This document shows, piece by piece, positions 1 through 64,000 of a stretch of 64,000 nucleotides of DNA. This DNA comes from Tsuneonella aeria (GTDB taxonomy: Bacteria > Pseudomonadota > Alphaproteobacteria > Sphingomonadales > Sphingomonadaceae): contig NZ_WTZA01000001.1 in NCBI RefSeq assembly GCF_009827495.1, positions 496,001-560,000 on the forward strand, given 5' to 3'. Position 1 is the first letter of the stretch, and each line of letters starts with the position of its first letter. Position numbers and translations under genes: made by a program. The notes beneath the pieces were generated by a model. That model was not told the origin of the DNA. It saw only the letters and a program-made list of their open reading frames with translations, and did no database searches.

Positions 1-1
1 C

Positions 2-439
2 GCGATGGTCCCCCCGTTCGAAACGACGCCCGGGCATCACGGCGTGTCGGCCGCGCTCGAGTTCGCGGTGCAGTTCCTGCGGGTGCATGAGATCGTGGTC
101 ATGGGCCACGGCATGTGCGGCGGGTGCAAGGCGGCGCTGACCCAGTCGATGCAGGGAACGGAACCGGGCCAGGGCGGCTTCATCGCCGACTGGATCGATT
201 TGCTGGACGAGGCGCGCGATGCCGTTGCCGCCGAACACGGCACCGAGGGCCGGGCGGCCGAACGGGCGATGGAACAGGCCGGGGTCAAGGTCAGCCTGGC
301 GAACTTGCGCACTTTCCCTTGCGTGAGCGAGCTCGAGCAGCGCGGCAAGCTGCGCCTGCGCGGTGCATTCTTCGCCATTTCCGACGGCGTGCTCCACCTG
401 CTGGACGAGCCTAGCGGGGAATTCCTCCCGGTTGCGTAA
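2..439 (+). CDS. Beta-class carbonic anhydrase, C-terminal part (cut by the left edge)
   Basis: Interconverts CO2 and bicarbonate in the cytoplasm. The reading frame is already open at the first bases, so the N-terminus and the first zinc ligand motif (Cys-x-Asp-x-Arg) lie outside the window. The visible part starts at the strand holding VPPFE, continues with the helix that carries the second zinc-ligand pair in GHGMCGGC (His-x-x-Cys), and ends with the usual C-terminal strand and helix. About 145 codons are present, two thirds of a normal beta-CA. The ATG at 5 falls inside the conserved core and is not the true start. The stop lies 28 bases before the next gene on the same strand. Family assignment is firm; physiological role (CO2 supply to carboxylases or pH) is inference. 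Confidence 0.9.
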   Translation, partial: AMVPPFETTPGHHGVSAALEFAVQFLRVHEIVVMGHGMCGGCKAALTQSMQGTEPGQGGFIADWIDLLDEARDAVAAEHGTEGRAAERAMEQAGVKVSLANLRTFPCVSELEQRGKLRLRGAFFAISDGVLHLLDEPSGEFLPVA

Positions 440-467
440 TCCGGGAGAGAAGCCCATCACGCGGGCC

Positions 468-1193
468 ATGGAAAACAACCAGAACCTTACCAACATCGCG
501 CTGCTGATCGACGCGGACAACGTCACGCCGACCGCGATCGATCCGGTGCTGACTGTCATGGCCGAGCTGGGCCAGGTCAACATCCGCCGCGCCTATGGCA
601 ATTTCGCCAAGCAGGGCCTCGCGAAGTGGGACACAATCACGAACCGCTTCGGCATCCGCCCGCAGCAGCAGTTCGACGTGTCGAAAGGCAAGAACGCCAC
701 CGACATGGCGATGACGATCGATGCCATCGACCTGCTTTACCAGGGCAAGGTCGATGGATTCGGCATCATGAGCAGCGACAGCGACTTCACGCCGCTTGTC
801 ACCCGGCTGCGGCAGGACGGGATCGTCGTATACGGCTTCGGCAGCGCGCGCACCCCGCAGTCGTTCAAGTCGGTCTGCACCCGGTTCATCGATATTGACC
901 AGTTGATGAAAACGGCGGCCAACGAAGCGAATACGGCCGCCGAAGGATCGGCCGAGACGGTCGCCGCCGATACCGAGCTGATGGACCTCATCGGCGCCGC
1001 CTACAAAGAGGCGAAACGCGACGACGAAGGTTGGGCACGCGTGCAGCAGGTGGGCCAGATCGCCGGCAACCGGTCCAGCTTCGACGTGCGAAACTATGGG
1101 TTCAACAGCCTGTCGGCCATGTTCCGCAGCCTGGGCAACTTTCGGGTCGAGCGCCGCGACGATGGCCAGTTGTGGGTCAAGCGCCTGCGCTGA
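468..1193 (+). CDS. NYN-domain protein with C-terminal OST-HTH/LOTUS domain
   Basis: Predicted RNA-binding protein with a PIN-like nuclease fold. The NYN domain occupies about residues 8-145; its acidic residues are visible in LLIDADNV (12-19), in the TDMAMTID stretch (78-85) and in SSDSDF (102-107), the arrangement expected for metal-dependent nuclease chemistry. From about residue 165 to the end (241 aa) the sequence fits a LOTUS winged helix, ending in a FRVERR..LWVKRL strand pair. I chose the ATG at 468 because the homologous part begins directly after it; longer in-frame starts overlap the upstream carbonic anhydrase. It is followed by a hairpin terminator. Substrate is unknown. Bacterial NYN-LOTUS proteins are common but little studied. 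Confidence 0.87.
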   Translation: MENNQNLTNIALLIDADNVTPTAIDPVLTVMAELGQVNIRRAYGNFAKQGLAKWDTITNRFGIRPQQQFDVSKGKNATDMAMTIDAIDLLYQGKVDGFGIMSSDSDFTPLVTRLRQDGIVVYGFGSARTPQSFKSVCTRFIDIDQLMKTAANEANTAAEGSAETVAADTELMDLIGAAYKEAKRDDEGWARVQQVGQIAGNRSSFDVRNYGFNSLSAMFRSLGNFRVERRDDGQLWVKRLR

Positions 1194-1216
1194 CGATTGC
1201 TTTCGCAATAAAAAAA

Positions 1217-1246
1217 AAGGGCGCACCTGCGAACAGGCGCGCCCTT
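1217..1246. terminator. Bidirectional hairpin terminator between convergent genes
   Basis: An 8-base stem AAGGGCGC/GCGCCCTT, one A-C mismatch, then CCTG/CAGG closed by a CGAA tetraloop. A run of A lies on its left (1208-1218) and CTTT on its right, so transcripts from either strand end in a U-rich tail. It sits between the stops of the NYN gene (+) and the exported repeat protein (-), as expected of a shared terminator. Confidence 0.85.
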
Positions 1247-1273
1247 CTTTCAGAGTTATTCTGGCGGCGCTGG

Positions 1274-2554
1274 TTATTGCGCAGCGGGGGCGCCCTGCCG
1301 GGCGTAGATCGTCCACAGGGCCGCAATCGGCTTCCGCACGCCGTCCACCTTGGCGAACGTGGCGATCGCGGCGTCACGCTTGCCCTGGTCGAGCTGCGCG
1401 ATTCCGAGCCGGGTGAGCATGCGCGCCGTATCGGCACCGGGCTTGGTCAGCGCGCGGGTGTAGAACTCTTCCGCCTCCGCGGCCTGACCATAGCTGAGGA
1501 ACGCGTCACCCGCGGCCATCAGCGTGGCCAGCGTGGCACCGGGCAGGCGAGCGTCACGGGCAAGGCCCGGAAGGTCGGCCTGGTCCGCCTTCAGGCGGCT
1601 GGATGAAACCGAGTTGGCTTCCGCCACGAACACGTCGTTCGCCTTCAGGTGGCCGGCAGCGATCCCCTGCGCGATGATCTTCTGCGTTTCGCCCGGGAAC
1701 CGCCGCGCATCGACCGCACCGATGTAATCGACATAGTCGCGTTCGCTGCGCAGCGCGTTCGCCCGATTGGCGAGGCGCATCAGGTCGAGCAGGGCCTGCG
1801 GTTCGTAGTCGTTGAGGTTGCGCTGAATCGCGATCGCGTCGCCCCAGCTCGTCGCCGAGGGATAATATTGCGCGAAGAGGTTAGCGAACTTCGTCGCCTC
1901 GCCGTCAAGCTTCGCCTGGTATGCAACGGACACGGCCCGCTTCAGCCACGCTTCCGGCACGGGCTGCCCGGCTGCGACCTTCGCTGCGATAGCCTTGTCG
2001 AGCACGGCAAGACCGCCGGGGATCTGATCCTGCGCAAAGTACGATTCGGACAGGAGGATCGCGGCGTCGTCACCATAATTCGCGTCGATCGCCTGCTGGG
2101 CGCGGGCCTGCACCGTGGCCCAATCCTTCGCCTGGTACGCCAGCTGTGCGGTGGCATACGCCAGCTTGCCGCGGTCGGACCCGATCTGGGCGCTGCCGCT
2201 GTCGATCATCATCGCCAGGCCCTGACGCTGGAGAGCGGGGTCGCTCGTCTTGGCGCCGATGCTGTAAGTCACCTGGCCGATGGCGAACTTGTCGTCCGCG
2301 GTCTGCGCTGCCGCGGCTATGGCCGGCAACTCCGCCTTGAGCGGGTTGAGATCGCCACCTGCGTCGAGCTTCTTGGCGAACGGCTGGTAGACGCCGACGA
2401 AGCCCTTCGAATAGTTGGCCTTCGGCGCAGCCTGCGCTTTCGCATCCTTCTTCTGGGCGTAAGCGGGCCCGGCGAAGACGGTCGCAGTGCCTGCGGCAAG
2501 CGCAACGGCCAGGCCCAGGCGCGAGGCAGCGCCGGTCAGGTTGAATACGGACAT
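1274..2554 (-). CDS. Exported TPR-like repeat protein
   Basis: 426-residue secreted or periplasmic protein of unknown task. Residues 1-33 form a clear Sec signal peptide ending AGPAYA before QKKDAK, with a hydrophobic core of small residues. The mature part is all-helical and rich in Ala, Leu, Gln and Tyr, with tandem helix pairs such as KLAYATAQLAYQAKDW and QAAEAEEFYTRAL that read as degenerate tetratricopeptide repeats. The start at 2554 is supported by AAGGGAGA just upstream on the minus strand and by the signal peptide that follows; an in-frame start at 2653 would add a basic, non-signal-like extension. Monocistronic, divergent from gyrA. TPR proteins of this kind usually scaffold protein assemblies; no partner is indicated here. 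Confidence 0.75.
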   Translation of the reverse strand: MSVFNLTGAASRLGLAVALAAGTATVFAGPAYAQKKDAKAQAAPKANYSKGFVGVYQPFAKKLDAGGDLNPLKAELPAIAAAAQTADDKFAIGQVTYSIGAKTSDPALQRQGLAMMIDSGSAQIGSDRGKLAYATAQLAYQAKDWATVQARAQQAIDANYGDDAAILLSESYFAQDQIPGGLAVLDKAIAAKVAAGQPVPEAWLKRAVSVAYQAKLDGEATKFANLFAQYYPSATSWGDAIAIQRNLNDYEPQALLDLMRLANRANALRSERDYVDYIGAVDARRFPGETQKIIAQGIAAGHLKANDVFVAEANSVSSSRLKADQADLPGLARDARLPGATLATLMAAGDAFLSYGQAAEAEEFYTRALTKPGADTARMLTRLGIAQLDQGKRDAAIATFAKVDGVRKPIAALWTIYARQGAPAAQ

Positions 2555-2854
2555 CGAGTGGTCTCCCTTGAGTGGAAAATGCAACCGGTGACGGCGGCAT
2601 TGGTGCCGCTTGCCGGCGCTAGTGGCGCGCGGTGTGCGACATTGCAATCGCATCTGCCGTTCCGGCCGTGAACCGGCTTTGAACAGCCCTGTCAGCCGCC
2701 GCTCAGCGCTTGCGGCGGGCGCTGCTCAATCTTATGTGGAAAAGGCGGCCAGCAGCCGCTCCCGGACGCCGTGCGAACTGGCGGTTCCCGCCCCCTTCCC
2801 CTAGGCTTTTGCCCACAGCAGCGCCTTCGTGCGCGCCAAGAGAAAAACAGAACC
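2555..2854. other. Divergent intergenic region upstream of gyrA
   Basis: Three hundred bases between the divergently read exported protein and gyrA. It must carry both promoters. The only gyrA promoter candidate I can point to is TTGCGG (2710-2715), 16 bases, TTATGT (2732-2737), which is weak. No convincing operator, riboswitch or small reading frame is visible. Confidence 0.35.
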
Positions 2855-5644
<2,790 letters not shown>

Positions 5645-5647
5645 TCT

Positions 5648-6295
5648 TCAGCCGCGGTGGTTCGGCGAACTGGCGCGGACCACCCCGGTGCAGATCATCA
5701 ACTGGGCTCCGTAGTATAGCGGCCAGACGAGCCAACTCGTCACGCTCTCGTCGAGCACGCCGCCGAGCCGCGCGAAAATGAACATGTCGCTCGCGACGAA
5801 CAGCAGCGCCCCGATCCCGACCGTGTAGCGGCTGAACCGGCTGAGCCAAGCAGCCCCGGCCATCGCCCCCAGCACGACTGCATAAATCACGGGCATCGGA
5901 TCGTGAGTCAGGGCCCAGGCTCCAAGCGGCACGCCAAGCAGCAATGCACCCGCCGCCGCGATCTGCGAGCCGGTCGGCGCCGGCCGGCGGTTACGTCTGT
6001 AAAGCGCGATTGCGACGATATGCGAAGCGGCGAACAGCGCGCCGCCCGCGATCACGTTCAGTTCCATGCCGACATCCCCCGCAGCGCCGATCGCCATGAC
6101 GATCCCGATCATCGTCGCGTCGCCCGTGCGACCGCGAAGCCACGCATAGATGGCGAGGACGGCAACCGATCCGCCCTTCAGGGCAACGCGAAGCGCGGGT
6201 ATCCCCGCGCTGCCATCCATGGTCCAGAAGGCGATGGCCATGGCCATCCCCGCGAGCAGCCAGAGCCGGTGATCAATCAGTGCGCGCTTCGCCAT
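5648..6295 (-). CDS. YhhN/TMEM86 family membrane protein (lysoplasmalogenase-like)
   Basis: 215-residue integral membrane protein with about eight hydrophobic segments covering nearly the whole length. The family pattern is recognisable: a polar Gly-Asp in the middle (GAAGDVGMEL), ALFAASHIVAIALY, and the late motif GALLFVASDMFIF with its conserved Ser-Asp. Animal TMEM86 enzymes cleave the vinyl-ether bond of lysoplasmalogens; the bacterial role is not settled, so the reaction is only suggested. The ATG at 6295 is preceded by GGGGGAG at good spacing; a second ATG 18 bases upstream lies before that ribosome site and is unlikely. Convergent with gyrA. Confidence 0.8.
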   Translation of the reverse strand: MAKRALIDHRLWLLAGMAMAIAFWTMDGSAGIPALRVALKGGSVAVLAIYAWLRGRTGDATMIGIVMAIGAAGDVGMELNVIAGGALFAASHIVAIALYRRNRRPAPTGSQIAAAGALLLGVPLGAWALTHDPMPVIYAVVLGAMAGAAWLSRFSRYTVGIGALLFVASDMFIFARLGGVLDESVTSWLVWPLYYGAQLMICTGVVRASSPNHRG

Positions 6296-6434
6296 GGTCT
6301 CCCCCTTTTTCACGCCCCTGCCGTGAGCTGGGGATGAAGTCGAGCCGATTGGCGATGCGGCCCGCCCTCGCGCACGGCGGGGCAGGGACGCAAAATTCCT
6401 CGTCAGCGTGGGACCGAGAAGCTAACGCGCGGCC

Positions 6435-7781
6435 ATGCATCAGGTTCATATTATCGGCGGCGGGCTCGCCGGAAGCGAAGCGGCCTGGCAGCTCGCACGG
6501 CGCGGCGTCCGGGTTCGCCTTAGCGAAATGCGTGGAGCCGGCGACACGACGCCTGCGCACCAGGGCGACGGACTGGCCGAGCTGGTCTGCTCCAACAGCT
6601 TTCGCTCCGACGACGATGAGAAGAACGCGGTCGGCTTGCTGCACCACGAAATGCGCCGTCTCGACAGCCTCGTCATGCGCGCCGGGGAGCTGGCGCGCGT
6701 ACCCGCAGGCTCCGCCATGGCGGTTGATCGCGACGTCTTTTCGGCTGCCGTGGAGCGCGAACTGGCCGCCCTGCCGACAGTCGAGATCGTGCGCGAGCGG
6801 GTCGATACCCTGCCCGCGACCGGCCCGACCATCGTCGCCACTGGCCCCCTCACCGCCGCCTCCCTTGCGCAGGACATCGGCGCCGCGACGGGGCAGGACA
6901 GCCTTGCATTCTTCGATGCCATCGCCCCAATCGTTCACCGCGACAGCATCGACATGAGCGTCGCCTGGATGGCTGCCCGATGGGACAAGGGCGGCAAGGA
7001 TTACATCAATTGCCCCCTCGACAAAGCCCAGTACGAAGCATTCGTGGACGGGCTGCTGGAAGGAGAGAAGGTAGCCTTCCGCGACTGGGAATCCGACACG
7101 CCCTATTTCGATGGATGCATGCCGATCGAAGTCATGGCCGAGCGCGGCCGCGAGACGCTGCGCTTCGGTCCGATGAAGCCGGTGGGCCTCGACAATCCTC
7201 ATACCGCCACTCCGGAACATCCCGCCGGGCGCTGGGCCCATGCCGTGGTTCAGTTGCGGCAGGACAACAAGCTTGGCACGCTGTGGAACATGGTCGGCTT
7301 CCAGACGAAGTTGAAACACGCCGAACAGGTTCGTCTGTTCCGGACGATTCCCGGGCTGGAGAACGCAGAGTTCGCAAGGCTTGGCGGCCTTCACCGCAAC
7401 ACGTTCCTCAACTCTCCCCTCGTTCTCGACCGTCAACTGCGCCTGCGGGGGGCGGAACATATCCGCTTCGCCGGGCAAATCACGGGCTGCGAAGGCTATG
7501 TAGAAAGCGCCGCGATCGGTCTTGTCACCGGGCTGATGACGGCGGCCGAACTGCGCGGCGAAGCATGGCAGGCGCCGCCGAGGACAACGGCGCTTGGGGC
7601 CCTTTTGTCGCATATCACCGGTGATGCGGAGGCGGAGACCTACCAGCCGATGAACATCAACTTCGGACTTTTCCCGCCATTGCCCGACGTGCCGAAAAAG
7701 GCGCGCAAGGAAGCCTACACAGAACGGGCGAAGACGGACCTTGGCGCCTGGCTCTCAGCCCGGGCAGCGGTGCCGGCCTAG
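6435..7781 (+). CDS. trmFO: Folate-dependent tRNA (uracil-54-C5)-methyltransferase TrmFO
   Basis: 448-residue flavoenzyme that makes ribothymidine at position 54 of tRNA using methylenetetrahydrofolate and FADH2. The N-terminus carries the FAD dinucleotide motif [16 protein letters not shown], followed by the GidA-family signature SEMRG and the conserved [11 protein letters not shown]. TrmFO-specific motifs later on are [20 protein letters not shown] and the glycine-rich [16 protein letters not shown]. Length matches the family. The ATG at 6435 starts directly at the first beta strand. Its stop TAG overlaps the stop of the opposite-strand EF-hand gene within the palindrome CTAG. Confidence 0.95.
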
Positions 7782-8239
7782 CAGCGGCAGGCCGGCTTGC
7801 GCGGCGCGGGTTTGGGCGCCGTCGTCAGGAATTCCGCCATGTCGAGTTCCCGGTCGCGGTTGCCGTCGGCGCCATCGAACCGCCTTGCGGTCGCAACCGC
7901 CCATTCCTCGAAATCGAGCAGGTTGTTGCGGTCCTTATCGAGTTTCCGGAACGCCTCCGTGCGGCTCGAAAGCATCTCGTTGCGCGTGATGCGGCGATCG
8001 CGGTTGCGGTCATAGCGGAAGAAGCGCTGCTCTTCGCGGGTCAGTTCGGTCGCTTCCGGTGGGGCCGGTCCGCGCATGGCGCCGGGATCTGCCGATGGCA
8101 AGGCATCGGGTGCGGGCTGCACGGCATCGGGGATCGGCGGTGGCGCGCCCTGTTCGACCGCGGCGCGTCCCTGCCACCAGAACATCCCGATCGCCACGAG
8201 GACGAGCGCGATGAAACCGCCCAACACCAACCGGTTCAC
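7778..8239 (-). CDS. Membrane-anchored EF-hand calcium-binding protein
   Basis: About 153 residues with an uncleaved N-terminal membrane anchor ([19 protein letters not shown]), a Pro/Ala-rich spacer, then three canonical 12-residue EF loops, each starting with Asp and ending with Glu at position 12: [24 protein letters not shown] and [12 protein letters not shown]. The anchor topology would place the calcium-binding part in the periplasm. The start is a GTG at 8239 with AGAGGGG upstream; longer in-frame starts run into the neighbouring gene. The two stop codons shared with trmFO overlap in CTAG. Function unknown; Ca2+ binding is well supported by the loops, the sensing role is inference. Confidence 0.8.
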
Positions 8240-8276
8240 AAACGACCCCTCTTGCCACCCTGCCCCGGCAGTAATC

Positions 8277-8948
8277 CTATCGACCGAACATGCCAACCCG
8301 CCAGGCAAGCAGGGCCGCGGCGCGATCCGGAAGCAGCGCGCCGTCACGCTTCACGGCCCGCTGAGCGAGCCTGTCGAGCACCGCAAGGCCGCGCAATTGT
8401 CGTGGAAGCGACGGTGTCGGAGCAATCTGTTTCGCCAGCTCGCGCGCCATAGCGCGTTCGGCATCGCTCGACGTCCGCTTCCCCAGATCGGCGAGTGCCC
8501 ATCGGCGCCCTGCCGCCGCGATGGCGTGCCGATCGCGCGCCCCGGCCAGCTCCCCGAAATTGGCGAAGGCCTGCCCCCTCCCTTCGGCGAACGCGGAGAT
8601 CGCTTCGGCGGCAAGCGCGCCCTCGCCGACCAGATTCTCCCAGCCGTCCACCAGCGGCACAAGTGCGGCGGACCGGGCGCCCCAGGTGGTGGCGACGAGC
8701 GTCAGCAACGGGTCCGCGCGGGGCCAGGCGTCGCAATCCTCGGTCAGGCGATCCCTCCACCAGGCGAGGCCGACTTGCGCGAGGAGAGGCTCGCGCGATC
8801 GTGACACGACCTGCCCCAGCCTGGCATCGAGGCGGTGCAGTGCGTTCAACAGGGGGCGCCAGGCGGCCGGCGTGAAGGCGATCGCGATCTCGCGCTCCGC
8901 CGGCAGGGGCGGCAGCGGCCCGCCGTCCGGTGAGAAACCGTTAACCAT
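8277..8948 (-). CDS. Squalene/phytoene synthase-like protein (NDUFAF6-like)
   Basis: 223-residue all-helical protein. The segment LAQVGLAWWRDRLTE resembles the conserved helix of the squalene/phytoene synthase superfamily (compare the usual WWRdel), but the aspartate-rich substrate motifs DxxxD expected of an active prenyl synthase are not seen in their usual form, so catalytic activity is doubtful. This shape matches the short degenerate branch that includes the mitochondrial complex I assembly factor NDUFAF6. The ATG at 8948 is the only good start. It precedes the EF-hand gene by 37 bases on the same strand. A respiratory assembly role is an inference from the family, interesting because the nuo operon lies in the same window. 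Confidence 0.6.
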   Translation of the reverse strand: MVNGFSPDGGPLPPLPAEREIAIAFTPAAWRPLLNALHRLDARLGQVVSRSREPLLAQVGLAWWRDRLTEDCDAWPRADPLLTLVATTWGARSAALVPLVDGWENLVGEGALAAEAISAFAEGRGQAFANFGELAGARDRHAIAAAGRRWALADLGKRTSSDAERAMARELAKQIAPTPSLPRQLRGLAVLDRLAQRAVKRDGALLPDRAAALLAWRVGMFGR

Positions 8949-9010
8949 CCGACTTCACCGGTTCCTTACCTATCTTCGCGTATCGGCCGCCGTAGGAAAC
9001 TGCGCGCGGG

Positions 9011-10345
9011 ATGATCATGGCAGGAAAGCTCCACCACCTGATGAATCGACTGGCGCGCTGCCGATCGGGCAATGCGATGATGCTGACGGCGGTCGCCCTC
9101 CCTGCCCTCGTCGGCGCCGCCGGATACAGCGTCGATACCGCCCAGTGGTACATGATCCAGCGCGAAATGCAGCACGCCGCGGACCAGGGCGCGATCGCCG
9201 GGGCATGGACCCTGGCCTACAAGGACAGCGGGAGCACGTACACGGGCCGGGCGGCGCGGGAATTCGCCAACAACCTGGGCATGACCACCCGCTATGCCGG
9301 GACGGTTTCTCCCACGGTCGGTCGCGGCAATTTCCAGGGCGGCACGAACAATTCCGTCACTGTCGCCGCATCGGCCACGGTCACCCTGCCGTTCTCGCGC
9401 CTGCTCATGACCGGCGGGACGCGCATCGCCGTATCGTCCGAGGCCGCCTACGCCGCCGGCACCGTTCACAAGGCGTGCCTGCGAACCCTTCGCAAGGATG
9501 CCGCGGGCACGTTCCAGGTGGGTAACGGCGCGACCGTGATCGCCAACTGCGGGGTTATCGCGATCTCGTGCGAACCGGGCGCGATCAACATCGGCGACAA
9601 CGCCACGATCGAGATCGCGACGATTACCGCCTGCAACAACGACGCCGTGGACCTCCCGCCGGGCTTTACAGGGCAGCTCGTGCTCGACAGCTCGATCGGC
9701 AACTACGTAAATGAACTGTTCGGGCCGGAACCCCCCGCCACCGAGCCGCCGCGGTCGGTCGATTGCAAGAACGTCAAGAAGGGGACGCTCGCGCTCCAGC
9801 CCGGCGTTTACGACGGCGGGATCAAGATCGGGTGCAACACCACCTTCGCCCCCGGGATCTACTACGTCAAAACGGAGCTCGACCTGACGCACAACGCGGT
9901 GGTCGCGGGTTACGGCGTCATGTTCGTGCTGCTCGACGGCGCGGTGCTCAAGATGGGCGGCAGCGGCGCCAACGACACGGGCGGCGGGGGAACCATCAAA
10001 AGCAGCCTCAACCTGACGCCGCCGACATACTCCAAGCTGATCGAGCTCGGGTATTCGGACACCTTCGCGCGGAAGTACGAAAACATCCTGATCATCGCCG
10101 ACGACACGGAAACGGAAACCGATCACGTGGTCAACGGGAATGCCAACATGCATATCCAGGGCAAGCTGCATCTGCCCAAGGGCAACATCAAGGTGAACGG
10201 CAATGCGCAGGCCGCCGACGGCGTCTGCTTCCAGATCACCTCATACACCCTGAACGTGACGGGCGGAGCCTACCTCTACACCCTGTGCTCGCAGGAAGAG
10301 ACCCAGGCGCTCGAAGCGAAGCCCGGGGTCCGGCTGATCTCATGA
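9011..10345 (+). CDS. TadG-like Flp pilus assembly protein
   Basis: 444 residues. The N-terminus has the pseudopilin-like arrangement seen in Tad proteins: a short basic head, RSGNAMMLTAVALPALVGAAGYSVD as a single membrane segment, then the Q..LQHAADQGAIAGA helix typical of TadG. The remaining 380 residues are predicted extracytoplasmic, Cys-containing and rich in beta structure with Gly/Asn repeats (for example GDNATIEIA, VNGNANMHIQGKLHLPKGNIKVNGNAQ) resembling a polymer-like beta solenoid rather than a von Willebrand A domain. First of three coupled genes: its TGA overlaps the ATG of the next. The ATG at 9011 is followed by another at 9017; either could serve. Role in Flp pilus biogenesis is inferred from the family. 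Confidence 0.75.
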   Translation: MIMAGKLHHLMNRLARCRSGNAMMLTAVALPALVGAAGYSVDTAQWYMIQREMQHAADQGAIAGAWTLAYKDSGSTYTGRAAREFANNLGMTTRYAGTVSPTVGRGNFQGGTNNSVTVAASATVTLPFSRLLMTGGTRIAVSSEAAYAAGTVHKACLRTLRKDAAGTFQVGNGATVIANCGVIAISCEPGAINIGDNATIEIATITACNNDAVDLPPGFTGQLVLDSSIGNYVNELFGPEPPATEPPRSVDCKNVKKGTLALQPGVYDGGIKIGCNTTFAPGIYYVKTELDLTHNAVVAGYGVMFVLLDGAVLKMGGSGANDTGGGGTIKSSLNLTPPTYSKLIELGYSDTFARKYENILIIADDTETETDHVVNGNANMHIQGKLHLPKGNIKVNGNAQAADGVCFQITSYTLNVTGGAYLYTLCSQEETQALEAKPGVRLIS

Positions 10346-10794
10346 TCAAGGCCCTTTCCCAGATTGCAGGCTGCGCGCGCGGCACTGCGGTGATCGAAAC
10401 CGCCCTGGTCGCGCCCGTGCTCGCCATGATGGCGGTGGGCGCTTTCGAGATGGGCACGATGGTCCAGAAACAGCAGGAATTGCAGAGCGCTGCCAGCGAG
10501 GCGGAGGCGATCGTGCTCGCTGCCGCGGCCGGCGACGGAGTGAGCTCCACCAAGCTCAAGGAGTTGCTGGCGACATCGACCGGTATAGCGCCCGCCGATA
10601 TCGTCCTCGAGGCGAAATGGAGGTGCGGCAACGCATCGACATTCGTCGACAGCAGCACGGCGTGCAGCTCGGGCCAGCAGGTCTATGCCTTCGTCCAGAC
10701 GACGTTCAAGGGCAGGTACACCCCCACCTGGACGAGTTTCGGACTGGGAACGCCGTTCAATTACAACGTCGTGCGGACGGTGCAGGTCGGGTGA
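10342..10794 (+). CDS. TadE-family minor pilin
   Basis: 150-residue single-pass protein. The signature is RGTAVIETALVAPVLAMMAVGAFEMG: a short basic leader, then the Glu at position five of the hydrophobic stretch that marks TadE pseudopilins. The rest is a small exported domain with two Cys. It starts at an ATG inside the stop of the TadG-like gene (ATGA overlap), which indicates translational coupling, and it ends one base into the next gene. TadE proteins are processed by a TadV-type peptidase and act as minor pilins or tip components; no prepilin peptidase or tadABC motor genes are in this window. Confidence 0.8.
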   Translation: MIKALSQIAGCARGTAVIETALVAPVLAMMAVGAFEMGTMVQKQQELQSAASEAEAIVLAAAAGDGVSSTKLKELLATSTGIAPADIVLEAKWRCGNASTFVDSSTACSSGQQVYAFVQTTFKGRYTPTWTSFGLGTPFNYNVVRTVQVG

Positions 10795-11246
10795 TGCGCG
10801 CCGTGTTCCCTTCCCTGATCCGCGACAGGAGCGGCGCGTCCCTCGTCGAATTCGCGATGATATTTCCCGTGCTCATCTCGATGTTGCTGGGGGCGGTGCA
10901 GACCGGCTTCTGGATGCAGAACTACAATGCAGTCCGGAATATCACCAACGATGTCGCAAGGTTCGCGATGGTCGAATACCAGCGGGGCAACAAGATCACG
11001 AACGATTCCATCGCCACCAAGGCGGACACTCTTGCCGCCGGCGCGAAGTATCAACTGGGCGCTGGCACGTTCGTCCCCAAGGTGACGGACAAGCCCACGC
11101 AGGTGGACGGAGTGCGCCAGCTCCGGCTGGACATCGCCTACACCCCCCCGGAATTCATGCCGTTCGTGGACCCGGCCATTCTGACCATCCGCTACGGGCG
11201 CGACATCTATCTTTACGACGCAAACGTGAAGGCCGTGACCCCCTGA
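10794..11246 (+). CDS. TadE-family minor pilin (second copy)
   Basis: 150-residue pseudopilin with the TadE core RSGASLVEFAMIFPVLISMLLG, again with Glu after a small-residue stretch at the start of the membrane helix, then an exported region rich in Tyr and charged residues. Its ATG overlaps the TGA of the preceding tadE-like gene by one base (TGATG), so the three pilin genes form one translationally coupled unit. It is clearly a paralogue of its neighbour in layout, but sequence similarity after the helix is low, suggesting an old duplication or separate pilus positions. A hairpin follows the stop. Confidence 0.8.
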   Translation: MRAVFPSLIRDRSGASLVEFAMIFPVLISMLLGAVQTGFWMQNYNAVRNITNDVARFAMVEYQRGNKITNDSIATKADTLAAGAKYQLGAGTFVPKVTDKPTQVDGVRQLRLDIAYTPPEFMPFVDPAILTIRYGRDIYLYDANVKAVTP

Positions 11247-11252
11247 GCGCTT

Positions 11253-11276
11253 GGCGGCGGGGATGCCCCCACCGCC
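11253..11276. terminator. Hairpin between the pilin genes and pdhB
   Basis: GGCGGCGGGG (11253-11262), loop ATG, then CCCCCACCGCC (11266-11276): a strong G+C stem with one bulge. No T-run follows on either side, so it is a likely but not certain terminator for the convergent tadE and pdhB transcripts. Confidence 0.45.
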
Positions 11277-11291
11277 CTCGACGTTGCGTGA

Positions 11292-12704
11292 TCAGCCTTC
11301 CCTGTAGCACACCTTGCGCGCCGCATCGGCAATGCGCGGGGCATCGATCAGGGCGAGTTTTTCCAGGTTAGCCGCATAAGGCAGCGGAACGTCCTCGTCG
11401 CACACCCGCAGGACGGGCGCGTCGAGATCGTCGAACCCTTCGGTCATCGCGATCGCGATGATTTCCGATGCGATCGAGCATGTCGGCCAGCCTTCTTCGG
11501 CCACGATCATGCGGTTGGTCTTGGCAAGGCTGGCCAGCACGGTTTGCTTGTCGAGCGGGCGCAGGGTGCGCAGGTCGATGACTTCCGCCTCGATGCCCTC
11601 CTCTGCAAGGGCCTCGGCCGCATCGAGCGACAGCCCTACGCCGATCGAGTAGGTGACGATCGTCACGTCCTTGCCTTCCCGCACGACACGCGCCTTGCCG
11701 ATAGGCAGGACGTGGTCGTCGAGATCGGGGATGTCGAAGCTGCGGCCATAAACGAGCTCGTTCTCCAGGAAGACTACCGGGTCTTCGCTGCGAATGGCGG
11801 CTTTCAGCAGGCCCTTCGCGTCCCCCGCGTCGTAAGGCGCGATCACCACGAGACCCGGGACACTGGCATACCACGGCGCGAAGTTCTGGCTGTGCTGCGC
11901 GGCAACACGGCTGGCCGCGCCGTTGGGCCCGCGGAACACGATCGGGCAGCGCATCTGGCCGCCCGACATATAGTTGGTCTTGGCCGCCGAGTTGATGATG
12001 TGATCGATCGCCTGCATGGCGAAGTTGAACGTCATGAATTCCACGATCGGACGCAGCCCGCCCATCGCTGCACCTGCGCCGACGCCGGCGAAACCGTATT
12101 CGGTGATCGGCGTGTCGATCACGCGCCTGGGGCCGAATTCGTCGAGCAAGCCTTGCGTCACCTTGTAGGCGCCCTGGTACTGGGCAACCTCTTCGCCCAT
12201 CACGAAAACGCGCTCGTCAGACCGCATCTCCTCGGCCATCGCATCGCGCAGCGCCTCGCGCACCGTCACCGTCTTCATCGCGGTGCCCGCCGGAATGGCG
12301 GGATCGGCGGCCGGCCTCGCGTCGCTGGCGAGCTGTGCGGCGCCGCCTTCCGGGGCCTTGGCCGCAGGCGCACCGGATTCATCCGCCTTCTGCGCGTTTG
12401 CAGGGTTTTCCGCGGGCGTCGCCTCGGCAGCGGGTTTCGGCGCGCTGTCGCTACCGGTGGCTTCATCGCCCGCCATCGTCGCGATCACCTCGCCCACCTT
12501 CACGTTCTCCGTACCTTCCGGAATCATGATCTTGCCGATCGTGCCTTCGTCGACCGCTTCGAATTCCATCGTCGCCTTGTCGGTTTCAATCTCCGCGAGG
12601 ACATCGCCGGCGGATACGCTGTCGCCTTCCTTGACGAGCCAACGCGCGAGCGTGCCTTCCTCCATCGTCGGGGACAGGGCGGGCATCCTGAGTTCGATTG
12701 CCAT
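11292..12704 (-). CDS. pdhB: Pyruvate dehydrogenase E1 component, beta subunit, with N-terminal lipoyl domain
   Basis: 470 residues. Residues 1-80 are a lipoyl domain with the modified lysine K43 in [12 protein letters not shown]; an Ala/Pro-rich flexible linker (about 83-140) follows, then the E1-beta transketolase-like domain from [18 protein letters not shown] onward ([46 protein letters not shown]). With PdhA it decarboxylates pyruvate and reductively acetylates lipoyl groups. The fused lipoyl domain is normal for alphaproteobacteria. The ATG at 12704 overlaps the TGA of pdhA by one base, so the two subunits are made in coupled fashion. E2 and E3 genes are not in the window. Confidence 0.96.
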
Positions 12705-13801
12705 CAGTACGACTCCACCAGCACATCGGTGTACAGTTCGCGCGGATCGGGCTCCGGCGAGTTCTCGGCGAAGTCGGCGCTCTCGGCCACCTGGGCACGG
12801 ATGCGCTTGTCGAGTTCCTTCAATTCGTCCTCGCTCCGGCCGCGCTCCAGCAGTTCCTTGCGCGCGCGCTCGATCGGATCGTTGTGTTCGCGCTGGTCCT
12901 GCACTTCTTCGCGCGTGCGATACTTCGCAGGGTCGGACATGGAATGCCCACGATACCGGTAGGTGTTCAGTTCCATCAGGACGGGGCCATTGCCGCCCCG
13001 CACGTGGGCAAAGGCAAGCTCCGCCGCCTGCCGGACTTCCAGCACGTCCATGCCGTTGACGTCCATGCCGGGAATACGGAACGCGGTGCCGCGCCGATAG
13101 AACTCCGTCTCCGCGCTCGACCGTGCAGTGCTGGTCCCCATGGCGTACTGGTTGTTCTCGATCGCGAAGACGATCGGCAACTTCCACAGCGATGCCATGT
13201 TCATCGTCTCGTACACCTGGCCCTGGTTGGCCGCCCCGTCGCCGAAGTACGCCAGGCAGAGCCCGCCGTCCCCGCGGTACTGGTGCGCCAGCGCAAGTCC
13301 ACCGCCGAGCGCGACCTGCGCGCCGACGATCCCGTGCCCGCCGTAGAAGCGGTGCTCGGTCGAAAACATGTGCATCGACCCGCCCTTGCCCTTGCTGATC
13401 CCGGCTTCACGGCCGGTCAGCTCGGCCATGATGACCTTGGGGTCGATGCCATAGGCCAGCATGTGGCCGTGGTCGCGATAGCCCGTGATGACGCTGTCCA
13501 GCCCCTCGGTCAGCGCCGATTGCAGGCCGACCGCGACGGCTTCCTGCCCGATGTAGAGGTGGCAGAACCCGCCGATCAGGCCCAGTCCGTACAGCTGGCC
13601 GGCACGCTCCTCGAACCGGCGGATCAACAGCATCTGCTCGTAGAAATCCAGCAGTTGTTCATCGCTCGGCGCGAAACGCGGCGCCTTCGCATGCGCCTCC
13701 TGCAACGACCGCAGAGCGAAATCGATGTCGTCTGCCGATTTAGCCGATGCTTTCGCGGATCCCGTGGGATCCTTGCTGGCTGATTTGGCCAAAGTGCTCA
13801 T
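12704..13801 (-). CDS. pdhA: Pyruvate dehydrogenase E1 component, alpha subunit
   Basis: 365 residues. The thiamine-diphosphate motif starts at [17 protein letters not shown] and ends with NNQYAMGTS; the regulatory-loop region [13 protein letters not shown] is conserved, as in mitochondrial-type E1-alpha, although bacterial enzymes are not known to be regulated by phosphorylation there. The first 35 residues are a Ser/Lys/Ala-rich flexible tail typical of the alphaproteobacterial enzyme. I chose the ATG at 13801 with GAGG close upstream; earlier in-frame starts would extend into unrelated sequence toward ftsB. It leads a two-gene unit with pdhB, downstream of ftsB on the same strand. Confidence 0.95.
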
Positions 13802-13944
13802 CCTCGTGTCAATTGTCTCGCCGGGGAGGTGGCGAAGGAGCCCCCGGCCTATGGCCCAAGGTCCGCACGCGTGCAATCCACGCGCCGATGAAATTGCCGT
13901 AGGGGAAACCGAACCCGCCGGATCGCCGGGCAAGCGACGCGAAG

Positions 13945-14226
13945 TCAGTCGGCAGGCTTGTCCAGCAGGATGACGACCTCGTCGGGGTGGACGACGTTGA
14001 GATCCTTGCGCAGCAGCTCGCCCACCAGGTCGGGATCGGCGTTGGAAGGGTTGAGCGCGTTGACCTGGACCTTAAGCTCGTCTCGCTCGTGCGAGAGGGT
14101 GGCGATGGTCGCGCGGCGCTGGTCGAGCAGGCGAAGGTTCTCGCCCCAGGCAAGCAGTCCGCTCGGCCCGGCGATCGCCAGGCCGCCCAGCACCAGCAGC
14201 ACCGCCAGCGCGATGCCCTGGGTCAT
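13945..14226 (-). CDS. ftsB: Septum formation initiator FtsB/DivIC family
   Basis: About 93 residues: a single membrane helix near the N-terminus (IALAVLLVLGGLAIAGPSGLLAW), a periplasmic coiled coil (LRLLDQRRATIATLSHERDELKVQVNAL) and the family ending DPDLVGELLRKDLNVVHPDEVVILL. It would join FtsL and FtsQ in the divisome. I prefer the ATG at 14226; an AAGGAG stands only three bases before it, which is tight, and a TTG at 14304 would give a 119-residue form, so the start is uncertain. Location just upstream of pdhA is the common alphaproteobacterial order. Confidence 0.85.
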   Translation of the reverse strand: MTQGIALAVLLVLGGLAIAGPSGLLAWGENLRLLDQRRATIATLSHERDELKVQVNALNPSNADPDLVGELLRKDLNVVHPDEVVILLDKPAD

Positions 14227-14417
14227 GCGCTCCTTCGGCGATACGATGGTGTGGCCTTCCCGTGTCACGAAACGGTTAGAATCACAGTTAACCTTTTCGT
14301 TCAAGCGCTTTGTCGGGCAACAGGGCAGAAAGCCCCGGCAATTCCCGTTCTCCCTGCCAATGACCGCAGTGTGTGGGTGAATTGCCAGGAATGGCGCACG
14401 GTTTATTGGAGTGCACC

Positions 14418-14921
14418 ATGCCCTTGGCCGAACCGCAAATCCCGCAACACGCCAGCCGGCGCAAGCGAGTCGTCGCGGGGCGCGGCGTGCGCTGGGCCAT
14501 CCTGGCGGTGGCGATGGGCGCCGTGCTGGTCGCGTCCCAGGGGTTTTTCCTGCCTGCGATCGTCGAGCAGAGAAACGGGCTTACCTTCGCGGCAGGCGAT
14601 CTGGCGCACGCTCTCGAAACCCAGACCGCGGCGCAATCCGCAGGGCACCCGACCCGCGTGATTTCCACATTTGCGGACGATCGGGAAACGCCATGCCGGG
14701 CGTTCATCCGTTCGGACCTTTCCGGAATAGCCTGCCGACGGGCCGGTGGATGGCATCTCGCGGTTCAGCGCGATGGCGCGGATATCGCGGCGAATGACCC
14801 GCGCAAGTTCGCCGCGGTGGAACGCGCGATTGCCGATGCGATACGGGCGAGGCCGGCGGCCCGCTTCCTTGACGCAGACGAGGAACGCGAGATGCTCGAA
14901 CGCGGGTGGGAGGCTCAATAG
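14418..14921 (+). CDS. Membrane-anchored protein of unknown function
   Basis: 167 residues: a basic cytoplasmic N-terminus (RRKRVVAGRG), one membrane helix (WAILAVAMGAVLVASQGFFL), then a roughly 110-residue periplasmic part containing two cysteines in ETPCRAF and GIACRR, spaced as a possible disulfide pair, and an acidic C-terminus. The start at 14418 has GGAG six bases upstream. The C..C periplasmic segment with C-R-x-F recalls the outer domains of some sphingomonad anti-sigma-like proteins, but no sigma-binding domain or sigma factor gene is present, so I leave the function open. Its last 7 bases overlap the 3' end of the convergent acyl-CoA dehydrogenase. Confidence 0.55.
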   Translation: MPLAEPQIPQHASRRKRVVAGRGVRWAILAVAMGAVLVASQGFFLPAIVEQRNGLTFAAGDLAHALETQTAAQSAGHPTRVISTFADDRETPCRAFIRSDLSGIACRRAGGWHLAVQRDGADIAANDPRKFAAVERAIADAIRARPAARFLDADEEREMLERGWEAQ

Positions 14922-16072
14922 CTGCGCGGCAGGCCCAGCACGTGTTCGGCCAGGTAGCTCAAGATCAGGTTCGTGCTGATCGGTGCCACCATGTACAGCC
15001 GCGCTTCGCGAAACTTGCGTTCGACATCGTATTCCTCGGCGAAGCCAAAGCCGCCGAAGGTCTGCACGCACATGTCCGCCGCTGCCCAGCTCGCTTCGCT
15101 TGCCAGCAGCTTGGCCATGTTCGCCTCGGCCCCGGGATTGCCGCCGGCGTCGTAGGCCTGCGCCGCGTGATGAACCATCAACTCCGCAGCCCGCATCTGG
15201 GCATAGGCGCGCGCGATCGGGAACTGGACACCCTGGTTCTGGCCGATCGGTCGGTCGAACACCTTGCGATCCTTGGCATAGGCGGTCGCCTTTTCGATGA
15301 ACCACTTGGCATCGCCGACGCATTCGGCTGCAATGAGAATTCTCTCTGCATTCATTCCGGACAGGATATAGCGGAATCCCTTGCCTTCCTCCCCGATCAG
15401 CGCGCTGGTCGGAATGCGCAGGTCGTCGAAGAACACCTCCGTCGTCGAATGGTTCATCAGGGTGCGGATGGGCTTGATCGTCAGCCCGTTGCCGATGGCC
15501 TCGCGCATATCGACGAGGAAGAGGCTCAGGCCCATTGTCCGGCTCTCCGCCTCCTCCCGCGGTGTCGTGCGGGCGAGGAGGAGCATGAGATCGGAATGTT
15601 CAGCCCGGCTGGTCCAGATCTTCTGCCCGTTGACCACGTAGTGATCGCCATCGCGCATGGCGCGCGTCTTGAGCGAGAGAGTGTCCGTCCCGCTGGCCGG
15701 TTCCGAAACCCCGAATGCCTGCAGGCGCAGTTCGCCGCTTGCGATCCCGGGAAGGTAGCGCGCCTTCTGGTCCGCGCTGCCGTATCGCAGCAAGGTGTTC
15801 ATGATGTACATCTGCGCGTGGGCGCTGGCGCCGTTGCACCCGGCAGCCTGGATCTCTTCCATGATGACGGCGGCGGCATCGAGTTTCAGGCCGCTTCCGC
15901 CGAATTCCGCCGGGATCAGCGCGGCGAGAAACCCGGCCTGCGTCAGGGCATCGACGAATTCGCCGGGATAGGCGCGGTCGCGGTCCTTGGCCCGCCAGTA
16001 TGTGCCGGGGAATTCTGCGCACAGCGCCCGCACCGCACGGCGAATGTCGGACAAGTCTTCGCGTTCGTTCAT
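14915..16072 (-). CDS. Acyl-CoA dehydrogenase
   Basis: 385-residue flavoprotein of the ACAD family that introduces the 2,3-double bond in an acyl-CoA. N-terminal helical domain with PAEFGGSGLK; middle beta domain with FGVSEPASGTDTLSLKTRA and VNGQKIWTSRAEHSD; C-terminal helical domain with QTFGGFGFAEEYDVERKFREARL. The usual catalytic Glu of the C-terminal EGT motif is absent: that position reads VAPIST. A Glu is present in helix G (GMNAERILIA), the position used by isovaleryl- and long-chain enzymes, so activity is still expected. Substrate cannot be told. Stands alone between the anchored orphan (+) and tRNA-Arg. Confidence 0.9.
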   Translation of the reverse strand: MNEREDLSDIRRAVRALCAEFPGTYWRAKDRDRAYPGEFVDALTQAGFLAALIPAEFGGSGLKLDAAAVIMEEIQAAGCNGASAHAQMYIMNTLLRYGSADQKARYLPGIASGELRLQAFGVSEPASGTDTLSLKTRAMRDGDHYVVNGQKIWTSRAEHSDLMLLLARTTPREEAESRTMGLSLFLVDMREAIGNGLTIKPIRTLMNHSTTEVFFDDLRIPTSALIGEEGKGFRYILSGMNAERILIAAECVGDAKWFIEKATAYAKDRKVFDRPIGQNQGVQFPIARAYAQMRAAELMVHHAAQAYDAGGNPGAEANMAKLLASEASWAAADMCVQTFGGFGFAEEYDVERKFREARLYMVAPISTNLILSYLAEHVLGLPRSY

Positions 16073-16121
16073 GCCGGAGGCCTAGCAAGCGGCGTTCGTG
16101 CCGCAAAGACTGGCAGAACAG

Positions 16122-16198
16122 TGGTGCGCCCGACAGGATTCGAACCTGTGGCCCCCAGATTAGGAATCTGATGCTCTATCCTGCTGAGCTACGGGCGC
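16122..16198 (-). tRNA. tRNA-Arg (anticodon CCT)
   Basis: On the minus strand the acceptor arm is GCGCCCG/CGGGCGC, the D arm GCTC/GAGC, the anticodon arm TCAGA-TTCCTAA-TCTGG with anticodon CCT, and the T arm ACAGG-TTCGAAT-CCTGT, followed by discriminator A and an encoded CCA (16122-16124). All four stems pair fully, counting one T-G pair in the anticodon stem. It reads the rare codon AGG. Solitary, between an acyl-CoA dehydrogenase and a DUF1178 gene; no integrase or attachment-site duplication is visible beside it. Confidence 0.97.
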
Positions 16199-16237
16199 GC
16201 CGCCAGCGGCTCTAAGCGCCGCGCCGCGCGCTGGCAA

Positions 16238-16693
16238 TCAGTTGAGTTTGTGGGGCGGCGTCACGGGAAAGGGCAAGGGCAAGACCGGCACGCCTTCATC
16301 GTGGAGCGCCTGCGCTTCCTGGGGCGTCGCCTGCCCATGGATCGTCGCGTGATCCCGCTCCCCGTAATGCATCGCGCGCGACACGTCCGCGAAGCTGGAC
16401 CCGACCCATGTGCTGTTCTTCAGCGCTTCCCGCTGCGCTGCGGCCAGCGCCTTCATCGCGTTCGCGACTTCGGGCGAGACCGCGTTGATCCGATCGCGGC
16501 CTTCTGCCGGATTGCTTCGCGCGTTCCCCTTGGGGGCGACGGCGGGGGCCATGGGCGCCTTTGTCACCGCGGTGTTGCCGCATTCCGGGCACGACACCAA
16601 CCCGCGATCTGCCTGTTCCGCAAAACTCCGCGAAGATCCGAACCACGCTTCAAAGCGGTGCCCGTTGGCGCAGGCGAGATCAAACACGATCAT
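16238..16693 (-). CDS. DUF1178 family protein
   Basis: 151 residues. Begins MIVFDLACANGHRFEAWF and continues to LVSCPECGNTAV, giving a zinc-ribbon-like pair (C..GH.F and CPEC) similar to FmdB/regulatory ribbons; the C-terminal half has the DUF1178 pattern WVGSSFADVSRAMHYGERD followed by PQEAQALHDEGV. Unknown function. Its ATG overlaps the TGA of the nitrilase gene upstream (ATGA), so it is co-translated with the nitrilase and grxC. This grxC-nitrilase-DUF1178 order is a widespread alphaproteobacterial arrangement in my memory, consistent with a household role. Confidence 0.85.
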   Translation of the reverse strand: MIVFDLACANGHRFEAWFGSSRSFAEQADRGLVSCPECGNTAVTKAPMAPAVAPKGNARSNPAEGRDRINAVSPEVANAMKALAAAQREALKNSTWVGSSFADVSRAMHYGERDHATIHGQATPQEAQALHDEGVPVLPLPFPVTPPHKLN

Positions 16694-17514
16694 GATAGTT
16701 CTTCAATCGGCATCTTGTTGGCAAGGCTGGGAAGCTGACGCCGGACATCGCTTGTACGGCCATCGTCGATGTCCGCAAAGCCCAGGTCGGGGCCATCACC
16801 GCCCATGTCGAGCACGATCTGGCCCCACGGATCGATGACCAGGCTGTGCCCGTAGGTATGGCGGCCATCTTCGTGTTCCCCCACTTGAGCGGCGGCGACG
16901 ACCCAGCAGGTGGCTTCCACGGCGCGGGCGCGCTGGAGCAGGTGCCAGTGCGCCGCCCCCGTAGTGGCGGTGAACGCGGCCGGAATCGCGATGACGTCAC
17001 ATTGACGGCGGCCAAGCGCGTCGAACAGGGCGGGAAAACGAATGTCATAGCACACCGACAGGCCGAGCCTGCCGACCGGGGTATCATCCAGCGCGACGAC
17101 GGAGTGCCCTGGCGCGTATGCCGCGGACTCACGCCAGCTTTCGCCAGTGGCCAGGTCGACGTCGAACATGTGTATCTTGTCATACCGCGCGACGATTTCG
17201 CCGGCGGAAGAGATCACCATAGATCGATTGGCAAGCATCCCATCGTCGCGCAGCACGGCCATCGACCCCAGCGCCACGAACATGCGATGGTCGCGCGCGG
17301 CACCGCGCAGCGCGTTCAGCCAGCGGCTGTCCTCTTCCCTGTCGATCGCGTCCGCGGCACGCCGGCGGTCGCGGTCGAGCAGGAGCGACATCTCGGGCGT
17401 GAAGAGCATTTCCGCCCCGCCCGCCTTCGCCTGAGCGATGGCTTGGGTCAGCGTCTCGCAATTCCGGGCAGGATCGATCCCGGCCGTCATCTGCAGGACG
17501 GCAACGCGTGTCAC
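16690..17514 (-). CDS. Carbon-nitrogen hydrolase (Nit1/omega-amidase branch of the nitrilase family)
   Basis: 274-residue cytoplasmic amidase. The catalytic triad is complete: Glu41 (FTPEMS), Lys113 (RYDKIHMFD) and Cys155 (LSVCYDIRFP). The KIHMFD and CYDIRFP contexts fit the Nit1/Nit2 branch, whose members hydrolyse deaminated glutathione or alpha-ketoglutaramate. Placement between grxC and DUF1178 would suit a glutathione-repair role (deaminated glutathione amidase), but that is inference. Overlaps grxC by 4 bases and DUF1178 by 4 bases, so all three are coupled. Confidence 0.88.
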   Translation of the reverse strand: MTRVAVLQMTAGIDPARNCETLTQAIAQAKAGGAEMLFTPEMSLLLDRDRRRAADAIDREEDSRWLNALRGAARDHRMFVALGSMAVLRDDGMLANRSMVISSAGEIVARYDKIHMFDVDLATGESWRESAAYAPGHSVVALDDTPVGRLGLSVCYDIRFPALFDALGRRQCDVIAIPAAFTATTGAAHWHLLQRARAVEATCWVVAAAQVGEHEDGRHTYGHSLVIDPWGQIVLDMGGDGPDLGFADIDDGRTSDVRRQLPSLANKMPIEELS

Positions 17515-17777
17515 GCAGCCCCGAGCAGCGCGTCGAGCTTGCCGCTTTCCTCCATTGCATGGAGATCGTCGGACCCGCCGACGTGCGTGTCGCCGACGAA
17601 TATCTGGGGCACCGTGCGGGCCATCGGGGCCCTGCTCAGCATTTCGTCCCGCCTGGGCCCGCCCATCGTGATGTCATGCTCGACATAGGATACCCCCTTG
17701 GAATCGAGCAGGCGCTTGGCACGATAGCAATAACCGCACCCGAACTTGGTGTAGATCACGACTTCGGGGGCAGCCAT
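17511..17777 (-). CDS. grxC: Glutaredoxin 3
   Basis: 88-residue thioredoxin-fold reductase using glutathione. The active site reads CGYC (Cys14, Cys17) instead of the classical CPYC; TVPQIFVGDTHVGGSDDL carries the cis-proline and the glutathione-binding GG motif. A strong AAGGAA ribosome site precedes the ATG at 17777. First gene of the three-gene minus-strand unit, divergent from the heat-shock gene. The Pro-to-Gly change in the active site also occurs in some other glutaredoxins and should alter redox potential rather than abolish activity. Confidence 0.93.
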   Translation of the reverse strand: MAAPEVVIYTKFGCGYCYRAKRLLDSKGVSYVEHDITMGGPRRDEMLSRAPMARTVPQIFVGDTHVGGSDDLHAMEESGKLDALLGAA

Positions 17778-17812
17778 CTTCTTTCCTTCATTGCCGACCT
17801 GGGGAGAACGCT

Positions 17813-17843
17813 CTTGAAGCGGTCCGGGTGCCGACTATCTCGG
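17813..17843 (+). promoter_or_regulatory. RpoH (sigma-32) promoter of the small heat-shock gene
   Basis: CTTGAA at 17813-17818 and ACTATCTCGG at 17834-17843, i.e. CTTG, 17 bases, then a nine-of-ten match to the alphaproteobacterial RpoH -10 pattern CYTATNTNNG (with N positions free). Transcription would begin near 17849, about 100 bases before the start codon, which gives exactly the length of a ROSE leader. Confidence 0.7.
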
Positions 17844-17848
17844 TATCG

Positions 17849-17946
17849 CTGCCCCGTGCCGCAAGTCGGGCGGGGTGGCAATCATCGGCGGGCGCCAGGA
17901 AATGGGCCGGCCTTGCATCAAATTGCTCATTCGGAGGATTTGCGAA
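17849..17946 (+). ncRNA. ROSE-type RNA thermometer in the hsp20 leader
   Basis: The last hairpin hides the ribosome site: 17921-17928 (AATTGCTC) pairs with 17934-17941 (GAGGATTT) around a 5-base loop. C28-G34, T27-A35, C26-G36, then a G-G opposition (17925/17937), T24-A38, a T-T opposition and two A-T pairs (numbers are the last two digits of 179xx). A TTGCT stretch opposite the SD with a G-G mismatch is the hallmark of ROSE elements, where this weak stem melts on heating. A G+C-rich 5' hairpin (CCCCG near 17852 with CGGGG near 17871) precedes it. Together with the RpoH promoter this gives two layers of heat control. Confidence 0.72.
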
Positions 17947-18414
17947 ATGTCACGTCTCGATTTCACCCCCTATCGCCGCACGACCGTCGGCTTCGACCGT
18001 CTGTTCGACCTTCTCGAAGGCCAGGGCCGCGGAAACTCGACTGACAATTATCCCCCCTTCAACATCGAGCGGTGCGGGGAAGACGAATTCCGCATCACGA
18101 TCGCCGTGGCGGGATTCCGCGCCGGCGATCTCGACATCACTGCCCAGCAGAACCTGCTCGTGGTGCAGGGCAAGAAACGCCCCGATGTCGCGCAAGGCGA
18201 AATGCTTCATCTCGGAATCGCCAATCGCGGGTTCGAACGCCGGTTCGAGCTTGCGGATTTCGTGCGGGTGGAAAATGCCGACCTGGCTGATGGGCTCCTG
18301 ACCATCGATCTGGTGCGCGAAGTGCCCGAGGCGATGAAGCCGAAGAAAATCATCGTCGGCGGCCAGCCCACGCTGGAAGTCGTAAAGGACTCTGGTGACG
18401 CGGACGCCGCCTGA
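17947..18414 (+). CDS. Small heat-shock protein (Hsp20/IbpA family)
   Basis: 155-residue ATP-independent holdase chaperone. Starts MSRLDFTPYRRTTVGFDRLFDLL, the usual IbpA-type N-terminus; the alpha-crystallin domain spans about residues 37-130 (YPPFNIERCGEDEFRITIAVAGF, HLGIANRGFERRFELADFV, ADGLLTIDLVREVPE). The C-terminus has a KKIIV tail in place of a plain I-x-I motif. The ATG at 17947 follows GGAGG at nine bases; earlier in-frame starts lie inside the structured leader and are rejected. Expression is predicted to depend on the RpoH promoter and the ROSE thermometer. Divergent from grxC. Confidence 0.93.
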   Translation: MSRLDFTPYRRTTVGFDRLFDLLEGQGRGNSTDNYPPFNIERCGEDEFRITIAVAGFRAGDLDITAQQNLLVVQGKKRPDVAQGEMLHLGIANRGFERRFELADFVRVENADLADGLLTIDLVREVPEAMKPKKIIVGGQPTLEVVKDSGDADAA

Positions 18415-18708
18415 TCGCGCGCCCATGGAGCCGTAAAAGAATGGGGGCGGACCTTACGGCCCGCCCCCGCGACGCGAACGCCGCCCTGGGCGAATCTCAT
18501 CGTCCGGGTCGCAGAAGACGATCAAATCCGCACCAAGCCACTCATCTCCTGCCCAATGTGCGGCTGCGGCGGATTGCCCACTGTCTGCGCCCCAAACTTA
18601 GCAAAAGATAACTTTCGCCAGGAGCCTTGCGACGCTCCTGTTCCATTGGCAAGATATAATCGAGTTTGCCGACTGCGACTTGTAGAAAATAACCCCGCGC
18701 AATCGTGG
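18415..18708. other. Intergenic stretch between hsp20 and pyrG with an A+T-rich island
   Basis: Almost 300 bases between convergent genes. It holds a G+C-rich hairpin right after hsp20 (GGGGGCGG at about 18444 with CCGCCCCC ending about 18468), possibly its terminator, and a 6-base inverted repeat AGGAGC/GCTCCT (18620-18639) in an A+T-rich island (about 47 percent G+C over 18601-18660 by my count). A lone TATAAT lies at 18655 on the plus strand without a good -35 box. No gene is supported. Confidence 0.4.
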
Positions 18709-20340
18709 TTAGACGAGGCGCGCCTGCTGCAGCGCTGCCCCGATGAACCCCGCGAACAATGGGTGCGGATCGAACGGTTTGCTTTTCAATTCGGGGTGGA
18801 ACTGGACGCCGATGAACCACGGGTGGTCGGGCCGCTCGACGATTTCCGGCAGCAGGCCGTCGGGGGACATGCCTGAAAATACCAGCCCGTCCCTCTCCAG
18901 CGCGTCGCGGTAGGCGACGTTGACTTCGTAGCGGTGCCGGTGCCGTTCGCTGATCGACGTGGCGCCGCCGTAGATCGTGCTGACGTGGCTGTTGCCCGAG
19001 AGGCTGGCTTCGTAAGCGCCGAGCCTCATCGTGCCCCCCAGGTCGCCTTCGGTGCTCCGCTGCTGAAGCCCTTCCTTGCTCATCCATTCGGTGATGATGC
19101 CGACGACCGGCTCCTGCGTCGGGCCGAACTCGGTCGAACTCGCTTCGGTATGACCGGCGGCGCGGGCACCTTCGATACAGGCCATCTGCATGCCGAGGCA
19201 GATGCCGAAAAAGGGCACGTTCCGTTCCTTGGCAAAGCGAACGCTGGCGATCTTTCCCTCGCTGCCCCGCTCCCCAAAACCGCCCGGCACCAGGATGCCG
19301 TGGAGAGGTTCGAGCCGCGCGGCGATATCCTCGTCATCCTTTTCGAACAGTTCGGCATCGATCCAACGGATATTCACTTTCACACGGTTGGCCATCCCAC
19401 CGTGAACGAGCGCTTCGTTGAGCGACTTGTAGGCATCCGGCAAACCGACATATTTGCCGACAACCCCGATGGTCACTTCCCCTTCGGGGTTCTCGTAGCG
19501 ATCGAGGATATCGTCCCACCGCTCGAGCGCAGGGTCCGGCGCTGCTATCCCGAAGTGGCGGAGCACTTCGTTGTCGAGACCTTCGCGGTGATACTGGGTC
19601 GGCACGGCATAGATGCTCGACGCGTCCAGAGCAGGGATGACGGCTTCCTTGCGCACGTTGCAGAACAACGCGATCTTTGCCCGTTCGCTGTCCGGCAGCG
19701 GCTTCTCGCAGCGGCAGAGAAGGATGTCCGGCTGGACGCCAAGCCCGGTCATCTCGCGAACCGAATGCTGCGTCGGCTTGGTCTTCAATTCGCCGGCTGC
19801 CGCGATGTAGGGCACCAGGGTCACATGGACGAAGCAGGTGTTCTCCCGGCCGAGTTCATTGCGCAACTGGCGCAGTGCCTCGATGAAAGGGAGGCTTTCG
19901 ATGTCGCCGACCGTGCCGCCTATCTCGCACAGGATGAAGTCCAGATCGTCGGTTTCGGCCTGGGCGAATGCCTTGATGGCATCGGTCACATGGGGAATGA
20001 CCTGGACGGTGGCGCCCAGGTAATCGCCCCGCCGCTCCTTCGCGATGATGTCGCGATAGATCCTACCGGAAGTGATGTTGTCGCCCTGGTGCGCCGAGAC
20101 GCCGGTAAAGCGCTCGTAATGGCCGAGGTCCAGATCGGTTTCCGCCCCGTCGTCGGTCACGTAAACCTCGCCGTGCTGATACGGGCTCATCGTACCCGGA
20201 TCGACGTTCAGATACGGGTCGAACTTGCGAATCCGGACGCGGAAGCCGCGCGCCTGCAACAAAGCCGCGAGGCTTGCCGCCATCAAACCCTTGCCGAGCG
20301 AGGAAACCACGCCGCCGGTGATAAATATATACCGCGCCAT
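18709..20340 (-). CDS. pyrG: CTP synthase
   Basis: 543 residues; makes CTP from UTP, ATP and glutamine. The N-terminal amidoligase domain begins [17 protein letters not shown] (P-loop) and includes the Mg/ATP and UTP-contact motifs [16 protein letters not shown] and [12 protein letters not shown]. The C-terminal class I glutamine amidotransferase has the nucleophile elbow GICLGMQMA (Cys), with His and Glu in GVQFHPE. Full length for the family. Third in the minus-strand run tpiA-secG-pyrG, 103 bases after secG, a frequent alphaproteobacterial order. The 3' end is followed by an A+T-rich island. Confidence 0.97.
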
Positions 20341-20443
20341 GGGAGTTGGGCCTTAGAGGTATGCGAGGGGGTGGCGCAAGCGGATTGGCACGGCACTACG
20401 CCGCAATCCACAACCGCCTTGGCGATGATTCAGGCCGGATGGA

Positions 20444-20791
20444 TCAGTCGGCGATGCCGGCCAGCGGGTCGTCCCCGGCGGGCGGCGCGGCCGGCTGAGT
20501 GGCCGGTTGCCGAACGGGTGCGGCGCGATCGAGAGTCGACTCTACCGAAGTCACACCAGTCCCGGTGCTCGCCGCAATGGCCGCCAGCACGATCGAAAGG
20601 CCCACGAAAACGATTGCGAGCCAACGGGTGGCGCGGGTCATGAAGTCCGCCGCGCCACGCGCACTCATCATGCCGCTCGGGCTTCCGCCGATCCCCAGGC
20701 CGCCGCCTTCGGAACGCTGGACGAGGATGACCCCGACCAGCGCAGCGGCCACGATGGCCTGGACGACGAGGAGAAAGAGGAAAAGCGACAT
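20444..20791 (-). CDS. secG: Preprotein translocase subunit SecG
   Basis: 115-residue accessory subunit of the SecYEG channel. Two membrane helices (LFLFLLVVQAIVAAALVGVILV and TRWLAIVFVGLSIVLAAIAAS) flank the conserved cytoplasmic loop QRSEGGGLGIGGSPSGMMSARGAADFMTR shortened here to its key part QRSEGGGLG and TRAT. The tail is Pro/Ala-rich as in other alphaproteobacteria. ATG at 20791 fits the first helix; the upstream in-frame extension is not helix-like. Lies 86 bases downstream of tpiA. Confidence 0.93.
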   Translation of the reverse strand: MSLFLFLLVVQAIVAAALVGVILVQRSEGGGLGIGGSPSGMMSARGAADFMTRATRWLAIVFVGLSIVLAAIAASTGTGVTSVESTLDRAAPVRQPATQPAAPPAGDDPLAGIAD

Positions 20792-20877
20792 GTTTGAAAT
20801 AATCCGAATGATATGGCCGTGCACTTAGGCGCGGGCCACCGTAACCACAAGGGCGCGCGGGGAGTGCAGCGCCAGGC

Positions 20878-21642
20878 TCAGGCTTCCTGAAGGTCGACCG
20901 CTGCCATGACGATGCCCATGAAGCTTTCGGCGGTCAGGCTCGCGCCGCCCACCAGCGCCCCGCCGACCTCCGCTGCCCAAAGCAATTCCCGCGCGTTCTC
21001 CGGCTTGACCGATCCACCGTACAGGATGCGGATCGCGCCCCCTTCCGTTTCGCCGTACCGGTCGATCAGCAAGGCGCGGATCGCGCGGTGCATCGATTCG
21101 ACGTCGCCGACGGTTGGCGTACGGCCCGTGCCGATCGCCCAGATCGGTTCGTACGCGACGGTCAGTTTCTCGCTCGCCGATTCGAGCGTCTGCGGAAGCG
21201 ACGCACGCAGCTGGTCGGTCACGGCCTGAACGGCGTTGCCGCTGTCGCGAACGCTCTCGGTTTCGCCGCAGCAGATGATGAGCTGGAGGCCGGCATCGAG
21301 CGCGGCGCCGGCCTTGGCAAGCACGTCCGCATCGGTCTCGCCATGCCCCTGCCGGCGCTCGCTGTGGCCAAGGATGGTGAACGTGGCGCCTGCATCGGCG
21401 GCCATTGCGGCGGATATGTCACCCGTGAAGGCACCATCCCCCTGCGCATGGCAATCCTGCGCGCCGACCCCAATCTCTTCCACCTCCTTGTGGACAGCGT
21501 GGATGAGGGTGAACGGTGGCGCCAGAGCGACTTCCACTTTCATCAGGCGCTGGGCCGACCGGTCGATCGCGCGCGCTTCCGCGAGCATGGCGCGCGTGCC
21601 GTTCATCTTCCAGTTGCCGACGACGTAAGGCCGAAGGGCCAT
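20878..21642 (-). CDS. tpiA: Triosephosphate isomerase
   Basis: 254 residues; interconverts dihydroxyacetone phosphate and glyceraldehyde 3-phosphate. The TIM-barrel landmarks are present: N-terminal GNWKMNGT with the catalytic Lys and Asn, the His in GHSERR, the catalytic Glu in VAYEPIWAIGTG, and the phosphate-binding GGSVKPENA and GGALVGGASL. First gene of the unit with secG and pyrG. Divergent from ppiD across about 200 bases that must hold both promoters; I could not pick a clear promoter there. Confidence 0.97.
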   Translation of the reverse strand: MALRPYVVGNWKMNGTRAMLAEARAIDRSAQRLMKVEVALAPPFTLIHAVHKEVEEIGVGAQDCHAQGDGAFTGDISAAMAADAGATFTILGHSERRQGHGETDADVLAKAGAALDAGLQLIICCGETESVRDSGNAVQAVTDQLRASLPQTLESASEKLTVAYEPIWAIGTGRTPTVGDVESMHRAIRALLIDRYGETEGGAIRILYGGSVKPENARELLWAAEVGGALVGGASLTAESFMGIVMAAVDLQEA

Positions 21643-21839
21643 GAAATATCCTCGAATGCCTTGAACAATGGGGGTTCGCCGCTTTCATAGCGGTAGCGGC
21701 CGGGTGCCTGCTAGCGCCCAAACGTCTTCGCGTCAAAACGGTCCAGACCTGTTGCGGCGAGGTCGCAGCCTCTCTACAGCTCGCCCCCGTTCGCGCGATC
21801 GCGCGCGCTGTTCACCCTCAGCCAGGCTTGCCGTTCTTC

Positions 21840-23768
21840 ATGCTCCAGTTCTTCCGCAACATCTTCAAGACCAGGATCGGCCTTGCCGTCACGATCGCTT
21901 TCATCGGTCTGCTGGGCCTCGCATTCGTCGTCGCCGATGTCTCGGGCACGGGCGCGCCGGGCGGGATCAGCGGCGGGGATACGGTCGCGGTGGTCGGCGG
22001 CGACAAGGTGGGGAGCAGCGAACTCTCGCAGGCGGCCGACACGGCGCTCGACCAGATTCGCGCGCAGAACCCGACGATGTCGATGGAGGCGTTCGTCCAG
22101 CAGGGCGGCCTCACCGATGTGTTGAACCAGCTCCTCGATCGCAAGGCGATCAGCATCTGGGCGGAAAAGAACGGGCTCGGTGCCGGGACGAACCTCGTCA
22201 ACAGCGAAATCCGCCGGATTCCGGCGTTCGCCGGCGCCGACGGAACCTTCAACGACACGGCATACCAGCAGCTTCTCGCCTCGCGCGGATTGACCGACGC
22301 GATGGTCCGGCGCGATCTCGCCGACAGCCTTCTCGCCCAGCAGGCCCTGGTTCCCGTTGCATTCGGCGCGCGCATGCCTTCGAAGATTGCGCTTCGCTAC
22401 GCCGCACTCGCCCGCGAGCGGCGGGAAGGCGCGGTGGCGGTCATCCCGAGTTCCGCTTTCGTGCCCGCGAGCGACCCCACCGCGGCCGAGCTGAACACGT
22501 TCTACAACGCGAACAAGGCTGACTTCATCCGCCCTGAACGGCGCGTCTTGCGCTACGCCACGTTCGACGCGTCCGCGCTCGGCAATATCACCCCGAGCGA
22601 ATCGGAAATCGCCGCGCGCTACGCCCGCGACCGCGCGAGCGAGTACGCCGCGCGCGAGACCCGGACCCTGACGCAGCTGATCGTGCCGACTCAGCAGGCG
22701 GCACAGGCAATCGCTTCACGTGGTCCCGGCGCCCTCGAGGCGGCGGCGCGCGAAGCGGGGCTCGAAACGCGCAAGATCGAGGGTGTCGAACGCGGCGCCT
22801 ACGCCGGCCAGTCTTCGCAGGCCGTGGCGCAGGCCGTCTTCGGCACAGCCAAGGGCGCGATAGCAAGGCCGACGCGCGGCGGACTGGGCTGGTATGTCGT
22901 ACGGGTCGACAATGTCTCTGCCATCCCCGCCCGCTCTCTGGACCAGGTTCGCGGAGCGATCGCCGCCACGCTCACGGAAGAAAAGCGCACCCGTGCACTG
23001 TCCGAGCTCGCCGCGGAAGTGGAGCAGCAGATCGACGAGGGCAACGCGCTCACCGACATCGCCGGCTCGCTCAAGGTAAACCTGCAGACGACCGCGCCGC
23101 TGGTAGGGGACGGACGGGTCTATGGTTCGGCGACCGAGCGCGCACCGGAAGTGCTCGCGCCCGCGCTGGCAAGCGCGTTCGAGATGGAGGAAGGCCAGCC
23201 CCAGATCGCCGCCATGCCGGGCGGGCAGAGCTATCTGGTCTTCGAGACCAGCCGGATTACGCCGTCGGCCGCGGCGCCGCTCGCCGAAATCCGTGACGAC
23301 GTTGTCGCCGCCTGGCGCCGCTCGGTCGGCTCACGCGCCGCGAAGGCCGCCGCCGACCGCATTGTCGCGCGCATGGCGAAGGGCCAGTCGCTCCAGGCGG
23401 CCATCGATGCCGAAACCGCTGCGATCCCGGCGCCGCAGCAGGTCAGCATGTCCAGGCAGGAACTGGCAAGCCAGGGCCAGCGGGTCCCGCCGCCGCTCGC
23501 TCTCCTGTTCTCAATGGCTCAGAACAGCGTCAAGCGCCTGGAAGCGCCGAACGACATCGGCTGGTACGTGATCGAACTGGACTCCATCCGGCCCGGCGCG
23601 ATCACCCCCGGCGATCCGGTGGTGGCTCAGGCCTCCGCCAGCCTTAGTCAGCTGCTCGGCCGTGAATATGGCGATGCGATGCGCGCGGCGATCCGCAAGG
23701 ACGTGGGGATCGAACGCAACGCGGACGCGGTTGAGGCCGTCCGCAAGCGCCTCGTCGGCGCGAACTGA
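21840..23768 (+). CDS. ppiD: PpiD-like membrane-anchored peptidyl-prolyl isomerase
   Basis: 642 residues. One N-terminal membrane helix (IGLAVTIAFIGLLGLAFVVAD, residues about 17-37) anchors a periplasmic part composed of a SurA-N-like helical chaperone domain (to about 220), a weak parvulin domain (about 250-370, TRTLTQLIVPTQQAA to GLGWYVVRVDNV) and a second degenerate parvulin-like region. Probably a folding helper for envelope and outer-membrane proteins near the Sec channel. The ATG at 21840 opens the conserved MLQFFRNIFK; a TTG at 21828 is possible but less likely. trpE starts 11 bases after its stop, so ppiD heads the trp transcript. Confidence 0.88.
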   Translation: MLQFFRNIFKTRIGLAVTIAFIGLLGLAFVVADVSGTGAPGGISGGDTVAVVGGDKVGSSELSQAADTALDQIRAQNPTMSMEAFVQQGGLTDVLNQLLDRKAISIWAEKNGLGAGTNLVNSEIRRIPAFAGADGTFNDTAYQQLLASRGLTDAMVRRDLADSLLAQQALVPVAFGARMPSKIALRYAALARERREGAVAVIPSSAFVPASDPTAAELNTFYNANKADFIRPERRVLRYATFDASALGNITPSESEIAARYARDRASEYAARETRTLTQLIVPTQQAAQAIASRGPGALEAAAREAGLETRKIEGVERGAYAGQSSQAVAQAVFGTAKGAIARPTRGGLGWYVVRVDNVSAIPARSLDQVRGAIAATLTEEKRTRALSELAAEVEQQIDEGNALTDIAGSLKVNLQTTAPLVGDGRVYGSATERAPEVLAPALASAFEMEEGQPQIAAMPGGQSYLVFETSRITPSAAAPLAEIRDDVVAAWRRSVGSRAAKAAADRIVARMAKGQSLQAAIDAETAAIPAPQQVSMSRQELASQGQRVPPPLALLFSMAQNSVKRLEAPNDIGWYVIELDSIRPGAITPGDPVVAQASASLSQLLGREYGDAMRAAIRKDVGIERNADAVEAVRKRLVGAN

Positions 23769-23779
23769 GGTCGGCCGTC

Positions 23780-25297
23780 TTGGACGGCTTGAGGCCCGAG
23801 AATGCCGCGGAGGCCCGCGCGGCTCTTGCAGGCGGCCGCCCCGCCCTGGTTTGGCGACGGGTGGTCGCGGATACGGAAACGCCGGTCGGGGCGGCGCGAA
23901 AGCTGATGCAGCCGGGGCGCGGCGACTTCCTGCTGGAATCGGTGGAAGGCGGCGAGGTACGCGGCCGGTACAGCCTGCTCGGGCTGGATCCCGACCTGTT
24001 GTTTCGGGCCGACGGCGCGCGGGCTGCCATCAACCGCAGATGGCAAACGAATCGCACCGCGTTCGAAGAGTGCGAGGGCGACACGTTCACCGAACTGCAC
24101 GCGCTGGTGGAGGCGTGCCGCATCGACACGCCGCCCGCCCTGCCCCCTGCCCTCGCCTGCCTCGTCGGCTATTTCGGGTATGAGACAATCGGTCTGGTTG
24201 AGAAGATTCCCGCGCCGCGCGGAACAGGTCTCGGCCTTCCCGACATGCTGTTCGTCCGCCCGACGCTGATCCTGGTGTTCGACCGTCTGGGCGACGAGTT
24301 GTTCTGCATCGCGCCGCTCTGGCCGACCCAGGGGGTGTCGCCCGAAGGCGCGATCGAGACAGCAACCGATCGGATCGATTGCGCACTTGGCAAACTTGCA
24401 AGGGCGGCGCCGCCAGCCGTTCGCACGGCCGATGCGCCCCGCGTGGAACCGGTTGCCGCAATGGCATCGGGCGACTTCACGCAGATGGTCCGCCGGGCGC
24501 AGGAATACATCGCGGCAGGCGACATCTTTCAGGTCGTGCTGTCACAGCGTTTCACCTGCCCTTTTTCCCTTCCGCCCATTGCGCTCTATCGCGCGTTGCG
24601 GCGCGTGAACCCCAGCCCGTTCCTCTACTTCCTGGACTTGCCCGGGTTTGCGGTCGTCGGGTCCAGCCCGGAAATTCTCGTCCGGGTGCGGGACGACGAG
24701 GTCACGATCCGGCCGATCGCCGGCACTCGGCCGCGTGGGAGCGATCCTCAGGCAGACCGAGCGGCCGAACAGAGCCTGCTCGCCGATCCCAAGGAACGCG
24801 CCGAGCACCTCATGTTGCTGGATCTCGGCCGAAATGACGTCGGCCGGGTTTCTGCCCCCGGTTCGGTCCGGGTGACGGATAGCTTCACGGTCGAACGCTA
24901 CAGCCATGTCATGCACATCGTGAGCAACGTTGTCGGCACGCTCGATCCCGCGAAGGGCGCGCTCGATGCACTGTTCGCCGGCTTTCCGGCGGGCACGGTC
25001 AGCGGTGCGCCCAAGATCCGCGCGTGCGAGATCATCGCGGAACTGGAACCCGACGCCCGTGGCCCATACGCGGGCGGGGTAGGTTACTTCGCACCCGACG
25101 GAACACTCGACTCCTGTATCGTTCTGCGCACCGGAGTGGTGAAGGACGGTACCCTCCACGTCCAGGCAGGTGCAGGCATCGTGGCCGACAGCGATCCCCG
25201 ATACGAACAGCGCGAGTGCGAGGCCAAGGCGGGCGCCTTGTTCGCTGCCGCGCGCGAGGCCTATCGGGTCGCCGCCGAGCCGGAGTTCGGTCAATGA
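23780..25297 (+). CDS. trpE: Anthranilate synthase component I
   Basis: 505 residues; with the TrpG glutaminase it makes anthranilate from chorismate. The N-terminal regulatory half contains LLESVEGGEVRGRYSLLG (the LLES feedback-site element) and the catalytic half carries IRPIAGTRPRG, LMLLDLGRNDVGRV, GTVSGAPKIRA and YAGGVGY. The start is a TTG at 23780 with GAGG nine bases before it; the next in-frame starts would cut conserved sequence. There is no room (11 bases) for a leader peptide or attenuator after ppiD. Its TGA overlaps the ATG of the following glycosidase-like gene. Confidence 0.96.
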   Translation: MDGLRPENAAEARAALAGGRPALVWRRVVADTETPVGAARKLMQPGRGDFLLESVEGGEVRGRYSLLGLDPDLLFRADGARAAINRRWQTNRTAFEECEGDTFTELHALVEACRIDTPPALPPALACLVGYFGYETIGLVEKIPAPRGTGLGLPDMLFVRPTLILVFDRLGDELFCIAPLWPTQGVSPEGAIETATDRIDCALGKLARAAPPAVRTADAPRVEPVAAMASGDFTQMVRRAQEYIAAGDIFQVVLSQRFTCPFSLPPIALYRALRRVNPSPFLYFLDLPGFAVVGSSPEILVRVRDDEVTIRPIAGTRPRGSDPQADRAAEQSLLADPKERAEHLMLLDLGRNDVGRVSAPGSVRVTDSFTVERYSHVMHIVSNVVGTLDPAKGALDALFAGFPAGTVSGAPKIRACEIIAELEPDARGPYAGGVGYFAPDGTLDSCIVLRTGVVKDGTLHVQAGAGIVADSDPRYEQRECEAKAGALFAAAREAYRVAAEPEFGQ

Positions 25298-26112
25298 AGT
25301 GGCACGCGGCGGCGCTAGCCGCTTTCGTGGCAGGCTGCGGGCCTCAAGCCGGCGGAGAGCCGGTAACACGGATCGACCTGGAAAATCCGGGCAAGGCGAT
25401 TGTCGCCGCCCCCTCCCCTGCGCCGACGCCGAAAGTGGCATTGGCCTGCACGTCTGCCACGTTCGAAGGGGTAGGATTCACGCACTGTATCGCCGAACCG
25501 GCCCGGCACCATATCTCGACTGTCCTTGGCAACCCGCCCTTTCGCAACTTCGCCGCCATGGCCGCGGGCCGCCCGGACGACGCGCCTGCGGTGGCATTCG
25601 CGGTCAATGCCGGTATGTTCGACGGTGAAGGCAAGCCGATCGGCTATTACGTCAAGGACGGCGAACGCGGGCGCGAACTCAATCGCAACGACGGTGCCGG
25701 CAATTTCCACCTGAAGCCCAACGGAGTGTTTTTCGGCACCGGAGCGAAGTGGCGGGTCATGACGGCGGACGATTTCTACGCCCAGATCGGGGACCGCCCG
25801 CAGTTCGGCACGCAGAGCGGCCCGATGCTTGTGGTCGGCGGAAAGCTCCACCCGGAAATCACCGAAGACGGTCCGAGCCGCACGATCCGCAACGGAGTTG
25901 GCATTGACGGCTCCGGCCGTGCGCATTTCGTCATCAGCGAAGGCGCGGTCTCGTTCGGGAAGATCGCACGGTTCTTCCGCGACATAGCGAAGACACCAAA
26001 CGCGCTTTACCTCGATGGTTCGGTATCGGCGCTGTGGGACCCTGCCGCTGACCGGATGGACGCGCGCGCCCCGATGGGCCCCATGATCGTCGTAGAGGAA
26101 CGCGACCAATGA
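25294..26112 (+). CDS. Lipoprotein with phosphodiester glycosidase (NAGPA-like) domain
   Basis: 272 residues. Signal peptide with a lipobox VAGC at residues 12-15, so probably a lipid-anchored envelope protein; then a Pro/Ala spacer and the NAGPA-like fold (PF09992 type): VAFAVNAGMFDGEGKPIGYYVKDG, LKPNGVFFG, QSGPMLVVGGKLHP, and the late NALYLDGSVSALW. Human NAGPA removes GlcNAc from a phosphodiester; bacterial members are thought to act on exopolysaccharide or teichoic-like phosphodiesters, so the substrate here is open. It sits between trpE and trpG with 4-base overlaps on both sides of the pair it forms with the peptidase, and has no obvious link to tryptophan. Confidence 0.82.
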   Translation: MKWHAAALAAFVAGCGPQAGGEPVTRIDLENPGKAIVAAPSPAPTPKVALACTSATFEGVGFTHCIAEPARHHISTVLGNPPFRNFAAMAAGRPDDAPAVAFAVNAGMFDGEGKPIGYYVKDGERGRELNRNDGAGNFHLKPNGVFFGTGAKWRVMTADDFYAQIGDRPQFGTQSGPMLVVGGKLHPEITEDGPSRTIRNGVGIDGSGRAHFVISEGAVSFGKIARFFRDIAKTPNALYLDGSVSALWDPAADRMDARAPMGPMIVVEERDQ

Positions 26113-27068
26113 CCGAACGCCGCAGGCTCTACCCCGAAATAGAGCCCTACGAGACCGGCATGCTCGATGTCGGCGAAGGACATTCGCTCTACTACGAGCG
26201 CGTCGGCACACCGGACGCGAAGCCGGCCGTGTTTCTCCATGGCGGCCCCGGCGGCGGAATGCATCCCAACCATCGGCGGCAGTGGGATCCGGCGCGTTAC
26301 GATGTGCTGCTGTTCGACCAGCGCGGCTGCGGGCGATCGCTACCGTTCGCAGGCATCGAGGCCAACGACACATGGCGGATCGTCGATGATATCGAACGGC
26401 TGCGGGCGATGTGCGGCCACGCCGCGTGGCAGGTGTTCGGCGGCAGCTGGGGCGCGACCCTGGCCCTCGCCTATGCGCAGAAACACCCGGAGCGAACGAC
26501 CGAACTGGTCCTGCGCGGTGTTTTCCTTGCCCGCGAACGGGAAAAGCACTGGCTTTACAGATACGGCGCGAGCGAGATCATGGCGGAACAATGGGACGCC
26601 TTCACAGGCCTCATTCCCGAAGCCGAGCGGGACGATCTTGTCGCAGCCTACTACCGCCGGCTGACGAGCGAGGATGAACCGACACGGCTGTCAGCGGCGC
26701 GGGAGTGGTCGCTGTGGGAAGGATACGTCGCCACGTTACTGCCCTCGCCCGGCCTGCTCGACGAATTTGCGGACCCTGCAAAAGCCGTCCCCTTCGCGCG
26801 CATTTGCGCCAAGTTCTTCCTCGAGAACTTCTACCTCGATGAAGCGCAGCTCTTGCGGGATGCCGATCGCATTCGCGGGATACCGGGCATCATCGTGCAG
26901 GGCCGCCACGACATCTGCACTCCCCCCGCCTCCGCCTTGGCACTGAAGAAGGCCTGGCCTGAAGCGGAACTCTGGATCGTGCCGGACGCAGGCCACGCCG
27001 CGAGCGAGCCGGGCATCGTTGACGGACTCGTGCGGGCAACCGATCATTTCGCGGATCGCGCACCATGA
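26109..27068 (+). CDS. pip: Proline iminopeptidase
   Basis: 319-residue alpha/beta hydrolase of peptidase family S33, releasing N-terminal proline from peptides. Oxyanion motif HGGPGGGM, the family signature DQRGCGRS, the nucleophile elbow GGSWGAT (Ser), the acid in GRHDICTP and the base in DAGHAASEPG are all in order. The ATG overlaps the upstream TGA (ATGA) and its own TGA overlaps the trpG start, so it is fully embedded in the trp operon. The insertion of a peptidase here is odd; coupling to amino-acid supply is a possible but unproven rationale. Confidence 0.92.
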   Translation: MTERRRLYPEIEPYETGMLDVGEGHSLYYERVGTPDAKPAVFLHGGPGGGMHPNHRRQWDPARYDVLLFDQRGCGRSLPFAGIEANDTWRIVDDIERLRAMCGHAAWQVFGGSWGATLALAYAQKHPERTTELVLRGVFLAREREKHWLYRYGASEIMAEQWDAFTGLIPEAERDDLVAAYYRRLTSEDEPTRLSAAREWSLWEGYVATLLPSPGLLDEFADPAKAVPFARICAKFFLENFYLDEAQLLRDADRIRGIPGIIVQGRHDICTPPASALALKKAWPEAELWIVPDAGHAASEPGIVDGLVRATDHFADRAP

Positions 27069-27649
27069 TCCTCGTCATCGACAACTACGACAGCTTCACG
27101 TTCAACCTAGTCCACTACCTCATGGAACTGGGCGCGAAGGTGCAGGTGGAGCGAAACGATGCGATCTCGGTGGCCGATGCGATGCGGATCGGCACGACCG
27201 GCATCGTGATTTCGCCCGGCCCCTGCACGCCCGACCAGGCCGGGATCAGCCTCGATGTTGTCGCGGCCTGCGCGGCCTCGGCCCGCGCCCTGCTTGGCGT
27301 GTGCCTGGGCCATCAGGCGATTGGACAGCACTTCGGTGGCCGGGTAGTGCGCGGTGGGTTGATGCACGGCAAGACCTCGCCCGTCACGCATGACGGCAGC
27401 GGCGTTTTCCTGGGACTGCCCTCCCCCTTCAACGCCACCCGCTATCACTCGCTGGTTGTGGAAGACGTGCCTGATGTGCTGGCCGTCAATGCCACGGCGG
27501 ACGATGCGCATGTCATGGGTTTTCGCCACGTCGACCTTCCAATCCACGGCGTCCAGTTCCATCCGGAAAGCATCGCTACGGAGCACGGGCACGCGTTGCT
27601 GGCGAATTTCCTCGCGATCTGCGGCGGGCTTGAAAGGACGACGACATGA
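27065..27649 (+). CDS. trpG: Anthranilate synthase component II (glutamine amidotransferase)
   Basis: 194-residue class I amidotransferase that delivers ammonia to TrpE. N-terminal LVIDNYDSFTFNLVHYL, oxyanion strand SPGPCTPDQAG, nucleophile Cys in GVCLGHQAIGQHFGG, and His-Glu in VQFHPESIATEHG. It may also serve p-aminobenzoate synthesis (PabA role), as no separate pabA is visible. Starts in a 4-base overlap with pip and overlaps trpD likewise. Confidence 0.95.
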   Translation: MILVIDNYDSFTFNLVHYLMELGAKVQVERNDAISVADAMRIGTTGIVISPGPCTPDQAGISLDVVAACAASARALLGVCLGHQAIGQHFGGRVVRGGLMHGKTSPVTHDGSGVFLGLPSPFNATRYHSLVVEDVPDVLAVNATADDAHVMGFRHVDLPIHGVQFHPESIATEHGHALLANFLAICGGLERTTT

Positions 27650-28638
27650 GAACGCTCCCGCAAGCCGAACCTCACCTCGATGAAAGCGAGGCCGAAGACG
27701 TCTTCGGTGCCTTGCTCGACGGCGAAGTGGATGAAGCGGAGACCGCCCGCTTCCTGTGCGACTTGTCTGACCGCGGGGAGACCGCGAGCGAGATCGCTGG
27801 CGCGGCCCGGGCGCTGCGCGCGCGGCTGCTTCCGGTAACGGCGCCCGATGGCGCGATCGACGTTTGCGGAACCGGCGGCGACGGACACCACACCCTGAAC
27901 GTCTCCACCGCCGTCAGCCTGGTGGTCGCGGCCTGCGGTGTGCCGGTGGCAAAGCACGGGAACCGCGCGGCCAGCAGCAAGGCCGGCGCCGCCGATACGC
28001 TCGAGGCGCTGGGGCTCGACATGGAAGCGGCGGGAAGAACGGCAGAGAAGTCTCTGGAAATCCTCGGAATTGGGTTCCTCTTCGCTGCCAACCACCACCC
28101 TGCGATGCGGCGTATCCAGCCCATCCGTCAAAGGCTCGCCCGGCGGACGATTTTCAACCTGATGGGCCCGCTATCCAATCCCGCCGGGGTCGGGATGCAG
28201 TTGATCGGGATCGCGCGCCCCGCCTACGTTCCCATCTATGCCGACGCCATGGCGCGGCTCGGCACCGAGCGGACGCTGATCGCATCGGGCGACGAAGGAC
28301 TCGACGAACTTAGCCTTGCCGGTGGCAACGAGGTCGCCGAAGTCCGCGGCCATGAATGGGAAATGCGGCGCGCCCGTGCATCGGACGCAGGCCTCCCCAC
28401 CGCGCCGATCGAGGCGATCCGTGGCGGTGACGCAAGGCATAACGCGCGCGCCCTTCAGGCGCTGCTGATGGGCGCCCCCGGCCCATATCGCGACGCGGTG
28501 CTTTTCAATGCGGCAGCGGCCCTGATGGTGGCGGGACGGGCGACCGATTACGTCGGTGGGGCCGCCATGGCAGCCGAAGCGCTCGATACGGGCGCCGCTG
28601 AGCGGCTGCTTGCTGACTGGATCGAGCTCGCCCGATGA
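27646..28638 (+). CDS. trpD: Anthranilate phosphoribosyltransferase
   Basis: 330 residues; transfers phosphoribose from PRPP to anthranilate. Characteristic motifs are [17 protein letters not shown] (PRPP glycine-rich loop), [21 protein letters not shown], and the second metal-site region GDEGLDEL. N-terminal helical domain is present with [21 protein letters not shown] sequence. Overlaps trpG and trpC by 4 bases each, so the whole trpG-D-C stretch is coupled. Confidence 0.96.
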
Positions 28639-29420
28639 ATCGCCTCGAAGAAATCTGCGCGAGAAAGCGCCTCGAAGTCGCCGATCGCAAGGCACGGGCG
28701 ACGCTGGACGATCTGGATAGCGCAGCGCGCGGCCTGGAAAAACCCCGCGGGTTCGAGGCGGCTCTCCGCCGGCGGTCGCGGGATGGGTTTGCTCTGATTG
28801 CAGAGATAAAGAAAGCTTCGCCCTCCAAAGGCCTGATCCGAAGCGATTTTCGCCCTGCCCAACACGCCATCGCATACCAACGGGGCGGCGCGGCATGCCT
28901 TTCAGTGCTGACCGACGAACACTTCTTCCAGGGTCACGACGACTATTTGGCCGACGCGCGCCGGGCATGTGCCCTTCCGGTGCTGCGGAAGGACTTCGTG
29001 GTCGACCCGTGGCAAGTCGCTGAAGCGCGCGCCCTTGGTGCCGACGCGGTCCTGCTTATCGTGGCCGCCCTCGATAACGCGAAGATGGCCGAAATCGAGG
29101 CCGCTGCCCTGGAGCGCGGCATGGATGTCCTTGTGGAGGTCCATCACGAACGCGAACTGGAGCGTGCGGCTGTGCTCCGGTCCCACCTTGTCGGCGTAAA
29201 CAACCGCGATCTCAAGACCTTCACGACAGATCTTGATACCACCCGGCGGCTCGCGCGATTGGCGCCGGAACATGTTCTTCTCGTCGCGGAGAGCGGCATC
29301 CGGTCGCACGCTGACTGCGAGCATCTGGCGGAATCCGGGGTCCGAACGTTCCTTGTCGGGGAAAGTCTCATGCGGGAGGACGACGTGGAAGCCGCGACCC
29401 GCCGGTTGCTTCAGGGCTGA
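28635..29420 (+). CDS. trpC: Indole-3-glycerol phosphate synthase
   Basis: 261-residue TIM-barrel enzyme closing the indole ring. Motifs: [14 protein letters not shown] with the catalytic Lys, the strand [25 protein letters not shown] with the second catalytic Lys, [11 protein letters not shown] with Glu, [11 protein letters not shown], and [10 protein letters not shown]. Monofunctional: no TrpF domain is fused. It ends the trp unit; lexA follows after 131 bases with its own promoter. In many sphingomonads moaC and moeA lie between trpC and lexA; here they are absent. Confidence 0.96.
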
Positions 29421-29463
29421 ACGCGCTCACCCATCCGACCAAACCGGTGCAACCCACCAACGC

Positions 29464-29492
29464 TTGACGCGCCACCAGAAGTTGCCTAATTG
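29464..29492 (+). promoter_or_regulatory. Sigma-70-type promoter of lexA
   Basis: TTGACG (29464-29469), a 17-base spacer and TAATTG (29487-29492). This is the best housekeeping promoter in the window. The SOS operator begins at the last base of the -10 box, so LexA binding would cover the -10/+1 region. Confidence 0.7.
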
Positions 29493-29506
29493 TTCCACGT
29501 TCGTTC
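29492..29506 (+). promoter_or_regulatory. SOS box (LexA operator)
   Basis: GTTC (29492-29495), seven bases, GTTC (29503-29506): a perfect alphaproteobacterial direct-repeat LexA site. A third GTTC abuts at 29499-29502, and the second repeat also forms an inverted pair GTTCC/GGAAC with 29513-29517. Position over the -10 region and 46 bases before the lexA ATG indicates autorepression. Confidence 0.88.
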
Positions 29507-29551
29507 CGATGCGGAACATTCGCCTTGGTAACATCTGCAAAGGGCCCACGC

Positions 29552-30229
29552 ATGCTGACTGCCAAGCAACGCGAACTTCTTCAGTTCATCACGCTTCGTC
29601 TCGAGGCCGACGGTGTTTCGCCGTCGTTCGAGGAGATGAAGGACGCGCTCGATCTCAAGAGCAAGTCGGGCGTCCACCGACTGATCTCTGCACTCGAGGA
29701 ACGTGGGTTCATCCGCCGTTTGCCCAATCGCGCCCGCGCGCTGGAGGTGGTTCGGCAGCCTGGTGATTCTGTTCCGGCCCCGCGGTCGAAGCAAGTGGCC
29801 GAGACTCACGCATTCAAGGCGGATCGCCGTCCGGAGCCCGCCAATGACGTTGTCGACCTGCCGCTTCACGGGCGGATTGCCGCCGGCGTTCCGATCGAGG
29901 CATTCGAAGGCGAGGCGACCCTCCCCGTTCCGGCCGCGCTGCTTGGCCCCGGGGAACACTACGCGCTCGAGGTGTCCGGCGATTCCATGATCGAAGCGGG
30001 CATCTTCGACGGCGATTTCGCCCTGGTACGCAAGACCGACGCGGCGCGCGACGGCGAGATCGTGGTCGCCCTTATCCGGAACGAGGAAGCGACTCTGAAG
30101 TACCTGCGGCGCGAGAACGGGATGATCCGGCTCGATCCGGCGAACGGCGCCTACGATCCCCAGATCTACCGGCCTGCCGAAGTGCAGGTCCAGGGCAAGC
30201 TGGCAGGCCTCCTCCGGCGTTATCACTAG
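29552..30229 (+). CDS. lexA: SOS response repressor/autoprotease LexA
   Basis: 225 residues. N-terminal winged helix ([12 protein letters not shown] to [14 protein letters not shown]), a Pro/Arg-rich linker, and an S24 peptidase domain. Self-cleavage is expected between Ala111 and Gly112 (GRIAAGVP); the catalytic dyad is Ser145 (SGDSMIEAG) and Lys183 (ATLKYLR). On DNA damage RecA filaments would trigger cleavage and derepression. The ATG at 29552 begins the conserved MLTAKQ; the longer in-frame start would overlap the operator region. Confidence 0.97.
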
Positions 30230-30245
30230 GACGCGGGCGGAACAT

Positions 30246-32426
30246 TCAAGTCCCGCGTTTCGTCCACCAGGGAAGGGCGCCTTGCCCTTCGGCAACCGAG
30301 CGCACGTGCGCATCGTCAAGGTCGATCGCGAGGCCGCCGCTCTCGGTTAGATAGCGTCGGTCCGCCTTCAGCCAGCGCGGTCGGCAACTGCGCGGAAGCC
30401 AGCGATCGGCGATGACGATATCGGACAGCTGGCACGCCGCGGACAGCGCGCGTTCTTCGATCCGCGATCGATTGCGCGCCATGAGAACGGTCCAGTCGCG
30501 GCCGCCCCGGTGGATTGTCATGGTGCAGAAATCCCGGCTGCACCGCGCGCCTGACCATTCCCCGATAGGCAGCGGCTCGCCCTGCATCCCTGCCAGCTCC
30601 AGCAAGTTGTCCCTTGCAAACGTGCTTCGCCCTTCGCGCAAGACGATCAGTCGCTCTCCCTCTCCCGTCACGCCAACATGCTTGCCGTCGCTGGCGACCA
30701 GGATATCGGGCACAGGCGTTGTAATCAAAAGGCCGGATGCGACGGCAACGGGAATTAACCCGAACAGCCGCCGGCGGCCTTGCCAAAGCGCCAGCCACAG
30801 GCCCCCGCCGACAAACAACGCGAACGCAATCCAGCTCATCTGCGGCATGAGCTTGACCGCGCCCGGCTGTGATGCAGTGAATTGCGCGATATCGAGCAGA
30901 AGCGAAAGCGACTTCCCGGTCAACCACCAGAGGGGCGCCCCGGCCCCGACCAGATCGAACAGCAGGGCGGCAGCGATCAGGGGCATCGTAACGAAGGTCA
31001 CCAGCGGGATGGCCACGACATTCGCTAACGCGCCGTAAAAGCCCGCGCGATGAAAGTGGAACAGCACGATCGGCATCAGGGTCAATTCGATGACCACCCC
31101 GGTAAGAAGGAGCATCAGGAGCCGCCGCGCCATCCGCTCCAGCCAGCTTTCCTCGCGCGGGGCGAGGAAGGCGCGAACGGGGCCCGCCCCGTGCAGCGCG
31201 ACGATCGCGATGACGGCGGCAAAGCTCATCTGAAAGCCGGGGCTCGCCACCGCCTCTGGCCAGAACAGCATCACCACGAAGGCCGCTGCTGCCACCATCC
31301 GGAGCGATAGGGGCTCCCGTCCCAAGGCCAGCGCCCCCAGGACGAGCAATGCCCCGATACAACTGCGGACCGTCGGCACCTCCGCCCCCGTCAGAAGCGT
31401 GTAGCCGACGCCTGCCACTGCGCCACAAACGGCCGCCGCCAGGGGCAGCCGAATTCGCAAGGCGAGCCACGGCCAGAGTGCGAACAAGCGCATGGCAAGG
31501 ACATAGGCGCCCGCGATCACTGCGCTGACATGCAATCCGCTGATGGACAGAAGATGTGTCAGGCCGGAATCGCGCATCGCCTGCTCATCGCGCTCCGAAA
31601 TGCCACCGCGGTCGCCGCTGGCAAACGCGGCCGCGATGCTCCCCTCGGAGCCGGCGACCTGCGAACGGACATGTTCAGCCAGGGAACGCTGCCACCGGGC
31701 TAGCGCGTCCCGCCGGTGCGGCGCCTCCACAATTTCGACGCTCCCGACCGCGCTACCGGTCGCAGAAAGCCCTGAGAACCACGCCGTCCGTGCGAAGTCG
31801 TAAGCGCCCGGTACCATCGGCGCCGCGGGCGGCATCAGGCGCGCGCGCAGGCGGACACGCGCACCTTCCGCAACCTCGGAGGCCAGCTTGTCGGCCGGGA
31901 CGTTCACCCGAACCTTGCGTGCCTGCCCGGTGTCACCCTCCCGGTAGGCGAGCGTGAGGCGAACCCTAGCCTGCGCGGGTTGGTCTTCGCGCTCCAGTAC
32001 GCGCCCATCCAGCATCACCGTCATGGGCCGCTCGAGAGGCGGCGTCCCGACGATGGAAGACCGCGTCCAAATGAGCGCGACTCCGATCGCGAAGACCAGA
32101 CCAATTGTGACCGCTGCGAGGCGAAGGTGGCTGCGGTCGTCCCGCCCTCGCCAGTGGAGCAGCGCCAGCGCCGCCACGGCGAGCCCGCCCGACAATGCCG
32201 CGATCCAACCCGCCGGACGAGCAAGCACGAACCAGACAGCGATCCCGCCGGCCAGCGCCACCGCCAGCCACGGCGCCCGGTCGAAACCGGCTGAGTCCAG
32301 CCAACGCTCCGCGCGGTCCGCGAGGGTGGACAAGCGCAGCGTGTTCCGCCAAGGCGGCTGCTGCATCGCAGCATCGATCGATGGCTCCTCACCCATGGGC
32401 ACGAGCGGGACGGTGCGGATCGCCAT
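30246..32426 (-). CDS. comEC: ComEC/Rec2-family DNA uptake channel
   Basis: 726-residue polytopic membrane protein that would move single-stranded DNA across the inner membrane. N-terminal helices, then the OB-like extracytoplasmic DUF4131 region ([17 protein letters not shown] to [11 protein letters not shown]), then the competence domain with its signature [22 protein letters not shown] and about eight more helices. The C-terminal 130 residues follow the alphaproteobacterial pattern and contain no HxHxDH, so the metallo-beta-lactamase nuclease part of Bacillus ComEC is missing or degenerate. The ATG at 32426 lies 29 bases from the divergent gltX start. Confidence 0.88.
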
Positions 32427-32455
32427 GTAACCATTGGATAGGGAATCGAATTCGG

Positions 32456-33862
32456 ATGGCAAGCGCAAGCGGAGGAGTGGTCACCCGCTTCGCCCCCTCG
32501 CCCACCGGATTCCTCCACATAGGCGGCGCGCGCACGGCCCTGTTCAACTGGTTGTATGCCCGCCGACACGGCGGAAAATATCTCTTGCGCATCGAGGACA
32601 CCGATCGCGCGCGGTCCACCGAACCCGCGATCGCCGCAATCTTCGACGGGCTGGGCTGGCTCGGCCTGGAAGGAGACGAGCCGCCCGTGTTCCAGTTCGC
32701 CCGGTCTGAACGCCATGCACAGGTGGCGCACCAGTTGCTGGAGCGGGGCGCGGCCTATCGTTGCTACCTGACCCCCGAAGATCTCGCCACGCGCCGCGCC
32801 GCCGCCCAGGCGGAGCGCCGCACCTTCCGCATCGACAGCGAATGGCGCGATGCCGATGCGTCGTCCTGGCCATCCGACCGGCCGTTCGTGGTGCGCATCA
32901 AGGCGCCGCGCGACGGAGAGACGACGATCGCGGACGAAGTCCAGGGCACTGTCACCGTTGCCAATGCCGAGCTGGACGATTTCGTACTGCTGCGGTCCGA
33001 TGGTACGCCTACGTACATGCTGGCCGTGGTGGTCGACGATCACGACATGGGCGTGACCCACGTCATCCGGGGCGACGATCACCTCAACAACGCGTTCCGC
33101 CAGCTCGCGATCATCCACGCCATGGGCTGGCCTGAACCGGTCTATGCCCACGTGCCCATGATCCTGGGCGGTGACGGCGCAAAGTTGTCCAAGCGCCACG
33201 GCGCGGTGGGGGTGGACGCCTATCGCGACGAGATGGGGCTGATGCCGGAAGCGGTGTTCAACTACCTCCTGCGCCTCGGCTGGGGTCACGGCGACCGCGA
33301 GGAAATCTCGCGCGACGAAGCGGTCGCACTTTTCGATCTTTCGGGCGTCGGCCGGAGTCCGAGCCGCTTCGACATGAAGAAGCTCCTCAATCTCAACGGC
33401 CACTATATCCGCGAGGCGGATGATGCCCGTCTGGCAGAGCTCGTGGCCCCGCGGATCGGCCCTGACGTGGACCGGGCCTTGCTGACCGCCGCCATGCCGC
33501 AGCTCAAGCTGCGGGCAAAGGACCTGGTCGAACTTGCCGCCGGCGCGCGGTTCCTGTTCACACAGCGGCCCCTGCAACTCGATGAAAAGGCGGCAGCGCT
33601 GCTGACCGACGACGCGCGCGGGTTGCTCGCAAACATTTCTGACCGGCTGAAAACCCAAAACGACTGGACCCTCGCGGCGCTGGAGGCCAACCTCAAGGCA
33701 TATGCGGAGGAGGTGGGCCTCGGCCTCGGCAAGCTCGCCCAGCCCTTGCGCGCGGCGCTTACCGGCACAACCACGTCGCCGGGCATATTCGATGTACTAG
33801 TCCTGCTGGGGCGCGACGAGGCGCTCGCGCGCATCGACGCACAGGCACGAACCGAAGTTTAA
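32456..33862 (+). CDS. gltX: Glutamyl-tRNA synthetase
   Basis: 468-residue class I aminoacyl-tRNA synthetase. The HIGH region reads [18 protein letters not shown] and the KMSKS loop reads KLSKRHG; RIEDTD and GDDHLNN are further family motifs. The C-terminal anticodon-binding domain is complete. Alphaproteobacteria often carry two GltX forms, one serving tRNA-Gln; only this one is visible. The ATG at 32456 is close to the divergent comEC start, so each promoter must lie within the other gene. gltA follows after 10 bases. Confidence 0.95.
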
Positions 33863-33872
33863 GGAGAAGACG

Positions 33873-35159
33873 ATGGCGGACACGCAGGCGGCGCTGAGCT
33901 ATAACGAAAAGGGCATCGACCTGCCGGTCCTGGAGGGCACGGTGGGGCCCCAGGTCATCGACATTCGCAAGCTCTATTCGCAGACCGGTGCGTTCACGTA
34001 CGATCCGGGCTTCACGTCGACCGCGAGCTGCGAAAGCTCGCTGACTTATATCGATGGCGATGAAGGCGTGCTGCTTCACCGCGGGTACCCGATCGGGCAG
34101 CTTGCGGAACATTCCAGCTTCATGGAGGTCAGCTACCTGCTGCTCAACGGCGAGCTTCCATCCAGCGAAGAGCTCGACGAGTTTTCCTACACCATCAGCC
34201 GCCACACCATGCTGCACGAACAGCTGGCGACGTTCTATCGCGGGTTCCGGCGGGACGCGCACCCCATGGCGATCATGTGCGGCGTTGTGGGCGCGCTGAG
34301 CGCATTCTATCACGACAGCACGGACATTGCCGACCCGCAGCAACGCAAGATCGCCAGCCACCGCCTGATTGCGAAGATGCCGACGATCGCGGCGATGGCG
34401 TACAAGTATTCGGTTGGCCAGCCGTTCCTCTATCCGGACAACTCGCTGTCCTACACCGGCAATTTCCTGCGAATGACATTCGGCGTTCCTGCCGAACCCT
34501 ACGAAGTGAACCCCGTGGTCGAACGCGCCATGGACCGGATCTTCATTCTCCACGCCGATCACGAACAGAACGCATCGACCTCCACAGTTCGACTGGCCGG
34601 CTCCTCGGGCGCCAATCCCTTCGCGTGTATCGCCGCGGGCATCGCCTGCCTCTGGGGCCCGGCCCACGGCGGAGCCAACGAGGCTGCGCTGAACATGCTG
34701 AAGGAGATCGGCACGCCGGACAAGATTCCGCACTATATCGACCGCGCGAAGGACAAGAACGATCCGTTCCGCCTGATGGGCTTCGGACACCGTGTGTACA
34801 AGAACTACGATCCGCGCGCGACCGTGATGCAGAAGACCGTGCGGGAAGTATTCGAAGCGCTGAAGGTCAACGACCCGCTGTTCGAAACCGCCTTGCAGCT
34901 GGAAGAGATCGCACTGAACGATCCCTATTTCATCGAGAAGAAGCTGTTCCCGAACGTCGATTTCTATTCCGGCATCATCCTGTCGGCGATCGGATTCCCG
35001 ACCACGATGTTCACCGCGCTGTTCGCGCTGGCCCGCACCGTGGGCTGGGTGGCTCAGTGGAACGAGATGATTTCCGACCCAGGCCAGAAGATCGGCCGCC
35101 CGCGGCAGCTTTACACGGGCCCGACCGAGCGGGATTACGTGACGGTCGACAAGCGCTAA
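33873..35159 (+). CDS. gltA: Citrate synthase
   Basis: 428 residues, hexameric Gram-negative type. Catalytic residues sit in conserved contexts: His in [11 protein letters not shown], His in GPAHGGANE and [14 protein letters not shown], and Asp in [10 protein letters not shown]-terminal domain typical of the NADH-sensitive type II enzyme ([19 protein letters not shown]). A strong AAGGAGA stands eight bases before the ATG. Separated from gltX by only 10 bases, so at least partly co-transcribed with it; linking pyruvate dehydrogenase products to the TCA cycle. Confidence 0.97.
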
Positions 35160-35178
35160 TCGCGCACGATCGGGCTGG

Positions 35179-35370
35179 TTGCGCAGGTCCTTTGGCCTGG
35201 CGCTGTTCCTCTCCGGCGACCTGTGGGTGCTGCAGGGATTGGGGATCGTGATGTGGCCGGCCGGGAGCTCCATGCTCGCCGACCGGTCCTTGGCGCTTTA
35301 CGGAGCAATCACTGCGATCGTCGGGGCGCTCATGTTCGTGGGCGGCTCGGCACGCCGCCACCGCGGCTAG
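35179..35370 (+). CDS. Small two-helix membrane protein
   Basis: 63 residues with two hydrophobic helices (LALFLSGDLWVLQGLGIVMW and LALYGAITAIVGALMFVGG) and a basic tail. The LWVLQGLGI..WP.S.ML pattern recurs in short orphan proteins of related bacteria as far as I can recall, which supports it as a real gene. The start is a TTG at 35179, without a clear ribosome site, 19 bases after gltA; later starts would cut the first helix. Its last bases overlap the end of the convergent histidine kinase by 4. Function unknown. Confidence 0.5.
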   Translation: MRRSFGLALFLSGDLWVLQGLGIVMWPAGSSMLADRSLALYGAITAIVGALMFVGGSARRHRG

Positions 35371-36725
35371 TCGCTCGCGGGCACCGCCAGGGTGAATCGC
35401 GCGCCGGAACCCGGCACGCTCTCGACCGTCAGGTCCCCGCCCATCGCACGCGCCAATCGGCGCGAGATGTACAGACCCAGGCCCGACCCCCCTTCCGAAC
35501 CCCGGCCAAGGCGTTCGAACTTCTCGAACACCCGTCCCTGCTGCTCCGGCGAGAGCCCCGGCCCCTCATCGCCAACGGTGACGAGCGCCCGCTCGCCGTC
35601 CCGTCCCAATGACAACGTGACAGCGGAGCCTGCAGGGGAGTAGTTGATTGCGTTGCCGACCAGGTTGAGCAGGACCTGAAGCACCCGCCGGAACTCGCCG
35701 ATTGCGGGCTGGTGCTGGCCGTCGGGCGTAATCAGCGTGATGTCTTTCGCCCGGGCCCGCACGCCCAGGATGCCCACCGCCCTGCGCGCGACGTCGGCAA
35801 GATCGATGCTGTCGGGGGCCGTCGTGAAACCCTCGGCCTCCACCACCTCCAGATCCGACAGGTCTTCGATCATCGAGAGGAGGTGTTGTCCGGCGGTGGC
35901 GATGTCCGCAGCGTAGTCGCTGTACTCATCGGCCAGCGGACCGGCCAGGCGCGCGCGTATCGTTTCCGCATTCGCGATGATCCGCGCGATCGGCTGGCGG
36001 AGCACGGGCGTCAGTTCACGGCCGAAACCCGGCGGCAAGCTCGCCTGCTCTGGCGGCGCCAATTGAACCTCCGGCAAAGGGGCGTCGGCTACCAGCAGCA
36101 GCTCGAAGCCGGCGCTCCCCGGCTCGGGCCGGCCGAGGGGCACAAGGGTCACAGTCCAGTCGCGGCTTGACCCCGGCACCCGGCACCGTGCCCCATCGAG
36201 CAGGCGCCAGTGGGCTGGCCGCCGTTCCGCCAGGTCCGTGAAAGTGACTGAGGCGGTCCATGGCTGGCCCCCGCCCTGTTGCAGTGCCCGTTCGAACTCG
36301 GCCAGGTCCGGCGCGTTGACTTCGACTGTCAGCGGCCGCTGTTCCGGGTCGAGGCGCGCGGTGAGATCAGCCATGTCGCGGTCGATCGCAATCCGCCGCG
36401 CCGCTGCTTCGTGGTCCGTTTCCGGCGGCCGCGGGGTCGCGGACCAGTTTATAACCTCCACCAGGCAGCCGTCATCGCCTGGCAGCACTTCGATCCAGGC
36501 GCGAACGATTTCGTCGCCATCCAGCGCCTCGATCGTCCGCGCCAGGCGCAGGCCAAGGTTGCGCGACTTGCGTACGACCTCCAGCAACTGCGGAACGGCC
36601 ACGGTGCCCGGCATGTCACCCCCGCAACGCCGTTGCAGGCCCGCGAGCAGCTCGTCAGCCTCGACCATCCGGTCCGCGCCATCGGTGCGGGCGCGTGCGA
36701 GTACGGCGGTTCCGGCCAGTACCAT
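35367..36725 (-). CDS. Sensor histidine kinase homologue lacking the phospho-acceptor histidine
   Basis: 452 residues, no membrane segment. Residues 1-230 form a soluble sensory region without a recognised PAS motif. A HisKA-type helical hairpin follows (about 232-295: FGRELTPVLRQPIARIIANAE), where the position of the phospho-acceptor His in the usual S-H-E-L-R-T-P-L is Pro240. The ATP-binding domain is intact: N box LLNLVGNAINYSP, G1 DEGPGLS, F box FEKFERLG, G2 GGSGLGLYISRRLA. It therefore can probably bind ATP but cannot autophosphorylate in the normal way, like DivL-type pseudokinases. Its ATG overlaps the stop of the gene upstream (TGATG). Confidence 0.8.
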   Translation of the reverse strand: MVLAGTAVLARARTDGADRMVEADELLAGLQRRCGGDMPGTVAVPQLLEVVRKSRNLGLRLARTIEALDGDEIVRAWIEVLPGDDGCLVEVINWSATPRPPETDHEAAARRIAIDRDMADLTARLDPEQRPLTVEVNAPDLAEFERALQQGGGQPWTASVTFTDLAERRPAHWRLLDGARCRVPGSSRDWTVTLVPLGRPEPGSAGFELLLVADAPLPEVQLAPPEQASLPPGFGRELTPVLRQPIARIIANAETIRARLAGPLADEYSDYAADIATAGQHLLSMIEDLSDLEVVEAEGFTTAPDSIDLADVARRAVGILGVRARAKDITLITPDGQHQPAIGEFRRVLQVLLNLVGNAINYSPAGSAVTLSLGRDGERALVTVGDEGPGLSPEQQGRVFEKFERLGRGSEGGSGLGLYISRRLARAMGGDLTVESVPGSGARFTLAVPASD

Positions 36726-37684
36726 CAGCCGGCCGACGAGCGGGATGAGGCGGAAAGCAGCGCGCGGGCCCTGTCGGCGCCCAGGCTGTCAAGCTCCGGA
36801 GGCAAGGCGCCCTCGGGATGAAAATAGAGAAACTGCTCCTCGATGGCCCTCGGCTTCAGGCCGGCCGCCCGCATGGAAAGGGCAAACCGTGCGATCTGCC
36901 GATCGTTGGTTGCAAGGACCGTGAGCGCGCGATCCTGGTGGGATGCGGCGGAAAGCGCGGTGAGGAAGATCGCGACGCCGGCGTGGGCCACGGACAGCGC
37001 GGCGAGCATCCCCGGCCCCATGCCATGCACTAGACGCGCCAGGCGGGCGAGCCGGCTGGCCCCTTCGTCATACGATTCCCGCACCCGCGCAAGAGCGCCG
37101 GAAACCCCCTCCTCCTGTTCGCCGACGTGGCTGCGCCAGGACGCGATGCACAGGTGGAGCAAGTCTGCCGGGAGCTCACTCAGCGGCAGCTCCATGCGCC
37201 GCTGTTGCTGGACGAAACGCGCCTGCGCCGCAAGGGCGGCCATCGCCGCGGCTGCGGTCGGTGCGTCGTCGGACGACACGAGCGCTTGCAACAGGGGCGA
37301 CAGGACGGGATCGATCGCGTTCTGCGCCTCGAGCCGGGCGGTGGCGTGCCACTCGATCGCGAGCGCGTGACAATGGGCGGTCAGCGCCCTTTCCGCCAGC
37401 AGTGTGTCCGCAAGCGCGCCGGCGAAGGTCGCGGCGAAGGCGCGGGGGTCGTCCACCTCGGCGGCCTCGCCTTGCGCCAGCAGCAACTGCCGCGCAATGT
37501 CGTTTACCATCCCCCGCACCCGGGTCAGGATCTCGTCGCTGAAGAGCGAGTGATCATGGTTCGCCAGCAGGTGACCCAGCACCGGACCAATCGTCCCGAG
37601 CACGGCATCCCCGTGCGCGAGCGCGTCAAAGAGAATTCTCTCTGCCGCGAAATCACCGGACGAATTGATTGCATTCTGGTCCAT
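36725..37684 (-). CDS. Uncharacterised helical cytoplasmic protein coupled to the kinase
   Basis: 319 residues, predicted almost entirely alpha-helical and soluble; I do not recognise a family with confidence. The opening section ILFDALAHGDAVLGTIGPVLGHLL and HDHSLFSDEILTRVRGMVNDIA is rich in His, Asp and Leu; the middle resembles HEAT-like helix pairs (PVLSPLLQALVSSDDAPTAAA); the C-terminal part has FALSMRAAGLKPRAIEEQFLYFHPEG. The ATG at 37684 is preceded by a CtrA-like repeat. Stop and next start overlap by one base with the histidine kinase homologue, so equal amounts of the two proteins are likely made and they may form a complex. Confidence 0.6.
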   Translation of the reverse strand: MDQNAINSSGDFAAERILFDALAHGDAVLGTIGPVLGHLLANHDHSLFSDEILTRVRGMVNDIARQLLLAQGEAAEVDDPRAFAATFAGALADTLLAERALTAHCHALAIEWHATARLEAQNAIDPVLSPLLQALVSSDDAPTAAAAMAALAAQARFVQQQRRMELPLSELPADLLHLCIASWRSHVGEQEEGVSGALARVRESYDEGASRLARLARLVHGMGPGMLAALSVAHAGVAIFLTALSAASHQDRALTVLATNDRQIARFALSMRAAGLKPRAIEEQFLYFHPEGALPPELDSLGADRARALLSASSRSSAG

Positions 37685-37710
37685 TTGGCCGGTTTTGTAG
37701 CACGCCGTGG

Positions 37711-37725
37711 TTAAGCACGTGTTAG
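37711..37725 (-). promoter_or_regulatory. CtrA-like box upstream of the helical protein/kinase unit
   Basis: Read on the minus strand: CTAA, seven bases, TTAA then CC. This is the CtrA pattern TTAA-N7-TTAA with one mismatch, 27 bases before the start at 37684. It overlaps the stop codon of the upstream gene. A single hit of this kind can arise by chance; support comes from a second near-match at 39285 in the same gene group. Confidence 0.3.
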
Positions 37726-38903
37726 CCGCGCTGCCGCGGCCAGAACAGCCACAGCGCAAGACCCAGCGATGCCAGCAGCGCCATGCTTCCGGGCAAGCGA
37801 TCGGCTGCCGCGGCGATCGCCAGCAAAACGAAGACGGCGGCCCGGTCGCCCAGCGGCCGCAGGGGGCGGGGGGCGGCGGGATCGCCGGACAATCGCACCG
37901 CGGCAGCAAGCATCAGCGCCGCGAACGGGGCCGGCCACCCGCTGAACGCGACCGGGCTTGCCGCGACGGCGATCAGCGCCACATCGAGCAGCGCGTCCCG
38001 GGCCGGCGCAAGCCAGCGCGGCGCCCGCTCCCCCGTCCCCGCCCGCGCGAAACGCCCCAGCGCGGTCGCGGCTTCGGAAGCGAAGGCGGCAACCGCCAGG
38101 GCTGCGAGCGCGGCGACAGTGTAGCCGAGATACCCCGCGATTGCTCCACCGCCTGCCAGCGCCGCGGCCACCCCGAGCGCGACCCGCGATGCGCGCGCCG
38201 GAAAGGCGATGCGTGCGTTGGCCAGGCGGGCGACCCGGTAGGCGAGGTAGTCTCCCGGGCGATCCGCTGCGGGCGGTGGAACATGGCGCAGGTACCATTC
38301 GGCCTGGTGACGATCGGCGACCGCGCGACTGCCGATCAGCGCCCACTGACCATCATCCAGCCATTTCTCTGGAACCGCCACGCAGTTGCCGCCCCGCTGC
38401 AAGGCCACGCGCAAGAGGCCCGACACCGGGTCCGCATCGGGCGGCAGCGCGGCGAGCGCCTCGACCGCGTCTCCGCGCGTGGCGAGGACACCGGCCCAGG
38501 CATGATCGCGGTCGATCCGTTCGAACCCCAGTTCGACCGCGTTATCCGCGGGAAACGTGGCGATGCCCGTCCGGCTACCCAGCGCCTGTCCGAGCCACCC
38601 GTTGTCCGGCATGACCCCCGGCGCATAGACGACCAGCGTATCGGCCGCCGATACGAGGCCCGACAAGCCGCGATGATGGGGAACCGCGTGAAACGTGGCG
38701 CCGCGCCGCTCCGCCTCGTGCTGCACGGCCGCAAGATCGGGCGAAGGACCGTCCGCCAGGCAGACGATCCGTTCGCAGGCCAGCGCCAGTGCCGAATGGA
38801 GCTGGTGCCACGCGATCGGGCGCCCGGCCAGTCGCGGCGCATCTTCGCCCGCGGGGCCCATGGTCAACAATGCGATGCGCAAACCGCCCAATCCCCGCGT
38901 CAC
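37722..38903 (-). CDS. Nucleotidyltransferase-like domain fused to a polytopic membrane domain
   Basis: 393 residues. The N-terminal half (about 1-210) looks like a GT-A/nucleotidyltransferase fold: RIALLTMGPAGEDAPRLAGRPIAWHQLHSAL, ERIVCLADG and DTLVVYAPGVMPDNGWLG, similar in layout to sugar-phosphate nucleotidyltransferases but without a clear GxGTR-type loop, so activity is uncertain. From about residue 225 on there are four to five hydrophobic helices rich in Ala, Leu and Gly, ending LGLALWLFWPRQRG. Such a fusion recalls enzymes making membrane-linked polar head groups, but I make no functional call. 37 bases before the helical protein gene and 52 after the Hpt-like gene. Confidence 0.6.
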   Translation of the reverse strand: MTRGLGGLRIALLTMGPAGEDAPRLAGRPIAWHQLHSALALACERIVCLADGPSPDLAAVQHEAERRGATFHAVPHHRGLSGLVSAADTLVVYAPGVMPDNGWLGQALGSRTGIATFPADNAVELGFERIDRDHAWAGVLATRGDAVEALAALPPDADPVSGLLRVALQRGGNCVAVPEKWLDDGQWALIGSRAVADRHQAEWYLRHVPPPAADRPGDYLAYRVARLANARIAFPARASRVALGVAAALAGGGAIAGYLGYTVAALAALAVAAFASEAATALGRFARAGTGERAPRWLAPARDALLDVALIAVAASPVAFSGWPAPFAALMLAAAVRLSGDPAAPRPLRPLGDRAAVFVLLAIAAAADRLPGSMALLASLGLALWLFWPRQRG

Positions 38904-38955
38904 AAAACGGACGCGTTTCTACGGGGCGGACAACGCCTTGGCTAGGCCGGCGACC

Positions 38956-39258
38956 TCACCCGGTGGTGAACTCGTCGCGAAAGCGCTCGATCCTGCGGAC
39001 CACGGTGGGCTCGCCCGGCGCAGCCGCGATGGCTTCTTCCGCCAGCGCCATCAAGTCGCCGGCATGAAATCCCGCGGCAAGGCCCTTGAGCCGCTGGGCG
39101 GCGATCGCCCAGTTGCCATCGCACCGCGCACGCTTGAGCTGGTCGAGGTGCCGGTCGAGGCTGTCGCGAAACGCGCCGCGCAGTTCGGCGAGCAGGACGG
39201 GATCCCGCCCCGCCGCGGCCGCCAGCGCGGCATCGAATGCAAGGTTTTGATATGCCAT
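38956..39258 (-). CDS. Hpt-like protein without the phospho-acceptor histidine
   Basis: 100 residues, a four-helix-bundle layout. The segment AIAAQRLKGLAAGFHAGDLMALAEEA follows the histidine-phosphotransfer pattern A-H-x-L-K-G-x-A-x-x-x-G, but the acceptor His is Gln55. The remaining helix LAELRGAFRDSLDRHLDQLKRA fits the first half of an Hpt bundle. The ATG at 39258 was chosen because conserved-looking sequence begins there; an earlier frame start overlaps the divergent gene. It heads the minus-strand group leading to the His-less kinase and shares a 70-base divergent promoter region with the TipN-like gene. Confidence 0.65.
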   Translation of the reverse strand: MAYQNLAFDAALAAAAGRDPVLLAELRGAFRDSLDRHLDQLKRARCDGNWAIAAQRLKGLAAGFHAGDLMALAEEAIAAAPGEPTVVRRIERFRDEFTTG

Positions 39259-39284
39259 GGCCCGCACGGCATAACGGCCGGAGA

Positions 39285-39300
39285 TTAAGACACTGTTTAA
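39285..39300. promoter_or_regulatory. CtrA-like repeat between the Hpt-like and TipN-like genes
   Basis: TTAA (39285-39288), GACACTG, TTTAA (39296-39300), followed by CC. With seven bases the second half reads TTTA, with eight it reads TTAA, so it is one step away from TTAA-N7-TTAA. It lies 26 bases upstream of the Hpt-like ATG and 28 before the TipN-like ATG, central to both promoters. Confidence 0.3.
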
Positions 39301-39328
39301 CCATACCGGGATGGTGTAATTCGCTGCC

Positions 39329-41983
39329 ATGAGTGGAGGAACGCACATCCGCGCCGTAGGGCTCGGCAACCCCGCCGAAGGGCCGGTCAACCATGATGAA
39401 GCGGCTGCGGAGCCGCTGACGCTGGACGAAAGCTGGGCCGAGGCCGAGGTTCACGCCGAAGTTGACGCCCCGCTTCACGAAAGCGGTGACTGGGATGCGT
39501 CGCCCGCACGCGGCGGTTCGCGGATCGCACCCGCACTTGCGATATCGGCGGTGCTGGCGTGGACGGCGTTCTTCGCCTGGGCAAACTGGACGGCGGTGAC
39601 CGGCGGCATCTCTCCGCAAGGAGGATCGCGGCTCCTGATCGACTGGACCATCCCCGTCCTCCTGGTCGTGGCGGTCTGGCTGCTCGTCATGCGCATGAGC
39701 CGGCGGGAAGCCGGGCGGTTCGCCGATGCGGCAGTGGCCCTGCGGTCGGAAAGCGAGGCGCTCGAAGCCCGTCTCTCCACCGTCAACCGCGAACTCAGCC
39801 TGGCGCGCGAGTTCCTCGCCGCGCAATCGCGCGAACTCGACACGCTGGGGCGCGTGGCAACTCAGCGTATCGGAGAGCACGCCGATCGCCTGCAGAACCT
39901 GGTGCGCGACAACGGCCAGCAAGTCGACGCGATCGCCGGGGTGAGCCGCGCGGCGCTCGACAACATGGACCGCTTGCGCAGCGACCTGCCGGTGATCGCC
40001 AACGCGGCGCGCGACGTATCGAACCAGATCGGCGGCGCCGGCAACACCGCGCACGAACACGTTGCCGAACTGATCGCCGGCCTCAACCGGCTGAACGAAT
40101 TCGGCCTCGCCAGCGAGCGGCAGGTCGGCTCGCTCCGGTCGCGAGTCGATGCCGCGATCGCCGCGTTCGAAGCGCAGGCCACCCAGCTCGACGAGATCGC
40201 GGGCAACCGCTTCGCGGCCCTTCGCGAACGCAGCGAGGCATTCCGCACGGAGATGGACGGGCGCGAGGTCGAGGTGCTGGCCGCGATGCGCCATCGCGCC
40301 GATCGCCTGCGGGCCGAGATCGAGAGCACCGCCAGCGCAATGGAATCGCACGAGGAGGAACTCCTGCGATCCCTCCAGGCCCGCATCGCGGCCTTGCGCG
40401 AAGGTGCGGCGACCGTCGGCGACAGCCTCGCCGGAACGGAGCGCAGCGCCCTTTCGTCGTGGAACCAGCGCCTGGCCGGCTTGCACGCCGAGCTTTCCGA
40501 CGCCGCCGCCGAAGTGGAGCGGATGGAGGAAACCGCCAGGGCTCGCGCTACGGCGCGATTGCAGGTCCTGCGCGACGAGGCCGAGCAGGTGGCGGCGGGC
40601 CTTGCCGAAACGCAGGCGCGGTTCGTCGCAGATGTCGATCAGCGCCGCACCGAAGCGTTGGAGGTGTACGCGGCCCAGGCGGAGACCATCGCCGCGCAGA
40701 TGAGCGCGCTCGATGCAGAAATCGCGCAGCGACGCGAAGGGCACCTGGCGCACAGTGCGGCGCTGGCCGACGAAAGCGCGGCGATCGCCACACGTCTCGC
40801 CGCTCTCGGCGAGAAAATGGCCGAGGCGGCGGGCCAGGGCAGCGCGGCGCAGACCGCGGTAGCGGGTGCAATCGAGACGCTGGCGCAGCAGTTGGCGGCC
40901 AGCCGCCAAGCGCTCGAGGGCACGGACCGGGCGGTCGCCGATCTCACCGAGGCGAGCGTGCGGCTGCTCGAGCTGATCCGCGCGAGCGCCGAACATTCGC
41001 GGACAGACCTGCCCGCAGCCATCGGCGATGCCGAGGCGCGCCTCGCCACGCTGGGCCAGAGGGGGGAATCGCTGGGCCTGATGCTGGCCGATGCCGGCGA
41101 ACGCAGCCGCGAACTGTCGGACTATGTCCTCGCCGCCAGTCGCGAAACCGGCTCGGCCATGGGCGACATCGCGGCGTTCCATGGCCGGATCGCCGCCGAA
41201 CATGCCCAGAACGCAGGCCAGGTCGCGGAACTGCGCGCCGCGCTGGATGCACTCCAGCGGGAAAGCCGCGGTGCCGCCGAACATGCCAGCACCGAACTGC
41301 GGGGCGCCATCGGCCAGCTGGAGGACGCGGTCCGCTCAGCCATCACGGTTGTCGAAACCGAAGGCGCCGCCCGTGTCCGCGCGCTCGCCGACAGCATCGG
41401 CGAACAGGCCGCGGGCGCCATCGACCGCGCCGTCCAGGCCAGGGTGGGCGCGGCGCTTGGCGAACTGGAAGGAAGCGCATCGCAGGCGGCGGAGCTGGGC
41501 CGCGACGCGGCGCTGCAACTGCGTGACCAGCTTGCCCGGGTGAACGAGCTTGCCGCCAATCTGGAAAGCCGGGTGGCCCACGCGCGGCAGCGCGCGGAGG
41601 AGCAGGTCGATTCCGATTTCGCCCGCCGCGTCGCGCTCATCACCGAAAGCCTGAACAGCCACGCCATCGATATCGCCAAAGCGCTCTCGACCGACGTGAC
41701 GGACATGGCATGGACCAGTTACCTGCGCGGTGATCGCGGTATCTTTACCCGCCGCGCGGTGCGCCTGATCGACAGCACGCAGACCCGCGACATCGCCGAG
41801 CTGTTCGACAGCGACAGCGAATTCCGCGAACACGTGAGCCGCTACATCCACGATTTCGAGGCGATGCTGCGCACGATGCTGTCCACGCGCGACGGGCACG
41901 CGATCGGGGTGACGCTGCTCAGCAGCGACATGGGCAAGCTCTATGTCGTGCTGGCGCAAGCGATCGAGCGCCTGCGGGACTGA
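39329..41983 (+). CDS. Large membrane-anchored coiled-coil protein (TipN-like polarity protein candidate)
   Basis: 884 residues. An acidic cytoplasmic N-terminus (1-60), two membrane helices (about 66-88 and 104-122), then roughly 680 residues of Ala/Glu/Arg-rich heptad-like coiled coil, and a globular C-terminal domain from about 800 (FARRVALITESLNSHAIDIAKALS, FREHVSRYIHDFEAML, HAIGVTLLSSDMGKLYVVLAQAIERL). Caulobacter TipN, the birth-scar landmark, has the same size, two N-terminal helices and long coiled coil, so I propose this as its counterpart; similarity itself cannot be tested here. Divergent from the Hpt-like gene, convergent with DUF1467. Alternative: a general structural or chemoreceptor-like ATPase-free scaffold. 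Confidence 0.6.
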   Translation: MSGGTHIRAVGLGNPAEGPVNHDEAAAEPLTLDESWAEAEVHAEVDAPLHESGDWDASPARGGSRIAPALAISAVLAWTAFFAWANWTAVTGGISPQGGSRLLIDWTIPVLLVVAVWLLVMRMSRREAGRFADAAVALRSESEALEARLSTVNRELSLAREFLAAQSRELDTLGRVATQRIGEHADRLQNLVRDNGQQVDAIAGVSRAALDNMDRLRSDLPVIANAARDVSNQIGGAGNTAHEHVAELIAGLNRLNEFGLASERQVGSLRSRVDAAIAAFEAQATQLDEIAGNRFAALRERSEAFRTEMDGREVEVLAAMRHRADRLRAEIESTASAMESHEEELLRSLQARIAALREGAATVGDSLAGTERSALSSWNQRLAGLHAELSDAAAEVERMEETARARATARLQVLRDEAEQVAAGLAETQARFVADVDQRRTEALEVYAAQAETIAAQMSALDAEIAQRREGHLAHSAALADESAAIATRLAALGEKMAEAAGQGSAAQTAVAGAIETLAQQLAASRQALEGTDRAVADLTEASVRLLELIRASAEHSRTDLPAAIGDAEARLATLGQRGESLGLMLADAGERSRELSDYVLAASRETGSAMGDIAAFHGRIAAEHAQNAGQVAELRAALDALQRESRGAAEHASTELRGAIGQLEDAVRSAITVVETEGAARVRALADSIGEQAAGAIDRAVQARVGAALGELEGSASQAAELGRDAALQLRDQLARVNELAANLESRVAHARQRAEEQVDSDFARRVALITESLNSHAIDIAKALSTDVTDMAWTSYLRGDRGIFTRRAVRLIDSTQTRDIAELFDSDSEFREHVSRYIHDFEAMLRTMLSTRDGHAIGVTLLSSDMGKLYVVLAQAIERLRD

Positions 41984-41987
41984 CCTC

Positions 41988-42257
41988 TCAGTAAGGCCCG
42001 ATGGGGAAACCGAAAGTGGCGGGCGTGACCCACCCGTTGACGTAGTTGGCCACCCACAGGGCCGTCAGTACGGCGGAGATCACGGTCGCGCGGATCAGCA
42101 GCCGACCGGGACGGAAGTTCGCCGGCGCGCTGTCCGCCTGCCCGGGCACCCGCTCGATGCCCAGCTCCTCGTGCGTGCGCACGCCGAACGGCAGCAGGAA
42201 AAAGGCTGAAAACACCCAGAACAGGAAATAGATCGCCAGGATGGAGGTCCACTGCAT
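41988..42257 (-). CDS. DUF1467 family membrane protein
   Basis: 89 residues with two membrane helices. The opening MQWTSILAIYFLFWVFSAFFLLPFGVRT and the central loop VPGQADSAPANFRPGRLLIRA are the DUF1467 signature; the second helix ends in a short aromatic tail. Unknown function; it is commonly found after rnj in alphaproteobacteria. Five bases downstream of rnj and last gene of the nuo-birA-coaX-rnj run. Ends 4 bases from the convergent TipN-like gene. Confidence 0.85.
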   Translation of the reverse strand: MQWTSILAIYFLFWVFSAFFLLPFGVRTHEELGIERVPGQADSAPANFRPGRLLIRATVISAVLTALWVANYVNGWVTPATFGFPIGPY

Positions 42258-42262
42258 GGCGG

Positions 42263-43909
42263 CTATCCTTCGCTCACCAGGACGCGCACTTGCGGGCGCT
42301 TGCCCGACCAGCGCGTTGCGGAACGGCGGGCGGCGAGCCGCGCGGCTTCGGTAATCGCGCTGCGATCACGGCGGTCGGCGCCGCGCAGCTTGCCGATGGC
42401 GTTCGCGACATCGGTGCGCGTTTCGGCGACGAACGCGGGGTAATCCTCGTCGAGCGGGATGCCCACGCCCTCCACCTGCACACTGCCGGCCGGGCCGATG
42501 ACCACGAACACCAGCCCTTCGCGCGCGATGCGGCGGCGCATGACCATCGCCTCCCCGTCGGCGGGCGCGATGATATCGCCATCGAGGATCAGCCGGCCCG
42601 CGCCGATTTCAGCCAGCTTGCCCGGCGTGCCCCGCGCGAGCCGCACGAGATCGCCGTTCTTCTGGACCACCGCCCGGGGGATACCGTTGGCGAGGCCCAG
42701 GCGGGCCTGTTCGGTCATATGCCGCATCTCGCCGTGGACGGGCACCAGTATCTCCGGCCGCAACCAGCCGTAGAGCGCCTCCAGCTCCGGCCGCCCGGGA
42801 TGCCCTGAAACGTGGATGCCGCTCTGGCGATCGGTCACCACCACGATGCCGCGTTCGGCCAGCAGGTTCTGCACCCGCCCCACCGCGATTTCGTTGCCGG
42901 GGATCTGGCGGCTGGAGAACAGGACCACGTCGCCTTCGGACAGTTCGATCGGATGCTGGCCTTCAGCGACGCGGGCGAGCGCGGCGCGCGGCTCCCCCTG
43001 CCCGCCGGTGGCGATGATCAGCACCTCACCCCGAGGCAGCGACATGGCGGTATCGAAATCGACCGTTTCGGGAAAATCGGTGAGGTAGCCGTTGTCCTGC
43101 GAAACCTCGATCATGCGGTCGAGCGAGCGCCCGGCCACGCACAGCTTGCGGCCCGTGGCCACCGCGACCGCGCCCAGCGTATGCAGCCGCGCGACATTGC
43201 TGGCGAAGGTGGTGACGAGGACACGCCGGCCGTCCCACTTCGCGACCTCCTGGTGCAGCGCGCGGTACACCCCGCCTTCCGATCCGCTTTCCTGCGGGTT
43301 GAACACGTTGGTGGAATCGCAGACCAGCGCCAGCACGCCTTCGTCCCCCAGCGCGCGCAGTTCTTCCTCGGTCGTCGGTTCGCCGATGATGGGCTCGTCG
43401 TCCAGCTTCCAGTCGCCGGTGTGGAACACGCGGCCGTATGGCGTGTCGATCAGCAGGGCGTGGCCTTCGGCGATCGAGTGCGCCAGCGGCAGGTAGGTTA
43501 TGTCGAACGGGCCGACGGCGAAGCGTTCGGCATCGTCCACCACGATCAGCTCGACTTCATCGACCAGACCCGCTTCCTGGAGCTTGCGGCGCACGAGGTC
43601 GGCGGTGAACGGCGTGGCGTAGAGCGGCACGCCAAGGTCGGCGGCGAAATAGGGCACCGCGCCGATGTGATCCTCGTGCGCGTGAGTCAGCACGATCCCG
43701 TCAAGGCGGTCGGCGCGTTCCTCGATGAAGGCGAGGTCGGCAAACACCAGGTCGACGCCCGGGTACTCGTTGCCGCTGAACGTCATCCCCAGATCGACCA
43801 TCAGCCACCGGCCCTGGCAACCGTAGAGGTTGACGTTCATGCCAATCTCGCCCGACCCGCCGAGCGCCACGAAAAGCAGTTCGTCTTCGGGCGTGAAATC
43901 CTTCTTCAC
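42263..43909 (-). CDS. rnj: Ribonuclease J
   Basis: 548-residue metallo-beta-lactamase/beta-CASP ribonuclease with 5'-exo and endonuclease activity in mRNA decay and rRNA maturation. Zinc motif [11 protein letters not shown], later His in [17 protein letters not shown] and HTGDWKLD, the beta-CASP motif A as CDSTNVF, and the RNase J-specific [11 protein letters not shown] and VPVHGEMRH. The start is GTG at 43909 in a 4-base overlap with the coaX stop (GTGA). The C-terminal oligomerisation domain is of the short alphaproteobacterial type. Confidence 0.95.
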
Positions 43910-44697
43910 GATGTCACCCGCTGCGCCAGGATGGCGAGGCCGTCCAGGGTCAGGTCGGCATCGACGGCGTCGAAAATGTCGGTGTGCGCGTCGAACAGGA
44001 TCGCGAGGCCCCCGGTGGCGATGACCCGCGCGGGTCGGCCGATTTCGTTTCGCATGCGGGCAATCAATCCTTCCATCATGGCGACGTAACCCCAGAACAC
44101 CCCTATCAGCATCTGGTCTTCGGTATTGGTTCCGATCACGCTGGCAGAACGCGGTGCCTCGATCGCAATCCGCGGCAGCTTGGCCGTGGCGCCGACCAGC
44201 GCGTCGAGCGACAGGTTGATGCCGGGCGCGATGATCCCGCCCTTGTAGGCGCCGTTGAAGTCGACCGCGTCAAACGTCGTCGCGGTGCCGAAATCGACCA
44301 CGATGAGGTCGCCATCGTACTTGGCATGGGCGGCGATCGTGTTGAGCGCGCGGTCCGCCCCGAGCGAACGCGGCTGGTCGACATCGACTGTGAAGCCCCA
44401 TTCCGCCGCGCCCTGCCCTGCGATCAACGGCTCGATGCCAAAGTATTTCTCGGCAAGTACGGTAATGTTGTGCACCGCGCGGGGGACGACCGACCCGACG
44501 ATGATCTGCGTGACATCCTCCCGGGCGAAACCCTCGATGGCCAGCAGTTGCAGCAGCCAGACGGCGTATTCGTCACCCGTGCGGCGCGGATCGGTGGCGA
44601 TCCGCCAGCGCGCCCGGATTTCCCGCCCGCCATCCGGCAGCAGCGCGTAGAGCGCGAAAACGACGTTCGTATTACCGACATCGGCAGCGAGCAGCAT
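43906..44697 (-). CDS. coaX: Type III pantothenate kinase
   Basis: 263 residues; first step of coenzyme A synthesis, ATP-dependent and feedback-insensitive in this type. Begins [16 protein letters not shown] (phosphate motif DxGNTN), followed by [22 protein letters not shown] (pantothenate-binding), [13 protein letters not shown] and [15 protein letters not shown]. Ribosome site GAAGGAAG precedes the ATG at 44697. 13 bases after birA; the frame overlaps rnj by 4. Confidence 0.96.
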
Positions 44698-44710
44698 CGG
44701 GCAACTTCCT

Positions 44711-45367
44711 TCAGGCGAGCGAGACGTCGCCAACGTGGATGGCACGGCGCGACCCATCTTCCAAGCGTAGCAGCATCGAACCGTCGGGCGCGAGCCCGTC
44801 GAAAAGGCCGGACACGAGCGCACCGCTGGGTTCATGCACCGACAGCACCGTTCCGCGCGGATGGGCCGCGGCCTGCCAGCGGCGCAGGAGCGGTTCGACG
44901 CCGACCGCGCGCCAGCGTTCCAGCTCGCGGTCGAAGTGATCTGCGAGCCGCGCGGCGAACGCGTCACGATCGGGCGCGGGGCCCAGCGCGGACAAGGCCG
45001 CCGTCTCCCGCCCTTCGACCGCCGGCGCCGATGCGAGGTTCACCCCGATGCCGACGACGACCGCATCGCCCTGCCCTTCGAGCAGGATGCCCGCGAGCTT
45101 CGCCCGGCCCAGCAACAGGTCGTTGGGCCACTTGAGCGACAGGGATCGCGGATCGGAAATGAGGGGGGAAACCGTCTCGTAAAGCGCGAGCCCCGCCAGC
45201 AGCGCAAGCGTGGCCGGTGGCGGATCGTGCGGTCCCGGGCGGACGACGGTCGACCCCATGAAATTGCCTGCGCCATCGGACCACGCGCGGGCCTGCCGGC
45301 CCCGGCCGGAGGTCTGGCGGTCGGCGACCAGCCAGGTTCCCTCCGGGGCCCGCTCACCCGCACGCAA
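44711..45367 (-). CDS. birA: Biotin-[acetyl-CoA-carboxylase] ligase (BirA, catalytic form without DNA-binding domain)
   Basis: Transfers biotin to the biotin carboxyl carrier protein. Motifs: the biotin-binding [29 protein letters not shown] and [17 protein letters not shown]; then a small C-terminal SH3-like domain. The coordinates start at the first canonical codon, a TTG at 45367, but the conserved TGSTN substrate motif is encoded just upstream and the frame stays homologous back to about 45421 ([19 protein letters not shown]) without any ATG, GTG or TTG. True start may be an ATC at 45421 or 45418, right after the nuoN stop. No N-terminal HTH, so it is not a repressor. Confidence 0.85.
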
Positions 45368-45431
45368 CGCAGCGAGCAGGTCTGCGTTTGTGGAGCCGGT
45401 TTCGGCTACCGTGCGGATGATACCGGGAACG

Positions 45432-46895
45432 TCAGGCCGCCAGGAACAGTGCGGCCGATGCCGTGTCGGCCAGGTTGCCGAGCCAGACCGTGAGGAAATA
45501 TCCGAGCGGCGAGATGACCACCGTGCTGGCGATCAGCAGGAACCAGTGCGCCCAGTCGTTGCGGCCGGTCACGCGGTCCGAAGGCTCGTCGAAAAACATG
45601 ACCTTGCCGACCTTGATGTAATAGAACGCGCTGATGACGCTCGCGGCGATGGCAAGGGCGGCGAGCGCGATCATCCCAGCATCGACCGCGGCCTGGAACA
45701 CGACCAGCTTGCCCCAGAACCCGAACAGCGGCGGAATGCCCGCCAGGCTGAACATAAGAAGGAGGAAGCACCATGCGAGGAGCGGCCGCGTGCGGCTGAG
45801 GCCGGCGATGTCGGCGAAGGTTTCGAGCTGATTCCCCTCGGCGTCCCGCAACATCAGCACCGCCACGAAGCTGCCGATGGTCATCGCGACGTAAATGGCG
45901 AGATAGACCAGCATCGCACTCGCCCCGGCGGGCGTCGCTACGGCGAGGCCGATGAGGATGAAGCCGACGTTGTTGATCGAGGAATAGGCCAGCAGCCGCT
46001 TCAGGTTCTCCTGCCCGATGGCGCCGAGCGCGCCGACCACGATCGAGGCGAGCGCGACGAACGCGACGATCTGCTGCCAGGCACCGGCCTGGGGTCCGAA
46101 CGCGTCAACGGCCACGCGCATGAGCAGCGCGATCGCGGCCACCTTGGGCGCGGTGGCAAAGAACATCGTGACCGGCGTCGGCGCGCCTTCGTAGACGTCC
46201 GGCGTCCACATATGGAACGGCACGGCCGAGATCTTGAACGCAAGACCGGCGAGGACGAAGATCAGCCCGAACAGCGCGCCGGTCGAAAGGCCGCCTTCCA
46301 GCGCGGCGCGAATGCCCGCAAAGCTGGTGGTGCCGGTGAAGCCGTACGTCAGGCTCACCCCGTAAAGCAGGATGCCGCTGGCCAGCGCGCCGAGCACGAA
46401 ATACTTGAGCCCCGCTTCCGCCGAACGCCCGTCGGTGCGCAGGAACGCGGCGAGCACGTATGCCGCCAGGCTGTTCATCTCCAGCCCGATATAGAGCGTC
46501 ATCAGGTCCCCGGCCGAAACCATGATCCCCATGCCAAGAATGGCGAAGACGACCAGCACCGGGAATTCGGCGCGCATCGCGTTGAAGCGGTCGAAGAACC
46601 GCGGGGCGACCATCAGCGCCGCTGCCGCGGAGATGTAGATCATCAGCTTGGACAGGGCGGCGAACGCATCCGCCCGCATCTGGCCGAAGAACGCGTGGCT
46701 ATCCACGCCCATGTTGCCGCCGGCGATGGCGGGGACGGACAGCGCGGCCGCGGCGACGATGATCGCGACCGCGCCGATGGAGATCGCACGGCTGGCCCGG
46801 TCGCCCATCCACGCCGCCGCGAGCAGCAGCACGAGGCCGCCGATGCTGAGGACGAATTCGGGCGCGATCAGCCGAAGCGAGTGGGAGTATTCCAT
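45432..46895 (-). CDS. nuoN: NADH-quinone oxidoreductase subunit N
   Basis: 487-residue antiporter-like membrane arm subunit of complex I with about 14 helices. Proton-path lysine motifs such as FKISAVPFHMWTPDVYEGAP (broken helix TM7 with its Lys) and ENLKRLLAYSSINNVGFILIGL are clear. Last of the nuo genes; ATG at 46895 overlaps the nuoM stop by one base. Followed by the birA frame, which begins within the stop region. Works in proton translocation together with NuoL and NuoM. Confidence 0.97.
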   Translation of the reverse strand: MEYSHSLRLIAPEFVLSIGGLVLLLAAAWMGDRASRAISIGAVAIIVAAAALSVPAIAGGNMGVDSHAFFGQMRADAFAALSKLMIYISAAAALMVAPRFFDRFNAMRAEFPVLVVFAILGMGIMVSAGDLMTLYIGLEMNSLAAYVLAAFLRTDGRSAEAGLKYFVLGALASGILLYGVSLTYGFTGTTSFAGIRAALEGGLSTGALFGLIFVLAGLAFKISAVPFHMWTPDVYEGAPTPVTMFFATAPKVAAIALLMRVAVDAFGPQAGAWQQIVAFVALASIVVGALGAIGQENLKRLLAYSSINNVGFILIGLAVATPAGASAMLVYLAIYVAMTIGSFVAVLMLRDAEGNQLETFADIAGLSRTRPLLAWCFLLLMFSLAGIPPLFGFWGKLVVFQAAVDAGMIALAALAIAASVISAFYYIKVGKVMFFDEPSDRVTGRNDWAHWFLLIASTVVISPLGYFLTVWLGNLADTASAALFLAA

Positions 46896-48453
46896 CAGTG
46901 GGCCTCCCCTGCGCTCGCTTCGTGATGCGGCATTGCGTTCGCCGCTTCGCGCCGCACCTGTTCCGGCCGCGCCGCTGCCGGCTTGCTGTCACCGGCCGGC
47001 GCCGCACGGGCGATCCGCGCATCAAGCGCCGCGATGTCCTTGCGCATGGGGGCGAGGAAGCTTTCCGGATAGACGCCCATCCACAGCACGGCAGCCGCGA
47101 TGGGGGCGAGCATGAGCCATTCACGCGCGTTGAGATCGGGCATGGCGGCGGCGTCAGCGTTCTTCTGCGGCCCGAAAGCCACCCGGCGATAAAGGTAGAG
47201 CATGTAAGCGGCGCCCAGGATGATGCCGGTGGTGCAGACGAGCGCAACCCAGGTCGAAACCTGGTAGATCCCTGCCAGGCTGAGGAATTCGCCCACGAAT
47301 CCGCTGGTCCCCGGCAGGCCGATGCTGGCCATCGTGAACAGCAGGAAGAACACCGCATATTTCGGCATGTTGATGCTCAGCCCGCCGTAACGGTCGATCT
47401 CGCGCGTGTGCAGCCGGTCGTAGATCACGCCGACGCACAGGAACAGCGCGCCGGATACCAGGCCGTGGCTCAGCATCACGATCATGGCGCCTTCCAGGCC
47501 CTGCACGTTGAAGGCGAACAGACCGATCGTCACGATCGCCATGTGCGCGACCGAGGAATAGGCGATCAGCTTCTTCATGTCGTGCTGCACCAGCGCGATG
47601 ACGCTGGTGATGACGACCGCCGCCATGCTGAGCGCGAAGACCAGCCACGCCCAGTATGCGCTCGCTTCCGGGAACATCGGCAGGCTGAACCTGATGAAGC
47701 CGTAACCGCCCATCTTCAGCAGCACGCCCGCCAGGATGACGGAACCGGCCGTCGGCGCCTGCACGTGCGCGTCGGGCAGCCAGGTGTGCACGGGCCACAT
47801 CGGCATCTTGACCGCGAAGCTGGCGAAGAAGGCGAGCCACAGCCAGGTCTGCGCCTGGACCGGGAAATCGTACTGCATCAGCGTCGGGATGTCGGTCGTG
47901 CCGGCCTCGTTCATCATCCACAGCATCGCGATCAGCATCAGGACCGAGCCGAGCAGCGTGTAGAGGAAGAACTTGTAGCTGGCGTAAATCCGGTCCTGCC
48001 CGCCCCAGATACCGATGATCAGGTACATCGGGATCAGGCCGGCTTCGAAGAAGATGTAGAACAGCAGGATATCCTGCGCGGCGAATACGCCGATCATCAG
48101 CAGTTCCATGAACAGGAACGCCGCCATGTATTCGCCCACGCGCTTCTGGATGCCGTCCCAGCTCGCGAGGATGCAGATCGGCATCAGGAACACGCTGAGC
48201 AAGATGAGCATGAGCGCGATGCCGTCGATGCCCAGCGCATACTGGAAGCCGGCGAACAGCGGCGCGCGCTCGACGAACTGCCACTGCGCGCCGCCGACGT
48301 CGTAGCTCGCCCACAGGACCACGCCGAGCGCGAGGTCGACGAGCGTGGCCACCAGCGCAGTCATCCGCGCGGCCCTTGCATCGAGGAAGAAGCAGGCCAG
48401 CGCGCCGACCAGCGGCACGAGCAGCATCAGCGAAAGGATCGGAAGGCCCCCCA

Positions 48454-48454
<1 letters not shown>
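46895..48454 (-). CDS. nuoM: NADH-quinone oxidoreductase subunit M
   Basis: 519-residue antiporter-like subunit. Conserved [40 protein letters not shown] and [18 protein letters not shown] carry the channel lysines and histidine. A nonconserved hydrophilic tail of about 50 residues (from [15 protein letters not shown]) is His/Ala-rich. The ATG at 48454 overlaps the nuoL TAA by one base; the next gene starts inside its stop. Confidence 0.97.
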
Positions 48455-50511
<2,057 letters not shown>

Positions 50512-50517
50512 GGTCTG

Positions 50518-50823
50518 CTATCCCTTGAGCCGGTCGACGCTGTCGACTGCGATTGTCCCGCGGCGGCGGAAGTAGATGACCAGGATGGCGAGCCCGATCG
50601 CGGCCTCGCCCGCGGCTACGGTGAGGACGAACATGGCGAAGATCTGCCCCGTGAGATCGCCCAGGAAGCTGCTGAACGCGACCAGGTTGATGTTCACCGA
50701 CAGCAGGATGAGCTCGATCGCCATCAGGATCACGATCACGTTCTTGCGGTTGAGGAATATGCCCAGCACGCCCAGCACGAACAGGATCGTACCGACGACG
50801 ATGTAGTGTTCGATGCCGATCAC
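50518..50823 (-). CDS. nuoK: NADH-quinone oxidoreductase subunit K
   Basis: 101 residues, three membrane helices, with the two intramembrane Glu of the proton path in [12 protein letters not shown] and [16 protein letters not shown] start at 50823 overlapping the nuoJ stop (GTGA). Size is exactly that of the family. Confidence 0.96.
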
Positions 50824-51437
50824 AGCTGCACCCCTTGCCCCACTTCGGGCTTCACGTTGCGCGTGGCATCCTGCGGGCGGCGCCTGTTCTGCCTGGAGAT
50901 GTCCTGCGGCTTCGTATCCTTGCGTTCCCGGTGAGTCAGGACGATCGCACCGACCATCGCGACGAGCAGGATGATGCCCGCGCTTTCGAACAGGAACAGG
51001 TACTGGCCGTAAAGCACCTGGCCGAGCGCGGCGATGTTGCTGTCCGCGATTGGCGTCACCTGGTCGGCGGTCGCTTCGCCCAGCTCCATCGCGCCGGCCT
51101 GCCACGCACCGATGCCCAGCACCAGTTCGGCCAGCAGGATCAGCGCGATGGCAAGGCCCAGCGGGAAGTTCCGCACGAAGCCGGCGCGCAATTCCGCGAA
51201 ATCGATGTTGAGCATCATCACCACGAACAGGAACAGCACGGCGACCGCGCCCACATAGACGATGACCAGGAGCATCGCGATGAATTCCGCCCCCACCAGC
51301 ACCATCAGGCCGGCAGCGTTGAAGAACGCGACGATCAGCCACAGCACCGAATGCACCGGGTTGCGCGCCATGATGACGAACACCGCCGAAGCGATCGTCA
51401 GCGCGGCGAACAGGTAGAAGGCGACGGTCTGGATCAT
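50820..51437 (-). CDS. nuoJ: NADH-quinone oxidoreductase subunit J
   Basis: 205-residue membrane subunit with five helices; the TM3 pi-bulge region [21 protein letters not shown] is present with the Tyr and Glu/Asp after it. A basic hydrophilic C-terminal tail of about 35 residues ([13 protein letters not shown]) is longer than in E. coli. ATG at 51437, 16 bases after nuoI. Confidence 0.95.
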
Positions 51438-51453
51438 GGTTTGCGCGCGGCCC

Positions 51454-51939
51454 CTAACGATAGGGCGCGTCGGCTTCAAGGTTCGCGGCCAGCGCCCGCT
51501 CCCACTTGTCCCCGTTGGCCAGCAATTTCGCCTTGTCGTAGAGCAGTTCCTCGCGCGTTTCGGTCGCGTATTCGAAGTTCGGCCCTTCCACGATGGCATC
51601 GACCGGGCACGCTTCCTGACAGAACCCGCAGAAGATGCACTTGGTCATGTCGAGATCGTACCGCGTCGTGCGGCGGCTGCCGTCCTCGCGCGGTTCGCTC
51701 TCGATCGTGATCGCCTGCGCAGGACACACCGCCTCGCACAGCTTGCACGCGATGCACCGCTCCTCCCCGTTGGGATAGCGGCGCAGCGCATGCTCTCCCC
51801 GGAAGCGGGGGCTGAGCGGGTTCTTCTCGAACGGATAGTTGATCGTCGCCTTCGGCTTGAAGAAATACTTCAGCGTCAGCGCGTGCGCCTTGAGAAATTC
51901 CCAGAGCGTGAACGACTTGATGAGATGGAGCGCGCTCAT
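51454..51939 (-). CDS. nuoI: NADH-quinone oxidoreductase subunit I
   Basis: 161-residue ferredoxin-like subunit binding two 4Fe-4S clusters (N6a, N6b) through [12 protein letters not shown] and [12 protein letters not shown]. The amphipathic N-terminus [26 protein letters not shown] lies along the membrane. ATG overlaps the nuoH stop (ATGA). Confidence 0.97.
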
Positions 51940-52979
51940 CCGTACCTCGTGAACATGAGCCAGCCGGACACCAGCACGACGAACATCAGCGACAGCGGCA
52001 GGAACACCTTCCACCCCAGGCGCATGAGCTGGTCATAGCGGAAGCGCGGCACGGTCGCCTTCACCCAGCTGAAGATGAAGAAGAAGAAGAATATCTTCAG
52101 GAAAAGCCACAGCCAGCCCGGCACCCAGTAGAGGATCTCCAGCTCCAGCGGCGGCAGCCAGCCGCCGAAGAACAGTACGGCATTAAGCGCGCACATCAGC
52201 AGGACGTTGGCGTATTCGCCCAGCCAGTAGAGCGCGAAGCTCATCGAGCTGTATTCGGTCTGATAACCCGCGACGAGCTCGCTCTCCGCCTCGGTCAGGT
52301 CGAACGGCGCGCGCGCCGTCTCGGCAAGGCTGCTGATGAGGAACATGACCCAGATGGGGAACATCAGCAGGTTGAACACGAACCCGTTGACAATCCCCAG
52401 CCCGTGGCCGCGTTGCGCTTCGACAATCGCGTTCATGTTGAACGAGTTGGCGTAGAGCACCACGCAGATCAGGATGAACCCGATCGACACTTCGTAGCTG
52501 ATCATCTGCGCCGCGGCGCGCATGGCGGAGAAGAACGGATACTTCGAGTTCGACGCCCAGCCCGCGATCACCACGCCGTAAACGCCCAGGCTGCTGATCG
52601 CGAGCACGTAGAGCAGGCCGACGTTTATGTCCGCCAGCACCGCGCCCGAATTGAACGGGATCACCGCCCACGCCATCAGCGCCACGGTGAAGGTGATGAT
52701 CGGCGCAATCAGGAACAGGCCCTTGTTTGCCGCCGATGGAACGATCGTCTCCTGCAGAAACACCTTGAGGCCGTCGGCGAAGGACTGGAGGAGCCCGAAC
52801 GGGCCCACCACGTTGGGCCCCCGCCGCAGCGCCATGGCCGCCCAGATCTTGCGGTCGGCATAGATGATCATCGCCACTGCCAGCATCAGCGGCAGTGCGA
52901 TGAGCAGGATGCCGGCAATGGTCGCGGTGAACCACGCCCAGTCATGGGTCATGCCCCAGGATTGGAAGGTCTCGGTCAT
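51936..52979 (-). CDS. nuoH: NADH-quinone oxidoreductase subunit H
   Basis: 347-residue membrane subunit at the quinone chamber, eight helices. Recognised by [45 protein letters not shown] (quinone-site loop with Glu), [18 protein letters not shown], and the Lys/Arg-rich end [14 protein letters not shown]. Starts in a 4-base overlap with nuoG. Confidence 0.97.
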
Positions 52980-54967
52980 TCCGCGGCCTCCGCCATATCC
53001 GCGCCATGGAGAAGTTCGGCCGAGCAGCGCTGCATCACCACGCTGGCGCGCGCGATCGGGTTGGTGAGGTAGAAGTCCTTGATCGGGTAGGCGATCCTGC
53101 CGCTGGCCTTGCCTTTACCGGGTTTCGGCAGCTTTCCGTAATCAGCCAGACCCTCGATACCCAGCGCGGGCACTTCGGCAATCATCGCAGCCTGGAGCTG
53201 GGCGAACGTGTCGAACCCGACGGTCACGCCCAGGGCATCGGCCAGCGCGCGCAGGATCGTCCAGTCCTCGCGCGCGTCGCCCGGCGCGAACACGGCCTTC
53301 TCGGCAAACTGCACGCGGCCTTCGGTGTTGACGTAGGTTCCGTCCTTTTCGCTGAACGCGGCAGCCGGGAGGATCACGTCGGCGGCGTGCGCGCCGCTAT
53401 CGCCGTGGTGCCCGATATAGACCTTCAGGCTGCCGGCGAATTGCGACCAGTCGACCTCGTCCGCACCGAGCGCCAGCACCACCTTCGGTGCAGCCTCGAT
53501 CACGTCGGCGATGCCGCCCTTCTGCGCGTAGCCGAGCATCAATCCGCCCATGCGGCTCGCCGCCATGTGCAGCACGTTGAACCCGTTCCAGCCATCCCGC
53601 TGGACATCGATTGCGAGGAGCGCGTCGAGCGCGCCTGCCGCGAGCCCCGCGCCGCCGACGATCACCGCCGGGCGCTCCGCCGCGGCCAGCGCTTCGGTGA
53701 CGCGTTCCGGCAGGTCGTGCACCAGGGCGGCGTCCTCGCCCAGGAACTCGGCCGGGAACGTGGTTTCCCAGTGCGGCCCCACCACGAACACCTTCGCCCC
53801 GCGCTTTGCCGCCTTGCGGAGGCGCACGTTGAGCAGCGGCGCTTCCCAGCGGACATGGCTGCCGACGATCAGGATAGCGTCGGCCGTCTCGATCCCGGCG
53901 AGGCCCGAGTTGAAGTTGACCGCCGCGAGGTTGCCGGTTGGATAGCTGAGCCCGGTCTGCCGGCCTTCCAGCATGTCGGAACCGAGCGCGTTCAGCAGCT
54001 TCCTGGCTGCGAACATCGTTTCGCAATCGACCATGTCGCCGGCGATGGCCGCGATGCTGGCGCCCGGCGCTGCACCGGCGATCACCGCGAACGCTTCGTC
54101 CCAGCTCGCCTTGGCCAGCTTGCCATCCTTACGGATCCACACGCTGTCGAGCCGCCGCCGGGTCAGGCCGTCGACCATGTAGCGGCCCTTGTCCGACAGC
54201 CACTCCTCGTTCACGTCGTCGTTGATCCGGGGCAGCGCGCGCATGACTTCGCGCCCCCGGCTGTCGAGGCGGATGTTGGCCCCCACCGCGTCGCTGACGT
54301 CGATGGACAGCGTCTTCTTCAGCTCCCACGGCCGCGCTTCGAAGGCATAAGGCCGGCTGGTGAGCGCGCCCACCGGGCACAAGTCGATCACGTTGGCGCT
54401 GAGCTCGTGGCTGGCAGCCTTTTCCAGATAGGTCGTGATCTGCATCGATTCGCCGCGATAGAGCGCGCCGATCTCGTCCACGCCGGCGATCTCTTCGGAA
54501 AAGCGCACGCAGCGGGTGCAGTGGATGCACCGGGTCATGATCGTCTTGATCAGCGGGCCCATGTACTTTTCGGTGACCGCCCGCTTGTTCTCTTCATAGC
54601 GCGAACCGCCGCGGCCGTAGGCGACGGCCTGATCCTGCAAGTCGCACTCGCCGCCCTGGTCGCAGATCGGGCAGTCGAGCGGGTGGTTGATCAGGAGGAA
54701 CTCCATCACCCCCTCGCGCGCCAGCTTGACCATCTGGCTATCTGTGCGGATTTCCTGCCCCTCGGCAGCCGGCAGCGCGCAGCTGGCCTGCGGCTTCGGC
54801 GGGCCGGGCTTCACCTCGACCAGGCACATCCGGCAGTTGCCGGCGATGCTGAGGCGCTCGTGATAGCAGAATCGCGGGATTTCCTTGCCGGCAAGCTCGC
54901 ACGCCTGCAGCACGGTGGCGCCATCGGGCACCTCGATCGCTTCGCCGTCTACGGTGACCTTGGGCAT
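52976..54967 (-). CDS. nuoG: NADH-quinone oxidoreductase subunit G
   Basis: 663-residue iron-sulfur subunit. N-terminal 2Fe-2S ligands in [20 protein letters not shown], the His-ligated N5 cluster region [18 protein letters not shown]4-type cysteines [10 protein letters not shown], followed by the molybdopterin-like domain without cofactor. Mitochondrial-type length, without the extra N7 cluster motif. ATG at 54967 overlaps the stop of the 95-residue inserted gene by one base (TAATG). Confidence 0.96.
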
Positions 54968-55254
54968 TATCGGATCACCTCGATATCGGCAGTGCAGAGC
55001 GATGGCACAGGTGTGAGCGGCCCGGTCATCCGAACACCCCAACCCTTCTCAACGAGATCAGCAACCTCGTCGATGCTCGCCAATCGCTTCATGTTTTCCT
55101 CGACGTTCCAACGCCGTTTTCCATCCGACCCGACCACGCCGTCCGGAGAATAGACCCGATAGAAACCGTCGGCATGACGGTGTGCTGTTCGAGTCTCCGT
55201 TTCACCCTTGCGAGGTCCGGTTGTGAACTGATGTTTCTTCTGGACGACAGTCAC
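54967..55254 (-). CDS. Small protein inserted between nuoF and nuoG
   Basis: 95 residues, not recognised. It starts at a GTG overlapping the nuoF stop (GTGA) and ends TAA overlapping the nuoG ATG, so it is tightly coupled on both sides. The first 30 residues are basic ([18 protein letters not shown]), followed by [21 protein letters not shown] and [19 protein letters not shown]. No membrane helix, no cysteine motif. By my count it is about 57 percent G+C against about two thirds nearby, which suggests later acquisition. Could be an accessory or assembly protein of the NADH module, or a passenger kept in frame by coupling. Confidence 0.7.
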
Positions 55255-56540
55255 TCCGCCGCCTCCGCCATGTTGCCTGCCTCGGCAATCCGCCTCTCGA
55301 GCTCGGGGCGGAAGTGACGGATCAGGCCCTGAATGGGCCACGCAGCCGCATCGCCCAGGGCGCAGATCGTGTGGCCTTCCACCTGCTTGGTCACCTGGTG
55401 GAGCATGTCGATCTCGTCCACGTGCGCGTCGCCGGTGCGCAGGCGTTCCATGACACGCCACATCCATCCGGTGCCTTCGCGGCACGGGGTGCACTGGCCG
55501 CAGCTTTCGTGCTTGTAGAAATAGCTGATGCGGCTGATCGCGCGGACGACGTCGGTCGATTTGTCCATCACGATCACGCCCGCCGTGCCGAGGCCGCTGC
55601 CCAGTTCCTTGAGCCCGTCGAAATCCATCGGCGCGTCCCAGATCTGGTCCGCCGGAACCAGCGGCACGGACGAACCGCCGGGGATCACCGCCAGCAGGTT
55701 CTCACGCCCGCCGCGAATGCCGCCGCAGTGCTTCTCGATGAGCTCGCTGAACGGGATGCTCATCGCCTCTTCCACCACGCAGGGCCGGTTCACGTGCCCG
55801 CTGATCTGGAACAGCTTGGTGCCCTTGTTGTTCTCCCGCCCGAAGCTGGAGAACCAGTTCGCGCCGCGCCGCAGGATCGTGGGTGTGACGGCAATGCTTT
55901 CGACATTGTTGACCGTGGTCGGGCAACCATAGAGGCCAGCGCCTGCCGGGAACGGCGGCTTGAGGCGCGGCTGGCCCTTCTTGCCTTCCAGGCTTTCGAT
56001 CATCGCGGTTTCTTCGCCGCAGATGTAGGCGCCCGCGCCGCGGTGGACGAAGACGTCGAAGTCGTAGCCCGATCCGGCCGCGTTCTTGCCCAGCAGCCCG
56101 GCGTCGTAAGCCTCGGCCACGGCGGCGAACAGCGTTTCCGCCTCGCGGATGAATTCCCCGCGGATGTAGATGTACGCGGCCCGCGCGCGCATCGCGAAGC
56201 CGGCGACCAGCGCGCCTTCGATCAGCTTGTGCGGATCGTGGCGGATGATCTCGCGGTCCTTGCAGCTGCCGGGTTCGGATTCGTCGGCGTTGATGACCAG
56301 GAAGCTCGGCCGGCCGTCCTTGCTTTCCTTGGGCATGAAGGACCACTTCATGCCGGTGGGGAAGCCCGCCCCGCCGCGGCCGCGCAGGCCGGAATCCTTG
56401 ATTTCCTGGATGATCGCGTCCTGCCCGCGGGCGAGCAGCGCCTTCGTATCGTCCCAGTCGCCGCGCGCCTGCGCCGCCTTCAGCCCCCAGTCCTGGAAGC
56501 CGTACAGGTTGGTGAAGATGCGGTCCCGGTCAGCCAGCAT
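55251..56540 (-). CDS. nuoF: NADH-quinone oxidoreductase subunit F
   Basis: 429-residue flavoprotein binding FMN, NADH and the N3 4Fe-4S cluster. Motifs: [16 protein letters not shown] (FMN/NADH glycine-rich), [30 protein letters not shown] and the cluster ligands [12 protein letters not shown] with the later Cys in [13 protein letters not shown] chose the ATG at 56540; a TTG at 56555 is possible. Ribosome signal before it is poor, but a 15-codon frame beginning GTGA at the end of the 46-residue gene, with a strong GGGAGGA before it, runs across this start and stops 10 bases inside. Confidence 0.96.
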
Positions 56541-56573
56541 TTGCGAGCGTCCCAATCAAAACGTCAGCCAGGC

Positions 56574-56714
56574 TCACGAAAATCCTCCCTGCGAGGCAAA
56601 CCATGCCGCAGCTCCTAGGATCAGCACGATCGCGGTGAACTTCGCCACGCCCGCGAACACCTTCCAGGCGATGAAGACAAGAACCAGCGCGATGATGATC
56701 GTGGTCACGCTCAT
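56574..56714 (-). CDS. 46-residue membrane protein between nuoE and nuoF
   Basis: One or two short hydrophobic helices: TTIIIALVLVFIAWKVF and FTAIVLILGAAAWFA with a Lys between. No family recognised. The ATG at 56714 overlaps the stop of the 36-residue peptide gene (GCATGA arrangement), so it is translated only together with it. Low-complexity hydrophobic sequence with good codon usage and conserved overlap logic supports a real gene. Candidate supernumerary membrane peptide of complex I; this is inference. Confidence 0.68.
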   Translation of the reverse strand: MSVTTIIIALVLVFIAWKVFAGVAKFTAIVLILGAAAWFASQGGFS

Positions 56715-56821
56715 GCCAGCACCTGCAGGCCGAGCGCAGCCAGGATGAACAGCGCGGAACCGATCGAGGTATAGCGCACGATCTTCATCGTGCGCCTATC
56801 TTCGGGAAGCGTTTCGGCCAT
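56711..56821 (-). CDS. 36-residue membrane peptide following nuoE
   Basis: A basic head (LPEDRRTMKIVRY) and one helix (SIGSALFILAALGLQVLA) ending the protein, so a single-pass tail-anchored or leaderless peptide. The ATG overlaps the nuoE TGA (TGATG), the TGA overlaps the next ATG. Below the size normally annotated automatically, yet placed exactly in the operon with one-base joints on both sides. Confidence 0.66.
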   Translation of the reverse strand: MAETLPEDRRTMKIVRYTSIGSALFILAALGLQVLA

Positions 56822-57489
56822 CACCATTCGCCCCGGTAATCGTGATTCTCGTCCGCCATCGCGGTGAGCGAACTCAGCGCCCCGGCCGGCTCGACCGTAT
56901 GCCGCGCCGGGTCCTGGGTGCCTTCCTTCGGCGTCTCGCCGCGGGCGAGCGCGTCCAGCACCGAGTCGAGCCGCTCGGGCGTCAGGTCTTCGTAGTTGCC
57001 GTCGTTGATCTGGACCATCGGCGCGCTGGCGCAGTTGCCCATGCATTCGACTTCGGTCAGCGTCCACATGCCGTCGTCGGTCGTGTGGCCCTTCTTCATG
57101 CCGCGCGCGTAGCAGGCGTCGAGCAGCGCATCCGACCCGCGCAGCATGCACGGCGTTGTGCCGCAGACCTGCACGTGGAAGCGGCCGACCGGGGCGATGT
57201 TGTACATCGTGTAGAACGTCGCGACCTCGAGCACGCGGATCACGGGCATATTGAGTTCGCGCGCCACGAATTCGATCACGGGGAGCGGCAGCCAGCCCTG
57301 CGTGTTGGTCTCCGCGCCGACCTGGTACTGGGCGAGGAACAGCAGCGGCATCACAGCCGAACGCTGCCGCCCTTCGGGATAGCGCGCGACGATCTCTTTC
57401 GCCTTGGCCGCGTTGTCGGCGGTCCAGGCAAAGGAACCCCACCGCTCGCGCAGCTCGGGCGTGTCGGGAGCAGGCGCGCGGTCAGCCAC
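56821..57489 (-). CDS. nuoE: NADH-quinone oxidoreductase subunit E
   Basis: 222 residues; thioredoxin-fold 2Fe-2S subunit (N1a). Cluster ligands are in CGTTPC and CMGNC; YTMYNIAPVGRFHVQVCGTTPCML and EVECMGNCASAPMVQIND are typical. A C-terminal extension of about 55 residues beyond the E. coli protein is common in alphaproteobacteria. Separated from nuoD by a 117-base gap filled with a dispersed palindromic repeat. Confidence 0.95.
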   Translation of the reverse strand: MADRAPAPDTPELRERWGSFAWTADNAAKAKEIVARYPEGRQRSAVMPLLFLAQYQVGAETNTQGWLPLPVIEFVARELNMPVIRVLEVATFYTMYNIAPVGRFHVQVCGTTPCMLRGSDALLDACYARGMKKGHTTDDGMWTLTEVECMGNCASAPMVQINDGNYEDLTPERLDSVLDALARGETPKEGTQDPARHTVEPAGALSSLTAMADENHDYRGEW

Positions 57490-57502
57490 GACGATCCCCC
57501 CA

Positions 57503-57590
57503 GATCGTCGCCCCGGCGAAGGCCGGGGTTGGGCTTTGCTTCGGGCATCCCAAGAAGGAAGCCGAATCCCGGCTCAAGGCCAGGATGACG
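57503..57590. repeat. Palindromic intergenic repeat inside the nuo operon
   Basis: Two hairpins: CCCCGGC-GAAG-GCCGGGG (57511-57528, perfect 7-base stem) and ATCCCGGC-TCAA-GGCCAGGAT (57566-57586, one mismatch). This is the style of dispersed alphaproteobacterial palindromic elements with CCGG-rich stems. It is the only sizeable non-coding gap within the nuo genes. It could stabilise or trim the mRNA between nuoD and nuoE. Confidence 0.7.
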
Positions 57591-57606
57591 AGTTTGCCGA
57601 ATGGTC

Positions 57607-58818
57607 TCACCGATCGCACTCCCCGAACACCACGTCGATAGCGCCCAGAATGGCGGTCGCGTCGGGGAGCATGTGGCCCTTGGACATGAAATCCATGGCC
57701 TGGAGGTGGCTGAACGCGGTCGGGCGGATCTTGCAGCGGTATGGCTTGTTGCTGCCGTCCGATACCAGATACACGCCGAACTCGCCCTTGGGGCTTTCGG
57801 TGGCGACGTAAACCTCGCCCGCGGGCACGTGGAAGCCTTCGGTGTAGAGCTTGAAGTGGTGGATCAGCGCTTCCATCGACTGCTTCATCTCGCCGCGCCG
57901 GGGCGGCACCACCTTGCGGTCGTCGCTCGCCACAGGCCCTTCCGGCATTTCGGCCAGACACTGCTTCATGATGCGGGCCGACTGACGCACTTCCTCGACC
58001 CGGATCATGAACCGGTCATAGCAGTCGGAGTTCGTCCCCACGGGTATTTCGAAGTCCATCCGGTCATACACGTCGTAAGGCTGGCTCTTGCGCAAGTCCC
58101 ACGGAATGCCGGCGGCACGGATCATCGGGCCGGAGAAACCCCAGGCGAGCGCATCTGCCTTGCTCACCACGGCGATATCGACGTTGCGCTGCTTGAAGAT
58201 GCGGTTGTCGATGACGAGGCTCATCGCGTCTTCGAAGAGGCGCGGCAGGCGGGTGTCCAGCCAGTCGGCGATGTCGGTCAGCAGCTTCAGCGGCACGTCC
58301 TGGTGCACGCCGCCAGGGCGGAACCACGCGCTGTGCATGCGCGCGCCGCTCGCCCGCTCGAAGAAGTTCAGGCAATCCTCGCGGATTTCGAACAGCCACA
58401 GGTTCGGCGTCATCGCGCCCACGTCCATGACGTGGCTGCCGAGGTTGAGCATGTGGTTGCAGATCCGCGTCAGCTCCGCGAACATCACACGCAAGTACTG
58501 CGCGCGCAGCGGCACTTCGAGGTTGAGCAGCTTTTCGATCGCGAGGACGTAGCTGTGCTCCATGCACAGCGGGCTGCAGTAATCGAGCCGGTCGAAATAC
58601 GGCAGCGCCTGAAGGTACGTCTTGTGCTCGATCAGCTTCTCGGTGCCCCGGTGCAGCAGGCCGACGTGCGGATCGATCCGTTCGATGATCTCGCCGTCCA
58701 GCTCCATCACCATGCGCAGCACGCCGTGGGCCGCCGGGTGCTGAGGCCCGAAGTTGATCGTGTAGTTGGTGATGACCTCGTCGCCGGTGGTCGGCGACTG
58801 TTCCAGTTGCATCGTCAT
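57607..58818 (-). CDS. nuoD: NADH-quinone oxidoreductase subunit D
   Basis: 403-residue 49 kDa-type subunit lining the quinone site. Starts [19 protein letters not shown]; other motifs are [39 protein letters not shown] and the C-terminal CDPCLSCS equivalent replaced here by [15 protein letters not shown] at 58818 with a second ATG two codons later; the first overlaps the stop of the lipoprotein gene upstream (ATGA). Confidence 0.97.
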
Positions 58819-59363
58819 GGCGTGCAGTTCCAGGTGCCGGGCGAGAACGTGGTTTCGCCGGTGGGGCCCGTGACCACGAGGTCGGCGGCCCATTCGTTGC
58901 GGCCGCTCACGCTCCGCGGCGCGCCGTCTGCCCGCAACACCGCGACGGTGTAGCCGTTTCCGCTGAGCGTGGGGCCGGATTCGACGACCTGAGGGCCGCC
59001 CGCGGCGGCGCCGGGAAGGACGACCTGCTGCCCGTCGATTACCAGCACACCTTTTCCGGTCGCGTCGGTCGTGTCAGGGGCGCCGACGACGAGCAGCGAC
59101 CGCCCCTGGTAGATGTAAGAGCAGCCGCCGTGAATTTCGCCAAGCGCGGTCGGCGCGTTGCGCGCGAGCGGGGTGAGGAGCGCCTTGCCGGTGGGCGCGG
59201 CCAGCGGCTGTGCGTTGATTTCCGCGACGGCGGGCGCGCCTGCGGCTGCACCGCCCACGCCGGCGCGCTGGGCGAAATCGTCGGCGCTCTCCGCCTTCTG
59301 GTCCGCGGGCTCGGAGCAGGCGGCAAGGCCCGCCAGTGCGATAAGGGCAGCGGCGCGGATCAT
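58815..59363 (-). CDS. Lipoprotein encoded between nuoC and nuoD
   Basis: 182 residues. Signal sequence [15 protein letters not shown] with the lipobox LAAC (Cys16), so exported and lipid-anchored, which is unexpected for a protein made from the middle of the complex I operon. The mature part has an Ala-rich linker, then [23 protein letters not shown] and a beta-rich C-terminus ending [11 protein letters not shown] with a second Cys. No recognised family. Stop overlaps nuoD by 4 bases; start overlaps the end of nuoC by 4. Possible envelope or quinone-side accessory factor, or an unrelated passenger. Confidence 0.75.
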
Positions 59364-60310
59364 TCTGCGTCCCCGCTCTGCTTCGCGCGCGGTGTCCGCG
59401 GCTTGCGCGGCGCGCGCGTCTTGGGCTCGGTCGCGGCGGCGGTGTCGGCCGACTTGCCCTTGCGGGGCTTGCGCGCGGGGCGGCCTTCCGTGGGCTCCGG
59501 CGCGCCGGGCGCGGGCGTCGCCGTGTCCTTCGGAGCCGGAGACCCCTGCCCCTGGCCCGAAACCGTGCCGCTGGTCGAAGCGGGCGCGACGTTCTCGTTC
59601 GCCTTGCTGTCGCTCGGCTCCCCGGCGCCGCTGACGCCCTTCGCGGGCGTGACTTTCGGTACGGCCACGGGCGGCGCAGCGGGCTTCTCGGCCGCCTTCT
59701 CGTCACCCGGGAGCACGTAGTCGGCCCCTTCCCATGGGCTCATGAAGTCGAACTGACGCAAATCCTGCGGCAGATCGACCGGTTCGTACACGACGCGCTT
59801 CTCATCTTCGGAGTAGCGCAGCTCGGTATATCCGGTGAGCGGGAAGTCCTTGCGGAAGGGATGGCCTTCGAAGCCGTAGTCGGTGAGGATGCGGCGCAAG
59901 TCCGTGTTGCCGGCGAACAGCACGCCGTACATGTCGAACACTTCGCGCTCCAGCCAGCCGGCGACCGGCCAGATCGTGGTGACCGTCGGCACCGGCGTGT
60001 GTTCGGCCGCGGAGCACTTCACGATGATGCGGTGGTTCTTCGTCACGCTCAGCAGCATGTAAACGATTTCGAACCGCTCCGCCCGGTCGGGAAAGTCGAC
60101 CCCGGCGATCTCCATCAGCTGTTGGTAGTCGTGCGTGTCGCGAAGGGTGCGCAGCACGTCGGCGATGCTGTCGCGCAGCACGGTCAGCACGATCTCGCCA
60201 TGTTCTTCCCGGGCGTGGGTGACCACGCCGCCGAGCGCGGCAGTGAGCGTTGCCATCACGCCATCGTTGGAGGCGATGCGGGGGGCAGGATGTAGAACCG
60301 GGGACGTCAC
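59360..60310 (-). CDS. nuoC: NADH-quinone oxidoreductase subunit C with long basic tail
   Basis: 316 residues. Residues 1-207 are an ordinary NuoC (30 kDa) domain: [61 protein letters not shown] and [25 protein letters not shown]. Residues 208-316 are a low-complexity extension, Pro/Ala/Ser-rich and then Lys/Arg-rich ([22 protein letters not shown]). GTG start at 60310 in a GTGA overlap with nuoB; the ATG at 60256 would drop conserved [12 protein letters not shown]. Confidence 0.92.
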
Positions 60311-60897
60311 CGCTCGATCGTCCCCTGACGGCGTATCTTTCGCTGGAGCTGCATCACGCCATAGAGCAGCGCCTCGGCCGTCGGGGGGCAACCCGGGACA
60401 TAGATGTCCACCGGCACGATCCGGTCGCACCCACGCACCACGGAATAGCTGTAATGGTAATAGCCGCCGCCGTTCGCGCAGCTGCCCATCGAGATCACGT
60501 ACTTGGGATCCGACATCTGGTCATAGACCTTGCGCAGCGCCGGGGCCATCTTGTTGCACAGGGTGCCGGCGACGATCATCACGTCCGACTGGCGCGGAGA
60601 TGCGCGCGGCGCCACGCCGAAGCGCTCCATGTCGTAACGCGGCATGTTGACGTGGATCATCTCCACCGCGCAGCAGGCGAGGCCGAAGGTCATCCACCAG
60701 AGCGAGCCCGTGCGGGCCCACTGGAACAGTTCTTCCGTGGAGGTGACGAGGAACCCCTTGTTGTCGAGCTCGGTCGTGAGCGCGTTGGCATAGCTCGCAT
60801 CCGGGTGCAGCACCGGGTTGTTGGCCGGACCGCTCGCGGTGCCGGCCGCCGGGTTGGCGAGCACGTGGCTGAGCGCCGGCTGTTCGTTCAATCCCAT
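60307..60897 (-). CDS. nuoB: NADH-quinone oxidoreductase subunit B
   Basis: 196 residues; holds the terminal N2 4Fe-4S cluster using tandem cysteines in [10 protein letters not shown], plus Cys in MGSCANGGG and [12 protein letters not shown]. Starts 10 bases before the end of nuoA and overlaps nuoC by 4. Confidence 0.97.
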
Positions 60898-61262
60898 TCG
60901 AGCGCGCCCTTCTTCCATGCATAGGCGAGGCCGATCGCCAGTTCGCCCAGGAACACCATCATGGTGATCCAGCCCGGCCAGCCGGTGAGGTCCAGGCTGA
61001 CCGCCCAGGGGAACAGGAACGCCGCTTCCAGGTCGAAGATGATGAACAGGATCGCCACGAGGTAGAATCGCACGTCGAACGGTTCGCGCGGATCCTCGAA
61101 AGCGGGGAAACCGCATTCGTATTCGCTCAGCTTGTCGGCCGTCGGATTGTGCGTGCCGGTCAGGCGCGAAACGCCCATCGGCAGGAACACGAACAGCGCC
61201 GAAAGCCCCAGGGCGATGCCCAGGAAGATCAGGATTGGCAGGTACTGCGAAAGGTCGACCAA
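60888..61262 (-). CDS. nuoA: NADH-quinone oxidoreductase subunit A
   Basis: 124 residues, three membrane helices, with the conserved loop [27 protein letters not shown] near TM1-TM2. The start is a TTG at 61262, giving [19 protein letters not shown]; no ATG exists near and the shorter form matches the family length. First gene of the nuo operon. A weak promoter TTGCGC-N17-TAGAGG (61297-61325) lies about 35 bases upstream. Confidence 0.92.
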
Positions 61263-61296
61263 CGGGCTGACTCGATTGCTTGGGGGTTCGTGCGCG

Positions 61297-61325
61297 CCTC
61301 TAGGCCGGGGTGCCGCATGGCGCAA
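61297..61325 (-). promoter_or_regulatory. Candidate promoter of the nuo operon
   Basis: Minus-strand TTGCGC (61325-61320), 17 bases, TAGAGG (61302-61297). Fit to consensus is modest, but spacing is optimal and it is the only match in the 129-base gap before nuoA. Confidence 0.28.
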
Positions 61326-61391
61326 GGCCGGGTCCCACCAAAAATCCCCCAGGCTCCGCCGAATTCCGTGCCGCGGTATGGCCGGCCCGAC

Positions 61392-62822
61392 TTATTTCAT
61401 CATCATCCGCGCCGCCTTGACCGCGGCGGGGCCATAGGGCGGCTTCATTCCCCCCAGCTTGGCGATGTCGACCCTGGGCTGGGTATAGATGCTGCGGGCG
61501 TGGCTGAATTCGCGGAATCCTTCCACCCCGTGATAGCTGCCCATGCCCGATGGGCCCACGCCGCCGAACGGCAGGTCTTCCATGGAGACATGGAACAGCA
61601 CGTCGTTCACCGTCACCCCGCCCGAAATGGTGCGCGTCAGCACCTCTTCACGCTCCGCCGCATCATCACCGAAGTAGTAGAGGCCAAGCGGCCGGTCGTG
61701 CGCGTTCACGTGTGCGATCGCCTCTTCCACCGCCTTGTAGGTCTTGACCGGCAGCACGGGCCCGAAGATCTCCTCCTTCATCGCGTCCATGTCGTCGGTA
61801 ACGTTGCGCAGGATGGTCAGCGGCATCTTGCGCGCGTTGGACTGGCTGAAGTCTTCGTCCGCCGGGTTGATCTCCAGCACCTCGGCACCCTTCGCCCGCG
61901 CGTCTTCAACCAGGCCCTTCAGCCGATCGAAGTGCCGGTCGGAGATGACGCTGGCATAATCTTCGTTGGCAAGAAGGCTGGGATACATGTTGCGCACGCC
62001 AAGCTCCACGGCGGCGACCGCGCCCTCCTCCATGTCGGCCGGGACATAAAGGTAATCGGGCGCCAGGCAGATCTGCCCCGCGTTCATCATCTTGCCGAGC
62101 GCAATCCGCTCGCCCGCCTTTTCGAGGTCCGCGCTGCGCCCCAGGATCGCAGGGGACTTGCCGCCGAGTTCCAGGGTGACGGGCACCAGGTTCTTCGCCG
62201 CGGCTTCCATCACCTTGCGCCCGGTCTGGGTCGAACCGGTGAACACTAGGTGGTCGAACGGCAGCTCCGAAAACGCGTGCGCCACCTCGGGGCCGCCGGT
62301 CACCACCACGCATTCGTCAGCACCGAAGCGCGCGGCGACGAGTTCGGCCAGCAGGTCGCTGGTCCGTTCGGTGAATTCGCTCGGCTTCAGCATCGCCCGG
62401 TTGCCGGCCGCGAAGACCTGCATCAAGGGTCCGAAGCTGAGGTTGACCGGGAAATTCCACGGACTGAGGATGCCGATCACCCCCTTGGGCTCGTAGCGCA
62501 GCTCCGCCCGGGCGCCCAGCAGGCCGAGCGGAAACTGCACCTTGCGCCGTTCGGTGCGCGACCACTTGTAGATGTTCTTGAGGCAGTATCGGCCAAAACC
62601 TACGGTGCCGGCAATGTCGGTGATCATCGACTGGTGCGGGCTGCGGTTGCCGAAATCGGCAGCCATCGCGCGGCACAGTTCCTCGCCGTTTTCCTTCAGC
62701 AGCGCGATGGCCCGCTCGATCCTGTCGCGGCGCGCGGAGAGCGGCTCAGGCCGGGCAGCGGTGAACGCGGCGCGCTGCTTGCCCAGAATGCCGACGAGTT
62801 CGGCGTGTCGATTGTCGGCCAT
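61392..62822 (-). CDS. Aldehyde dehydrogenase, coniferyl-aldehyde dehydrogenase type
   Basis: 476 residues; NAD(P)-dependent oxidation of an aldehyde. Typical ALDH motifs: GILSPWNFPVNLSFGPLMQVFAAGNRAML in short form SPWNFPVNLS, catalytic Glu in TLELGGKSPAI, catalytic Cys in NAGQICLAPDYLYVP, and EEIFGPVLPV. The QICLAPDY context and the hydrophobic C-terminus (PPYGPAAVKAARMMMK) fit the CalB-like branch active on coniferyl and other aryl or fatty aldehydes. ATG at 62822 with GGAGG upstream. Divergent from the thiolase gene. Confidence 0.9.
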   Translation of the reverse strand: MADNRHAELVGILGKQRAAFTAARPEPLSARRDRIERAIALLKENGEELCRAMAADFGNRSPHQSMITDIAGTVGFGRYCLKNIYKWSRTERRKVQFPLGLLGARAELRYEPKGVIGILSPWNFPVNLSFGPLMQVFAAGNRAMLKPSEFTERTSDLLAELVAARFGADECVVVTGGPEVAHAFSELPFDHLVFTGSTQTGRKVMEAAAKNLVPVTLELGGKSPAILGRSADLEKAGERIALGKMMNAGQICLAPDYLYVPADMEEGAVAAVELGVRNMYPSLLANEDYASVISDRHFDRLKGLVEDARAKGAEVLEINPADEDFSQSNARKMPLTILRNVTDDMDAMKEEIFGPVLPVKTYKAVEEAIAHVNAHDRPLGLYYFGDDAAEREEVLTRTISGGVTVNDVLFHVSMEDLPFGGVGPSGMGSYHGVEGFREFSHARSIYTQPRVDIAKLGGMKPPYGPAAVKAARMMMK

Positions 62823-62989
62823 GATTCCTCCGCGGGTTTCTGTTTGCCACCGGCTAGGGCGATAAGGTGCGCCTTGGCAAGCGTGCGCCCGCGCGTTCTA
62901 GTGCGCCGGAGGACCAAGTCGGCACTCGGATTGCCATTACCGCAGTGCAGCATTAGATCGCCCGGCAAAGCCCACAGAAAGGCCCGTCC

Positions 62990-64000
62990 ATGTCCACGTT
63001 TTCCGCCGCCGATCCCGTCGTCATCCTGTCCTACGCGCGCACGCCGATGGGCGGGATGCAGGGCGCCCTGGCCGATGTCCCGGCAACCGATCTCGGCGCC
63101 ACGGCGGTGAAAGCCGCGGTGGAGCGGGCCGGCGTCGCAGGCGCCGATGTGGAGCGAATCTACATGGGCTGCGTACTGCCCGCCGGCCTCGGCCAGGCGC
63201 CCGCTCGCCAGGCCGCGCTAAAGGCAGGGCTGCCGAAATCCGTCCAGGCGACGACGGTGAACAAGGTGTGCGGCAGCGGGATGCAGACCGTGATCATGGC
63301 GAGCGAGGCGCTGGCCGCGGGCACTATCGATCTTGCCATCGCGGGCGGCATGGAGAGCATGACGAACGCGCCCTACCTTTTGAAGAAGCACCGGTCCGGC
63401 GCACGCATCGGGCACGACACGGCTTATGATCATATGTTCCTCGACGGGCTGGAGGATGCCTACGACGCGGGCCGCGCGATGGGGACGTTCGCACAGGATA
63501 CCGCCGACGAATACCAGCTTACCCGCGAGGCGCAGGACGATTACTCGGTGGAATCGCTGCGCCGCGCCAATGCCGCGATCGGCAACGGCGGCTTCGCGGA
63601 CGAAATCGTCCCGGTAACGGTAAAGGGCCGCAAGGGCGATACGATCGTCGACACCGACGAACAGCCGCCCAAGGGCAATCCGGAGAAGATCCGCGCCCTG
63701 CGCGCCGCTTTCGCCAAGGAAGGAACGATCACCGCCGCCTCGTCCAGCTCGATCAGCGACGGTGCCGCCGCAGTGGTTCTGGCGCGCGAGAGCGTGGCGA
63801 GGGACAAGGGCCTCGCCCCAGTCGCGCGGATCGTCGCCATGGCCGCCCACGCGCAGGAGCCGAAGGATTTCACCACCGCACCCGTCGGCGCGATCACGAA
63901 GGTGCTGGAAAAAGCCGGCTGGTCGAAGGACGATGTGGACCTGTTCGAGATCAACGAGGCCTTCGCCTGCGTCGCCATGTTCGCGATGAGCGATCTCGGC
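62990..64000 (+). CDS. Acetyl-CoA C-acetyltransferase (thiolase), cut by the right edge
   Basis: 337 codons visible, open at the window end. Thiolase I domain with the nucleophile Cys94 in NKVCGSGMQT, and the second-domain motif EINEAFAC containing the Asn-Glu-Ala-Phe signature; the final catalytic Cys in the C-terminal GGxxAxGHP..C block lies outside. GIDLAIAGGMESMTNAPY is also typical. Either biosynthetic acetoacetyl-CoA thiolase or a degradative 3-ketoacyl-CoA thiolase; sequence features lean to the former. ATG at 62990 is preceded by AAAGG. Confidence 0.95.
   Translation, partial: MSTFSAADPVVILSYARTPMGGMQGALADVPATDLGATAVKAAVERAGVAGADVERIYMGCVLPAGLGQAPARQAALKAGLPKSVQATTVNKVCGSGMQTVIMASEALAAGTIDLAIAGGMESMTNAPYLLKKHRSGARIGHDTAYDHMFLDGLEDAYDAGRAMGTFAQDTADEYQLTREAQDDYSVESLRRANAAIGNGGFADEIVPVTVKGRKGDTIVDTDEQPPKGNPEKIRALRAAFAKEGTITAASSSSISDGAAAVVLARESVARDKGLAPVARIVAMAAHAQEPKDFTTAPVGAITKVLEKAGWSKDDVDLFEINEAFACVAMFAMSDLG

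Follow-up and report, generated by a model that had tools for sequence, protein, structure and literature searches.

Gene order and joints at the nuoE–nuoF junction

In the window (the whole 64,000-nucleotide stretch of Tsuneonella aeria DNA analysed here), the minus strand carries, in order, nuoD, nuoE, a 36-codon frame, a 46-codon frame, and nuoF, with a 15-codon frame bridging the last two (Table 1). The 36-codon frame meets nuoE in a 1-base overlap (TGATG), or in one of 7 bases if it begins at the upstream ATG at 56827, which would lengthen it to 38 codons, and it meets the 46-codon frame in a 4-base overlap (ATGA). The first-pass annotation of this DNA had reported tight overlaps at three joints, which holds for these two and fails at the third, where a 33-base gap without overlap separates the 46-codon stop from the nuoF start. 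The 15-codon frame overlaps this stop by 4 bases (GTGA) and nuoF by 11 bases. Expressed as spacings for termination–reinitiation (about −8 to +10 nt), the first two joints lie at −1 (or −7) and −4 nt, and the distance from the 46-codon frame to nuoF, at +33 nt, is out of range; passage through the 15-codon frame, if it is translated, would give −4 and then −11 nt.

Table 1. Features at the nuoE–nuoF junction, in coordinates of the window.
Feature	Coordinates	Strand	Basis
nuoE (2Fe-2S thioredoxin-like subunit)	56821..57489	minus	Pfam PF01257, E 1e-50
36-codon frame, single hydrophobic stretch	56711..56821	minus	TGATG joint and codon score
46-codon frame, predicted family A membrane microprotein, core A16/K18/G22/K25	56574..56714	minus	Conservation, codon use, selection, AlphaFold2
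GGAGGA Shine–Dalgarno-like site within the last codons of the 46-codon frame	56583..56588	minus	Duplex energy
15-codon GTG frame bridging the 46-codon frame and nuoF	56530..56577	minus	Starts like relatives' NuoF (MSLAD)
CTGGCTGAC, two copies	56571..56563 and 56537..56529 (span 56529..56571)	minus	Interpreted as a partly duplicated nuoF start
nuoF (NADH- and FMN-binding subunit), ATG 56540	55251..56540	minus	Pfam PF01512, E 3.8e-46; PF10589, E 6e-32

Codon use was scored with a model trained on eleven gene stretches of the window's nuo region. None of 962 stop-free wrong-frame segments scored as high as the 36-codon frame (0.54), and a single one reached the score of the 46-codon frame (0.46); the two small frames described between nuoE and nuoF lie at the coordinates first given for them and have gene-like codon use. 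The duplex energies of the Shine–Dalgarno sites in the window were −7.0 kcal/mol for the 36-codon frame, −6.3 for the 46-codon frame, −10.9 for the 15-codon frame (GTG at 56577), and −3.9 for the nuoF ATG. The weak site at nuoF is no proof that its translation depends on coupling, since the energy at the nuoD start, as assigned here, is only −3.3.

Conservation, selection, and predicted structure of the small proteins

Of the 11 genomes in the genus, 10 have kept the 46-codon frame. A profile built from 36 members of its family (hereafter family A) was run against 149 genomes of the Sphingomonadaceae (the family in a broad sense, its name taken from relatives), and all 52 matches at E ≤ 0.002 sat 3–217 bases upstream of nuoF on the nuoF strand, this line having been set after the matches were seen and leaving 25 weaker ones (E 0.006–0.96) unplaced. 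A core of A-x-K-x3-G-x2-K is nearly fixed: A16, K18, G22, and K25 do not vary among the 36 profile sequences, and in 75 members chosen by motif, a choice that is biased toward the motif and permits only these exchanges, the A is present in 73, K18 in 74, the G in 75, and K25 in 71 (R in 4). In 53 of these 75 members, the stop codon of the gene is no more than 12 nt from the start of nuoF, with a 1- or 4-base overlap in 49 of the 53.

Pooled over the seven closest non-identical family A pairs, which span pS 0.08–0.23, pN/pS was 0.22 (25/703 nonsynonymous versus 41/254 synonymous, P = 3e-10). Wider pairs gave 0.80 at pS 0.05–0.4 and then 0.74, 0.63, and 0.54 in higher bins, values that probably reflect biased, saturated third positions (GC3 0.81). 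The first-pass annotation had held that such tight overlaps are hard to keep by chance and had named frame conservation and low dN/dS in related nuoE–nuoF gaps as one check. The codon scores of both frames speak for more than chance, and for the 46-codon frame the check came out as proposed, in its retention within the genus and in the purifying selection seen in close pairs. A chance open reading frame is ruled out for the 46-codon frame by codon use and purifying selection, and on this evidence it is a genuine, conserved protein gene.

Neither of the two window proteins matched a Pfam model at E ≤ 1. Single members of family A gave scattered weak Pfam matches, none of them convincing (best E 0.003), the commonest being to Ycf66_N (9 of 36 members, best E 0.0072); a match of one member to complex I chain 3 (E 0.036) was taken as noise. 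In NCBIfam, which was queried with the two window proteins and separately with the hairpins described below, the best match of the window proteins was the Ecr regulatory small membrane protein (NF033861), which was rejected at 9.8 bits versus a cut-off of 33. No PDB chain matched the family A profile at E ≤ 1, and neither PDB nor Pfam yielded homology to a known supernumerary subunit. A class-wide search of 241 genomes (four of them in the family, including the window's own) returned four partial matches besides the window (E 0.0018–0.0098, 23–26 of 46 positions), all weak as well as partial, which were not accepted as family A outside the Sphingomonadaceae. A literature search, to which subscription papers were mostly closed, brought up no account of small membrane proteins encoded at the nuoE–nuoF junction of sphingomonads. 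Judged by these comparisons, family A is a new, unnamed family of membrane microproteins in a respiratory operon.

AlphaFold2 (34 alignment rows) modelled the 46-residue protein as one helix over residues 3–41 (mean pLDDT 94.3, pTM 0.52), on one face of which K18, G22, and K25 fall by our own arithmetic. This is a single-chain model, and a short membrane hairpin may be the alternative fold.

Family A is patchy in its distribution, 97 of the 149 genomes being without a match at E ≤ 0.002, though nuoF was found in 141. On a quick NuoE tree of 168 sequences, the family A label required 26 changes, six of which were forced by well-supported branches. The same-genus genome G006 (locus L012) has nuoF and lacks family A, and two loci of one genus that are sisters at SH-aLRT 99 differ in that one (L033, genome G069) carries a cassette with two genes, family A among them, in about 300 bases, and the other (L082, genome G140) has no cassette and a 1-base overlap. 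Because family A is patchy and missing in relatives that have nuoF, it is not essential for complex I; a core subunit would be present wherever the enzyme is, and family A is absent from the nuoF-bearing G006 and from many junctions.

For the 36-codon frame, no relative turned up in the genus; one genome there (G003) gave two matches at E 0.33 and 0.61, both elsewhere. In the 149 genomes of the family, the 36-residue protein had three weak, partial matches (E 0.008, 0.055, and 0.085), which fell inside frames of 403–928 residues and were not accepted. The idea that the 36-codon frame is a truncated hairpin of a neighbouring type was also rejected: a SIGSA stretch is seen by eye in both the frame and locus L127, but a profile comparison aligned one column. 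For this frame the proposed comparison with related genomes therefore gives no clearance, as none of the 149 genomes holds a relative, and its codon use is gene-like; it is probably a translated, lineage-private member of the cassette.

Small frames at the junction across the Sphingomonadaceae

From 206 loci, seven were dropped, two because nuoE was missing and five because no nuoF start was recognised. The others reduced to 169 distinct junctions, of which 40 are direct (gap ≤ 20 nt) and 129 carry an insert. We defined a chain as a series of frames of at least 10 codons in which each start lies −11 to +6 nt from the previous stop, ending with a frame that stops between 6 nt before and 12 nt past the nuoF start. 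By this definition, an unbroken chain from nuoE to nuoF was found in 115 of the 129 gapped junctions, compared with 47.2 in dinucleotide shuffles, 62 with reverse-complemented inserts, and 52.2 after deletions of 1–2 bases; with stricter joints, 96 were chained, versus 31.3, 51, and 28.7 in the respective controls. A strongly hydrophobic frame was present in 116 of the 129 inserts (13.6 in shuffles, 7 reverse-complemented), and in 41 of the 54 inserts that lack a motif-picked family A member (4.5 in shuffles, 1 reverse-complemented). The many control junctions that chain (47 of 129 in shuffles, 62 when reverse-complemented) and the commonness of stop-free frames at such composition are what would be expected of chance open frames in GC-rich DNA, but given the codon use of the 36- and 46-codon frames and the conservation and selection of the latter, we consider chance extremely improbable as an explanation of the small genes.

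The occupants of the junction comprise family A, a Sphingomonas form, and several hairpin types. The Sphingomonas form may be a diverged family A, to which it is weakly matched (hhalign probability 52.6%, E 1.4e-4). One hairpin type, type C, has matches in 14 of the 149 genomes, 12 of them directly upstream of nuoF by coordinate comparison; off the junction, there is a strong copy far from nuo in G073 (L251, 2027..2320, minus strand) and a weak match elsewhere in G052. Thirteen inserts are without a hydrophobic frame, several of them repeat-like by eye, and 12 of these 13 are chained versus 7.4 expected (P = 0.003).

In inserts that resemble interspersed repeats (L172, L202, L074, L088, L176, and L204), an open frame stays chained to its neighbours; the repeat HPEL.SGS...LKQVQHDG, found in L172 and L202, is an example. 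At L155, the gap between nuoE and nuoF extends to 1028 bases and holds a small hydrophobic frame and a frame of well over 200 residues that is chained to nuoF.

Outside the family, 37 of 40 nuoE–nuoF junctions, hand-picked from the top of the NuoF listing for the class and so not a random sample, were direct, two had gaps without a hydrophobic frame, and one was without a nearby nuoE. Since these junctions are nearly all direct, adjacency of nuoE and nuoF looks ancestral. A Shine–Dalgarno energy of −6 kcal/mol or lower was found before nuoF in 85% of the 40 direct and 78% of the 129 gapped family junctions, and at 20% of random positions in the body of nuoE. In the junctions inspected, the next start after the Shine–Dalgarno-like site at the end of nuoE is that of nuoF in the plain form and that of the first cassette frame otherwise.

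At the 3′ ends of nuoE (e.g., L031, L081, L162, and L164), the codons of a recurring HDYR...W hold a G-rich, Shine–Dalgarno-like stretch directly before TGATG; in L081 and L162, this seam joins nuoE to nuoF with no cassette between them.

Chaining was also scored at the neighbouring seams of the nuo operon in the window and 80 loci, allowing start codons up to 36 nt from the expected start. Gapped seams were chained in 58 of 61 cases between nuoD and nuoE (18.5 expected) and in 43 of 46 cases between nuoF and nuoG (5.9 expected), so that chaining appears to be a habit of the operon and is not peculiar to nuoE–nuoF. Because these seams and the inserts without a hydrophobic frame are chained too, overlap alone says little about function or about membership in complex I. 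We take the chaining at the other seams as support for a cassette reading of the junction and as an argument against reading function from overlaps alone.

At the nuoF–nuoG seams in loci L127–L206, several proteins that begin like a signal peptide reach about 200 residues or more; they are chained to both nuoF and nuoG, and a C-V-x-R-D-P-like stretch recurs in them. In the window itself, the nuoD–nuoE gap (57490..57606, minus strand) is repeat-like by eye, yet a frame runs across it from the stop of nuoD to the start of nuoE.

Proposed role of the cassettes

Our preferred reading, to which we assign a probability of roughly 0.57, is that the small genes encode co-translated accessory factors of complex I, carried in interchangeable cassettes that keep nuoE and nuoF coupled. 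An accessory protein of complex I would be expected to be encoded in the nuo operon and to be specific to it, which is what was found for family A in its 52 matches at E ≤ 0.002; from this location and from the selection on its sequence, we infer that family A is an accessory or assembly factor of the enzyme. The earlier suggestion of supernumerary subunits or assembly peptides is in keeping with the seam location of the 46-residue gene and is tempered by the relatives that do without it (G006, G140).

The ancestral layout would have been nuoE–TGATG–nuoF, with a Shine–Dalgarno site inside the end of nuoE. In the Sphingomonadaceae, this seam would have become a slot for small membrane-protein genes, a cassette usually being a run of one to four small frames. 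Each frame would begin at its predecessor's stop codon or close to it and would often bear the next Shine–Dalgarno site in its own final codons, and ribosomes finishing nuoE would still reach nuoF by termination–reinitiation. Synthesis of the family A peptide would keep pace with that of NuoE and NuoF, and the peptide would form a long membrane helix or short hairpin, the stripe K18–G22–K25 of which may contact a partner within the membrane arm or close to it. In the window, the 15-codon frame would carry ribosomes across the last 33 bases into nuoF.

An unlikely, though serious, alternative is that the membrane proteins encoded by the small genes have nothing to do with complex I and that these genes profit from the steady expression of the nuo operon, where mostly frames that preserve coupling survive. 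Such hitch-hiking would account for the different and apparently unrelated hydrophobic frames that come and go at the same seam, for the chained accessory frames at the nuoD–nuoE and nuoF–nuoG seams, some of which begin like signal peptides and run to at least 200 residues, and for the copy of the type C hairpin elsewhere in G073; it is at odds with family A, whose matches at E ≤ 0.002 (52 of 52, with the 25 weaker ones at E 0.006–0.96 unplaced) lie nowhere but at the seam. In a further reading, the seam would act as a socket that accepts any small membrane peptide running from the nuoE stop to the nuoF start. Unrelated peptides would then share one job for which insertion into the membrane and tight co-translation suffice; they might, for instance, tether polysomes engaged on the soluble NADH-oxidising module to the place where the membrane arm assembles. 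We regard this as distinctly improbable.

Under the preferred reading of accessory factors in cassettes, a close parallel in design is CydX of cytochrome bd, a small accessory subunit of a bacterial respiratory enzyme that is encoded in the operon of that enzyme. The 46-residue protein has the size and shape of a CydX-like protein (30–60 residues, a hydrophobic helix, operon-encoded), and both are tiny and hydrophobic, with a gene that neighbours the gene of a core subunit in a respiratory operon. Family A differs in that it belongs with another enzyme, to which its binding is a prediction, in that several interchangeable types occur at its seam, and in that it was found here in one family of bacteria. 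The nuo operon of Paracoccus has unidentified reading frames between nuo genes, which by description resemble the present case, being short frames that separate nuo genes in another member of the Alphaproteobacteria.

The complex I of bacteria is mostly regarded as a minimal enzyme of 14 subunits, to which Alphaproteobacteria add a few extras, according to the available text of PMC8115037. That text and the available parts of PMC11522691 describe the supernumerary subunits NDUFS4, NDUFS6, NDUFA12, and PIMT in the complex I of Paracoccus denitrificans, where they stabilise the hydrophilic domain or the heel. These are likewise extra proteins of an alphaproteobacterial complex I; unlike them, family A is matched by no solved chain at E ≤ 1. 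Mass spectrometry of the Paracoccus enzyme missed two small hydrophobic core subunits, as stated in the same portion of PMC8115037, so a protein like family A could be missed as well.

The 1- and 4-base stop/start overlaps at the junction are like those of the termination–reinitiation pairs treated in the available parts of PMC10666635 (see also PMC6728339), which notes that gene overlaps are enriched among subunits of complexes. The junction differs from such pairs in that two genes which relatives keep adjacent are split by small ones while the chain of overlaps is kept. Part of a large, well-sampled family holds, between nuoE and nuoF, a conserved and unnamed membrane microprotein alongside other, changing ones, mostly joined in a way that leaves the path to nuoF open. 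Family A is thereby a concrete candidate for a subunit or assembly factor of complex I in Erythrobacter, Novosphingobium, and their relatives, and related species in which the cassette is present, absent, or swapped may serve as a natural series on how coupling limits the settling of new small genes.

It is also conceivable, though quite unlikely for the cassettes as a whole, that an open, overlapping path from nuoE to nuoF is what matters and that the peptides are idle. The chaining of 12 of 13 non-hydrophobic inserts (7.4 expected, P = 0.003) is consistent with such a translational relay, as are the strong Shine–Dalgarno site in the window that serves the 15-codon frame and not nuoF and the non-coding codon use of that frame. 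The purifying selection and nearly fixed residues of family A and the occurrence of hydrophobic frames far above chance argue against it, and direct coupling of nuoE to nuoF would relay equally well or better. A relay is nonetheless the favoured reading of the 15-codon frame and a possible one for the 36-codon frame.

At −0.25, the codon score of the 15-codon frame is in the wrong-frame range: 884 of 2866 wrong-frame segments do at least as well, and among 776 true segments just 4 do as badly or worse, so that the case for a gene is weakened. The start of the frame resembles the NuoF of several relatives (MSLAD) and CTGGCTGAC is common to the frame and the present nuoF start, so we read the frame as a duplicated nuoF start, probably a relic and not a protein of its own, and a relay at most. 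Termination–reinitiation requires an overlap or very short distances; for the gene pairs examined in the available part of PMC10666635, a distance of about 20 nt all but eliminated it, so the frame could act as a carrier of ribosomes into nuoF. Frames of 12–15 codons with a NuoF-like start that end in the nuoF start were seen at 5 of the 169 junctions (the window, L025, L110, L147, and L161), and in all five the nuoF ATG follows a similar TTT..GG..CTCGC stretch; these may be duplicated starts or a tiny element.
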